Source: Thysanoteuthis rhombus
Taxonomy: Eukaryota > Mollusca > Cephalopoda > Oegopsida > Thysanoteuthidae
Direction of reading: 5' to 3'
NCBI GenBank assembly: GCA_963457665.1
Contig: OY735222.1
Location: forward strand, 37,617,391-37,681,390
Length of the DNA: 64,000 bases
This document shows, one piece after another, positions 1 to 64,000 of this stretch. The notes below the pieces were generated by a model. That model was given only the letters and a program-made list of their open reading frames with translations, ran no database searches and was not told the DNA's origin. A program made the position numbers and the translations under genes. Every line of letters begins with the position of its first letter. Position 1 is the stretch's first letter.

Positions 1-85
1 CCGAGGAGTAGAGGTAGGATACTGGCCTCTGAAGTAAAGGTTTCAATCCTACCTCGTGGTACTGGATGAGATAATGGATAGTCTA
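1..85 (+). repeat. tRNA-derived SINE fragment (truncated by window edge)
   Basis: A B-box-like stretch (ggtttcaatcc at 39-49) is followed by cgtggtact. The order 'tactggcctct...ggtttcaatcc...gtggtact' resembles the clearer tRNA-like head at 60976-61145, which has 'taacttgcct...ggttcaatctc...gtggcac'. No A box can be assigned because the element runs off the left edge. RNA polymerase III boxes of this kind mark tRNA-derived SINEs. This is an inference from one box plus a partial match, and a chance resemblance is possible. Confidence 0.3.
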
Positions 86-815
86 TAGCCACATTGAAGA
101 GTTGTAATACAACAAAACGGCTGTCTGTAGATGACATATATATATATATAAGTCACATACACACAAAAAAGATTTTACGACCAGATTCCTTTCTGACTGG
201 GATGTCATATCTCAAGAAGTCAGAGAAATATTTTTCTGAAGTGTTTGTATTCTAAGCTTAACCATAAAAACCTAGTGCATTGTCACCTTTATTCTTGCAA
301 ATTTAGATACAATTTTTCAATTCAGGGAGTCACTCTCCAATTTAAAAAACTTCTTAAAAAAAAAAAAATCTAGAAAAAAAATTTTAAAAACTAACAAATT
401 CATCTAAATACTATAAACATTACACTGACAAATGTGCTTGGCAAATCACTCTTTAATTATAATTTAATTTGATTTATGGATTTTAAATTCATCATGAATC
501 TTACAATTTACAAACTCAAAAGCTTTTGATAACTCCTTTTTTTCATTGCCATCATGTGACATAGGAATTCATATTTCAAAATGTAACCCATTCTTCTATA
601 TCCCAAGAGAAATTAGTTTCACAAGTACAACCAAATGTAATATATATTCAATTATACTTGCACATAAAAAATAAATATTCTATGTAAACTATGTTCAAGT
701 ACAATTTATCATGTGTGAGCAAGTGAATTTCAATATTTTTTCAAATTTAGAAAAGTAACTTTTTCATTAAGGTGAATTTTTGGTATCACTGTATTTCAGT
801 CATTTGGGGAGTACA

Positions 816-819
<4 letters not shown>

Positions 820-853
<34 letters not shown>
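820..853. repeat. (TA)n microsatellite
   Basis: Uninterrupted TA dinucleotide tract of about 17 units, read directly from the sequence. Confidence 0.98.
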
Positions 854-855
<2 letters not shown>

Positions 856-1348
856 CAGGATCCAACAGGTGGATTTACAGCCTAAACTTTCTTAATGAGA
901 ACAGGTGGAAATAAGAGAATATACCTGTCCTAATCTGTCAAACTCACTATACATAGATGAAAGGTGACTAACAATAGCATCAAATCACATCAAAGAAGCA
1001 GAGTTGAGTTTTAAAAGAAAAAAACATTTGAAAAAAAAAAAAGTGTTCATGAGCAGGTGAGGCACAGTTTATGATCTAAAAACTTGGGGGGGGGGAGGCA
1101 GACATTTTGAGAAGAAACAAGTGTAACCAAAGGTCAAAGGACATTTGGCCCTACTTTAAATAGGGATAAGATCAGTTTTTCCAACTATTATTTGGACAAT
1201 CACACTTATTCCCATCCTTGATGTAAACACATTTTAGACTATCCATTCTACTAGTAGATAAGAGATTTGAATGTTAATGACTCTTCCCAAAGAAGTAGAC
1301 TTGAGTTTTTCAACATATTGACCTATAAATACCAGGAGGATGGGGGGG

Positions 1349-1351
<3 letters not shown>

Positions 1352-1405
<54 letters not shown>
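1352..1405. repeat. (TA)n microsatellite preceded by a G8 run
   Basis: About 27 uninterrupted TA units, immediately preceded by ggggggggtg (1342-1351). The apparent reading frame across it (MGGVYIYIY...) is only the translated repeat. Confidence 0.98.
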
Positions 1406-1411
<6 letters not shown>

Positions 1412-3429
1412 GGACTAGTTGCTGCAGGATCAACTTCTATACCAATTGAAGATGATTACTGCAACCTTCGTATTGTTTATATGATAAATAGAAATATTCT
1501 TTGTAGAAATGTATTAGAATGAAATATGCCCACACGATAAATTTTCGTTAATATCTTATACAGTCTATAAGACAGCCTTATGGCAATCAGTTGGTCATGA
1601 GTTTAAATCACAATAAGGGAATGTGGGTTCAACATTTAGTCCCCTAGTTTTGTTGAGGATTGTTCTCGTTATTCTATTTGAAAACAATCGTGGCAGTCAA
1701 AAGGTATTTCATATTTTGCATTTTGATAGTTCCAATATCCTTTCATGCAGCATAAAGATAAAGAAAACATCAAAGATTGATGAAACAATCCATTAGTAAA
1801 TTGTAAAGATGCAGATGAATGTGAATCACTAATGTATAAAAAGCTACCATCCAAAAGAAACTCAATGAATCTGATGTACTGACAATGGGCATTTTTCTAA
1901 AAATTTATACCAAAATATTCCACAGGGACATATTTCATTCAACTAAAAAAATAATTCATTCCGATCTTCATAAGAAAAAGAAAATACATCAGATTGATGT
2001 TGCATTATAAGTTACTTAAATACAAAAATTCTATTCTCAGGGGCAGATACAACAACAGAGAAATTCATTTTCATGTGGTGATTTGAAACATTGCATCAGA
2101 GGTGGTGAGAGAGAAATGTCCTAACAATGTCTACTGGAATGACACATCAAAACTTCAAGAAAATGTGAAAGCTAAAGGTATTAATTTTTGACTAGTATTT
2201 CTTCCATCTTATTCCTGTTGCTTTTTATAACTCCCAGGTCATAAAGTAAGTAGCACAGCTAATAAATAACTAAGCCTCAAAAAAAAGTATAAAATCTTCA
2301 GTTATACACCAAATGATTGTCGATATAGTCTTCAACACTTGTGTCCACTCGTTTTTGAAAATTCACTTTCGAGATCACTGCCCAACAAATGTCAAGAGAA
2401 GTAATTTATTCATAGATCCCCTTTTTCCAGTTGATCATCAATACAGCATGCAGCAAAAAGATGTTGATCACATGACAGTTTCTATTGAGTGAGTATCCAG
2501 ACCCGTATTTTGATATCTTTACTACTTTCATTTTCAATAGGATAATAATGATGAATTTCTTTTTTTTTTTTTTGACTTGCACAAAATTACATTTATTATG
2601 GACCTATTGAAAATGGATGGCTTAGAAAACTAAAATACCTTCTACGGTACCAAAAGCAAGAATTTTAGTTGTTGAGCTCTGGTGTTTTTCAGTGGGGGGG
2701 GGGAATAAATTTTGACATTACACACAAAGAGGGAAAAAATAGAATAAAAATTACAGAATACATCAATGTCCTCCCTCAATGAGTTCAATACGAAAAAAAA
2801 CTATTTTTTTTTTGCAATTGAGATAAAAATTAACTGGGACCAGCACATTCTATAATTTTGAAAAATATATAAGCAGGGCTTTAACTTTTTTCAATTCAAG
2901 TTCCATGGTTAGACTTGAACTATTAAGGTGTCTTGAGATACTGTTGAGTATAATGAGAGAGTTTCATTGGCATCAAACAATTGTGTGGGCCAGAAGCTCA
3001 GGAAGTCAATATGGTAAGAGTTCACATTTTTTTTCAAATTCTTCATTATCTAACAACAGTTCCAGGAGCAGATCAAGCCTAGAGCAATGCTGATAATTCA
3101 AACACCAATAATAATGCCAAAAGCAGCCACCACCCTCCACACTAATTACTGGAAATCAATAACAATGACAAAGAAGTCATTCAACCAAAATAGATTATAA
3201 AATATTATCAAGATATTTCTCTCCCAATATAATTGGTTAAAATCTAAATCAATTCATTCTGGTATCCACAAAAGCCAGTCCCAGAGATCAAAGGGAGTAA
3301 ATGCATGCCATGTTTGCCTCATAGTCAGAGACAACCTATTAAACTATGTTAATATCAGATTAGTGCCCACTGCTGCCAAAGAGTATTGAAAATAAGTCCC
3401 AAACACAGAAAGCAAAACATTTTTCAAAG

Positions 3430-3730
3430 CAGAAAGAACCAACAGTAGCAGGTGTGTGTAATGCTGGGTGTTAGTAGCCACACACACCACTGGTGACATT
3501 CACAGAAGACACCACTTGTCTCTCAATTTGTCATCAGTCCCTATTTTTGTCTGGAGACAGGGGACAGCTGAAAGAGAGAAAGGCTAATAATCTGCTTGGC
3601 TGGTCAATGAAAGCTAATGGCTTTATAACACTCGCAAAGGGATGAAATTTGGCCAGACCCTTTTTGCCTAATCATACCCATCTAACAGTGCATTTTCATG
3701 AGGCCTGTTTCACATTAATGATCACAAGGA
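3430..3730. other. GC-richer, repeat-free block; possible conserved non-coding element
   Basis: This stretch has clearly more balanced composition than its surroundings, no homopolymers, and no open frame of note. It contains several TAAT and ATTA cores and an inverted pair of short words (tgtgtg...cacaca around 3452-3488). Such islands in AT-rich non-coding DNA are often conserved regulatory elements, but conservation cannot be judged from one sequence. The call rests on composition alone. Confidence 0.2.
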
Positions 3731-4299
3731 ATCAGGGAAAGGAAAAAAACAAGATTAAAAAAGCAATTTAATTCAGAATTGCTCTTGGAATCATTTATGG
3801 CCAATGCAGAGGCTGCAATGCTAGCAACGGACAAACCGAAAGGAAAAGAGAGAGTGCATCTGCTTATTATACAACACTCACTTTCTCCCTTTTTATCTCC
3901 AGCCCATTACAAGTTTTGTCCCCTTTCATCTTCTCTGGGCCGTTTTCATCCCTTGGATTATGGATTGACAATTATTAAATGCAATTAATAAAGTAATATA
4001 AAAATGAAATAAAGAAAAGTGAGGGGAAAATAAATTGAGGTCCAAAGTGATTTCACAAGTGAAAGTTAATGCATCCAGAAGTTGAGATTCTTCAGGAACT
4101 TGAAATACCCAGGAAAATATTTACTAGATATCATCTGAATGTTTTTAACTCATGAAAAGGCAGCATACATGCATAGACCCACACACAGTGAACATGTAAA
4201 TGAGTTCAGTGTATAAAAGTGAGTGTGTCAGTTCAAGAATTTGCATGATACATAGGAGCATTTCTTCATGAAGGACTTTTTAAATAACGTTCTCAAAGT
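3731..4299. other. Anonymous DNA, no gene seen
   Basis: AT-rich, with no repeat family recognised and no coding signal. Confidence 0.5.
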
Positions 4300-4745
4300 T
4301 GGTGGTCCTCAAACTGGGTGCCGCAACTATCTCCCAAGTGTGCTGCATCAATTTTTCAAAATCCACAAATATGTATTTCTAGCCTTAATCGTACAAGCAT
4401 TATACCTATCCTGCTTCTGCCACAGAGTTGACAGTGTGATGGCTTTATCACTAGATTTTGAGAGATCTAAACTTTTTCGACAGAAGTTGAAGGGAAAAGG
4501 AGGTGATAATAAGTACATATATCAGTATGCTGATATACAACTTTTGTTCATTAACTACTGAAATATTTTTGTTTAAATACATTTCATTTTTACAGTATGT
4601 GGAGTTATACAGTACACATATTCTTTACTACTTCATATTGCTATGTAGAAGCAGGGTGAAAGCAGTGAAAAATATATATATCTCAATGAACATTCTATGT
4701 GAATTGTGTAATAAGTTGACGTACCACATAAATCATATATTTCTT
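4300..4745 (+). mobile_element. Old hAT-type non-autonomous element (left end and body)
   Basis: The left end reads ggtggtcctcaaactg, a decayed form of the hAT-type terminus CAGTGGTTCTCAAACTG. The body matches the element at 61634-61902 in order: ctgcttctgccacagagtt (4410-4428) against ctgtttccaccacagagtt; then 'ttgttcattaactact', then 'catttcatttttacagt'. It also contains the near-palindrome tatcagtatgctgatata (4521-4538), which occurs in the other orientation in the element at 46475-46624. No right terminus or target duplication is visible, so the right boundary is approximate. A second left-end-like sequence, ctgtggttctgaaact, starts at 4750 and may be a nested or tandem copy. Confidence 0.6.
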
Positions 4746-4749
4746 AGTG

Positions 4750-4860
4750 CTGTGGTTCTGAAACTTTATTGTATGACAGCACCCTAAGTTGAGTGACATG
4801 TTTTCAAAGCTCATTTTTATTTTACAATATAAAAATCTTACTTTTGCAATAAAACATGTT
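4750..4860 (+). mobile_element. Second hAT-like left end, boundary unclear
   Basis: The sequence ctgtggttctgaaact resembles the terminus of the 61634-61902 element (right end, reverse strand: ctgtggttctcaaattg). No matching right end was found, so the extent is a guess. Confidence 0.3.
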
Positions 4861-6070
4861 AAGTTCCTAGAAAGTTTATATTATCATGATATACAGAATG
4901 GCAAAAACAGATACTAATTTTACGACTAGTTATTTTTTTTTTATTTAAGGGTATATTCAAATTATTACAGACTATTTTTCCAACCCTACCACGAGGAATT
5001 TATTTATTCTCATAGATAAAACAGAAATGCCAGTCATTAGTAGGATGAAAATGTTAGAATATTGCAAGTTCAATATGGTTTCTATGATTTATCAATAATT
5101 ACACCTGTTTACACAATTGGATACATATAATAGTACATAAGGAGCAGTGACAATTAATCTTGCTTAATAATGGAATATATATATAAGAGAATGATATTGT
5201 CATTTCTCTGATCCAGGCTTGGAGAGTTTATAATAGAATAAAAAATAAAAACATCTGATATTCAAATTGATGGTATAGTGGGAGAGAGATGGGGGGGGTG
5301 ATCGAACAAAACAAAACATAAAATCTGGAATCGACAAAATGCCGAAAAATGAATTGACAGGCAACGGCTGAAATTGATAACCCAGTATACGAATGCTTAA
5401 TTAAAGTTTTCGTCAACGACTTGCTGTGACCCCAACAACCGCGTTTTACCAAGACCAGTAATTACAAACCATTTCTTTTTCTTCCTGAACTCAAACACCA
5501 TCAAAAGATTTTTGCAAGATTGAAAATTATTTTAATTCTGCATGATTGTCCTGATTTGTGCCATCCCTTTTAGCATGCCCAGTTATTAGGCAGGAGGGTG
5601 CAAGGTGTGAGCAAAGCCCCCTCTACTAATGAGATGAGGGACACCTCTAGTTCACTAACCCCCCCCCCTCCCCAATTAGGGATCCTTGTTCCATTCCCTT
5701 GCCCCTCCCAACCACCAACTGCTAGATTCTAATCAAGCCATGCCCTTATGAGGCACATCTAAGGGGACAGGCAGTGAGTGAGAAAAGAGGATGGAGAAGG
5801 CACAGAGAGAATCGGCAGCCTCCAGGTAAAAAAAGCTGCAGAGATGACAGACAAGCAAAGACAAGAAGAGCTCAGCTGAAGAAGATTCGGCTGACTAAAA
5901 TAAAAGGAGACGTTAATAAAGAGAGTGGTGAGGTACAGGCAAAGGAGATACGTGATATTTAGCTGAAGAGAAAGGGTGGAAAAAGATGTAAGTGAAAACA
6001 GCGGGATTGCATCTTTCTAAAATTCATAAGGAAAATATGTTTTTTGTTTCAATGACATAAAAAGAGCACA

Positions 6071-6093
6071 GTGTGTGTGTGTGTGTGTGTGTG
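6071..6093. repeat. (GT)n microsatellite
   Basis: Perfect GT tract of about 11.5 units. Confidence 0.97.
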
Positions 6094-6450
6094 AGATTTA
6101 GGCAAAGGTCAATGGCACTATAGTGACTCAGTTATAGCAAGAAACATTGGCATCATCAAGACAGAGTGGAAAGGAGGGGGAAAAGAAATGAACAATTCCT
6201 TTCAAGATGACCAAAAATTGTCCAATGGATGGGGATTGAATAACAAAATTTATTCGTCCAATTAAGGTGGGCATGTGTAATGATACAGCTATCCAGCAGT
6301 TTAGATAGAGTTAAAAATGGATTCATCATACACTTAACAGATATTTAAAAAGAAGAGAGAAAATGAATTTCTATTTGCTCCTTAAGGGGGACAGAAAGCT
6401 TTGTTCGATGCAAGCTATCGTCTCAGAAGCAGACATGTAGGAAAAAGCAG

Positions 6451-6478
6451 AAAAAAAAAAAAAAAAAAAAAAAAAAAA
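6451..6478 (+). repeat. A28 homopolymer
   Basis: 28 consecutive A, possibly the tail of an unrecognised retroposed element on the plus strand. Confidence 0.95.
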
Positions 6479-9454
6479 TGTTGATACTCATAATAAATGA
6501 AAATATGTAAACAAAATACTTTATAACTATGGTCTTGGACAATCACCTTGCAGCCCTAAAGATTCTTGAACCAAGACTAAGAAAATATGTTTGGACAGAA
6601 TATGTGTGGCTATTTTTTTTTTTTGCGGGCGGGGGGGGGGTCCAATCAATAGGCAACACAAAATCTAGATAAGATCCACTTGAATGAAGAGTGGAAATGA
6701 TAATGCTTTACAAAGAGGGGAGAAAAAAATTGGAGGGGTGTTGATGTTTCAAACTAATTAGTCTTTTTACAAAATGATTTTTGCCCCAAAAGAGACAAAT
6801 AATTTGGCAGTTCTTTAAGTTTGTTCCATCATTTGCAATTAGAACAATAAAACAAAAGAAAAATTTTCCTTTAAATCCAATCATGTTAACAAGAGGTATA
6901 TAAATATCAAGAGACATTTGACACATCTCTTGAATTCAAATATCTATAATATAAAATGCATGTGCAACCGTAATTAATCAGAATTATTTCTATCAGTCTA
7001 AAGCATTGCTCTACCTTTACTAAATGAGCAGGTTAAAGTTACTTTTAAGAATATAACTTGTAAGAGTGGAAATAGTTTTATTACAAGACTTATGTATTTC
7101 ATGAAATCAAAGTTCAAATCCTGTAGGTTGCCTTTCTTTCAATCCAACATTTTCCAAGTTATTTCAATTCTTTAAACTTGAATGCTGCAATGATTATACA
7201 ACAGTTTGGTTGAAATTTTTCCTTGGCCCCTTGGTGAAGAAATAGATACACATTTCATACATGACATCTTTATATAAAGACTAAAGCCAGTTTGGTATAT
7301 TTTAATTAAGTTCCAAGCCTTTAAAAGCTCTGTTGATTTATAGCAGGAAAATTTTTTTTTCTCTTCTTAAAAGTTTCCAAAATGTTCTAAAATATATAAG
7401 ACACAAATCCAAAGCTCTGACTGAGTGGATTATAAAATTAAGATGAATGAACTCAAGTTCACTTGATACATATTTTATAAGAACACAGCATACAATAAGC
7501 AACGGGAAATATTAGGGTGGAAAGAATACACAGAAAAGTGACAAGAAAAAAAAAAAAAAAGTTAAATCCAGAAAAAAATGACACAGCAGTAGGCAGGTTT
7601 GTCTATGGAGAATCCTGTGGAAAAAAAAAAAAAAATACTGAGCCAAGCGGAGTAACAGTGCTTAGCAGCAGAGGCAGGAATATGAATCATTACAAGACAG
7701 GGCCCTCTGGTGAACGTTCCTAATTTAAGAACAAAGACACATTCAAAGCTAATTACCACTTCTACTCCCATGGGGTGGGAGTTAGAACTATTGCTGTTTC
7801 AGTCATATTCCACATGTAATTCTAACCACCTCCTCTTCTCTTTCTCAGTTTCCATTCTCTTGGACACTAATTACCATATTCATCTTTTTGACTGACCAGC
7901 TGCTGCTGCTATCAGGTACAAAACTTGTCAGCCCAAAATGGAAGTAACAAAAATACAGACAAACTGTGCCAAGAAGATTAGGGGAAATAATTTGATCACA
8001 CCATTTTAAAGAAGCTATCTCATTGTATTCCTCCATTACATTTTGCCTTTCTTTGCTAAATCTAACCAAATACTCATTCTAGCCACAGACTTTCAATAAT
8101 GCCAACACAACCACCTTTACCAGAGAAATCATTAGTTTGGCCAACTATCAATACCTTTTTTTTTCTGTTAAGAGCTTATGAAATATCTTGAAGTACACAC
8201 CATAGAATAGTCTCACACCACAAAACTGTTCTTGCTACAGAGAGGATGGAGAAACACAAAAATAAGGTGATAAAAAGACAATAATCAAATGTTAATCAGA
8301 ATTTTAGTCTTTCAAAAGACAAAATTAGATCTAGACATGATAAATGTGGGGTGAAAAGTCAGAAAAGGAATTTTTTCAAAAAAGAACTGGAGCAAATCAG
8401 AAAGATGCTTTGCTAAATATAAGCATCCCATATAGTGCAGTTCACAATATAAGGCAGGTAGTTGGTAGACCTCAACATTTTTAACTATTATCACCCACTT
8501 GTCCAAAAGACTGAATAATACAGAATTTCCCTTTGAACTCATTAGTCCAATATTTTGGGGTCAAGTGCTACACTGAGTCCATTTCATAACAGAATTGACA
8601 ACTTCCATCCTCCCTCACTAAGATGGCATCAAACCAACTGTAAGAATGAAATGACTAGACAATGAATAAGACTTTACTAATTTGAGCTTTTCCTCCCCTC
8701 CACTTTGATCTAATCTAGTTTTAGTTCCGAGAGGAACACTTCTGATTTCAAAGCAGAACTTTCTTCAAATTGAATTTGTAACAAATGTCACCAACTCTGT
8801 ACCGAAGAAAAAACTTGAGAACTTAGTAGTCTAAAGACTTTACAAGTTGTATAGAATCAGTCGAGTGTTTTGTTTCTTGGAAAGTTATTCTTTTAATGGC
8901 TTAAACTTTCTAAAAATTAAACTCAAGGTGTCATTCGAAGATCAAAAACCCAATATCCATTCAAATAAATTTTCATTTAGCTTCATTGAATTTTTTTCCT
9001 TTGGAAAAGAGATTACTAAACCAAGTGCCAGTTTAGTCATGCTTATTATCATAAGTTATAAAAGAAAGGTAGAAAAAAGGCTCTCCTGGTTAAATTATAG
9101 TTTTTTCAACCAATTGATTGAGGTTCTGGCTCGGAGCAACAGACCCACACTATAATCCTTCAGTTTAAATAATAGAGAGGATTCCAGCCTGTCTTTACAC
9201 ACAGACATTTCTCGTATGTCTTAGCTTCTTGTTATACAGGAAAAAGGGACATATTAGTCGCATCATTAGTTTGAGGAATATTTAAAATCAAGAATTTGTA
9301 ATTCTTCAAAAAAGTTAAGTACCTGCCAAATATATTCAGGTTACAAAATCCAAGTCTAACAGAAGGTATTAGTCACATTGGAAATTCATTCCTGAGTGCT
9401 GTATATGCCTTAAAGTAAGACGGAAATTCAATTTTTTTTTAAACAATGCAAATA

Positions 9455-9600
9455 TCATGTGGTGTTCAACATGCTGGTATTATGACTTGGAGGCTGTCTA
9501 CTGACGCTCAGTATGAACAGTTATAGAACTTGGAGGACTTGCAGTGAGCAATAGTCCTTCAAATATACTAGTAAAACATTTGTCTTATAGTCCAGGATGT
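9455..9600 (+). repeat. Dispersed repeat family R2, copy 1
   Basis: Aligns by eye with 17291-17430 and 33838-33965. Shared words in order: gct ggtattatgact, a 'cta ctgacgc/ctacgaaagc' block, 'cagttatagaacttgga', 'agtccttcaaata', and 'gtcttatagt'. The three copies are roughly 70-75% alike and all lie on the plus strand. No coding capacity or polymerase III box is visible, so the class is unknown; it could be the body or 3' part of a longer SINE or LINE. Confidence 0.7.
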
Positions 9601-10999
9601 GATGATTTTTGGATAAAGAATCTATAACCATTGTAAACATTTCACCTAATGGTTTTTTTTGCCCATCACAAATATCCATACATTCAAAATATTGATTACA
9701 TATTTCGCCTTTGAATGATACTGTATATAACAGTCTAAGGCCACTTGAGATCTAAATATTTTCCTGACTGCATATAGCTTTAATTGTTTTGTATTAACTT
9801 GGAAATCATTTATTCAAATTTTTGCATGATTATTTGTGCAATTTTCTATAATTTCATTATAACAATGTTTAGAACAATTCATATGCTGCTACTTCAGCCA
9901 ACTTTTATTAGTGATATCACATCATACACCCTTTGATAAAAAAGCATATCTAAATACTTGCTTTAAATATTCAAAGGAGTAACATTGATACCATAAGGAA
10001 GGGTGATACTTTTGAGGAATTATACTTTTAAGGAATAAATTCAAAGGAACAGCTGAAAAGTACAATTATTAAAATTCTATTGAATTTGTCAAGATTTTAT
10101 ATCAAAAACTAAAATATTTTGACAATCTGACATTTTCAAACTTGTTCGTCATAGAAATTATCATCCAACTCAATTTTACTGCTCCAATAGTACTTCTGAA
10201 ACACAAAATGATTGATTCAGAAACATTTTACAATGCCACCCCATTAAGGTAATATTTGTGTCACTCCTTTGAAATTTATCTCCGATTCATCGCTCGTTTG
10301 TTATGTCACTCCGCTACTACTAACCCTTAGAATTAGTGCTGCAAAAGGGACAAGTCCTCAAACTGTATGCAGCATGAAGGCCATTCACCAGTAAAATGAG
10401 ATTTCAAAATTTCTGACATGGCAAAAGCAAACCCATACCTCATGAGGAGAAGCAACCTTTAAAAAATAACAATGACAATGTCTTCTGATCAGCTGAAGGA
10501 AGTGAACTTTAAAAAAATGAACACACAATCCAAATAATGATCTTACAAAAGTTAGCACTTTTAATGAACCCATTTTGAGAGGGAAAAAAAATTCTGGCAC
10601 AAATCATCTTTATTTCAAATAAGCGGTATTAATATTTAAAAGTGAAACAAAAAATTGAAAAGCATGAAACAAAAAATATACAGAAATATTTTTGAAGTCT
10701 GTTAATTTAGAGGCTACTATTTTTGAAAGGAGAATTTCATCAAAAGGATCCCGTGAATAATCTTTTCTAGCTGAGAGCATCTTAGAATGATGGCAAATGT
10801 TAGAAATCAAGATAAGGTAGCTGGTTGCAGATGGGGTCAAAGTACTGTAGAAGAGCAGACAGTGTGTGAAAGTGATGGGAGTAAGATCTGGAAAGCAGGC
10901 AACGAGTTTAATAAGAGGAGGAGAAAAAAAAAAAAAAAAAAAAGGTGGGAAGTGATCCTGCTGTTACTTCAGCATATTTGATGAAAATAATGGTGTAAC
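9601..10999. other. Anonymous AT-rich DNA, no gene seen
   Basis: No family or coding signal recognised. An A20 run lies at 10924-10943, just before a GC-richer block. Confidence 0.5.
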
Positions 11000-11345
11000 A
11001 GTGCTACAAGATGAGAGCACAGCTGGTCTGCGATGAACCACGCTGCCGAACACCGCTGCCAGGGACAAACATGGTGACTGGCTCCCTCTGCTGCTGTAAA
11101 TGGGGTCACAGAGATAACCCTAAGTAGAACGTGGCCAAAGGGCAGTTAAGGGTGTAAGTCTGTCAGCTGGACCCTTAGCCTTCCTGTGCTGAGCGGAAGA
11201 TCAAAGAGAGCCCTTACTCAGCAGGAGTTCAAAAGGACAAATTGGAAAAGACACGGCCAGGTTGCCAGTCAGTGACAAGTAGTTTTTAAGGGAAAATGAA
11301 AGTGAAACTTATTTTTTTCCAGGAGCCGCAATGACCACAATTTTC
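11000..11345. other. GC-richer, repeat-free block; possible conserved non-coding element
   Basis: Composition changes sharply to nearly balanced GC with no homopolymer, including several CTGC/GCAG and CAGCTG words. There is no long open frame on either strand and no clear splice-site-bounded exon. It could be a regulatory element, a decayed exon or an unrecognised repeat. The call rests on composition only. Confidence 0.2.
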
Positions 11346-12577
11346 ACAAAGTATCCCATCTGGGACATTTCCCTCCTGATAACAATTGCAACAAGGAAAT
11401 GCAGGGTGCATTAACAGAAACATCACAAGAGTAACATTAAAAAGAAAAAGAGGAAATGATTAAAAAGAAGAAAGGGAAAATTGCTATTAGGGTCCTGGAG
11501 CTATTTGCACTGACAAAGTATGCAGACAAAACCCTCCAAATTGGTTGTGTAAACAAATATGCAATCACAAACAAAAGCAGCTATGAAAACAAAATGTTCA
11601 ATTCTGAACAGCCATTCTTAAGGTCCACTTCACCATGGATTGAATTAATTGAAACAATTGGTTTTTATTACATCAAGACCTTGTGTGCTTTTTCCAACTC
11701 TAAATTCAGATTTTTGTAGTTTGTATTATACAAAACTTTTGTTTTGTGTTTAAATCAAGTAACTTCTTTAATTTACCATAAATCAGCTATTCTTAACTAT
11801 TTGTATGTGTAAAATAGACCTAGAGGCGACAAGCACCTGAAGGGGCATATCTCAGTTCACCATTCGATAGAGAAATTTGTGATACGTAGAGCCCAGGCAG
11901 GGATGGCTGAAGTTGCAGCCAGCATAAGGGCACTAGACTGTTTTCAAATCATGAAACCATTTGAGAATAGATGATTTACTCTGTGCAGAGAAACCCAACT
12001 TCGATGGCATATCAACACCTCTATGTGTAACTCAGATTTTTGTCAGCATCCTTTCAGGGTCCTCCCTCTAAAATACTTACCATTTCAAAATTCTAACACA
12101 AAACAATAGTTTCATGCATGCACACCAATATAATTTGATTCTATCTCCAAATTATTTCTCAACATCTCATGATTATATATAGCTATCTGAAGATGAGATA
12201 TGCTGAAAGAGATTAAATATTTATCACTTGCATGATAACTAGTGTTGATGCAGAGAGTAAGAAGTTTTACACTGCAAGTGAGTACCAATACCATGGAGTA
12301 CCCAACAAAAAGCACCAATCTTGCCCGCTAAGACTAACAAATTTTTGAATAATATTTTCATCAATGTTTATAGTATTCACGCAGTATCAAAAATAATTTT
12401 CTTGGAGACAAGCACATCATTACTTATTGCAGAAAAACAATTTTACATGCTCTCTGTAAAAATTGGAGGCAAAGCAGCTGGGTTACCCTGGGCCCATCTC
12501 ATCAAGGTGCTACCTGACTATCCAGAATTCCACTTTCTTGAATATATATTTGAGAAAGTTTGTGTGTGTGCCTAGTA
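11346..12577. other. Anonymous DNA, no gene seen
   Basis: Open frames of 84-88 codons occur (11456-11719 +, 12321-12575 +) but have low-complexity, unbiased composition and recall no known protein. Nothing else was identified. Confidence 0.5.
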
Positions 12578-12650
12578 GTGCATTGTAACCAGGAGTATTG
12601 ATTAAAAGGTACGCCTAAAATGCACTAACTTAAAAATGCATTAGATACTG
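12578..12650 (+). repeat. Dispersed repeat family R1, copy 1
   Basis: Shares with 22815-22885 and 35308-35385 the ordered words 'tgcattgtaaccaggagtat', 'ttaaaaggtacgcctaaaat' and 'gcactaact taaaaatgca'. All three copies are in plus orientation. Only the left part of the family is present here. No recognised class. Confidence 0.7.
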
Positions 12651-12813
12651 GGCTCCTTTAAGGGAAAATCACTTAATTTCTGACATGATGAATAACTTTA
12701 CACAAGAAATCCAGTAGGGTTTTATTTTGCCAAATATTCCATCATTAACAACAATTCTGGATCAGTTATAGTTACTTTTCAGCCAGAACAATCCTGGGAG
12801 TTCTGCAAGTATC

Positions 12814-13131
12814 ATCTAAATCTGGGGTCACCAAAATGGGTGATATCGACCCCTGGGGATTGATTGGACAATCCAAGCGATATACTACAAGTGGATACTT
12901 GGAACATTTTACATCTTTTTGACATTCTTGTTTTGTATTTTACTATTGATTTTGAATTAATCTCCCAATTTTGATACATAAGTATATACTATGGATTTGG
13001 TACATTATAGGACACGGTATTGGTACATTCGATATTTATCTTTTGACAGCCTTGCCTAGAGGTTGAAGGGGGAACAAAGATTCTGTGAAGGGGTCAATGA
13101 TCTAAAAATTTTGGCGACCTTTGATCTAAAC
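12814..13131. mobile_element. 302-bp hAT-type MITE with 8-bp target-site duplication
   Basis: The element spans 12822-13123. Its terminal inverted repeats read ctggggtcaccaaaat (left) and, on the reverse strand, caaaggtcgccaaaat (right), 13 of 16 identical. A second inverted block follows (atatcgacccct left, atcattgacccct right). It is flanked by 8-bp repeats, atctaaat (12814-12821) and atctaaac (13124-13131), 7 of 8 identical, the length hAT transposases produce. The interior of about 230 bp has no coding capacity, so it would need a transposase supplied in trans. Family assignment is by terminus style and duplication length. Confidence 0.85.
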
Positions 13132-13414
13132 TTCAACAAGCCATCTTAGTTTAACTTATGTAAAGAATGACAGTGATAAAAGCAGTGTTTTTCAACAAAG
13201 CGCTGATAGCATTTCATGAATCTAACATTTTTTTTTCAAGATTTTTCATCACATCATAGGTTAACTAAGACATAGGTCAGAACAGGTTATATACCTCAAG
13301 TTCATCAGGTGCATTTATAATAAAGCATTTACTATCAGAAAACACAGGAATAGGTTAGGAACATTTAATAAAAGCCAAGATATTTTTAATAAGAAAATTT
13401 ACAAAAAAGAAGAA

Positions 13415-13463
<49 letters not shown>

Positions 13464-14610
13464 ATAACCAGTCAAATTGTTTTTTAATTACACATAAAAT
13501 CAAATTATTTCCAACTAGAACAGGGCTCAGAGGTACATATTTGAAAGAGACCAGACTTCTGTGAAGCAGCCTGCCATAATAGTCATGTGAAATAAATTCC
13601 TGTCAGTCATATGAAACTATAGCTTCATATTATTTCAGTTACTTCCCTTCAGAGTTGGCAATTTAGATATTTCATATCTAAACCTTTTAGATTATGAATA
13701 TCATCTTTATACAATGGCCTGTTGTAGAGTTATCTCAGTGCACACATGCACATACAGACATGGATTTCAAAAATTATATTTACTAAAACAATCCATGATA
13801 CCTAAGGATGCTGATTAAAAATGAAAGACAATAGATGTTGAAAAAAATTTCAAGATTGAAATGAATTTAACCAGATTTTAGTGCCATAGCCCATCTCTGC
13901 AAATCTATAAATTACATTTAATTAGTACTTTATTAGGTTTTCAATTATTAATCCTTCAAAGATAAATATACACATGGCATAAATGAAAAATTAAAAAAAA
14001 AAAACATTTAATATATTTAGGGAGTAAAGATACATGTAGAATTTGAATTGTATCACTATTTGATAAAAAATTTCAATTTAAGAGAAAAACTGAGAGCAAT
14101 ACGGCCCTTGAAGCCATTCCGATTACACAGTATGAGATTTTTTTTAATCAATATGTTCCATTATTATGAACCATATGGCTTTTCTTGCTCAAAATAGTTA
14201 AATTCCATTGAATACAACATAGTTCAAGTATTATAGAACAGAAGCAGTTACATATAATGGTTTAATCCAATAAGCTTCACTACTGTACATAACATGCCCA
14301 AATCTAAGCACTGTATTTGATGACAGTAGGGAATATTAAGATAAAATGTATTTACCTGAATTATCCTCATTTATCACAGTTTCAACTCCTCCACAATTTC
14401 TGGCTAATATGGGGCTGGACAACAGGGGTCACATTTACCTTTTGAGCCATTATTTGGAGAAAGAAGGGGGAGAAGGTTTTACGCTGTCAAATACAGTGTA
14501 TTACTCCAAGTTGAAAGATTAGTATTTAATTCCAATTTCACAAGCAAGCATCTTGGTTGTAATCTACCGATACACGACTTGGTCCATTGTAACATTTGCA
14601 GCGTAATAGC
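13132..14610. other. Anonymous AT-rich DNA, no gene seen
   Basis: Contains a (TA)n tract at 13420-13461 (listed separately). Otherwise no repeat family or coding signal was recognised. Confidence 0.5.
13420..13461. repeat. (TA)n microsatellite
   Basis: About 21 uninterrupted TA units. Confidence 0.98.
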
Positions 14611-14680
14611 AACTAGAAAGTACGCAGAACATATACCTCTGCAAGGCCATTGTAAGGGAGATAATTGTGTATGGATCCCC
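14611..14680 (+). repeat. 'CCTCTGCCA' family, left-end fragment
   Basis: Reads 'aactagaaagtacgcagaac' followed by atatacctctgcaaggcc. This parallels the left end of the full copy at 51061-51376 ('aactagaaagcactcagaga', then gtacatacctctgccatc). It is followed by 'taagggagataattgtg', a module that also follows the partial copy at 59795-59882. Confidence 0.6.
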
Positions 14681-14804
14681 CACAATCATTTTGGGGGTCT
14701 ATTATCCACTCTTCCATTGCACTGAAATTCATCGAGAACTTTGAGATAGCTTTTAATATCCCAAGTCAAGAGCATATGAAGGAGAGAGAAAAAAAGAAAT
14801 TTCT

Positions 14805-14868
14805 CAATCAAAAAAATTTGAATCCACCCCCAAATTTTACCCCTTTCTTTCATTGGCAGAGATAATGA
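14805..14868 (+). repeat. 'CCTCTGCCA' family, right-end fragment
   Basis: Contains 'gaatccacccccaaatttta' and ends 'cattggcagagataatga', matching the middle (gatccaccccaaaattta) and right end (cattggcaaaggtaa) of the copy at 48652-49068. The intervening body is missing or unrecognisable. Confidence 0.5.
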
Positions 14869-16091
14869 ACATAAAACTATGTTTAACTTCACCCTTTCTT
14901 GAAATAATTAAGAGTTGTTTTCAAAGAAATTGTAAGGCAGGTTAGAAGTTTTCTGAGACAATATCTACAAGTCAGTTTCATTCCCCCCCCCCAAGAGACA
15001 TGCACGTGAAAATAATTTGAATTCAAAATTATGAATGAATAATTTAAATAAAAAAGAACAATGACATTACTGCAACATGAGAAAAAAAAAAAAAAGACAG
15101 ACTTCATGGAAATCAGCTTTTATTATTTTTTAAGGCCTAAAAATACAGGCCCAAACAATACCTAATGGAACAACCATTAACAGAATAAATCCACAAAATC
15201 AAAATAAAATATTCACGTTTTCCTGGTTTCAGATAAAAGGGCATCATGGGGGGATACCCTACCCTAACTCTAATCACACTATGAGAACTCACAGCTATAA
15301 AATTAACCCTATAATGAAGCAAAGCGAATGAGGATAAAGGAAAATTCAGATTTTAAAAAATTATCAAAGTTGAAAGAATGAATGGTAGAAGTATAAAGAA
15401 AGAAAAGAAAAATTAAAATAAGGGAAGGGGGGATAGTAACTAGGGGCCAGAAGCCATAGTTGTATCAATGTTTTTTGACTGAAATAAAAGAGGAGAGTAC
15501 AAAAAACCCTGGATGCTGTGATGTGTTCACCCTTCATTACCTCTTGATATCCTGTGTCCCCACAGCCTCGACCTAAAACTTCTAAGCTGCACGAAGAACT
15601 AACAACAAGCAATAACAGTTTCATCACCATGGTCAGGCCGCCTGCTCACATTACCAGGGTCAAAGTTCCTATTGCAAATCAAAAAAATGAATACTTTATA
15701 TCTGAGCAAAGCAAACTACAATCATTGAAATCAAAGCCACGCGCACATGTGAAGGTTTACTGAGATAAGGAGAAGCAGAGGAAGACATTTTATTATGATG
15801 ATAATGACAACAAAACTGTTAGTTTTGCAATGTTAATTCATTACCACATCATTCACAGTCCACAAAAGAGATGTTTGCACAGGTAAAGTATTGGCAAGTG
15901 ATGCAACTTGACTCTTGTTCATAAGCAGAGCAATTATGATCATATCACTTGATTCAACTTGGGTAAAACAATTAGGCAGGCAATCAATTTATATAATGAC
16001 TCCTAAATTCAGCTAAGAAAATTTTAATGTTGATATCAAGGGGAATAACTACTGCTCAATGTAACCTTCTCCAGCTCTAGGTGAATTATTT
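14869..16091. other. Anonymous DNA, no gene seen
   Basis: C10 run at 14983-14992 and A14 at 15082-15095. Open frames of 61-88 codons exist on both strands over 15137-15763 but overlap each other, carry no recognised domain, and are best read as chance. Confidence 0.5.
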
Positions 16092-16253
16092 TATTGCCTC
16101 CACCAAAGAAGTTGGAAAGATTTTCAATCAAATTTTACAGGGGTGACCAATTATGATTATTGGGGGGGGGGGGCCTACATCAGTTATGTATCTACACCAC
16201 ATAAGTTCATGTCTGTCCAAATGATATCTTCAAAAGTTCAATGAAATTTTGTG
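16092..16253 (-). repeat. 'CCTCTGCCA' family, minus-strand copy
   Basis: On the minus strand it reads 'ccacaaaatttcattgaact', then 'gatatcatttggacagaca', and ends 'tttggtggaggcaataa'. These match the copy at 48652-49068 (ccacaaaatttcattgg; gatattgtgtggacagat; ttggcaaaggtaa). A G12 run (16162-16173) is inserted in the copy. Confidence 0.65.
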
Positions 16254-17290
16254 GCCGGATAAGCAAAGTTTTATCCTGTTGTAGTAACTTTAACAAGTTT
16301 TTATGTCCGTGACTGAATAGTTCCACAGTCTATTAGAGCGGTGTCAAGAGGTTTATGAATTTAAAAGTTGGAGAAAATTCACCTCATATTTATAGAGAAG
16401 TAGGTTACTCTTCTCACTATAATTTTAGGGGTTAAATGTTAAGGTTTGTCATCAGTTATTATTAGATGAGCCAAGTCTAAAATATAACTAGACTTCAATT
16501 CAATTAGCATCTGAGAAACCACATAAGAGAATACTCAATTTTAAACACAATAAGATTTTCAAAAAACATTTTGAAGTATTATTTGGCTAGGACAGAGACA
16601 GGTTTGGCAAGGAGTGTATTCTGACTGGGCATACATCCAATCAGTACAGACAAATGTTAATTTGAATTCTATACATGTACCATATTTGATGGTATATAAG
16701 ACACTTCTTACCCCCACCTCAGCAAAAAAAAAAAATGGCTTTAAAAAAACCCATTATTTTATAGATAAATTTGAGGCAACCCCTCCCCAAGTTGTTTATG
16801 TGATAAATGATAAATACTTTGACACATTTGTATGATAATCAGTGCCCAATGAACAGATACACAAAACTATATCTAGCCCCAGGGTCATCGTTTGATGAAG
16901 ACCTTATTGTAAGAGTTTCATTGCAAGTTGTGTTGAAGTAGTTATCAATCTCCTTGACCCATGTCTTCTCTATTGCATGACATTTGTCTATTAACAGATA
17001 GACTTGAATACAAAAGATCCTTTCCTCTTTCAAAATTTATCAAGAATTTTTTTAAACATTTCAATAATCGGACGTCCTCCTCAATTCCAACAACTTGAGG
17101 CTTATCAATTCTGGTAAAACCAATTCAAAGAAATCCGCAAATCAGCTGAGAAGATTAGTAACCAAACAACAATTCTTTCATACCAGATTGATTTTTTCTA
17201 TGTGTGTATATGTACCAGTTATGCTGGTACAGAAGACCGACATTTAATTTTAAACTGAAATAGGATCCCCCCCCCTCCTTTTCAGATTTT
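16254..17290. other. Anonymous DNA, no gene seen
   Basis: Nothing supportable. A C9 run lies at 17267-17275. A stretch around 16683-16790 ('ggtatataagacacttctta') looks repeat-like but has no second copy in the window. Confidence 0.5.
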
Positions 17291-17430
17291 ACAGTGCGTC
17301 AAACGTGCTGATATTATGACTGGGGACCATCTACGAAAGCTTGATATGGGCAATTATTGAGCTGGAATGAGTTACAGTAACCATGAGTCCTTCAGATACC
17401 CAAGTAAACCAGGTCTTATAGTTTGTCATA
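17291..17430 (+). repeat. Dispersed repeat family R2, copy 2
   Basis: Reads 'gtgctgatattatgactggg', 'ccatctacgaaagc', 'gagctggaatgagttacagt', 'gagtccttcagatacc' and 'aggtcttatagt'. It aligns throughout with 9455-9600 and 33838-33965. It is the most complete of the three copies, without coding capacity. Confidence 0.7.
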
Positions 17431-17902
17431 AACAAATACTGAACTTATAAGAATGTTATAACGGTCAAGTTCATCAATCTAGAAATGAGTATGATGTTAC
17501 CTGAATTCATCACAGTAAGGAAAAGGAATGGATTACCAACCAAAGCCAAACACTCTTTTCCACAAATTGCATAACCCACAATACCCTGAGTATGTAAGCC
17601 CTTACCAACAGCTATATTTTATAAGTGTAATGAAAAATTAAAATCTTCAAAAGTATAATCTACAGTTCAGCAAACAAAATTTGAAATTTGTTTACCAATT
17701 TACAGAGAGCATGAAACTAAATCTCACCAAATTAGCAACTTTTATACATACATATACACACATATAGTAAAGACCCTGCAATACAGCATAATATAAAGCA
17801 ATGTCTGATATGTGATGGATTTATTTCATAGAGTGCATGATACATTCAACTTTATACACTGAGAGTCAAGTTGTTTTAGAGTAGAGCTGGAAACATAATA
17901 GG
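17431..17902. other. Anonymous DNA flanking the hammerhead-bearing element
   Basis: No gene. The stretch around 17757-17800 (cacacatatag...cagcataatataaag) vaguely resembles the sequence before the third hammerhead-like motif (63885-63945: cacacatacac...agtataacataatataat). The repeat unit may therefore extend outward beyond the inverted arm. Confidence 0.4.
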
Positions 17903-17908
17903 AAGTTG

Positions 17909-17964
17909 ATTCGCTACACAAACAAGTTTATGTTTCTGCCCTCTCTGGACCTCATTAGGCGAAT
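17909..17964 (-). ncRNA. Hammerhead-ribozyme-like motif, copy A
   Basis: Read on the minus strand. The stem I 5' strand attcgc (17964-17959) pairs 6/6 with gcgaat (17914-17909). The core ctaatga is one base off the consensus ctgatga. Stem II is ggtcc/gggc with an agaga loop. The core gaaa (17936-17933) follows. Stem III acataaac/gtttgtgt is 8 bp (one G-U), with a two-base loop tt. The cleavage position is gta, which fits the NUH rule. The position next to gaaa in stem II is A, facing G, where active hammerheads strongly prefer C. Architecture is hammerhead; activity is uncertain. Confidence 0.6.
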
Positions 17965-18479
17965 GATTGCATGCGTTTTTAGATTCTAGTTTGGGGAATT
18001 CGGTGAGAGTCTTGTGGGTGTCACTGAGTGGGAAGAGTTATTCATTTTGTTTTGTTTTTAGTAGTGTATGTTTTTGTTGGTGGTTGTAAGTTACATGTCA
18101 AAGGGTGTGAGCTAGGTGTAGGAGTTATCTATAAATAAATGCTGAATTGTGTTCTGAAGGATGTTCTCATCTTGATATTTGGCATCAAATTTATTGCCTA
18201 TGTTGGTATCCTGTGTGGCCATAATGGATTGTATTATTTGTAATTTACTTGGACATGTGAGGGAGTAGATAATGTTGATTAGAAGTTTGGGGGATGAAAG
18301 GTATGTGAATAAACTGTCGATATTACCTTTGATTTACTAACGTATGGATTGCTATATTATATTTGTTGAAAGAATTTTGAATGATGCCAGCATTTTAGTG
18401 TTACTTCGTTTTTTCTATTTTATAAATATATTTTAGGTTTACTTGTAATCTTAGCAAAAGAATCTAAAAACACAGAATC

Positions 18480-18535
18480 ATTAGCCTGATGAGGCCAAGA
18501 GAGGGCAGAAACATGAACCTGTTTGTGTAGCAAAT
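18480..18535 (+). ncRNA. Hammerhead-ribozyme-like motif, copy B
   Basis: The core ctgatgag (18486-18493) matches the hammerhead consensus exactly. Stem II is gcc/ggc with a 7-nt loop, closed by a G/A apposition (18493/18507). The core gaaa lies at 18508-18511. Stem III acatgaac (18511-18518) pairs over 8 bp with gtttgtgt (18521-18528), loop ct. The cleavage base would be A 18529 (gta site). Stem I attagc (18480-18485) pairs 5/6 with gcaaat (18530-18535). Hammerheads are small self-cleaving RNAs found in several retroelement classes, where they process transcripts. The G/A closing pair is shared by all copies here. Confidence 0.65.
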
Positions 18536-18543
18536 CCACTTTT

Positions 18544-18545
18544 TA

Positions 18546-18568
<23 letters not shown>
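18544..18568. repeat. (TA)n microsatellite next to hammerhead-bearing arm
   Basis: About 12 TA units directly following the right inverted arm. The third hammerhead copy (63945 on) also lies close to a long (TA)n tract. Confidence 0.97.
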
Positions 18569-18576
<8 letters not shown>

Positions 18577-19269
18577 TAAATCTCTGAAAAGTTACATAGT
18601 AAGCAACTGAAGATCCCAACAAGAGACAATTTATATGTTGTACAATAAAGTATAGGGGGAAACAGGAAAAAACACTTTGGAAGATTACATAAATTATATT
18701 GACATATCAGGAAATGGGTGACTGAAGTGACAAAAAATATCCATTGGTATAGTTTTTTAATGTTTAGTGTTTAAAGCTGTAAAGCTTTCTAGACACACGC
18801 ACACACATATATACATATGTGTTGATTGAAGGACAATAGAATTTAACTAGGGAAATGGTGAGGTGAGGTAATAAAAAATTAAAAGAATTCATTACACAAT
18901 ATTATGAGCAAGATAATTCTCTATTCCTCAAGATAACTATGAAGAGAAGATTCAACTGATAAAACTTCTTAGCATCATTTTTTATTGATATTTGTTCATC
19001 ATTCACTTTTAAATAAATGAAAGAAATATGGTAAATTTTCATCCATCTTCAAACATATATACTCACACACAACCATACATTTAAAATCAATTTCTTCAAA
19101 GCCAGATTTGATAGAATTAAAAGACAGACAGGAGGGAAAATAATGAATCAAAACTATTACATACTATGCATCACAGCTAATTATATATTTTTTTTAAAAA
19201 GAAAAAAAAAAAAAAATGGATAAACAAATTAAACTCCTAAATCAATTCCCCCGTCTCTATCTCACTGAA
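18569..19269. other. Anonymous AT-rich DNA, no gene seen
   Basis: Nothing recognised. A15 run near 19202-19216. Confidence 0.5.
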
Positions 19270-19580
19270 TCATCATGATTAATATTTTGCCAATGCACAC
19301 CGAGGCTGTGTATATAAATAATACATATAAAAATACGAACTCATCAAATGGTAGAGAATTTTGTCAGCCTTTGCTGTTTCGGTGCATAGAGCTAAGCATA
19401 AGCCGAGATGAAGAAGCCTGGAAAGGGCCTAATCAAAGAGTCAAGTGGTCCTTTCCTCTAATCATATACGTAATTATAAAGAAGCATCACCGAGAGAGGA
19501 TCCCAATCTTTCGTTCATCATCCCAAGAAGAAGAAAAAGACAACAGTAACTTACTTACTCCTCTTGAGCCATCCTCTTAA
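19270..19580. other. GC-richer block with a 101-codon open frame; status unknown
   Basis: More balanced composition than the flanks, repeat-free. A plus-strand frame of 101 codons runs 19275-19580, starting with ATG, but the protein is low in hydrophobic pattern, recalls no family and has no supporting context. It may be a conserved non-coding element or chance. Confidence 0.2.
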
Positions 19581-20109
19581 GGAGAGGGACTACCAATTAT
19601 CCTAATTTTCTTTGCAATTTAGCATTATTAATCTACACACGTGACCAACTGAACAAGCCATACCCTTTTCTCTCTTGTACCCACTTTCAATGTCAGGGAT
19701 TCTTCTCCCCTTCCTCAAGTCCAACACACAGGGTCTCCTTTTCTTTCCTAAGAATTTACAAGTCAGTAGGTTCTCCATTGCAGATTTCCTGCAGGAAGAT
19801 TTTTCACTGTTTGGACACAAACACAGATATGCACTCACACATATGTACTTAAAAATAGAGAAGAAACTGAAAATATTGAGATATAAGGGTAAATGAGGGT
19901 TCAAATGAAGAGTTCTCAAGAGCAATCATCATTGCTACTAACTAAACTCTCATTGCCTCTTGAGCCTCAGAAATAATTTTGAACTAATTAGCCATAAAAA
20001 GGAAAAATTTTAAATATTTACTCAAGTTGAATACTAGGAATCATAATCCGTCTGAATGATGAACTGTTTAAAAACATTTTTGTTGGTTTTGTTTATTCCT
20101 GTAGACTCC
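19581..20109. other. Anonymous DNA, no gene seen
   Basis: A minus-strand frame of 107 codons (19602-19925) and an overlapping plus-strand frame of 73 codons cover the same bases, so at most one could be real. Neither shows a recognisable domain. Confidence 0.5.
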
Positions 20110-20515
20110 TTGTGGAGCATAGGGCCACAACCACTCTGCTACTCTTTCAGTATGAAGTAGGTTTTCACGAGTTGGAGTTGTAAGCCCTATCCCTACTCTT
20201 TTACACAGGCTTAGGGCCAGCTATGGTGACTGCCAAACTGAAGGTTTTTTCAGTCAAAGTAACCTTCTCTTACATGTACTGTCTTAGCTTGGGGGAGAAA
20301 TGGATTCATGCCTTTCCCAAGGGATTTAGTACAAAGTAAACAGCCTCAGTGAAGAAACTATTTGGTTTTCCATGCCATATCAATTACACCATCAAAAACT
20401 TTTAATGAATATTAATTTCCAGCTTAGCCGAATTTCTGTAGGTCACATAGTCAGGGTTAGCCCAAGGGTTCCTGGTGGTGAAGGCAAGCTGTAATTCAGA
20501 CCCTTACAAAGTATA
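20110..20515. repeat. Possible composite SINE-like repeat
   Basis: Nearly balanced composition with SINE-body-like words such as ttgtggagcatagggccac (20112-20130) and 'gggccagctatgg' (20215-20227). A weak second occurrence lies at 41700-41770 (tggagcacaaggctc ... gactagctatgg). No unambiguous A/B boxes or A-tail are visible. The assignment is tentative, and a conserved non-coding element is the alternative. Confidence 0.3.
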
Positions 20516-22814
20516 TCTTATTTATATTTTCATGTTTTACAAGATAAATATATATGAGTAAAAAGTTTATTACAATAACAAGACACAAAAAAAATAGTTC
20601 CTAGACAGCATCCAAGTTTCTGATCATCATTTGATGAATGTAATAGATTCATTATAACAAGAAGAGTGTCCATTTACATTACTGACAAGTCCTACAGTCT
20701 CAGACACATGACAGGCATCCCCAAGCACTTGGTGCGCTAGGCGACTGCCCATCTTGCTGGTACCTTGGTCCAGTCCTACATATTAATCTAAGCATCATTT
20801 CCTTTCGAACTGATAAAAGGAAAAGTTATTTCATCCCTAAAAAGACTTTGATAAATCTGCAGAATAAACAAAAAATACATTCCTGGTTGCATTTCTACAG
20901 CTTCAAAAATAAAGAGAGAAAATAATGAAAATGTTAAATAATAATCATTAAAATAAACAAACAATAGTGTTAATAAATTTAAAAGAAAATTTTTGAAAAA
21001 TGATGCTGATGGTTAATAGTTTAATAATGAAAATTTATAATTTTTTTCTTGTAATCCCCAACAGTCAAATTTGACAATGGCCCTAATCAATGAACGTCAC
21101 AAGTGGATATGAAATGAAAGACATTCATTGAAGTTTTTCAGTCTAAACAGAATTACCTTTATTTAATGTACACAATAGGAAGTACACAACCCTCTCAAGA
21201 GAGGTTATTAGGAGATGGAAATATAAAAAAAAGAAATTAGAACTAGATTAATAATGAGAAGGGCTAAAAAGTGATTAAACAGTGTGGCTCCCCAGTCCCT
21301 ACCCATTCTCCAATTAAATCAAAGGACAAAGGGCCTTGGCAACTGTTTCTAAGGGAACTAATTCTAAGAAAGTCTTGGGAATCTTTTTTTTTTTTTTCAC
21401 CCCACTTTGTGTGGAGCTCTCTAATCAGCCTGCTGCTGCTTTTGCTGCTGCTGTTGACATGCCTTTTCCAATCTTTGTTGTGTGCCATGATGAAGAGAGA
21501 ATGGTGACACAATCGAAGAGTTTTCTAAGAATGCGCATGCACACACGCACGCAGCTGATGGTTAGAAGCAGGAAAGAAAAAGCTAGAATAAAGAGAAGAT
21601 GAGACAACACAACCTGAAAAGATATTTTACTAAGTATCCTACCAGCTGTTGAAAGACATCTATTTGTAAAATGGTACAAGAAAGGGGGGGGGGGCACCCC
21701 CCCCAAATCACACCCCCTTCAAGGGGAAGATATTTGGTTCATTTGGCAAAATCATTGGTTTTTTGAATAAAGTTCTTAGTATTATAACTTAGCTTTAATT
21801 TGATTGGAATCCTTATTAAATAATTCAGAGCACAGCTCGGGTTTAAAGTCGACTGTTCAGGGGAGAAAAAAGAAAAAAAAAAAACAAAAAACCTTTCATC
21901 TATGATGCCACAACTTGATTGTCATTGACGATTCGAATTAGTTGATAAATAAATAAGGATTTGATTCAATTTGGAATTTTATTAAAAACTTCACTATGAT
22001 CAAAAGTTATAATTTGAATAGTCAACTACAAAAGCTGTTGCTGATTATGCAACAACAAAAAAAAGGGGGGGTTATAGTTTTCAATCACAATCATGGTATG
22101 TAAGTCGATCGTAAACCCGAGCTTTCACTCAGAATGAAAGGAATAGGGCATTTTCAAGTTCAGACCAATATGTTTTTCATGAAGGCTATTCAATTATTTG
22201 TAAAATCAATTTTTAAACATTTACTGTTCAAGTATAATTTCTCTCTAGCAATGACTCATTTTAAGTTTGATAATCAAATAAAAATGAAAAAAAATATCAA
22301 AGCTACTTGAAGTTAAAATTTTAGATGACTCCAATATAACGAGGAAATATAAAATCATTCCCCAACCTTGTCATACACACTAAGAGTATTAACAAGGTCC
22401 ATCACCCTTTAATTTCATAAAATTTCAAAAAGCAAACAAAGAAATTAAAAATGACTTAATTTCAATCGATATGCTTCATTTCTTTTTTTTTTTTTTTTTC
22501 CAATTCATAATCTGATTTTATAAACAAAAAATTCTATTAACAAAAACCGGTCAAATTATTGCAGACATATGCAAATGCTGTGCACACAAACTTGGAAAAA
22601 TGACAAAATCAAATCCCAACTGAATATTTAAAAATAGAATAAACATCTTCAAAAAATTAATCTTGGCCTACATCATAATGCTAAAATTGTCACCTCAAAT
22701 TGCGAGTAATTATGAAACAGATTCATGAATACTAATTTCTTTGAAGAGAGTAAACTATGTAATACTAAAAGTCTGATTTTGTTCATCTGTTGGTGACCAA
22801 AATGTAGCCAAAAC
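20516..22814. other. Anonymous AT-rich DNA, no gene seen
   Basis: Overlapping frames of 78-93 codons at 21264-21706 on both strands share the same CTG/TTGCTGCTG stretch (21430-21455) and are mutually exclusive chance frames. Also present are G11-CA-C8 (21684-21704, listed separately), T14 at 21384-21397 and T18 at 22482-22499. Confidence 0.5.
21684..21704. repeat. G11-CA-C8 homopolymer palindrome
   Basis: A run of 11 G, then CA, then 8 C: a near-perfect G:C hairpin, also able to form G-quadruplex or i-motif structures. Read directly. Confidence 0.95.
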
Positions 22815-22885
22815 AGTGTGTTGTAGTCAGGGGTATTGAATTGAAGTACACCTAAAATGTGCGAACTTGAAGAATGCAAAATAAG
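22815..22885 (+). repeat. Dispersed repeat family R1, copy 2 (left part)
   Basis: Reads 'tgttgtagtcaggggtattg', 'gaagtacacctaaaatgt' and 'gcgaacttga', matching 12578-12650 and 35308-35385. Confidence 0.7.
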
Positions 22886-23082
22886 AAAAAAATGCAGGTT
22901 ATTAGCAACTTAAATTATAATAGTGTGGAGGTCTTCCTCCATGCTCATCACTATCTTCTATATTATAATGACCGATTTGCTGAAGAGGATAATTTAAATA
23001 TTCAAGTTATCAAGTAATCTCCCTTGTTTTCTGATAAGTGGGGGGAAAAAATTAAAAAATATTTTTAAAAAATTAGGGTTCA
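22886..23082. other. Sequence interrupting family R1 copy 2
   Basis: About 200 bases lie here between the two halves of an R1 copy that are separated by only some 20 bases at 35308-35480. It may be an insertion, or the 35-kb copy may carry a deletion. No terminal repeats were found. Confidence 0.4.
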
Positions 23083-23150
23083 TTTTGGTCACATCAATTG
23101 CCCTAAGCTATCTTGAAGAAAGACCCAACGGATGACACGGTTGTTTTTCT
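23083..23150 (+). repeat. Dispersed repeat family R1, copy 2 (right part)
   Basis: Words 'tttggtcacatcaa', 'gacccaacggatgacac' and 'ggttgtt' align with 35402-35468 ('ctggtgacatca', 'gacccattaggtaacat', 'tgttgtt'). Confidence 0.55.
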
Positions 23151-23676
23151 TAAAATGATTTTCAAATGAATTATTTGAGATGATTTCTGTTAGACCTGAT
23201 TTGTTTTTTATTCATATTTTGAAAATAAGAATGAGATAAGCAAATCAGTTGTATCAATAAAGATGTCAACAAAGGGAAAGAAACTATTCAGTTCAGAGAG
23301 ATTTAAAGATAAGTTACTTTTACCCTTCAGCCACACTTCAAACTGAATCAAGGCTTTTGCAACCAATTGGATTTAACCATAAAAATAATTCGAACATCAA
23401 TCAATGTGGAAATAGATTAACCTAATCAAAATCGTAAGGCACAAAAAAAAATTAAGAACCCATTTATTTTTCGTCTTCATTTATAACACTATGAAAAAAT
23501 AGTTTTAATAACCTGCTTTGCCATTAAAATTGGTAATTTTGGCAACTCCAGGAATTTCTTGGGGGGGGGTCTGAATTACATAAGATTGGGTGGGATGTAT
23601 TTATCATTGTGTATGATATAATTCGGCAATTTTTCTCATCAATGTGTTCATTTATTCACAATATTTCAACTCTCTA
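23151..23676. other. Anonymous DNA, no gene seen
   Basis: Nothing recognised. G9 run at 23561-23569. Confidence 0.5.
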
Positions 23677-23901
23677 GCATTCATTGGAGTGTTCTTGGTT
23701 CTAGAATGTGGAATCACTTATCAAGAGCAAATGCTCGATTGGACTGGACAATTGTCCAATGCAAGGGAGACAACTCAAAACCAGACACCAAAAATACAAC
23801 ACAAAAATACAATACGACAGATATGCCGTGTCTAGTCCAATAGGACATGCACTCTGAGAAATGATTCCACATTCTTGAACCAGGGATACACAATAAATAC
23901 C
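23677..23901. repeat. Foldback repeat with ~70-bp inverted arms
   Basis: The left arm (23677-23749) and right arm (23830-23901) are inverted copies. Left 'cttggttctagaatgtggaa', 'tca', 'atgctcgattggactggac'; right, on the reverse strand, 'cctggttcaagaatgtggaa', 'tca', 'atgtcctattggactagac'. The 80-bp loop contains ggacaattgtcc, itself a palindrome, and 'caagggagacaactca'. The overlapping open frames on both strands are a by-product of the symmetry. It could be a foldback MITE or two head-to-head copies of a short repeat. No target duplication was found. Confidence 0.75.
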
Positions 23902-26900
23902 AAAGAGTATACGCATGACAAAAGGTCAGATAGTACACAACTAAAACATGAACACAGACAAGGAAAATAGTCTGACCATATAATGCAATTGAATTGAAAT
24001 TAAAACAATATTCTCCAAATAATTTTTTGTTTTTCATATTTAAACTTATAGATACAATAAATTATTTCTGTATGTTAAAATTTCCCTCTTTCTAACATGA
24101 TTCATAAAAATGAAACAAAAATATTAATTTTCATTTCAACATTTCAGTGAACCCCCACACACACACATTATTTGGGTTAAAAATTCAGATTAGAATAAAC
24201 TGAAGCTGAATTTTCAACAGATTTGTTATCGCCTAAATATTCAGTAAAAAAAGTGATTTCACAATTCCTTACCAATGCAAAAAGCACTTTGCGATCCACT
24301 TGGAAATAGGGTGCAAAAAGAACATCTCTTTATACCTTAAAAAGCAATTTAGTATTTCAATTGAAGTAATTTTGCACCGGTACTTTAAAAGAATATTAAA
24401 AAAAACATTTTGTTGCTCCTCATTTTCTTGTTTATATTCAGCCAAAATAAACCCAGAGGTTTTATGCATTTGCAAGAGAAATAAAAGGAGGGGGGGATAC
24501 TATTCTGATTAGCATCAAATCTATCTTCCTTGGCAAATGCTTCAGACAAAAAATATATAACATGCCATGTCAGTAAGACTGCATTAAATTTGAGTTCAAA
24601 AGTAAAATTTACAGAAGAGTGGCTTTCCTTTTCATTTTTTCTTCTTTCTTGAAAGTGAAAACCCCTAGAATTAGAGAATTATGACTTCATAAATTTTCCC
24701 CCACTTTTAACTCCTATTTTACTGATTTCCAACATAATGGAGATGAATATTTGTTGGCATTTGGCCCATTATTTGAATGCCAAATGGCAAGGGCAGGTAA
24801 CTCCCAAGTTGCCAATTCTCAAAGTTGCTTTCAGTTTCAAAATGGTATCTTAATAAAGCAAGCATATCTCATTCACACCTTTATTGCAGCGGAGTGTCAA
24901 ACAATACATTTCCCAACTTCGCAAAAAACACTTGATATTTCTGAGCTAAAAAAAGCCTTTTAAATCAAATCACAGGCGAGTGATGCCATTCTTCGGCATG
25001 TCATCTTCAAGTCTATTTTTACAAATCCTACATCATCAAACTAGCAACACTATGTCTGAGGACTAACGTCAATAATGAAACACCAACTAACCACCAATGT
25101 GGACGCATGGTATAAGCCTCCAAGATACTTTAAAAAAAAAATCACTTATCCCAACAGACAATGTTTCAGAACACAATCCTAATTATAAAATCACAGTAAT
25201 GATGGTATTTTTGATTTTAATTATCAACTAACCATTCATATATAATACATGAAAGTAAAAACCAGCCATTTTGTTTTATTCCTTGTCTTTTTTTTTTCTG
25301 ATATTATAGATCTGTTTGAATTTCAAATTGTCACAACAACGAATATCTATAAGTATCAATATATATATATTGTATATTTGGTTCTAAAATGACTTACTTG
25401 ATCAACCTTTTGAGATATTTCTTTTGAAAATTTCTATAAGTTATCTGAGGAAAATATGTATCTATCTTATATTTACCATAAAATGTAAAACAGATGTCTA
25501 GTCAAAAAAACAAGCTCTAATTGCTGAATATGTAAATTCACAAATTTCAATTTCTTTATTGATATTTTTTTCAAAGACATGCATAAATATAACATTTGGT
25601 CACAAGAGGGGGGATAAATAATAAAAATTTTAAAAAAGAAAAAAAATTATTCACTTTTCCAAATTCATCTGCCAAAATATCTAATCTGTCTGCATCATTT
25701 TTCTTTCTTTTTTCAATTCTTAAATCCTTCTTCCCATATTTCTCCATCTTGTTATCCAGATTCATGTTCAGGGGCTGCCTTCAACCTTTGAGTCAATCTG
25801 CTAGAAAATATTTGCCCCAAAGAAAGTTCCTTCTCCTCCACCTTTTTCCTTTACTTCTTAATACTTTCTTCTTAGTCTAATAATTCCCCAGGGGCTCCAA
25901 TTTGCTTAATCCTATGGAAATTTTAGAAAAAGGATTATACATGAAGAAACTTCTTGCATGATGGTGCATTTTCAAAAAAATAAATAAAACAAATCAAAGT
26001 ATCTTTCAGTTTTGGTCAACCCAAATTATTATTTGGAGCAAAGCTGTTGGTGGTACTGGTAATAAGTCTTTCCAAATATAAGCCTGGCGTCTGACAAAAT
26101 CCAAAAGATTTTTTCCAGGAAAAAACGGGGGGGGGGGTAATTTTATTATAACATCATAATATGTTCAAATCTAAATTCTTTTTATCCCACCCACAAACTC
26201 CATATTTTAAAAGTGACTGGAAGGGAGAAAATATAAATTTTAAAAATTCATAGCAAATTGACAAGATTTCGGTCTAAATTAGATTTTTCAATTCATTTTT
26301 GATTTATCAAAATTTAACCTCTATTGTTATATTTAAGGAAAAAAATTGAACTTCTTAAATTTTGCTGTTGCATATGCTATATTTTATTTTATCTTTATTA
26401 CAATAGGCACACACTTTAATCCGGATTATTACATTGGAGTTATCCCATAAAATAAAAAAAAAAAGGATAATTTTGATGGTTCATTGCTATGAAAAATAAT
26501 TTACTACATAATTACATTAGGGGGTAAAGGCTTCTAATATTTGGCAAAGAAAAAATATTCATCTACATTCAAGAAAATGAATAAGGGATTTGGGCATAAT
26601 ACATCCTGGATCATATAATACTAACCTCTAAAACGAAAAATAATAATAAAGATTAACATGAATGTGTAATGTCTAAAGAATGTAAATGTAAACCTTATCT
26701 TGAAGTTCTTAATAAAACCAACAAATTTGGTTCTTTATTCTAAATTTCCTATCTCTATGTGTGTGTTGTTTCTAGAAAGAACTGCATGCATATATATATA
26801 TTTGCTTTTGTTTATTTATTGGCAGGAATCAGAAAGGAATAGCTCATTGAAAGAATATGTAAAGCATCATCCTTACCAAAACCAATCTGGTGGTGCTCTG

Positions 26901-27825
26901 GAAATTATTACACAAGAGAGCACACAATCATTTTGCATAATGAAAATGTTAATGTCTCTCCTCTGGGTAATGAATTTAGACAAATACAAGTTATATATTG
27001 TAAATCAGAGTAACAACTGAAACAACATATTCGGATAGCATTGTACATTTGAACAACTATAAAAATCAATGCAAGAACTTTGGAAAGGCTTGCAAAGATT
27101 TCAATTCAGATTTCATGTGGGAGCAATAGACACTCCAAGGAAACACTTGAAAATATATCAATACAAGTCAAACCATAAAACTGTCAAATTTTTTTAGGTA
27201 ATTTTTTTTTTCTTTTTAGATTGTATTCAATTATATTCATTCCAATTGAATACTCTTTTCTTGCACATACAAAGGTCACCCTTGTGCAACACCTGTCAGA
27301 AGCTGAATGTTTTTAAAGTTGTCTATATGGGATTAGACGAGGAGATTGAAAATTAGAAGTATGTCACACTAAAAAGCCTCGGCATCTCTGTGGTTGGTTT
27401 CCTGTCACACTAAAGAAATCAGAAATGAGGAAGGAAGTACCGAGAGCACACGGGCATGAAATGGACCAAGGCTCTGTTGTTTGTGTCTTCACTGGAAGTA
27501 GACAGCAAGTAATATCCCTCCTACTATTGTGTCAATTTTGTTTTTCTACTCATTTCTGTTTCTTTATCATCTACAATTTTCAATTTTTTCAAACAATACA
27601 TTGGTGGTAGGAAATCCTCAAACATTAATCTCCATTTACGATACATATATTTACACTAAAATATATTTGAATAATTTTTTCATATGTAAATAATTCCATT
27701 ATTTTTGACGGGCACCATGCTAGTGTGAATATAGAAATAGTATGGCAATAAAATTTGTGATCCATTCAAAATTGGAAGATTTTTTTTTAATTTTCAAAAA
27801 TTATCTAAAATTCATGGAATAAGGG

Positions 27826-27871
<46 letters not shown>

Positions 27872-29465
27872 GATAAAACTACATCACAACGAAGAATGAA
27901 TGCATGAACTTGAATCTAAATGGTAATTTAGTAGCAGAAATGCCAATTTAAAATCTCTTTGTATTATCAAAATTTAAAATACAAACTGACGCAAACTAAT
28001 AATTTCTATTTTTATCAATGTCATTTGATCAAAAAATGAACTGTTGAAGATCAAAAGAGAATCAATCAATATTTATGGCTATAAAAATATTCAATGCTCA
28101 AAAGCAAGGGTCAAGATGAAAAATCAAAAACTAAAAAGCAACCAGAAATAATAACCAACTTTAGTTTGTTTGGGATTTCCACAGATTCTGACAATTTGTA
28201 AAGAAAATGCCAAGAAGTTTTTAAACAAGAGGAATTTGTTCAATAACACACAATGGCCAAGGCATGAAAAGAGAGTAAAAACCAGCAATTAGACCACTGG
28301 TTTCCAAGAGCCTAACATCATTTTGTTAGGCAAGAACTATAATTCTTTATTCCTCAACCTCCAACCTTTCCATTTTTGGCCAAAGCCATTATTCAGAAGT
28401 GGACAGGGTTCAGCAGAAAAATATTGAAGTGCTGGCTTATGTTTTAGGCAGCCGACTGTGAAGCTGGCCCTAACGTATTGTGCTTGGCCCAAGTCAATAA
28501 AAGGGACGGTGGATGTAAGAGGGCATACAGTGGGTGGGAAATGGAAGGAAAGAGTGCCCCGAGTAAAGCACAAGAGAGATAATCCCAGCTGTCAAAAAAA
28601 GAACAGGATGGTCAGTTGACTCATGAGCAGTTTTCTATTGCAAGGATTGTTCCTCGAAAGATAATTCACATGTCAAGATGAAACTAACAGGAGGAGATGA
28701 TGAGGCAAGACAAAATAAGTATATTAAAATGCTAAAAAGTAAAAATAAATAAATGAATAAAAATAAAGATTAAGAAAAAGGAAAAAAAAACACAACGGGG
28801 TTGTCCTTGCTGAGTCCGAATGGACAACAGGGAGGAACACAATTGGTCAGGCTAATTGTAAATTCAGACCATCAAACTTAGAATCCCCACTTTAACTGAT
28901 GTGAGCCTAATACAAAATAATCATGATATGTCCATTTCTATAGACCAGCCTAATGACAGCAAAACTATCAAGTGAAACAGACAGTTCAATATAATTCTCA
29001 GAGACTATTCACAACATTCTACTCAGGTAGCAAATAATTGATAACATTTCAAAAACATTTGCTTGCAAAGTACATGGCTAGCCAACAAGAAATGGGAAAG
29101 TCAGGAATTCAGGCCGACATCATCCACTCAACAAAAAGTAATTATTTTGTAATAATTTGGTACAAAGAACTGAACACTAAATCACCTAGCAGTCAATTAT
29201 TCAAATTGGCACAAAATTTCATTTGTTTTTTTTTCTTTAATGCACACATTTTTGGGTACACTGGGCCAATGACATGGCAGCAACAGATATGTCAAGAAAA
29301 CATTTAGAATTCTACACCTTATCGAGAATAACCAAAGCATTCTGGGAAGCAATAGTTATACATCTTACATTGATATATGTAACATGGAAAAATTTGTTCT
29401 AACAATGGGCTGGCAAGCAAGGTTTTAAATAAAATATTTCAATAAAATAATTTGCAACCAAGTAT
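23902..29465. other. Anonymous AT-rich DNA, no gene seen
   Basis: A 5.5-kb block with no supportable gene or second-copy repeat. Contents: G11 at 26127-26137, (TA)n at 27828-27868, several short hairpins (for example ttggcatt...aatgccaa at 24755-24783), and slightly GC-richer patches at 28330-28640. The longest frame here is 106 codons (26700-27020 +), with no recognisable feature. Confidence 0.5.
27828..27868. repeat. (TA)n microsatellite
   Basis: About 20 TA units. Confidence 0.98.
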
Positions 29466-30092
29466 TAGGTTATTCAAAAAGTTTGTTCTGCTTCTGTTAT
29501 TAGATGGTATGAAACTAATTTCATTCAAAAAAGTTGCTTTCAATTTTATTGTAATAGTTGTCATATCAGCATGTATTTTTTGAAAATACATCAAAATTGA
29601 TGAATTTTTGTTGATGGATGAAAATGGGCAACATTTTAAGCATAATATACCTTTTTTATATCAAGCAATATAAAATGCAACTGAAACACTACCTTCTTCA
29701 TAAACTGTATGTGAATTTTGTGTGAATGATCAAAATTATCAAGAGAGGTTCATTAAGTTTCAAGAAATATACTTCATACTGAATGATGCTCCACTCATAT
29801 TGATGAGCAATCAAATCAAGATATTTCTTGGGAACGTTTCATGACGCAAGAGATCACATCCATACTCAGAACATCCAAGTCAACTGTTGAAAATCATTTG
29901 CACAAGGAAGTTGCTGAAGTAAACAATCAGCCAATGAAGAATGAAGACTGACAAGAAGATTGATTCCAATTGACTAACTTTCACATAATCTTATCTTTAT
30001 ATTTGCACAAATTCACTAAAATCAAGTTGACCCAGCTTCTGACAGGTGTTGCACATTGGGTCAAAACTTGAATTTTTTGAATAATCCCGTTA
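29466..30092 (+). mobile_element. Decayed, internally deleted mariner (Tc1/mariner) element
   Basis: The ends are inverted: ggttattcaaaaagttt (from 29468) and, on the reverse strand, ggattattcaaaaaatt (from 30087), with TA at both outer edges, the mariner target. Interior fragments of the transposase N-terminal DNA-binding region are readable in shifting frames: 'LNDAP' (around 29779-29793) and, near 29843-29920, a helix-turn-helix stretch ending SKSTVENHLHKE, characteristic of mariner transposases. Length is about 620 bp against about 1.3 kb for intact elements; the catalytic domain is missing and the frame is broken by stops and frameshifts. It cannot encode an active transposase. Confidence 0.85.
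29778..29925 (+). pseudogene. Mariner transposase N-terminal remnant
   Basis: Frame-shifted coding remnant inside the element above. It carries the second helix-turn-helix signature (SKSTVENHL) that binds the terminal repeats in this family. There is no start codon in frame, no catalytic DD34D domain downstream, and several stops. This is a fossil. Confidence 0.75.
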
Positions 30093-30431
30093 TCAGTGTC
30101 ACTTGTATGTAAAACCATTTTCTCATAAATACGTGATATTTTTCTCATAAAAAGTTGAAATTTAATAAGATATAACTTGAAAATTTAGTAATAAATCTAA
30201 GATAATGAAATGAAGCTTTTTAGAAAGTTTACAGCCATCATGTGTCACCTCAAAATCTGCAGTATGTCACTATAGACACACATTAGGTTTGCCATCAGAC
30301 TGAAAGCTATTAACAGCACCTTACTTGGACAATCAGGGACATTTTAACCATAGCATGTTTATTTCCCTGATCTTGAGTAATTTGACAGCAATGGATTACT
30401 GTTGCTTTCTACCTGGGTGTTAATATTTGGA
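30093..30431. other. Anonymous DNA, no gene seen
   Basis: Nothing recognised between the mariner relic and the SINE. Confidence 0.5.
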
Positions 30432-30780
30432 TGGGTGGGTGGCTCAACAGTCAACAGCACAGAGAAGGCCATCAGCAAACTGAATTCAAACTCCAACTGA
30501 GAATATGTTCACTTCATACTAATGGCCCTTGGAAAAGGCATTACCCCCATCTCTTCTTGTCTCAGGTATGGATAAATAGAAGGGCAGACTGGACTCTAGC
30601 AATTGTTGGCAATCAGTCAAGGAAGTGGACAACTGATAACAATTCAACTAGTTGTGGAGCTCAAAGAGTTCAGTGTGACATGTAGAGTAGCCTAGTCATC
30701 CACTGTGTGCCTAGTCATCTCATGTCTCGCCACTAGACCGAGGCAGGCAGGGACAAAAAAAAAAAAAAAAAAAAAAAAAA
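30432..30780 (+). mobile_element. tRNA-derived SINE, full length with A-tail
   Basis: Polymerase III promoter-like boxes are in tRNA spacing: A box tggctcaacag (30440-30450) and B box aattcaaactcc (30483-30494). A body follows, with 'agggcagactggactct' (30581-30597) and 'ttggcaatcagtcaagg', then a 26-base A-tail (30755-30780) preceded by 'gaggcaggcagggac'. The body word recurs in the copy at 31194-31500. This is a non-autonomous retroposon transcribed by polymerase III and copied by a partner LINE. The 84-codon open frame inside it is not a gene. Target duplications were not evident. Confidence 0.8.
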
Positions 30781-31193
30781 CTGAACTGAAACCATGGTCA
30801 TCTTCAACCATGTAAGAAAAACATGATTATGATGATCTGAATATTCACACTTCAATGTGTGGGGAGTTTGGAAGTTCATAAGGGCATGTATACAAAATTA
30901 TTTATGGTAAACATAACTTGACACAACATCAATATTGATAGGTTAGGATTTTACCAACAAATTCCAGTGGTTCTTAATCATTGAGTCACCCTTACATTCA
31001 AAAGCAACACCATGTCATAAAAACAAATTCTGGTACTCAGTAAAATAAACAGATTTGTTGTCATATAACAGAAACAAAAAACTTCCTAACTGAAAGGTAG
31101 TAAACAAACAAGTATACACTTTATATATTTTTTACATAAACCTTCTATTAATTCTGGAAAAACAGTGGCTAAAAATTATCAAAGATTTATTGG
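30781..31193. other. Anonymous DNA with an orphan hAT-like end
   Basis: cagtggttcttaatca at 30965-30980 resembles a hAT-type terminus, but no partner end is present within 1 kb. Otherwise nothing. Confidence 0.35.
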
Positions 31194-31500
31194 AGGCAAG
31201 AGTGGCTTGACAATTAACGACATGGATAATGGAATCAGTACGCCAAGTTCAGACTCTGGCTGAGACAATTTGCATTCACTGAATAGGCATGAATTCATTT
31301 CTTCTACCCCGGCTCTGGGTAAGTAGTAGGGCAGACTGGGCTCTCAAGCTATGGTTGGCAACCAGACTAGTAGACACAACCAATTCCAAACCAGCCAGAA
31401 GAGTGAGGGTTTTATCAGGCTATCTTGCCCTTGACGCACTGATATCTGTTATACTCCAAAAGCCCTGCACAGGTTTACAGGATAAGGGAGAAAAAATATG
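31194..31500 (+). mobile_element. tRNA-derived SINE, second copy of the same family
   Basis: A box tggcttgacaa (31203-31213), B box agttcagactc (31246-31256), then 'gggtaagtagtagggcagac', 'tgggctct' and 'ttggcaaccagactag', aligning with the body of the 30432-30780 copy. The A-tail is short and decayed. It lies about 400 bp downstream in the same orientation. The two copies are clearly diverged, so this is dispersal rather than a recent local duplication. Confidence 0.75.
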
Positions 31501-31799
31501 AAATGATTCTCAATGGATCTTTCCTTCAGACAAGCATATTTATTGCAGGAGTTTTCAACATTGTCAGCTAAGCGTCACCAGATGAAAATAAGAATTTTGA
31601 TTAAGATGCAGTCTTCAAGGCTAAATTTTCATAATGGCAGATAGATTTAAATATACATTTGAAATTTTCCTTACAAAAAACAAACATCAACTTGAAATGT
31701 TACTTGAATTATTGCTTTCACATCAATGACCATAGATATTAGAAAGCTAAATAGAATAAAAATTTGGGAAATGAAAATGAAAGAAGAAAAAAAAAAAAA
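31501..31799. other. Anonymous DNA, no gene seen
   Basis: AT-rich, no recognised repeat. Confidence 0.5.
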
Positions 31800-32520
31800 A
31801 GACAAAGAAAAGTGCAAGAGTGGTCACCCTTGACCATTGCGTAGTCCATCATGGCATTTTGTCAGCTGAGGGGCAGCCAAGGTGTCCACAGACTGCTGGG
31901 CGCACTGTCACAACACATAATGATGGACACCCAAAACTGGCCCTTATTAACATCTTCTCCATTTAATTAACAATCCAGTCAGTTGGAGAGAATTTACTTC
32001 ATAATCATATTTGCCTGTCCCTGTTCATTACCCAACAATGCTGCAGCCACTATTGCAAAAAGCACACAATCCAAGAATGAAAGGTGGGTGTACTGGTAAA
32101 GATACTATGACTACTACAACTACCACTGCTGCTAACACCTCAGCTGCTGGGAGGCTGGCCAGATAGATGGGTAGACGGATGCTGCAGACGACACACTGCT
32201 CCGTCACCATCCCTTTTTGTCTGATGGAATATGCAGACTGCTTGCTGGCTGGACACTTAACCCAAATGCTGGCCACTCTTGACTTTCAAGTCTGATACTG
32301 TTGTGATACATGGCAATACTCCATATCAAGTGTCTCCTGAGGAAAATATTAGCACCGAGAGGGAGAAGGCAGCAGAAATGCAAGGAGTCGAATTTTGTGC
32401 TGACGAAAAACAATATTATGCATCTCTTGACCTCTCGTGTCATTCATCTAGCTTTCATTTTGTTCATTTCGAAGGCAAAGGAGTGAACACCACCAAAGCA
32501 GGAAGAATTGCTTTCGTAGA
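31800..32520. other. GC-richer block with the window's longest open frame; possible conserved non-coding element
   Basis: A relatively GC-balanced, repeat-poor block. A 127-codon frame (32279-32662 +) is the longest in the window, but at this base composition about one frame of that length is expected by chance over both strands, and its 3' half is AT-rich low complexity. Minus-strand frames of 79-82 codons overlap it. No splice sites frame it convincingly. It may be regulatory DNA. Confidence 0.2.
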
Positions 32521-32717
32521 TTTTAGCTTTATTATTACTATTAGTTTTAATGATCTTATTTTTCTTATGAAACTCAAAATGTTTGTTATAAGTTGGCAAA
32601 TAATTCATGCAAATGCAATCCGTCAAAAAGTCAAGAGTTGGCAAGGGTGTAGACACACATGACAAATATTACAATACCTCAAAATGTACTTTTGTTCGTT
32701 TTTTTTTTTTTTTATAA

Positions 32718-32750
<33 letters not shown>

Positions 32751-33392
32751 GAATAGAACAAAAATAAATGAGAAGAAAAAGAAAAATTGAAATATTTTTT
32801 TTCAACAAGCAAATAATTTGCGTACTTTTTCAAAAATGTTTTGAAAACATATCGAAAATTACAAGATAATCCAGTTCCATATTACTTGCAAACCAACAAA
32901 AATTCTTTTTAAGCATTTTGAAGAGAAGGAAAAAAAAAAAAGAGGAAAAAGAAAAAGAAAAAAAAAGAGAAAGAGAAAAGAGGAAAAAAAAGAGAAGAAG
33001 AAAAAAAACCTTGTTTATTATTACATGGACATTTTGACTCCATTCTCTGCTCCTTTTCTTCTATTTACGGTTATTGAGTGTACTTTCATAAGAGATACCA
33101 CTGAACACTTCAGTTTTGCTGCAATGAATAACTCTGACATCACAAGAAGTCAATTATGTGAAATTTAATGAACAATGATTATAATTCAAGAGGAAATATT
33201 CAAAATAATTTTTTCTCTTCCCATTACCCTCCAGATATCCAACCTTATTAAAATTCAGCCATTATTTTTGGAGGGGCTTCTAATTTCTCCAGTTTGTATT
33301 CAAAAAGAAACATTTAAACCCAATACACATTCCATAATAAGAAAAAAAAGATTCTCTAAAGTTATACAAGGGAGACGATCAACATAAGAAAA
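32521..33392. other. Low-complexity A/T and purine-rich region
   Basis: Contains T14 (32700-32713) followed within about 5 bases by about 30 A (to 32748), which makes a T/A foldback, and the 89-bp purine tract listed separately. No gene. Confidence 0.6.
32920..33008 (+). repeat. 89-bp uninterrupted purine tract
   Basis: Only A and G on the plus strand over 89 bases, as irregular GAA/GAAAA/GAGAA units. Such tracts can adopt triplex structures. Confidence 0.95.
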
Positions 33393-33729
33393 TTGGCAAA
33401 GGTTAACGAGACTGTGGTCAAAAATGTATCCGATCATTGGAATAGATTTGACCCATCACCACTAAACAAGCTAAAATTAGTTCTGTAAAAACTTTTTTTT
33501 TTCCCAATGCAAAAATTACCATTGCACTATGTAAGCAATTTAATATAAAAAAAACAGGGTCAAAAATTGGGCAAAATATACACAAAAAGAAAAGTAGATT
33601 ACTGCTATGAAAATTATATTATATGCTTGGTATGAAAGTAACAAATATTAGCTTTTTTAGCAGTAATGGGTCAAACCAGTTCCAATGATTGGATACATTT
33701 TTGACAGTGGACTCGTTAAACTTTACCAG
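33393..33729. mobile_element. 337-bp foldback element with ~90-bp inverted arms
   Basis: The left arm 33393-33483 and right arm 33645-33729 are inverted copies, about 80% alike. Left words 'ttaacgag', 'gtcaaaaatgtatccgatca', 'ttggaa', 'tttgacccat', 'aagctaa'; the right arm on the reverse strand reads 'ttaacgag', 'gtcaaaaatgtatccaatca', 'ttggaa', 'tttgacccat', 'aagctaa'. The 160-bp centre is AT-rich and non-coding. The outermost words are ttggcaaag and ctggtaaag. No clear target duplication, so the superfamily is open. It is preceded by 'aagggagacgatcaac', a module seen beside other repeats in the window. Confidence 0.8.
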
Positions 33730-33837
33730 ACACTATAAATTTGAGATTGATGTGAAATTGACAAATAATGTAATTTGCTGATACATAAGACACACATTTT
33801 AACTTTTAAAAATTAATTCTGATACTACACAGCATAC
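33730..33837. other. Short AT-rich spacer
   Basis: No feature seen between the foldback element and R2 copy 3. Confidence 0.5.
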
Positions 33838-33965
33838 AATGTGCAGGTGTTATGACTAGAGGGCCGACTACTGAAGCACAATATTTACAGCTATGAGGTT
33901 TGGAAGAGTTACAATGAGTGGTAGTCTCAGACACCTGGTTCATAAGAGTATTTCAGATAGGCCAG
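33838..33965 (+). repeat. Dispersed repeat family R2, copy 3
   Basis: Reads 'aatgtgcaggtgttatgact', 'gccgactactgaagcac', 'cagctatgaggtttggaaga', 'gttacaatgag' and 'agtctcagacacc', aligning with 17291-17430 and 9455-9600. Confidence 0.65.
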
Positions 33966-35307
33966 CGAATACAGAACATCAACAGATACCATGTAAAACA
34001 TTTAGGGAATGCAACTTGTACATGAAATATTTCATGAAAAAATTGGTCGAATCCAATAAATGTTAAGCCATCAAGTCAACACGTAAACTAATAAATTCAA
34101 AATGACTTGATACTTTTTTTTTTTTTTTTTTTTTAAATGAACAAAGTGCAAGATAATTGAATGATATATTAGTTTATAATCTCAGGTTTAGACTGAAAAA
34201 ATTAAGTGAGTAATTGTAACCAATCAATTTGATTAAAAGGCTATTATAAAAAAAAAAAATACAAAACCTTTGAAATTAATTTTAAAATCAAAAATACAAT
34301 TTTATTAAAAATATTGATAGAGAAAAATTTTGAAACTAGAAATTTATAATGCACTGGGATGGAAAATATTCAAGAAAATTCATATTCTCTTCCTGTTCAT
34401 TTCATCATACACATTCTTAACCTGCTTTTCTTCTGGTTTTAAATAATCATACTCTTTTTATACATTAATCATATTTTATTTAATACTTGCTAGTATTTTA
34501 TATTCCTGCAACATGTTTATGAAATATTTCAATGCAAAAACTACCCCTGGTGTAGTAAAAATAATTGAGTATAGTGAAAAGAAATTTTATTCAAACTACA
34601 CAACTATGTGCCATCGAAATATTCAATTGACATCAAGTAGGGATAGAATAAAAGGAAAGGAGAGCACTGGTAGGAACCTGTGGAAATTTCATAGTATAAT
34701 TTGGAAATAATCTAAAATCATCAAAATCAAATATTTAAATCAAGGAAATCGAATATTAAATCAATAAATATGCTGTAATTGAAGCCCATTTTATGCTTCC
34801 AATCCATCTGGAATTTGGATCTCCAAGTCAAAGAGATTTTTGATTTCTGTTGACATGAAACGAAAGATAGTCTTTCCCTTTAAATTTCCATGGGTTGGAA
34901 GGAACCTATTCCCTTACTATCGTAGACATTGGGTAAGTTGGAGTTGGTGGGGAAACAGAAGTGTCCTCTGGAAGTGTTTCCACCCTCTCCACAGCCTGGT
35001 CTTCACCGTGACATGATAAATAAAAAGCTGTTATACACTTCAATCATTGTGATTGGTCCCTACCTTATTGAACTTAAGCATTTTTCAGTAATTCCAGACA
35101 CTGTAAGTAGAAACAAAATCAGACTTCAAATCTGGTAGAGGGTAAAGAAACTTCCAGTGTAAAAATTACTCCAGTCAGGATGATACAGTTTTGTCAGGAA
35201 ACAAAGACAATTTCAAAGGTTCATGATGAAGGATATTGTGATTCTTCTCTAGAAAAATATGGATAATATTAGACGTTTGTTTATTTTATGACCTCCAAGT
35301 AGCAGAA
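33966..35307. other. Anonymous AT-rich DNA, no gene seen
   Basis: T21 at 34114-34134; otherwise nothing recognised. Frames of 65-69 codons here are chance-like. Confidence 0.5.
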
Positions 35308-35480
35308 ATGGTGCATTGTAGCAAGAGGTATTTAATTAAGGTGCTCCTAAAATGTGCCAACTTTAAAAAAATATGCACACACACAAAAAAATCTGGCTTC
35401 ATCCTGGTGACATCAGATTGTATCAATTTTCTCTTAAAAGGGTGACCCATTAGGTAACATTGTTGTTGGCAATTTTCACC
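35308..35480 (+). repeat. Dispersed repeat family R1, copy 3 (most complete)
   Basis: Contains both halves: 'atggtgcattgtagcaagag', 'ttaattaaggtgctcctaaa', 'atgtgccaacttt', then 'ctggtgacatca', 'gggtgacccattaggtaaca' and 'ttgttgttgg'. It aligns with 12578-12650 (left half) and with 22815-22885 plus 23083-23150. It has no coding capacity and no class signature. Confidence 0.7.
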
Positions 35481-37549
35481 TTTCCCATATTTAAATTGCC
35501 ACTTTTCCAACTTCAGAATAACATAGGCTGAAAACAAACTCTATGGAACAGCAGCCATTTTAAAACATGCAAGGTAACTGCCAGCCAGGTTGTCTAGTAT
35601 ATTATAAAAGTGTAACCCCTGAGAGTATATATTATTGCAAGTGTTTAGCAAAAATATATGGAATGACCATAATGCAACATATTTCAGTGAACATCTACGT
35701 AAATATTTGGAATTTCTGTAAAAATGGTTAGATAGGATACCTCATACCCACAAAAACATTCAAACTAACAGCATTTGATTTACAAGAGCATTGCTCTGAA
35801 CTGCTAAGCCAAAGGGGATATAAAATAGATGGTAACAAGCACAGAAATCCATGAGCTAATTATGTTGCCGCATCATGCAAATACCTTGGTAACATCAGAA
35901 AGAAAAAGTGCTAAAAAAGATATGTCTATTAAGCATTCTTTTAGACAGTAGTACAACTCATGGAACTGTCATCTACTTCATTCACCAAATGAATGTAAGC
36001 AACTGATCTCCGAACTATGAGTTTGACTTTCATAGTTGTATTGCCATGTCAACGTCATTTATATATAAAAGCAGACACACAAGTAACAGGCTTTTAAAAT
36101 CACTAAATGCACAAAATCTTGGCACCCTTGGAAAAGAATGAAAAATACTATAGTTAAACAAAATATTTCCATACCATAAGCTCAATACAGTAGAAAGACA
36201 ACATATATTACTATCTGAAAACAAAAAAAAATTTTCTTCAGGTCTTTTTTTTTTCGTTTAGTACACATAGATTTCAGGACTGCCAATCAGAGTGTTCTAC
36301 TCTCGCCAAGTGTCCTTCAAACTTGAACCACTCAGGGAACGCACTTCAATAACTGAATCTTCCAGGGAACCCTTTCAAAAAATGTTTCCCCTTCCACAGA
36401 TATATATTTACATATGTAACTATTCATTCACACAAGATGAGTAAATATGCAAAAATGTCACTTGGTATTGCAGAACCCCAGGAAAGGTTCTGCAGAACAC
36501 AGTTCAAATATGGCTTGCCTAAAGCAAAATCAATGATAAACTGATAACTAAAAATTCTTTAATTCTGAATGGAGAAGGGGTTTAAAAAGGAAAAAAAAAA
36601 AAAAAAAAAAATTATATATATCATTACACACACACATACATACTAATGAATCCAGTCAAGAAAATATTAACCCCTTTTTGACCACAGTCAATATATTTAA
36701 CTTTCTTCCATACCAAAAGTTTGTGAAAGAATAAGGTTGTTTGTAAGATAGCCAAGATAAAGCTAAAGGCTGATCAGGGGCCAAAACACATCTCCTAGCA
36801 ACGCTCTACAGCATCATTTGACAAAAGAGGAGAATAGAGTTTCATCAAAAGAATTCTTTTTCATTCTTCTTCAATAGAAAACAATTTTTTTCTTCAAGTC
36901 TAAAGCTTGTGAAATGAATAAATAAATAATTTGAAAAGAAAAGAGAAGAGGAAATATATCTCGGATTTTAATCAAAAAAGAATTTTTGCAGATGAATTTC
37001 TAATTTCATATTATTGCTTTTAGATGAAAATAAATTCCTTCCTTGGAAAAAAACAATCAAATTTTGCTTTCATCGTTTATTTCCCTAAATTTCTAAACAG
37101 CCATGAATCTGCATTCCTCACACTATCTTTTTTTTTTTTTAATTATTACAACCTGCACCATTTCTTTTTCAAAAGAGCATATTCAGGTGCATCTAAAAAT
37201 TAACACTCATTAATATCACATTGTACAATCAAAGCTTCAAGCTGTTATAAAATAGAAGATATATATATATATATATATATAAGTTAGACTCAAAGAAACT
37301 TCATTCCCAATTATCAAGTTGAATTTGATCAATATTCCAACAAGCTCAAAGTTCAGAATGAAATCAAATTCAGCTTTTTATATACTTATACAATTGCCTA
37401 TTTAGATGGATGATGCAATGATAAACAGAATTTACAGACGTTCATCTAACCTTAGTAAATAGAAAGACAACCGTGACTAAAGCCCAGTCAAGCGGTGGAA
37501 TATAGTCAAGAAAGCCAGAGTTCACTCACCTCAGTGAGGTGAAGTGGTG
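35481..37549. other. Anonymous DNA with a possible hAT-like remnant
   Basis: At 36290-36510, words such as 'aaccccaggaaaggttctgc' and 'ccagggaaccc' suggest a decayed DNA transposon with self-complementary ends, but boundaries and target duplication could not be set. A21 at 36591-36611 and (TA)n at 37259-37281. No gene. Confidence 0.4.
37259..37281. repeat. (TA)n microsatellite
   Basis: About 11 TA units. Confidence 0.97.
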
Positions 37550-37667
37550 ATGACTGCCAATAAATTACCAACCAAAGAAACTCTAAAGAGATGAAATTTA
37601 GCAAATATTCATATCAAAGACTGAAAGCATCCTAACTTCTCAGTTAAATTCACTAGACTAAAATTTT
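37550..37667 (+). pseudogene. Gene-like repeat, damaged copy (plus strand)
   Basis: Starts atgactgccaataaatt and aligns over about 110 bp with the reverse complement of 38634-38745. In frame it reads MTANKLPTKETLK, then a 5-base insertion (agatg) and a further small indel break the frame relative to the minus-strand copy. The copies are about 80% alike and diverge sharply outside the segment. Whether it derives from a gene exon, a retrocopy or a transposon is unknown. Confidence 0.45.
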
Positions 37668-38633
37668 TTTTTTTTTTTTAATACTGCATTGGAAAGAAAA
37701 CCTTCAACTGACATTCCTTAATTTATAAACTAATAAGTTTATTTTTCCCCCATTTTACAGTGTTCTTTAATCCGAGTAATAATAAACAAATATTGATGGA
37801 TCCAGGCTTATTCACAGAAACATTGCATGGATCTCAACCCCAAACTTAATAGGATATACATTGACCTTATTTTCTCCAAATGAATAGTTTCAATGTTACT
37901 TTTAAGACGATATAAAATCAAGACTCATAAATGAACTAGTGAATTTTTGTACTACTTCACTACAACAGTACTTGTTGCAAATGAGTTAGTTTCACAAAGC
38001 ATTGCTAGGGTTTGATTCTCATTGATTGCCTCACAAATTCAGATCCGTGCTAAAGTTGGCTTCATTCAAATATCACTTTCTATTGGATATTTTTTTTCTT
38101 TTCTGTAGACAGTTTTAACGTAACAGAAACATGATCTAAACTTTTATACAGAGATATTAATTATAATCATAGATTATGTTATCAAACCACTATGGTTATT
38201 AAAACTAGTCAATCCCAGCCACTATATTTACAATTAATTTTTCAAAAATAAAACTATTTTTCATATTAATGCTTTATTATATGGAGTTTATATTGAATTC
38301 AACAACAATAAATTTATAACAATGAAAATAGATTGTTTAGATTGTAACCTTTACCTAATGTTATCAGCCAATTATTGTTATCTGAGAAATCCAAAGTGAT
38401 AAACAATAAGCAGCTTCCTCTATTTCCAAAAGGTATACAACTTTTTTGGCATATCGTCATCTACATGGAACATAATGCAAAGTATCCAGTTATAGTTTAC
38501 AATGACAAAGGACTTAGTAAATCCATATTTTGAAAGAAATACAGAGTTAAGTTCCACACTTCTGAATAAAACAACAACAACAAAATGTACCCAATAAAAA
38601 ATTCATAGTCTCTTATGAACCAATAAACAAGAT
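37668..38633. other. Spacer between the two inverted gene-like copies
   Basis: About 970 bp of AT-rich DNA with T16 at its left edge. Not symmetrical, no frame of note. If the pair are the ends of one element, this would be its interior. Confidence 0.45.
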
Positions 38634-38745
38634 GAAAATTTTAGTCTTTTAATTGAGGAGTTCCAATGCTTCATCTCTTTGATGTGAAGATTTGCTAAAT
38701 TTCTTCAGGGTTTCTTTGGTAGCCAATTTATTGGCAGTCATATTA
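38634..38745 (-). CDS. Gene-like 30-codon frame, inverted partner of 37550-37667; doubtful gene
   Basis: On the minus strand an ATG at 38741 opens a 30-codon frame to TAA at 38651-38649: MTANKLATKETLKK and then FSKSSHQRDEALELLN. The peptide is strikingly soluble and non-repetitive for this AT-rich window, rich in K, T, S and E, and could be a helical N-terminus or exon. The other copy shares the ATG but is frameshifted. I do not recognise the protein. It may be a relic of an exon, or part of a transposable element. Listed because it is the most protein-like short frame seen, not because it is shown to be expressed. Confidence 0.25.
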
Positions 38746-40789
38746 ACAAAAAACAAAACTTTATTTTCTGAACTTTTGCTTTTAGTTCATAGAAATATCA
38801 TTTTGTCTCCACTAAAGAAAAATCCATTGAAATAATTAAAAGTGTTACAATATTTAACTATGTGTTATGAAGCTAAAATGTATAATTGAAATCCTTTGCT
38901 TCATTTCATATTCTAAGCAATGAAATATTGACTGTTTTGTACACTTGCAACTAAACTTAGCTTAATTACAAGGCATTGTGGAAGAAAATTGATTAGAAAT
39001 TTCAAATTAGCATTATTTGTTTAGGCTGGATTCTAATTAGGTTTTATTTCATACCTAATTAAAAACAATTCCTTTGCAAACAAATTCTTCTGATAAACAT
39101 AAGATCAGAAATTAGTCATTTTTTTTTTTAAATCAATCAATCAATTACTCATTGAATCTCTGAAATGAAATAGGAAAAAAATATTTTGAAACAAAGATTA
39201 GCACTTCTTTATCTATACCAGCAAGACTACACAATACTGCCTGGGATAAAATAGCTGCTGAAGTTGACTTTTATTAAAAGTAAGAGTTAATTAGGCAATA
39301 AATAATTTTAAAAAATAAGATGAGAAGTCAAGTCCTTCATTTTAACTGAACAAATGCCAGTAAAAACCCATTTTTTTCCAGTCGACTTATAACAGCTTAG
39401 TATTTCACTTTTGATCTCAAAGATATGTAGATTTTTCTAAAATTCCATTAATTCTACTTGCTTCAAAATAGAATGGGATAAGAAAAAAAATTTACTATTT
39501 ACATAAGATTTACTTTTACAAAAATACCAGCACATTTTCAATAAAATGAATCTAGTTTCAAAATTTAATTGAGATTCCATGTGGATGGACTGACACAAGA
39601 GAGTACATATACTTCTCCCAACTTCATCAGCAAAGTTAAATTTCACAGTCAAATGGTTAATAAAGGATGTGCAGCCTGTCTTATGCTTTTTGAACTGAAG
39701 ACAGGACAGAACAATCAAAAGTACGATCAGTTAAGTTAAATAACTGATCACTTCATTTTACTGCTTTATACTTGTATACATCACACCTAGCATAGGAAGT
39801 CTGATATTCGTACTGTATAGAGCATATACCTAACATGTACCCACTCTTATGCAAGAGAAAATTGTTCTGGGCTGTTACACACTTTCACTAATATAAATGG
39901 AACAGGCTGTCGAAATTATATACAGACTGATAGACAACTACAGGAGATCACTTGAGATCAGATTATAAAAGATCAGTTTCAGATCTTATCAGAGATCAGT
40001 CCTGAAGTAAAGGAAGTAAATTATCATAGCTTCTGGTTCTTGAGTGCATTAATCAATATAACCATTAAACCAACTACGGCATATAACTTCAATTACCTAA
40101 GAGGAAAGATCCAAACTGCAGCAAAATATCACAAGTGCTGCTAAAGTTTACAAAAATTCTTACAAAAATACAACAAGGAGCAAGTAGAGCTTACAAGGTA
40201 AAGCAGGAAAATGATAATGAAGAACTCAGTCTGAATTTTGGCAATGAGGAATTATTATACACTGATTTAATGTCCATATTTTTCTTGTTATAGTTAAAAG
40301 TGTTGGCTATTGTAGACTCTGTTGGGCCCTTTTTTCCATCATTTAATTTTCAGACTAATTAATGAACTACAATAAAAAATAATTTTTTTATTTTTAAAAA
40401 CAATGTTTATTCAAAATGGATTACGTACATTCAAATTCTAATACATGGTAACAGTCTGTGTATTATAATGTTTTTTGATAGCTGTGCAATGGATGTTTTG
40501 CTGATACAAGATTTATGTTGTTGAGTTCAGAGGGAACACTGACCGATTTTGAAACCACCAATCAAACTTATTTGGGATATATTACAACTTTTTTCATAAA
40601 AGTTTTCGCATTATTTTGTATCAGATTCAAGACTAAAAATTGTCTTCCTCTTACCATTGCATGCATTAGTTTACTAATTATTGTTTTACTCAGAAGAATA
40701 TCAGTTAAGAAAAGAGAATCATAAGTAAGTGAAAAAAAAAAAAAAAACAATGACAAATTAATGATCACGTATTCCAAAGGGAAAAAAAG
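38746..40789. other. Anonymous AT-rich DNA, no gene seen
   Basis: No repeat family or coding signal. A 93-codon minus-strand frame at 39437-39718 recalls nothing. Confidence 0.5.
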
Positions 40790-41240
40790 CTAATGAGAAA
40801 GCTTCAAACAATGCCAAAAAGGATTGTGTTCAACAAGCACTCTCCTTGCAAATTGACAAGTGTTCTTTCTCATTGTAATGCTATACTGTGCTTTGATTCT
40901 GACACCAGGTCACCAGGGCAAGGGGTTTGGTTTCTCACCCTCCATCCTTTCCAGTGTGCATCATCCACATTTCCCCTAACAAGATGGAGAAAGAAAGGGA
41001 CAACCCATGATAAAAAGCACAATGTTAATTGCATTAAAACTCCCCCACCCCATACACATTGATAAACCCAGTTAAAAATGTCAAGCTGAATCTAGCTTCA
41101 GACCAGGCCCTTCTCCTCACTGAACTTGTCAACAAGGACACAAAATATCTGACAGGCAAAATTTACAGCTCCCTAACAATTAGAACATTAAAACTACAAC
41201 CCACTCCACACAGAAAAAAATACATTAATATCTTTTTTGA
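40790..41240. other. GC-richer block; possible conserved non-coding element
   Basis: Balanced composition, no homopolymer beyond short C/A runs. Frames of 89 and 61 codons overlap end to end (40793-41062, 41059-41244), but with no family resemblance. The call rests on composition only. Confidence 0.2.
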
Positions 41241-42126
41241 ATGATAAAGAAAAAAGGATTTTTTTTACTCTTCATTTGGAGGAGACAAAATAGGATATTA
41301 CCAACAATTTGATGTGTTTAGATTCTAATTTTCATGGTTCATGTAGCATCAAGAAAATTCTTTGTAACAGCTAAGACTTAGTATTTCTCACAAACCTGTA
41401 GACAAAACAGAAGAGACAACCAATAACACTAAAAAACACTGGTTAGTACCCTGATCTCTCGTAAAAGTCAAATCCTTTCCTCACAAAAAGGCACTAATCG
41501 GATACATTCCCAAAATCTTGTATATAGATAAATATGATATCCTTCAGTATAATGAATCCAGTAGAAAATCTAGATTTTAAAAAAAGAAAATTAGAGAACT
41601 TTCAATCTTTTGCAAAAACTTGTTATTTAACTTAAATACGATCCAAGAGTAATGACAGTGGTGATTTACATATAAGGTGCGATTCAATAAATCCATAGTT
41701 CAAATCCATGAACTCTTACTGGAGCACAAGGCTCTATTTAAGCCTTCTACAGGGACTAGCTATGGAAAAAAAAAGGGCAAAAACAACACGTCCACAGGGC
41801 AGGTTTTCAGCTAGTATTTAAAATGAATGCAACAAAACAAATTTCAGGTGAGGGTGACAAATGGTAATTTTCTCCCTAATGTCACAAAAGCACCATCCTA
41901 ATCCCAATCAGACAGAGGTCCATTCTGTTACAAGACATTTCCATCATGTGTTCTTTTAGCTGCAAGCTCTACGCATAGTTTGCACAAACTAAAAAGAATC
42001 ATGCCAGCCAGATAAAGCTTTGAGAACATGCACACCATAGGAATGCTCGTGAGAGGAATTAGATATTATAAGCACTAAAATGAATTTTAAAATGACATGG
42101 GGGGGGGGGGTCCACACAAATCTTTC
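41241..42126. other. Anonymous DNA, no gene seen
   Basis: At 41700-41770 there are weak similarities to the SINE-like block at 20110-20230. A B-box-like agttcaaatcc lies at 41698-41708. G12 run at 42099-42110. Confidence 0.4.
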
Positions 42127-42352
42127 ATCTCTGCCAACAAAAATGGAAGAGGTACATGTATTCACTGGTGTTTGTCCATCTGTTCACATAATATCTCTAA
42201 CATTTCAATCAAATTTTGAGGGAGGGTGGCTCATGGGCTAAAGATTAAATTTCGGGATGGATCCAGGAATTGGTTTTCATTTGAGAAATTTTTTTTCTTT
42301 TAGTTTGTACGGCTTTGACGGATATATGCGCTCTTCAAGTACTTTCTAATTC
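42127..42352 (-). repeat. 'CCTCTGCCA' family, minus-strand copy, near full length
   Basis: Read on the minus strand: left end 'ctagaaagtacttgaagagc' and 'gcatatatccgtcaaagcc', middle 'attcctggatccatcc' and 'gagccaccctccc', then 'gatattatgtgaacagatg' and right end ggcagagatg. All match, in order, the plus-strand copies at 48652-49068 and 51061-51376. The minus-strand 3' end abuts a G12 run. Confidence 0.75.
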
Positions 42353-42580
42353 CACTTTTATTTCATCGGACAGGTAGAGGATTCTTTCGATGACGAATCC
42401 TCATGTCCCTACTTGATACTGGTTCACTGCATCTGTAAACACGAATTGGCTCGGAAGAAACAAGAAGGTCAGATTATAAATGTAGGTCAGGTCGTGCAAA
42501 GTTAACATTTCCGCTGCAATTGATCCAATTATTAAGGTTGGGTTCAGACACATCTTCCCACCCCTGATCACTTTAATAAC

Positions 42581-42613
<33 letters not shown>

Positions 42614-44436
42614 AGTTATCAATCCCTTGGATAAGGGTTCATCTCTTTTGGCAATATTCATGATCACTGAAGCATCTAAGTTTCTCTACAAGGACCCACA
42701 GAGGTCTGTGAACTGATCAGTAAGTAAGCACAACACAGAAGGGAGCACCAAGTTTTCATGATTGATTGACCAATGATCCTCAAAGAAGTGGCTGTAAAAC
42801 ATGACATCTTTCAATTTAGCACAGGATAGTTTCTTTCACTCATACAAGTTAAAATTTTCACATCAAGAGTTAAAAATTTAAAAACACTACCATCCTACTT
42901 TTATTAAATAAATCCTTTACTACTGGTGCAGAAACTAAAACAAACATATAAGCACCACTTGTAACCAAGTTAGTATAGCTACATGTACAATAAACTTGGC
43001 TTCCCTCTGGCAAGAGAGATGTAATTTTAGTCTCACCAAGAGAGATTCTTCATTTCTAATCTGCACTATTTAATCACTGCCATAGATTGACGGCCCGGGT
43101 TAAGTTGTGATAAAAACCAACTAAAAAATGAAAATGACAATCAGTAAAAAGATTACTCCCAAGAAGTTCTCTAAAAATCAAACTGATATGTAAAATTAAC
43201 ATTCTCCTACCATAATTTGAAGTCACAACTATGTGATTGGTAACAAGCTCTATTGACAACCGAGCCAAACTGACAAATCTTACATATGTATGGAAATTTA
43301 CAAATACACAAAGGGTTTATTTTAATCTAATAAATAAATAAATACATTTATACTAAGAAATATATGCTTTTTTTTTTAAATCAAATATACAACACTAACA
43401 TTACAGAAATCATCTTCAGTTGAAATAGAAGTAGGATTTGACCCTGCAGCAGCCAAGCTTGTTCAAACTGCATTGGCTCATGAAAACATTTTTTCTTTTT
43501 AAATGAAAAATATACTTGCAAAACAGTTACATCTACAAAATAGCTTGCATCACAGGATTGAAATTTATGATAAAAATTAATTAAAAATTAGATAAGAATA
43601 TTTCATTCATAAGTGCTTAGTCATGATGACTGAGTCGTCAAGTTAAATATCTGAATTCTATCAAGAGCAGATTTGGTATTCATTACATAAACTTTAATAA
43701 TCTATAATTATCTAGCTTAATTACTTGAAATTGAATTTCATAAAAGGATAGAGATTTAGTCTATCCAATTCAACTTATTTTTTTTACCAAGAAATGAATG
43801 CTCAACATGGGAATCTGACATATATACCTTTTACCTACAAATTATTTGAGCAAGAAGGAAAGGATGAGTATTTAAGAGCTGACAGTTTTCCTCATGAACT
43901 GCTTGAAAATGAACATATATCAACTTCTGGATTTTTCTTTCAAGGCTTGTAAAAAACATGCTACAGTTAACTTATTCCACAAGGAATAAAAAGCAGAGTA
44001 AACCTCGAAGACACTAAGATTTCCCTAATATTGTGCAAAATATGGTGCTGGGAACTTTGGGGGCATCAACCAAATTGAAAGGCATATAATGGCATAGCCA
44101 GGATTGGCTGATCTGATTAGTTTGATGCTCAACAGTATAGATCACACGCATCAGTGCAGATGCAAAAATTTTAATTTTCCAATCAAATCATTTGTAATCA
44201 ATGTTAGGTAAGAGATTTCTAATTACAATCTCAAAAGATAAATATGAAATAATCATGCCAATTAAATTTGAATTCAATACAAAAAGTTCAAATTATCACT
44301 GCTGTAAACAGTGTTAAAATCTAAAAAGAGATAACAGACAAATCTGGTTATTAGATGTCTTTAAGCAGCACGTCATGTTAGGGGATAACCAATTGAAAAA
44401 TTAGAAGGGCATGATCAATGAATGTTATTTCTCTCG
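42353..44436. other. Anonymous AT-rich DNA, no gene seen
   Basis: A29 at 42581-42609. The preceding 180 bp (42400-42580) are GC-richer and could be an unrecognised retroposed element with this run as tail, but no polymerase III boxes were identified. Otherwise nothing. Confidence 0.45.
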
Positions 44437-44685
44437 CCTTTTGTTGGCAGTGATCACTAAAAAGTACCAAGTTCCAAACAAAAACGTGAATGCCGCTAGA
44501 CAAACTAAGGGACAAATATAGCAAACTCACATTGCAAAATTGAACACCCTACTAAAAACTTAATGGGGTGGATTTTTTTTTCCTGAAGTTTCTACTACCA
44601 GAAAATGTTTGAATTCTCAGCCCTCTATCTCCCTTAATGTGGCCTGTATATGTGAAATAGCCAGTCAGCCAAACTTAGAAATAAA
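44437..44685 (+). repeat. Dispersed repeat R3, copy 1
   Basis: Aligns with 46130-46382: 'cttttgttggcagtgatcac', 'taaaaagtaccaag', 'gtgaatgccgctagac', 'actcacattgcaaaattgaa', 'caccctactaaaa', 'ggcctgtatatgtga' and 'agccagtcagcc'. No coding capacity, no clear termini. Confidence 0.65.
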
Positions 44686-46129
44686 AAATATATAGAATAA
44701 AATAAAAAAAATTTTTTCAAAACAAAAACAAAAAAAAAAAAAAACTAAGAAACCTTCGGTGACAGTTTTGATTGATTGTTTCTAATATTTAATAAATCTC
44801 ACTCAAATATTTTACTTCCCAATAAATCAATATTAAGATCCAATATTCACTTTCAGCTGACAATAAATCCTGAAATTTTAAAGGATTACTGCTTTGTGAG
44901 GCACTTTTGATAATTTTAGATTCCATTTTAGTCACCCTCACACACAGTAAGCCTATGTTCCGAACATAAAAATTATTTTGTAGAAGTAGAGCAGATTTAG
45001 AATTTGCTCGTTTGCTAAAAAATATTTCAAAGAAAATTAAACCGTTTCTGTAAATTAGATTTAAATCTCAAAATAAATTGAAAATTTTTTAAAAAAATAG
45101 AACGAATTTAATAAAAGGGTTCAATTAAAATAGGAGAAAAAAAAAAAACTTAATTCAAGAAATGATATTATGATTAAAATGTTTCTGATCTATTTTCACT
45201 AAGAAATAAATGACAAAAAATTAAAATTAAAATTTCAGATTTCACCAGGTCAGAGCAATGTCAATTGAAAGGAAACCTTTTGAGCAGACTAATGTATCAA
45301 AAATGGCATATACAGCAAGAGGTTTCTTTATTCCAACACCAGGAAAATTATTTTTATAAATTTAACTTATAGTACATTCCTAAAAGTTTCAATTTTTCAC
45401 CAAATCAAAATACAAATTTGATAGAAAAATAGTATTAACATTTTTTTGTAAAGCTTATATAAATAGATAGCAACAAAGCAATGAGCAAACGTTTATCTAC
45501 AAATCAACTAAAACGTAACTATTTGAATTATCAAGTAGTTTACCGAACAAGTGAACCCTATCAATTTTAAATACTGCAATTTTGATGAATGCCTGTTAGG
45601 AAGAAAATAAGTGTTGTCTTACTTTCTTCTCAGTTTCCATTCAGGTGAGTTAAAATTCATTATCTATAAAAATTGAACATATTGCATCATAGATGAAGGC
45701 AACAGTCCAAAAAGATTTATATAAAGTAATGATTCCTCATCTTCAAAATTCAGATAGAATAGTGAACTTGGTGCAATGTTTACCCACAAATGAGCAATCT
45801 TCCTGTTTTGTGAATTATATTTTTGCAATGGAAACAATATTTCAAGTACATTGACATCCATGCAAGTTAACCAAGCATCATTCCATTATTGATATATTTA
45901 TACAATAACATTGAATTAGCAGAATTTGTAGCCTTGGATAAGCTTTTAATCTAAATCCATTAGGAATGTATGTACTCTTCCTGAGCAACAGAACTTTTAA
46001 AAAGTTATAACTTTAGGATTTGATATGCAATCCTACAGCATTCTCTCTAACATTTAATAAAACACTAATTCAGCAAAGCTGGGCCAGCTAAGAATTGAAC
46101 TCCATCATGGAAAAAAGGAGATAATCAAC
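44686..46129. other. Anonymous AT-rich DNA, no gene seen
   Basis: Very AT-rich with many short A runs; no family recognised. Confidence 0.5.
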
Positions 46130-46382
46130 AACTTTTGTTGGGCAGTGATCACTAACAAAAAATTTGAATTTTTATTTAAAGTATGAATGCTACCAGACAC
46201 AAACTAAAGTAAAAATTTAGCATAAACTTACATTGCAAATTGAAACCCCTACTAAAACCTCATTTCAATTTTCAAAAAACAAAAAATTTTCATGGACATA
46301 AGGAGTAAATGTTTAAACTTTCAGCCTACTAGCTTGATTGTTGCAGCCTGTACACTTGATACACATAAAGCTAGCCAGACTA
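46130..46382 (+). repeat. Dispersed repeat R3, copy 2
   Basis: Reads 'acttttgttgggcagtgatc', 'actaac', 'atgaatgctaccagacac', 'acttacattgcaaattgaaa', 'cccctactaaaa', 'cagcctgtacacttga' and 'agctagccagac', matching 44437-44685. It is preceded by 'aaggagataatcaaca', a module also seen near other repeats here. Confidence 0.65.
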
Positions 46383-46466
46383 ACTGGAGAGAAGAAACCT
46401 ATATTAACAGTTTCTGATAAGGAAAAATAATTGACTAGGGTGATTCAACTAAACACTCAATTGTTT

Positions 46467-46632
46467 GTTTCTATCAGTGATTTTCAAAATTGTAATGAAC
46501 GAAGACAGAGTGGCCCATGAACTAAACGTGTATCAGCATACTGATATACATACGCACACACAAAGCTTGAAATAAGTTTGCATAATTGGAAAGTTTTATG
46601 CAGCACACAGTTTGAGAACCACTGGTTTATAT
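46467..46632. mobile_element. 150-bp hAT-type MITE with 8-bp target duplication
   Basis: The element spans 46475-46624. Left end cagtgattttcaaaattg; right end on the reverse strand cagtggttctcaaactg. The flanks gtttctat (46467-46474) and gtttatat (46625-46632) match 7 of 8, the hAT duplication length. The interior holds tatcagcatactgatata (46531-46548), which on the other strand matches the word in the 4300-4745 element. Non-autonomous. Confidence 0.8.
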
Positions 46633-48651
46633 ATTCTTAATATTAGCATCACTGAAATGATAAAGCTGTAAAATAATTATCACTTCATTGCATCATCAAA
46701 ACATTTTTTCATCACCTTCATTTCCCCCGATAATATGAGCTATATCAAAAATCTTAACACTAAAAGGTTATTAAAATTAAAATATGCCATGATAAAAATC
46801 TAATACCTCACAAGAATGGAATGATGGTTTCTTCTTGAAGAGTCAGTTTCAATAAGTTAATTTTTCATAATCTTTTGTAACAATTTCCCTCAAGCATGAC
46901 TTTCTTACATTCAAAACTGACAACTCATATGTATGTAATGTAAGATAAATTATCATTCGTTTATTGAAGACATCAATTTTTATTCTTTAGTTGTTATGGG
47001 TTTTTTAACAATTTTATTTCATTTTCAAAACTTAATTTCTGAAATACTTCAAAACATTTTAAAAGAAAATTTTTTTATCCCATCTTACAGTAAATGCAGC
47101 ATTTTATTGTAGTGATAGTCATATCAGGAGAAAAAAATAGGTATATCTATCTAAATATGATAAAAAAAACCTCTTTGATTGTTAAGAGGAAATATGCCCC
47201 CCACCAAAAAAAAAAAAAAAGTCAGTGGAAAAAGCTGTTATGAGCAATACTGATTGTATTATAAAAAGGACTTGAATATTATTAAAAAGATTCAATAAAG
47301 CACATTCACAATATGAGGCTACATTTAAAAAGATTCCAGGAAAAATAGTTTTTGCTGCATAACATTCAGAAGTGTCTCGGAAATGATTACAAAAGATTAT
47401 CAAAAGTGAACTTACTGAACTAAAATTTTGAAAAAAGGCAATTGACATACAATAAACTATCAAACACAACAGACCGTCTATGTTTTCAGTCTTAAACATA
47501 ATAGAGTCACGCCGATGGAATTACATTATTTTTAAAAAAAGATTTTTTCCTTTTGGAGATTACACATATACATGAAAAAGATCAAAAGGAAAAATGTCAA
47601 GAATTTTGGAAATATAGAATTGGCTTATGTTTCCGTCTTATAATTACATTGGCTTTCTCACTGGGTCATTGTGAACTTTAACAATGTGGAAAGAAATTCC
47701 ATCTCGGGATAATATTTTAGAAGGTCAAAATTATTCCTAGCCAAGTTTAAAGCTCGAGAGACAAAGTGAAAGAAACGAGTAATGAAAGAATTGGTGGCTG
47801 TTTTTTTTTTGTTTCAAGACAAAAATATCGCAATCCCTTTTATCAAACAACAAAAAATCCTCCACTGCAATTGAACATAAGAGAAAGTTATTTTTATTTA
47901 ATGGCACCATTTGAAGCTGGGTGCTTTCTCAGCAAAAAAAAAGAAAAAAGAACATTATGAAAATGTAACTTTTCATAATTTCAACTTTCTTCTCAGCATC
48001 AAATTTGCAACGAAAGAGAAATATCAAAAGTAAATAATCAAAATAACAAGCACAAAGATAATTGTCTGATGTTATAGAAAAAAAAACAGTAAAGTTTGGG
48101 CTTGTTTCAGCTTTATGTCTATTTCAAATTGTCTTAATAAGTCATAATTTATACACTCAGATGAGTTGAATCATAGTTATCTAATGAGAGATAAATAAAA
48201 TAAAGATAAGATAGAAAAACAAAGCCGGTTCCGTGGTGTGATGGGCATTTATCAAAAATATCTACAGAGTTAGCTTGGTGGTAAAGTTATAGGATTACAA
48301 AAATCAGAGGTCTACTTCTGAAATGGTAATAATCATCCCAACTCTAAGAAAAAATTTATTTTAAAGTAAAAGTTTCATCTTCAGTAATCAATCTGAAATA
48401 CAGATTCGTAAGTCATGTGGAATTTGGTACCATTTCTTTTTTTTCCAGACAAATACCTCAAGAACAACACAGATTTTCTCTGACAATCCACAGTTCTCAA
48501 GTAGTTTGGAGAATAATAGCATCCGCTTTATACGAAAAGATAAAATAGCTCATTATCAAGATATATGAAATTACTTAATTAGTTAATTAATCATTCTCAT
48601 CAAGAGGTACCCATACTTGAAGATCAGAAATTCTGCAGAACCTAACTAAAA
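46633..48651. other. Anonymous AT-rich DNA, no gene seen
   Basis: A tRNA-like pair of boxes (tagcttggtgg at 48273-48283; aggtctacttc at 48308-48318) suggests a very degraded SINE head, unconfirmed. The 105-codon minus frame at 47182-47499 is hydrophobic but begins in a C/A-run artefact and recalls nothing. Confidence 0.45.
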
Positions 48652-49068
48652 AGCACTCAGAGTGCATGCCTGTGTTAATGCCATAAACAAACCAAAAACT
48701 GTAGGAACATAAAATATCAAACAAGGGACAGAAGTTTGAATACACAAATATTGAGTTACTTCCCTCGGAACTCAACTAGAACATTTTCAATAACTGTTTG
48801 TTTTTTTTGTTTGTTTTTTTTGCTTGTTTTGTTTTTTTTTTTGGTTTTTTTTTTTAAACTCTTTCCCTGTAGAATGATAAAAGTATTTTTCATTCAAAAA
48901 CAAATTCCTGGATCCACCCCAAAATTTAATCAGTTCTTCCATAGCCTATGAGCCACCTCCACAAAATTTCATTGGAATTCAATGAAAACTGTTGGAGATA
49001 TTGTGTGGACAGATGGAAAGACAAAAGTGAATACATATAGCTCTTTCAACTTCATTGGCAAAGGTAAA
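48652..49068 (+). repeat. 'CCTCTGCCA' family, full-length copy
   Basis: Left end 'agcactcagagtgcatgcct'; then 'agaagtttgaatacacaaat', 'attgagttacttccct', a T-rich insertion (48800-48856), 'aaattcctggatccacccc', 'ccatagcctatgagccacc', 'ccacaaaatttcattgg', 'gatattgtgtggacagatgg', and right end 'ttcattggcaaaggtaa'. I recall a mollusc- and invertebrate-wide repeat with the same 3' words (ending in a form of ggcggaggtaa), but this was not checked. No coding capacity. Confidence 0.8.
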
Positions 49069-49369
49069 ACTTACAATCAGGAATTTCAATGGTGTATCTT
49101 CCTAAATATACGCACTTCATATCTTGTCACTTGTGGGGTATTTCTCAAGTGTAAAGATCTTCATCTACATAGTCATGACTTATTTTCCATTTGTTTACAA
49201 TAAGCACACTGCTTCATTATTCATCATTTAAATCATTTATTAGATAAAAAGGCTGGCTGATACAGCAAATGGATTGTGTTTACAAGAGAAAGAAATCTAA
49301 ACTTAAGTGCACATTAAACCACCTTTAGCACTCGCATCCCCCCCCCTTTACCAATCCTTTCACTCTTCT
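49069..49369. other. Anonymous DNA, no gene seen
   Basis: Nothing recognised. C9 run at 49338-49346. Confidence 0.5.
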
Positions 49370-49990
49370 TTGCCTCCAGCAATCTTTTATTAATTCAAAG
49401 TTAATGTCTTGAAGCCAAGGATGAATCAGCAAATCAAGAGCTGACCAGTTGGCTATTTCACACATGCCATACAAATGCTCCATTGTCCAGTGCAGACTCA
49501 CAAGCCATTAGAGGACAGACCAATTTGAACCATAGACACAGCAATAACCCCAGACCACCACCACCACCACCACCCAAAACCGTCTATATCCAACTTTGAG
49601 ATTGTAGCAAAAACAGAAAATCCCTTCCTTTCCTCCCAAATATGAACCAAAACATCAAGAAATCAACATCTCGGTGGAGGCTTGCTAAAATGGAAAAATC
49701 CACTAACAGCACTACCCAAAAATGTGAGGCAGCTTCCCTTCGGTTAAACAGGAAATTATACTTGTAAAAAGGCCATTAAGACTGTATTGAGGAAGTACAC
49801 GCCACAGAAATAGCCTACAAATGCTCCCATCTTGAGACCTCTCCTCTTCTTCCACTGGTCTTGTGCTCAACAGATTGACAATTTCATTAGGAACCATTAT
49901 TAAAAGAGACAATAGAATTGGCATTGCACTAATTGGATACCATTTACAGAACGGTAGTTGAAAACGGAAAGTAAATGCCACAAATGGTAA
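49370..49990. other. GC-richer block; possible conserved non-coding element
   Basis: More balanced composition with a single simple repeat (ACC)n at 49553-49575. An 89-codon minus-strand frame (49712-49981) has no recognised domain. Includes ACAATAG- and ATTGTCC-type words that can bind HMG-box factors, but such words are common by chance. Confidence 0.2.
49553..49575. repeat. (ACC)n microsatellite
   Basis: About 7-8 ACC units. Confidence 0.95.
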
Positions 49991-51060
49991 CTAAATCTTA
50001 TTGAAAGACTATGAATGCTTTATAGCAGGAAGTATATTAGTTATATAGGAGAGTTTCCCCCCTCTTCTACTGGCTGCCCTAAACTAATTTTCTTTACTCA
50101 TTGCAATATTTAATAGATGGAACCGATTTCTATTCAGCAATAATAATTGTCTCTTTATAACAAATGCTAAGACAGCTGCAAGTTGCATTTCTCTATACAC
50201 AAAAGGAGATCCCCCTCAAAGATACACTACACATTTTCAAAGCAGATGGATTGATATTAATAACAATTTCTCTCTAGTGCCAGACTTCTTTGTGGTTCAA
50301 TTCCTCCTCCAATTCTGAAGCAAGTCAAGAAATCATTATGATATAGTCGACTGGTTTTTCCTATAAGTACAAAACTAGCTTGTTTCAATTCATTGCAATG
50401 AAAAAAAAAATCTATCAAAACAATTACCAATATGTTTTTATTTATTTCCTTACACTGAAGGAAACTAATTAAAATGATATAGAACTACCAAGATCTGAAC
50501 TCTGATGCAGACCTGAGTAGCCTGATGAATTACCAATAGGCCAAAGATACACTGGTGACATAATGTTGAAATTTCAAGTATTTCAGTCAGATTATATACA
50601 CTGGGAAAAGGGAACAATATATCAAAGCAGCCAATGGCAAAATAAAACTTATTTTTTTTATGATAAAGGAATATTAGTTCTATTTTTCCAACAATTAGTT
50701 GTTACGCTCCATTTCAAATCTTAAAGTCAGGTAAGAATCAAATTAGAATTAGTGACTGCTAATGAATAGAGAGATGATACCAGATATAACTGGACTCACC
50801 AGGTTTTTGATTATTCATTACATATTTTCATACATTTTTAACGATAAAACTTGAAATATATTTGTTAAACTTTCACCTTGACAAAAGAACCTTAGATGAA
50901 AACAAGCAAAAGATATTTTACCACTTCAACCCTCAACTAATGATACATTTTTTATAAGACATGAGACAAAGCAACAATTTTACAACTGGAGAGTTTCTAA
51001 ATTTCTACAAAAAACTCAAGTATTTTTACTGAAAGCTATTTACATAATTCCAAACTAGAA
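49991..51060. other. Anonymous AT-rich DNA, no gene seen
   Basis: Nothing recognised. Confidence 0.5.
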
Positions 51061-51376
51061 AGCACTCAGAGAGTACATACCTCTGCCATCACCATACATA
51101 AATTAAAAACTGTTTAACAAAATATTAAGGACCAGAAATTTGAATGTACAAATATTAAGTTACATCTCTTAAAATAAAAAATTAGTTTTTTTTAACATGT
51201 GTTCAATTTTAACCTCTTGCAGAATAAAGAAAAATATCAAAAACAAATCTGCCCAAAAATTTAATCTCTTCCATAGCCTATGGAATACCCTTCCACAAAA
51301 TGTCATGGAAATTCATTCAGAACTTTTGGAGATATTGCACAGACAAATGAATACAGATCCAGTCGGCAGAGGTAAA
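51061..51376 (+). repeat. 'CCTCTGCCA' family, full-length copy without the T-rich insertion
   Basis: Left end 'agcactcagagagtacatac' and 'ctctgccatcacc'; right end 'gtcggcagaggtaaataa'. The words acctctgcca and cggcagaggt are inverted with respect to each other near the two ends. The internal order is identical to 48652-49068. About 316 bp, the best candidate for the family's unit length. Flanked on the left by 'caaactagaa' as at 14608. Confidence 0.8.
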
Positions 51377-53369
51377 TAATGTTGCTTAAAATTTATAGAA
51401 AATTACTGTAAAAATGCTTGTACCATGAAATAATTTTTTTTTTCTTCTGTGAAGGCAGTGGCTGAAATGCCTACTGAAAAATGATCTGCTAAATTAACAA
51501 ATGAATTGTTTCATTTTATTTTGATAAAAGTCTTGAGAATAGTGTTTTTCTTATTTTTGATGATACAAAACCTTTGTTTCACATTCTGAATTCTGCAGAT
51601 TCAGTGTTCAACACTGCCAAAAATCTTAATTTGCTTTAGAATAAATTTATTCAACATGTTAGGCTTGTTGAACACTAGGAGAGCTAGAGCATTCTTATCA
51701 TTCAATGTTCAAAAGGAAGCTAGCATAGTTGAGACGTGTTACAGCGGTAATACCACAAGAAGTAGAATATCATGTTTACGCTTAAGGGCAGACATAAAAC
51801 TAGCATAAAGATATTTTTGTTATATTTTCCAAGTACCGCTAATCCAAACAACTTTAAACTCAATACTACAATGCCTTGTGTGCCAATAGTCAGTTGTAGA
51901 GTAATCGCAATGTGCGATTATGCATTTCTATTAGACATCTTGGTTTCAATATCTTAAAAGAGTAATAAATGCTTTATGACAAAAACACTTCACAGCAAAT
52001 TCTCCTCACTGTTCTTAGATTTGTCCATAGAACCAGATTATTGCAGTGCTTAATGAAGAAATGAACCTCAAATCAATTGATGAACAAAATAAAAGGATTC
52101 ACATATATTCTCATGAATACAGATGGGGGAGGACAAAAGAAAAAAAAAAGCACAAACCTCTTTCCATTCATTTTCTTTATTTCAAATTTTAAGATTAATT
52201 GCAGCATATTAATATTGTATTATATGATAAAATAGAAATTTCTAACTTGCATTAACTATATTCAAACTGCTTATAAAAGGAGTCAAGAACCCCAGTTGTG
52301 GAAGCTATGTAAAATATTGTTGGAGAGAGACATGAACAAATAAGACAAAAGCATAATGCATCAGTTAGCCAGCAAGATGTCAAAAGAGATGATCTTTCAA
52401 AGTCCAAAGAGTTAAACAGGGAAAACAATCTTTGAGCCAAGATTTGTTTATGCTAAAGACTGACTCAGCTTAAGCAAGACAATTCAATGTTAATTAAAGA
52501 TGAAATCATCACAGTCAGGGCTTAACAATGGTTCAGTCCAACAATGGGGAGATCAAATGAGACAGAAATCTAAGACTTGAGAAAGTAGAGAGAGAGAGGA
52601 AAAGGAAGAGAAGTGTAGGGTGACAGAGATTTCAAGGAAAAGAGGAACAGCAATGAAAAGGGGTTTAGGAGTATCAAAAAGAAAATGAATAAAAATTGAA
52701 AAAAAAGACATTACAAGAAAATGTAAAAGGAAGTCAGCATGTGGGATATAAATGCAACATATTACAAAGTAGGGGCCAAGTCATCAACAGTAGCAGAATG
52801 GGTAAACTCCCATTTCTACATTATCCCGTAGATGGCATTGATGATAGTTGACAAATAAAAAGGAAAAAGACATCTAATTCTAAGAGGCAAGAATTATTCA
52901 TAAGCCTTTCTGATCATGAAATATTGATAACAAATGAACAGAAAATCTTATTTAATCTTAATGGAGATTTTTAAACCCTAAATGTTTGTTTTATGTATTT
53001 ATTCAAAAATACAAGTTGAACAGAAAATTAAGCAATTTTTCTATATTTATCTTATAAGGGTGAGTTTTTAAAAAGATACTTGGATTTCATGGATGGGGAA
53101 AAGAAAAAGAAAAAACTAGCATTAAAATATATGTACACAATATTATGGCTTATAGATGCCTATATGGGTTATGAGAGGTCATCTTTTGAAGAGAGTTTTT
53201 GTTTTGTTCAACAGAATAATTTATTTTTCTGTTGGAAGACAAAGTAGAATAAATATTTTTTATAAATATCATAGTCACTTTTTACAAAGCCGAAGACTGA
53301 ACCCACATAATTACAAAAAAAAAAAAAAAAAAAAAAATTTATGAAAGGATTAAACGTGACATAATATAT

Positions 53370-53401
<32 letters not shown>

Positions 53402-54363
53402 CTCCCAACTTGGGGGGGGGGGGTCACAATTTGATCCCTTTTCATCTTCAATGGCTACATTATATTGTAAGGTCAGGTCCATATTGACTCATCTTCAATG
53501 TCACAATTGTTATAATACAATGAAGACATCAATGAAAAGAGATCAAATTGTCAAAAAAAAAAAAAAAAAAAAAAAAAAAATTCTTATACTTCTCAAAGTT
53601 AAAAACATAAGTAAAATTCTACACAAAGCATGATTAGAACATCCAAGATCAGACAGAAGTTTCATTTTTATCAGTGACTTTTCACATGCCACAAATTAGA
53701 GTTAAGTAAACATCATATGCAAACCAAATGGGAGGAGGAAATGAGTCTAACAAATCCTACCAATGTCTAGGAAAGTTACAGTGTTGCTGTGTGGCTCCAC
53801 ACAAAAACTAATCATATTGCGCAGCAAGGTTTTAATGCTGCTCGCAGTATAGGATTAAATAATATTAAAAAGAAAAATCAATTCATCAAATAAATAATTT
53901 TATCATATTCTGTTAAAAGCAACTGACCTTTAAAGCTAAGACAAAAAAGAAAAAAAAAAATGTATTCAAAGATAGTCTCAAAAGTAAAAATATTTTTTCC
54001 AATGGCTAACAGGCGTTTTGGTCCTATGCAGAAAAAGGCGGGCGGGGGGGGGGGGGGCATTAGTATTTCCCATGGGTTGTAACTTTTGTCTTCGAAGAAG
54101 ATACTAATCCACTCGCAGAATGACATGCATGACAAAGTCTGGAATCCAGAAGGGGAAAGAAAGAAAAACTGGGTTAATCTAAATGGATCAATTGTGCCGC
54201 TAATCTAGAGATCTGACAAGTAAAACTCATGCAGACCCTTCAATCTTCCAACAGACATTTATTATTTGAAATGCTGAAATCAAAACCTGGTGCAACAGGA
54301 CAAAACTGTGTGGGCATTTTCTACTACGAAATCCAAGCAAGCCATACTTAAGATAACTAGTAT
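51377..54363. other. Anonymous AT-rich DNA, no gene seen
   Basis: Contents: A23 at 53315-53337, (CA)n(TA)n at 53365-53401, G12 at 53412-53423, A28 at 53553-53580, G14 at 54044-54057. No gene or family. Confidence 0.5.
53365..53423. repeat. Compound (TA)(CA)(TA) microsatellite plus G12
   Basis: TA, then about seven CA units, then TA units, followed within 10 bases by 12 G. Confidence 0.95.
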
Positions 54364-54605
54364 AGCACTCGGAGAGTCGATACCTCAGTCAATGCCATTG
54401 TCACTAAAATCTGAATGAAAGTCAGTACATATATAACTAAGATGTAATGGAGATTACTGTAAGAAATTTTTTTAAATTCCTTGATCCATCCTCAAATTTA
54501 ATCAATCCTCCATTCAATAGTGCACACTTCCACAAAATGTCATTGAAATGATTTCAGAACTTTTGGAAATATTGCATCAAATAAAAGGAGGGGACACAGG
54601 TGTAA
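54364..54605 (+). repeat. 'CCTCTGCCA' family copy
   Basis: Left end 'agcactcggagagtcgatac' and 'ctcagtcaatgcca'; then 'ccttgatccatcctcaaatt', 'ccacaaaatgtcattga', 'gaacttttggaaatattgca' and 'aaaaggagg'. Runs into an A24 run (54607-54630). Confidence 0.75.
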
Positions 54606-54643
54606 CAAAAAAAAAAAAAAAAAAAAAAAAATCTCAATTGAAA

Positions 54644-54800
54644 TGAAAATCCTGGATCTGCTCCAAAATTCAGTCAGTTCTTTGCCCTACAGCCAACCAT
54701 TTCAGAAAATTTTATTCAAATTCATAGATAACTTACGGTTATGTTGTGTAGACAGACATGAATGAATACATATACCTCTTAACTTCCAAGATAGAGATAA
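54644..54800 (+). repeat. 'CCTCTGCCA' family, right-half copy
   Basis: Reads 'aaaatcctggatctgctcca', 'cagccaaccatttcagaaaa', 'atgttgtgtagacagacatg', 'atacatatacctctta' and 'acttccaagatagagataa'. It is a second, 5'-truncated copy directly after the first, separated only by the A24 run. Confidence 0.7.
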
Positions 54801-57029
54801 ACTGGGAAAGCTACTGACAAGAAAAAAAGGGGGGGTGGAGTTATTTAAATTTTCATAACTGTTAATAATCAGAATGCTTGATTTGTACTTTAATGTTTCT
54901 TACATACAAGAATACAAGCATGAGAGTCAATTTGACTCAAGAAAAAAAGAAGAAAAAAAAAAAACTTCTATCAAGTTATGACACCATATCCACCAATTGG
55001 TTGTAAAACTAAACTGACTTGGGATTTTTAGCCTTTACCTGGGAAATACAATACATCAAATCATTGATATTTACTAACTTTAGTGAAAAGATTGTTGTTC
55101 CCATCCTTCAAGTATAGAAGGTCTTCCTGACTAGAAAACTAGGATTCAAAGTTATGGCTTTTACTTGGGTTCAAACACCAACCAGTGTGTGGTATCAAGT
55201 AGGTTAAGCCAGTTTGATATTCATACCATCTGCAATGTCAACCCAAAATACATCCAACACATGAAAATTCAGTTATACCTCAGATGCAACAGACTACAAG
55301 AGACAGCCAAAGAAGACCAGAAAGTACAACAGCCAAAACATTGTGCCTAAACAACCAAGATGAGGACAATAGTCTGACAAAATCTGTATACAACAGTGAA
55401 AAAAGAAAAAAAATTAATATTGTTGATCAAGTTTTAGGCTAGAGCATCAAGTAAGGACCAAACTTACAAATGGTCTATAAAATAATTGAACAACAGCAAT
55501 CATTGCACTTCTTAACCTCATATAAAAATGAATTTGTAATTCAATGAAGTCACTAGAAAAGTGGATGGGAAAAAAAAAAAAAAAAAAAAAAAAAAATCAG
55601 GTGACCAAATCAGTTTCCAGCTTATCCAAAAGAGCATCTGCTCAGCCCCCCCCTTTTTTTTCCTATAGAAACAAGAGACGACATTTCATATTGATCACAT
55701 CAACAAAGAGAGTTGAAAGCAATGGAGAAGTAGGCTAATCAAATATCAAGTTTCTGCTTTCAAGGGTGAGAGCATCAAATTCACTTTATAAACAAACATG
55801 GATTATTTGTTCAACATGCTCTAATGGAAAACGGTTATGAAAAATGAAGATCTCATTCCTAACAACACACAATGTATGATTGTGAATTCAACTACACTTG
55901 TCAAATTTATAAAATTATTGGGTCTTGGGCACTTTTCAAACTATTCTATAAACTTTTTTATTTTTTTTATTAGATGAAGTGTTGAAAATCATTTTTTATG
56001 ACTATTTACCTTCATCTAAAGTTTTTCTGTTGCTTTTTATCACAACTTTACTAAGGCTATCATCCAATGGCAGAGAGTAAATAGCCTAGATTGGAAATGA
56101 AGAATAAGTGCTAGGCCAGAGGGAAACCATGTTAATGCAGAGCTGCTTTTTATATTTCTTTTTTTTTTTTTTTTTTTTTAAATCAAATAAAGTTTATAAA
56201 GCAACCAAAACTTGGTTGAAATAACAAAATCACTGGAACCACAAATAGCAATTTGTACCGATACTATGGTTGCTGTAGGAGAAATTACTTAAATTTGAGT
56301 TGAGGAACAATTTGAAAAATTTGATTTAAATCTAGTATCTCAATGTTGTCACTTCAGGAGTTATATTTTGACTGGATACCACAAGGTGTTTAAATTCAGG
56401 ATATGAAACTATTAATCGCTAAGAAAACTGATCTGATACCAGAGACAAGGTTCAAATCAGTAAAAATTAGTACGTATGTATTGGAAGGCGGTGAAAAAAT
56501 TACATAAATTCCCAGGAAATCGTTTTATAAATTACATTAAGAATTTAATAGTCTGGAAACATTGGAATAAACCAAATTTATGGGGGGGGGGAGAAATGAA
56601 TAAATAAAAAAGATAAAGAGCCTTTCCCCAAAATCATATATATAAGTTGTGTGTTACATTTATAGTACCAGTAGTAGCCATCAGTTGTGTGTGGTATACT
56701 GGTGATAACCATGAGCATAGAGATCAGTCAGTAATATACAATATGCAATGACAGATCTGCAAAAATTCTATTTCAATACATAATAACATGACTTGAAATA
56801 AATAGGGCAGGACAAACATCTCCATTCCTTTTATGGGATTAACATTTCCACATAGAATGGGATCAATCAAAGATCTAAAAAACATCCAGTATATCGATAG
56901 AATATTAAAGAAATTACATGAGTAAAAAAGAATTTTAAAAAATCATATAAGAAAAAAAAAAAAAACTATAATGGAAAAGGGCTGATAAGTTCTTGGCGGG
57001 GGGGGGGGGGGGAAACAGTTAGCGGTTAT
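54801..57029. other. Anonymous DNA, no gene seen
   Basis: A weak pair: 55145-55200 ('attcaaagttatggctttta') resembles 60683-60740 ('atttgaaattatggctttca'). A27 at 55570-55596, C8 at 55646, T21 at 56159-56179, G10 at 56582, G15 at 56998-57012. No gene. Confidence 0.45.
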
Positions 57030-57490
57030 TTGTCATTACCATTCTTTCACCCTCAGCCACTGTCCAGATGGTCAGCTCTCATTCGGAATATTTGCATAAA
57101 TTTAGCCAAAGCAAAATGATGAAAATCAGATATTTTTTGGTTTTGTTTTTTTTTTTCAAACCATCCCCTCTACATCACCCAGTTTCACAACAGCCTGCTC
57201 ATAATTCCTGATCCAGCCAGATATACATTGGCACAGATCTGGTCAGCATAGTGTTATGCTAAAATGAGGTCCAACAAGCAATCCTAAGACAAGAAAGGAG
57301 GAACGGGAGACAAAAGCTTTCACCATTGCCACATGGGTGGGGAAGAGGTGGGGTAGAAAGCTGGCAGAACAGTGGGAAGGGGGGGGGGCAGAGGCTAGGG
57401 TAAAGCATAGATTTGCATCAAGGAAGACAATGAGAATCTCAACAGATAAGCCTAGGGAGAGGCTCTCAAATCCACCCATACACTGGAAGG
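57030..57490. other. GC-richer block with an octamer word; possible conserved non-coding element
   Basis: Composition is more balanced over 57030-57480. An octamer-type word atttgcat (POU-domain site class) sits at 57090-57097 beside 'aaatttagccaaag'. A 78-codon minus frame (57243-57479) includes the G10 run and is not gene-like. The call rests on composition and motif only. Confidence 0.2.
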
Positions 57491-58783
57491 GAATTAATTT
57501 TTAAAATCAGACGGGATGTCATGAAAATGGCTGCATCTTTGTTCATTGGAACGTAATTAGACATAAACCCCAGACACAGATTTGTACATCAAAAAGTCAC
57601 CCAGCTGAGAGGACTCAAAAAAAAAAGTTCTGGGGAAAAAGGATTTTGAAGAGGAAAAAAAAAAAATTAAATAAAAACATCACTAGAAATAGACAGATTT
57701 CAGAGAAAAGAAAAAAAAAAAAAAAAAAAAAGTGATTTTCCTTCTATTACAAAAAAAAAAAAAAAATTAGATGCGGGTGGAGAATAAAATTGATTAAATT
57801 TCTCAAGTAACAAAGGGAAAAAAATTAAAAAATAATCAGGTCATTGTACTCATTGCAGAAATTCGGGTAAATTGTTGGTTGCTTGTAAAACGTGCCTAAT
57901 GGACTTTCACAACCAATAAGATTTTTTGGTCTTAAGAAAAAGAGGAAAATTTTGATTTTTCAAGATTGTTTCAATTAATTCATAAAATTTGACAATGAAA
58001 ACCAGTCCAAGATTACTAAAGATATCATTTATGGAAAAATTAAAAACAAAGACACCTTATCAAACTTACATACATATATACTGAACTATGCACTGGTTAT
58101 CATTCGATCACTGAATTCAACAGTATCAAGCATGATCAGTAGATTGGATGGGTGGGTGACTGCTCGGGAACAATGGGTATGGTAAGCATGTGCTGACAAC
58201 ATGTATGCAAAAGGGCTCCCACATTGAAACAAACTTATGTTACATCCTACCCTCATAGGGAGGTAGTTAAATAACTACTTAGCTATGCAATCCAGAAACC
58301 AATGATTACCAAGCATTCATTTAGAACAAATAAAATTCTTGATACAAAAAGAATGAGAAAAGAAAAATATTCAAAAATGCATAAATCAGTGTCCTAGAAA
58401 ATCAAAATTTAGCCAAATTTCAAAATTCAGCAACAAAAATACAAAAGTAATAATGTACAAATAACTTCTCAAAATTTAGCCAACTTGAGAAAAGAAGTTC
58501 AATTTCTTACAGAATTACAGAAAAAAGTATATTCAAAATATTGGTAAAAAAGCCACCATAGAAATTTAAGAGAAACCAAAAATGAAATTTATTCAGATTT
58601 CATAAATGTATGGAAAAAATGGTTTTCAAAAAATCTTTTATTCATTCATTTGGACTTACATTTATATGAAATAGATGAACAGCATGAAGTTAATTTTGAA
58701 GAAATGTTTCCAACACAAAGTGAAATTGTAACAAAAGATCAATAGACTTAATACCTTATTCAAAAAAAATCATTAATAAAAAA

Positions 58784-58814
<31 letters not shown>

Positions 58815-59794
58815 TAGAGAAGGGGAAAAAAAATGATGTTCAAATAACCATAGAGGGATTATTTAATAAAACTTCAGAAACTGAGAAAAACAGATGGATT
58901 CAATAGTTGGATTTTTTTAATCCAGATGTGATTGGAAAAAAAAAAAAAAAGTAATGTGTAGTTAATTTTTCTGTGATACAACTTAAGTGTTTGTTTCCTA
59001 AAGCAAGTGGAATTTTCAAAATGTAGCATTATACCCAACTGAATAAGTCAATGAAGTGGCAAATGATAAAAAGAGGTATATCTTACACAAATTGATAAAT
59101 ATGCTCACAATTGTTTTGTTTTTTTAACTATTTCAATTTTAGTTGAACAAATTGAAGCTTAATACAAGTGACTTATTTTTCAACAAGTTTGATCCAATAT
59201 TCGTCAGTGCAAAAATGAAAACAAATGGAAAAAGATGAATTTCCAAAAGATGAAAAGGATATTTTAAGAAGGTGGTTATTGCAGCTACGGTGATTCAACT
59301 ATCGTTATTCAAATATGATAACAATTTTTTTCATGAATAAATAACATTGAAAAGATTTCTGAATCAAGATTTGATTTAATTGGTGAAATTGGAAATTTTA
59401 TCCAGAGACTTCAAATCAAACTGACTGGAGTGTTGGACTATCAAAATACCATACCTCAAAGGATGGTACCAATTCTCCATTGTAAATTAGATCACAAACC
59501 TTGTGAAGTGAACAAAAACAAGCTTTCAAATTGAAAGCATTAAGAGACCACATACTTTAGACAACACTATTGATGCTAAAATCTAAGCAAGTATGTACCA
59601 CCCAATTGTGAAATCCTATACCCTAAATAAAAATAAGTTCGTACATAGCTGTGGCGCAGGGGAGGTAACTGAGTTTTGAATAGCCATATTCAAGACTTGC
59701 TCTATTATACGAAAAAATATCTCTCAATCAGTGGGGGAAAAATAATCTCATATTCAACTAAATTTTAATTCTCAGCTCATGGCTATAATTTTTC
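57491..59794. other. Anonymous AT-rich DNA, no gene seen
   Basis: Two A runs near 57711-57731 and 57751-57765, (GA)n at 58794-58820, and A15 at 58936-58950. The stretch 58140-58270 is GC-richer and SINE-like in feel (ggatgggtgggtgactgctc) but has no second copy or clear boxes. Confidence 0.5.
58794..58820. repeat. (GA)n microsatellite
   Basis: About 13 GA units with one interruption. Confidence 0.95.
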
Positions 59795-59882
59795 AAAATG
59801 TTAAGGATGAATTTTGAGGATATTGTGATGATATCATAACGAGAGAATACATATACCTCTTCCAACTTTGTTGACAGGTAAT
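59795..59882 (+). repeat. 'CCTCTGCCA' family, right-end fragment
   Basis: Reads 'gatattgtgatgatatcata', 'gagaatacatatacctcttc' and 'caactttgttgacaggtaat', matching the right ends of 48652-49068 and 54644-54800. It is followed at 59904 by 'taagggagataattcgtg', the module that also follows the fragment at 14611-14680. Confidence 0.6.
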
Positions 59883-60975
59883 AACGAAGGCCGTTTGCAG
59901 ACTAAGGGAGATAATTCGTGCACTCCCCCCAAAATTCCTGCTTCAGTGAACTGAGAAGTTTCATACTAGATTGTAAATAACTTTTTTCCTATGATGTACA
60001 AATATTTTCAAGTTTCAAACATGATAATCAACTACCAATAAAATTTGAACAGATAACCAAATCAACCAATCAGGTGAATTTATCAATTACATGAATGATT
60101 CTATTCAAATCCAGATTTCTGTCACTTCTCAAACAAAAGAATGATTTTTCAAAGCCAAGTTATCTAATTCAATAACATTTAAATGGAAATCTTTTAAGAG
60201 TGACAATTTATTATTCATTTTAATGAAGAATTGATCCAGCCACAACTTGAAACCATGAAAACAAGACGATCATATTCAAGTCGATACTTTGATTCAATGC
60301 TGTACAACTCAATACACAGAGAAAATAGAATTCTCAACACAGAACAATTTGGAGGATGAAAACATTTCAAAATGAGCAAATAAACTTTAACATTTCAACA
60401 AAATAAAATATCAATCTACCCTTTTCTGATAGCCAAATAAATTCATAGTATTTATTCCACAATTGATTTTACTTATAGTAATAGCAGTCAAATTGCTTTT
60501 AGTTGCACCATACTAATAATTTGTTTCGTCATCTGCACATTCACCGTTACAGGTTTTCTAGTCCATAAACTGAACACACTATAGAGGTTAGCTTGGTCTG
60601 GCAGAAGGTGGAATTGAAAATAAGAGGTAGGACTTGTGCGAGTCTTCCAGATGAATGTTTAACAGCCTGCTGTGAGAATCAGAATTTGAAATTATGGCTT
60701 TCATCTGAACTTTAGTACTGATCATTGGTGCTGATGAGAATTATACAACTATTTCAGTCACAAGGCTACCTATTTATTGTCCCGATATTGTTCAACAAAT
60801 AAAAACATAAGACTGAAAATAATGATAATCAATGAACAAGCCTCCACAGCAATGAGTTCAACTTACAGGAACTGTAAATTAGATTGGCAACCAGATTGAA
60901 TAGCACTTTGAGGAAAAACCTTTGATGCTGGGCTATTACACTAGTTTAGTGACAACCTAAACCAGAACCCCTCAG
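59883..60975. other. Anonymous DNA, no gene seen
   Basis: Apart from the module at 59904-59917 and the weak match noted at 60683-60740, nothing was recognised. Confidence 0.45.
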
Positions 60976-61145
60976 GGGGACATAACCAAGTGGATAGAAG
61001 CATTACTTTAGCAGATCTAGTAACTTGCCTGACAGTCACAGGTTCAATCTCTGGATCGAGTGGCACAGAAAAATCACTCTTGTTCGGGCAAAGAAAAAAA
61101 TAAAAAAATAAAAAAAATAATGCAAGGACTAGGAAGAAGTAACTG
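60976..61145 (+). mobile_element. tRNA-derived SINE (different family from the 30-kb pair)
   Basis: A box taaccaagtgg (60983-60993) matches the polymerase III consensus TRGCNNAGTGG with few changes. B box ggttcaatctc (61041-61051), then 'gatcgagtggcac' as a tRNA-3'-like end, then an A-rich linker (61091-61120) and a short body. The wide A-B spacing suggests an insertion in the head. The 84-codon minus-strand frame over this region is an artefact. Confidence 0.65.
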
Positions 61146-61625
<480 letters not shown>

Positions 61626-61910
61626 AATTAAGCCAGTGGTTTTAAAATTGCATGCCACATGTATTTCAAACCTTGAGCATGTCCAGTACAGGTTTTATGT
61701 CTGCCCTGTTTCCACCACAGAGTTTTATCATTTCAAGAAAAGGGGGCGATGAGTATGTATATTAGAGTGCCAATATAAAAGTTCTGTTCATTGACTACCA
61801 AAATGTTCTTGTCTAATTCATTTCATTTTTACAGTTGATGTGCAGCATGTCAAATATATTTCTTAGTATGTCATCATACAAAAAACAATTTGAGAACCAC
61901 AGGATTAAGT
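61626..61910. mobile_element. 269-bp hAT-type MITE with imperfect target duplication
   Basis: The element spans 61634-61902. Left end cagtggttttaaaattg; right end on the reverse strand ctgtggttctcaaattg. Flanks aattaagc and gattaagt share 6 of 8 bases. The interior matches the element at 4300-4745 (ctgtttccaccacagagtt; ctgttcattgactacc; catttcatttttacagt). Non-coding; mobilisation would depend on a hAT transposase encoded elsewhere. Confidence 0.8.
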
Positions 61911-62097
61911 GATGAAAAATTTTTCGTGTGTGGATGTGATAGAGATCACTACTGATACAAGAGCACAGTGCAAATGGGGGATTACATAAAAGGTGCATAT
62001 ATACAACTCCAATTGGTCAATTCTTTTTTTTTTGAAAACCCATCTGAACGTATCTTAATAGTGTCCAAAGATTTCATTTAGAATCTAGAAATAAATG
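61911..62097. other. Anonymous DNA, no gene seen
   Basis: Spacer between the MITE and the duplicated segment. Confidence 0.5.
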
Positions 62098-62370
62098 AAG
62101 CCATCAGATTACTAAAGATTAGAGATCAGCAGCCTATAATAGTAGCAGCCTGGGATTAGAGACACAAAAAAAAAAAGTGTACACTACTGGAAATAGACAA
62201 ATAGGTAATATCTTGTATCTACATGTCACTTCCTTCAGTTTTTATTAGTTTATGCCTGGCCTTACGATCCACAGACAATCTCAGTCCATGAACCAAGATT
62301 ACAGACAATGTTAGCGTTTTCAGGTCTGCCTAAAGGCTTCTCTTTTTCAGAATATCATCATTTGGCAAAG
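62098..62370 (-). repeat. Local duplication, copy 1
   Basis: Direct repeat of 63284-63574 at roughly 85-90% identity, with near-identical first 60 bases (aagccatcagattactaaag onward). On the minus strand a frame shared with copy 2 ends at the same TAG and contains GLRLSVDRKARHKLIK, but here it carries an internal stop and a net 12-base deletion. Either a local segmental duplication or two insertions of one repeat. Confidence 0.85.
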
Positions 62371-63283
62371 ATTAAAAATATTTCCTCTCAGTAGCTTCAA
62401 GCTACAGAGTGGTTCTCAGTGCAAACAATCCAAGAGAAATTGACATCACTTTTAAATAAATATAACTCTTTCAGCTTAGACAATTGTTATACATTTGCCA
62501 TGACCATAGTTAGTCTACAAGGATTATTGCTTGGTCATTGATAGAGAGAGACAACTCCACATTTGGTTATTTTTATACTTTCATCTTCCAATTAGAGAGC
62601 AAATACTTTAGAAATGATCAACTGTTATTTTCTCCTGTAGCTTCATTTTGTTTTTAAATAAAAAGTTATGATCTCTCCACCATATGCTAAGGTTTGTGCA
62701 ATATTGATTTTTGAGATTAAAACAATATAAATTCAAAATAGTTAGCTGACCCAGTATAACAATAAATGCAAAAAATTTTTAAATTGTATTGGTTCAATCT
62801 CAATCGAACAAAAAGTCCAACACTTCCACAGAGCATTTTCTCCAAGATCAAAATATCTTAACACGCAGCCATACCTATGAATGCTAACTTTGAAATTAAA
62901 AAAATACTTGACTAGGCTCCATATGGATCTTGAGCAGGTAGAAATGCCAAGAGCATAAACAACGATGTAAAAGGCTGCAACAATTTATCCATGGCATCAG
63001 AGTTAAAAATTAACACTTTCAATGCCTTCTACAAAGATGCTCAGGTCACAACTGTTGAATATTAAGTTCACCTCTCTAGCAAGACTTCCTAAACTTACCT
63101 AATGTAATGGAGTACATATATTTAACTATATGATCATTCCATAATGTAAGCAACATTAACCACTTGGAGATGTTTGGTCTCATACAGAAAAGGAAAAGAT
63201 TTGAAAATATCTTTCAGTAGCTAACAATTTTTAGTCTCTTCAATCATCAAGAAAGCCAAAGAAATCAAAATCAGGACTGAGTA
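62371..63283. other. Anonymous DNA between the duplicated segments
   Basis: About 910 bp, AT-rich, not duplicated, no gene seen. Confidence 0.5.
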
Positions 63284-63574
63284 AAGCCATCAGATTACTA
63301 AAGATTAGAGATCAGCAGCCTATAATAGTAGCAGCCTGGGATAAAGGACAACCACAAAAAATAAAATTAGTGTATACTTCTGGAAATAGACATATAGGTA
63401 ATAACTTATATCTACAGGTCACTTCCTTCAGATTTTATTAGTTTATGTCTGGCCTTACGATCCACAGACAATCTCAGTCCATGAACCAAGATTACAGACA
63501 ATGTTTGCAACTCTGGTTGTATTTTCAGGTATCCCAAGAGGCTTCTCTCTTTAAGAATATCATCATTTGGCAAA
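63284..63574 (-). repeat. Local duplication, copy 2, with open 55-codon frame
   Basis: Partner of 62098-62370. On the minus strand 63579-63415 is open for 55 codons (no ATG at the start), with PNDDILKERSLLGYLK early and GLRLSVDRKARHKLIK later, ending at a TAG also present in copy 1. The only length difference inside the frame is a multiple of three. This could be the 3' end of a transposon-encoded protein or chance. A separate overlapping 63-codon frame (63716-63525) extends outside the duplication. Confidence 0.8.
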
Positions 63575-63833
63575 TTCTCTCAGACAAAAACTGAAGTTGT
63601 TTTGTCATACAATCCACATACACAATAATTAACAATTCATAGACATCCTCCATCACATTAGGGATGCAACTAATCATAAATGCATTAGCAAAAGCAAAAA
63701 GTGGTTCCATACCCATTCTTTATTATACCATTATTTTTGGCCTCTAGTTTTAAATTTTACACCCCATTATTATTCATCTAAGAGATCTATCACATCCTGT
63801 TCATATGAAAGCATTTTGAGCCAGAATATCCTT

Positions 63834-63835
<2 letters not shown>
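63575..63835. other. Anonymous DNA, no gene seen
   Basis: Contains most of a 63-codon minus-strand frame with hydrophobic segments, not recognised. Confidence 0.45.
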
Positions 63836-63893
<58 letters not shown>

Positions 63894-63901
63894 ACACACA
63901 G
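63836..63901. repeat. (TA)n(CA)n compound microsatellite
   Basis: About 24 TA units followed by CA-rich units. Confidence 0.98.
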
Positions 63902-63944
63902 TACATGTGGTACAGTTCTGGCAAGCAGTATAACATAATATAAT

Positions 63945-64000
63945 ACATTACTAATGAGGCCTGGAGAGGGCAGAAATATGAGCTAGTTCATGTAGCAAAT
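63945..64000 (+). ncRNA. Hammerhead-ribozyme-like motif, copy C (at window edge)
   Basis: Core ctaatgag (63951-63958), stem II gcc/ggc with a loop and the same G/A closing apposition, then gaaa (63973-63976). Stem III atatgagc (63976-63983) pairs 8/8 with gttcatgt (63986-63993), loop ta. Cleavage base A 63994, then gcaaat. The stem I 5' strand (acatta) does not pair well, so this copy looks decayed or has lost two bases before the core. Base changes in stem III relative to copies A and B keep pairing. Confidence 0.55.

Follow-up and report, generated by a model that had tools for sequence, protein, structure and literature searches.

A hammerhead-derived motif within a decayed copy of a probable Penelope-like element in the genome of Thysanoteuthis rhombus

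The retroelement copy and its hammerhead motif

The window, i.e., the whole stretch of 64,000 nucleotides of Thysanoteuthis rhombus DNA that has been analysed, contains a 5'-truncated and decayed retroelement copy on the minus strand at ~17,767-18,541. Read along this strand, its parts follow in the order inverted hammerhead unit, endonuclease end, untranslated stretch, sense hammerhead, tail and TA-rich sequence. The first of them is an inverted 5' fragment (18459..18541, plus strand) carrying the hammerhead-like motif, with an 86% inverted match to 17903-17987. Its boundary recurs in other copies, in which the main-strand match to the query (17880-18459) stops at about query position 580, corresponding to 18459 of the window, and an opposite-strand match starts there. 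The remnant of a GIY-YIG-like endonuclease follows (18369..18461, minus strand), comprising the last ~31 codons with one stop, which aligns by tblastn to a frame in the genomic locus L060 (64.5% over 31 aa, E 1.9e-6). The 3' untranslated stretch between the endonuclease frame and the hammerhead (17969..18368, minus strand) is ~80-86% identical to longer copies, and the sense hammerhead unit (17906..17970, minus strand, with its core part at 17,958-17,915) is 94% identical over 67 nt to the unit of locus L035. In this unit the core is broken, reading CTAATGA with a G to A change at position 5, and six of six stem I pairs have been counted by eye. The 3' tail has an approximate boundary (17767..17902, minus strand) and matches the L035 tail at 17777-17893 with 90% over 117 nt. 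A TA/T microsatellite (18542..18577) lies at the element edge, and a similar TA-rich stretch is found at the left edge (17741-17766, 81% to 18542-18567); being simple sequence, the two count as a merely possible target repeat. A third, partial hammerhead unit with the core CTAATGA lies on the plus strand at 63951..64000, where it is cut by the window end, beyond which the genome sequence consists of N. Two minus-strand matches to Rfam snoU85 above the cut-off have also been recorded in the window, at 62099-62366 and 63285-63571 (60.9 and 66.4 bits).

The hammerhead consensus core is CUGANGA plus GAAA. A sequence-only reading of the window had proposed a three-stem hammerhead on the plus strand at 18480-18535, and its assignment of the core, the three stems and the cleavage register has been confirmed base by base. 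The core CTGATGA/GAAA is present, the first base of CTGATGAG (C3) falls on 18486, and A17, the cleavage register, on 18529. Stem I forms five of six pairs, the exception being A facing A at the third position, and stem II begins with G.A at 10.1/11.1 and continues with G-C, C-G and C-G (GCC/GGC), then A.G. Stem III consists of eight pairs, A15.1-U16.1 and seven more, closed by a two-base loop. With stem I open and stems II and III closed, the architecture is that of type I, and the CUGANGA and GAAA elements, U16.1 and H17 all lie in the required register. A loose search pattern, CTGATGAG..GAAAC, has 3681+3597 matches in the genome versus 245+263 for the reversed pattern, and this excess marks the motif as a family and not a chance string. 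When A11.1 and four perfectly paired stem II positions are required, 1017+949 matches remain, versus 0+0 for the reversed pattern.

The window copy at 18480-18535 is predicted to hold the hammerhead fold at -4.2 kcal/mol versus a minimum of -12.6 (z-score -0.28), and the hammerhead copies of the window are fossils that most likely do not cleave. We regard the motif at 18480-18535 as a real hammerhead-derived motif within a decayed Penelope-like element (PLE) copy. The hammerhead proposed before has held, with type I architecture, but the motif is not a stand-alone ribozyme: it is the inverted 5' end piece of a PLE copy; the host element, the second copy at 17903-17987 and the third at 63951-64000 had escaped that reading. 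The motif is of a known kind, with a family-wide variation at the foot of stem II and a stem III longer than described for PLEs.

The probable Penelope-like element family

The query 17880-18459 is a dispersed repeat with 3678 first-look genome candidates, 40 of which have been scored in full, yielding 97 scored matches that mostly cover query 1-580. Other copies show the order reverse transcriptase (RT), GIY-YIG-like endonuclease, ~400 nt, hammerhead, tail and (TA)n, the element being inserted beside the last. In 38 of the 40 examined loci with an endonuclease match (28 of 30 distinct places after duplicates were removed by hand), this match is followed within 900 nt, mostly at 340-410 nt, by a hammerhead on the same strand, the exceptions being L054 and L072; this linkage is partly owed to selection, because the query that led to most loci holds both the hammerhead and the endonuclease end. 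Among four loci picked from protein searches instead (L070-L072 and L074), three carry it.

An RT match anywhere in the locus, on any strand and at any distance, is present in 10 of the 40 endonuclease loci, and the 3.5 kb of L074 hold RT, endonuclease and hammerhead in that order. In L072, an open RT-like frame of 319 aa contains FDIMDFYPSIS, SMGSLDSAE and YRDDGL, which we take to be RT motifs, with YYIGMSNTPFKLR further on. Longer copies also carry a frame that ends in CNLCLNEKFEI, with YYIG-SNTPFKLRLANHISSF upstream of that end. Inspection by eye of the 150 listed RT matches has shown an endonuclease match downstream on the same strand, within ~1.3 kb, for at least 19. Searches of the element's RT and endonuclease frames against Pfam, NCBIfam and PDB sequences have returned no RT or GIY-YIG match, so that the classification as a PLE is based on its architecture and on motifs, the YIG motifs among them, recognised by eye. 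Beside the PLE copy in L070, a different open frame of 352 aa has been seen on the minus strand (L070:2864-3919), with a GIY-YIG match at E 0.0077, below the cut-off. RT matches also cluster at C17:48782186-48828482, and L073 is a tandem RT array of a ~2.85-kb unit, 89-94% identical between copies; no hammerhead has been found in this array with up to one core change allowed.

In L072 and L035 the tail continues, by eye, into a frame with the opening residues MEKLNIEH, and in L072 an antisense tail and then a sense tail precede the frame start. Close hammerhead pairs, counted by eye, stand head-to-head, with 4 among the first 100 listed places of the loose pattern and 5 among the first 100 of the strict A11.1 pattern. 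The terminal units are found in direct or head-to-head inverted order with an optional tail, and head-to-head inverted terminal units and an optional tail are described as PLE traits (PMC3846280). Some head-to-head pairs lie 6 nt apart in near-perfect long palindromes (C1:67453262/67453295, C1:76899397/76899430, C3:34914852/34914885).

A MITE or terminal-inverted-repeat reading has been dropped, because the body runs into endonuclease and RT frames. In a broader form, in which a non-autonomous retrozyme or a MITE-like inverted-repeat element carries the hammerhead alone, it would accommodate the many copies that are short, palindromic and (TA)n-flanked, and type I hammerheads are indeed carried by metazoan retrozymes (PMC7229834). 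The window copy, however, has endonuclease sequence, longer copies extend into RT frames, and the metazoan retrozymes are ~300-bp tandem repeats as far as they are described there, whereas the short forms found here look like truncated ends, and we hold such an origin to be highly improbable. The reading that we prefer, at a probability of about 0.92, takes the motif for the hammerhead of a Penelope-like retroelement with a high copy number, represented in the window by a single old and 5'-truncated copy.

Cervera and De la Pena reportedly described PLE hammerhead ribozymes in 2014, a study cited in PMC11167929. As in published PLE hammerheads, so far as accounts of these go, the motif is of type I, sits in the terminal repeat of an element with RT-like and GIY-YIG-like frames, and is associated with AT-rich targets and with inverted or tandem end units. 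Hammerheads occurring in PLEs are presented as minimal, without helix III, in PMC6155905, whereas here stem III has eight pairs and G.A is the first pair of stem II. PLEs are further known for AT-rich targets and an internal start of reverse transcription (PMC11167929), and Poseidon of Anolis carolinensis (PAc), described in the same source, resembles the present family in a hammerhead near the frame start, in tail-ended copies that result from an internal start of reverse transcription, and in AT-rich sites. The PAc frame starts within stem II, however, whereas here, judged from sequence, the hammerhead is upstream of the tail and the frame start. Non-LTR animal retrozymes also hold a type I hammerhead in a retroelement (PMC7229834), but they are described as non-coding tandem repeats, whereas the PLE family has coding copies.

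In active copies, the hammerhead of the terminal repeat would cut tandem or end-repeated transcripts to unit-length RNA, the endonuclease of the element would nick AT-rich DNA, and reverse transcription may begin within the tail. The head-to-head inverted 5' end could arise from self-priming or from end repair during insertion; palindromic junctions have been used to argue for inverted-unit 5' closure in other PLEs (PMC3846280).

The G.A pair of stem II and a second hammerhead family

The G facing A at 10.1/11.1, pointed out by the sequence-only reading as the oddity of the motif, is present, and other family members keep the same core. Among 2,160 genome-wide copies of a strict pattern (intact CTGATGAGGCCC-N5-GGGC-N-GAAAC), base 11.1 is A in 1,966 (91%), G or T in 164 (7.6%) and C in 30 (1.4%), and the first 100 listed G/T11.1 copies comprise, by eye, 6 G and 94 T. 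G.A is therefore the usual state of the family, and the choice left open by that reading, a tolerated variant or a degenerate family, stands as it was put. Of the 2,154 A11.1 copies, 1,966 have G at position 10.1 and 188 have one of the other three bases; the 41 units selected without regard to their core comprise 30 with G.A, 6 with A.A, 1 with G-C and 4 with other combinations. A Watson-Crick pair, which is nearly invariant at 10.1/11.1 of hammerheads but not strictly defining, is thus not what the family shows. In ten loci each, viewed by eye, T11.1 copies have flanking letters in common and resemble a single subfamily, and C11.1 copies look scattered.

According to PMC3088659, 10.1/11.1 is the most conserved pair besides 15.1-16.1, and U-U is the best tolerated mismatch there. 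Non-Watson-Crick states at this pair in natural families include U10.1-U11.1 (PMC3088659) and U-U in axolotl HHR_Amex2 (PMC7229834), whereas in the present family G.A prevails, T (G.U) is in the minority and C is rare. No published G.A at 10.1/11.1 has been identified in a literature search, the two most relevant papers lying outside its scope.

A second hammerhead family is formed by a tRNA-headed SINE, of which 13 distinct copies have been found in the window and the retrieved loci (window 1-150, L025, L027, L028, L031, L033, L037, L042, L055, L057, L060 and L093). Downstream of a head that contains tRNA-like boxes, its copies read CCACA-CTGAAGA-GTTGT-AAT-ACAAC-GAAA-C-AGCT-G-UC-TGTGG, with the canonical core CTGAAGA (position 7 of the hammerhead core being free), G-C at 10.1/11.1, an AGCT loop and GUC, followed by (TA)n. 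In the decayed copy at the window start the motif lies at 94-130, and two copies (L031 plus strand and L093) share the compensatory double change GATGT/ACATC in stem II. For the giant squid genome, 235 hammerhead matches have been published (PMC6962438).

CpG is strongly depleted in the window (observed/expected 0.24, TpG 1.20), as in a methylated genome, and the change of C11.1 to A also removes the C11.1-G12 CpG in this CpG-poor genome. Avoidance of CpG as a general rule is disfavoured, since the hammerhead SINE family keeps that CpG. Hammerheads are known to have the pairs G8.A13 and A9.G12 next to stem II. In a working lineage, G.A would have replaced G10.1-C11.1, such that the foot of stem II would become a run of purine-purine pairs beside these; we put this forward tentatively, as the less probable outcome, and such a G.A might perhaps be tolerated by means of the long stem III or a protein of the element.

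Ribozyme activity and its meaning

For the copies to be compared, 15 of 95 matches have been set aside because they repeat the flanks of others, leaving 80 units; 41 of these stem from loci selected by way of the element body, and 39 were chosen by the core pattern or come from the window. The core is intact in 20 of the 41 units not chosen by it, and changed cells are about as frequent in the core (35/491) as at other non-CpG columns (140/1730, p 0.57). CpG columns decay fast (45/160 changed vs 181/2262), and since stem I is built of CpGs, its decay is expected. As the copies are dead after insertion, the absent core constraint is not evidence against a ribozyme in active copies. At nearly every stem pair the counts differ little from those expected under independence, the copies being too similar and dead, and a single pair of stem I shows a small surplus (32/38 vs 30.7 and 26/31 vs 21.9 expected).

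Alternative folds often win in prediction, with a median gap of 5.8 kcal/mol over the 80 units, and also in L035 and L046, and single-sequence folding has not separated real from shuffled sequences (z -0.28 to -1.74). Scans of the window with Rfam have found no hammerhead that reaches the gathering threshold, and 17880-18600 is without one even when E values up to 10 are allowed. Among 14 loci, 12 of them carriers of the PLE hammerhead family, no match to this family has appeared at E up to 5; sub-threshold Hammerhead_3 matches concern the SINE family only (L027 25.6 and L028 24.3 bits, cut-off 48.5). The sequence-only reading had named failure of the Rfam models, of core conservation among copies and of cleavage in vitro as speaking against it, and half of this is found, as Rfam has no match and the core is kept no better than the rest.

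These same results, the missing Rfam match and core constraint, the near-independent pairing and the usual win of other folds, together with the G.A that occupies the most conserved pair of stem II, would suit a chance resemblance, in which a hammerhead-like repeat has no ribozyme ancestry. Yet the core, the three stems and the cleavage register occur together in thousands of copies, the motif sits in the element class and the part of the element for which hammerheads have been published, and the predicted minimum fold of L013 is a three-way junction, and we judge mere resemblance very unlikely.

A further alternative is that a once-active hammerhead has become degenerate, the change of C11.1 to A being a founder's loss of function that has since been carried along in the terminal repeat. 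G.A is not named as tolerated in the accessible part of PMC3088659, where U-U fares best, stem II is short, and the window copy folds badly. On the other hand, the complete core is the majority state in each of two subfamilies distinguished by loop II and stem III, and G10.1 is retained in 1,966/2,154 A11.1 copies; a dead motif should drift between subfamilies, so the kept core counts against degeneracy, with subfamily differences too few for a test. We give this explanation an even chance. That natural A11.1 copies cleave has about one chance in three, and cleavage can only be inferred, because dead copies show neither core constraint nor clear covariation.

If natural A11.1 copies cleave, a large natural family overlooked by the standard models would show that the closing pair of stem II can be replaced, and the number of hammerheads in animal genomes would have been underestimated. 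The Anolis PLE hammerhead has been described as dependent on the assistance of its protein, and the ribozyme as dispensable for insertion in vitro (PMC11167929). If A11.1 copies do not cleave, PLEs would reach thousands of copies with a dead hammerhead, and such an amplification would bear, along with that dispensability in vitro, on what the PLE ribozyme is for.
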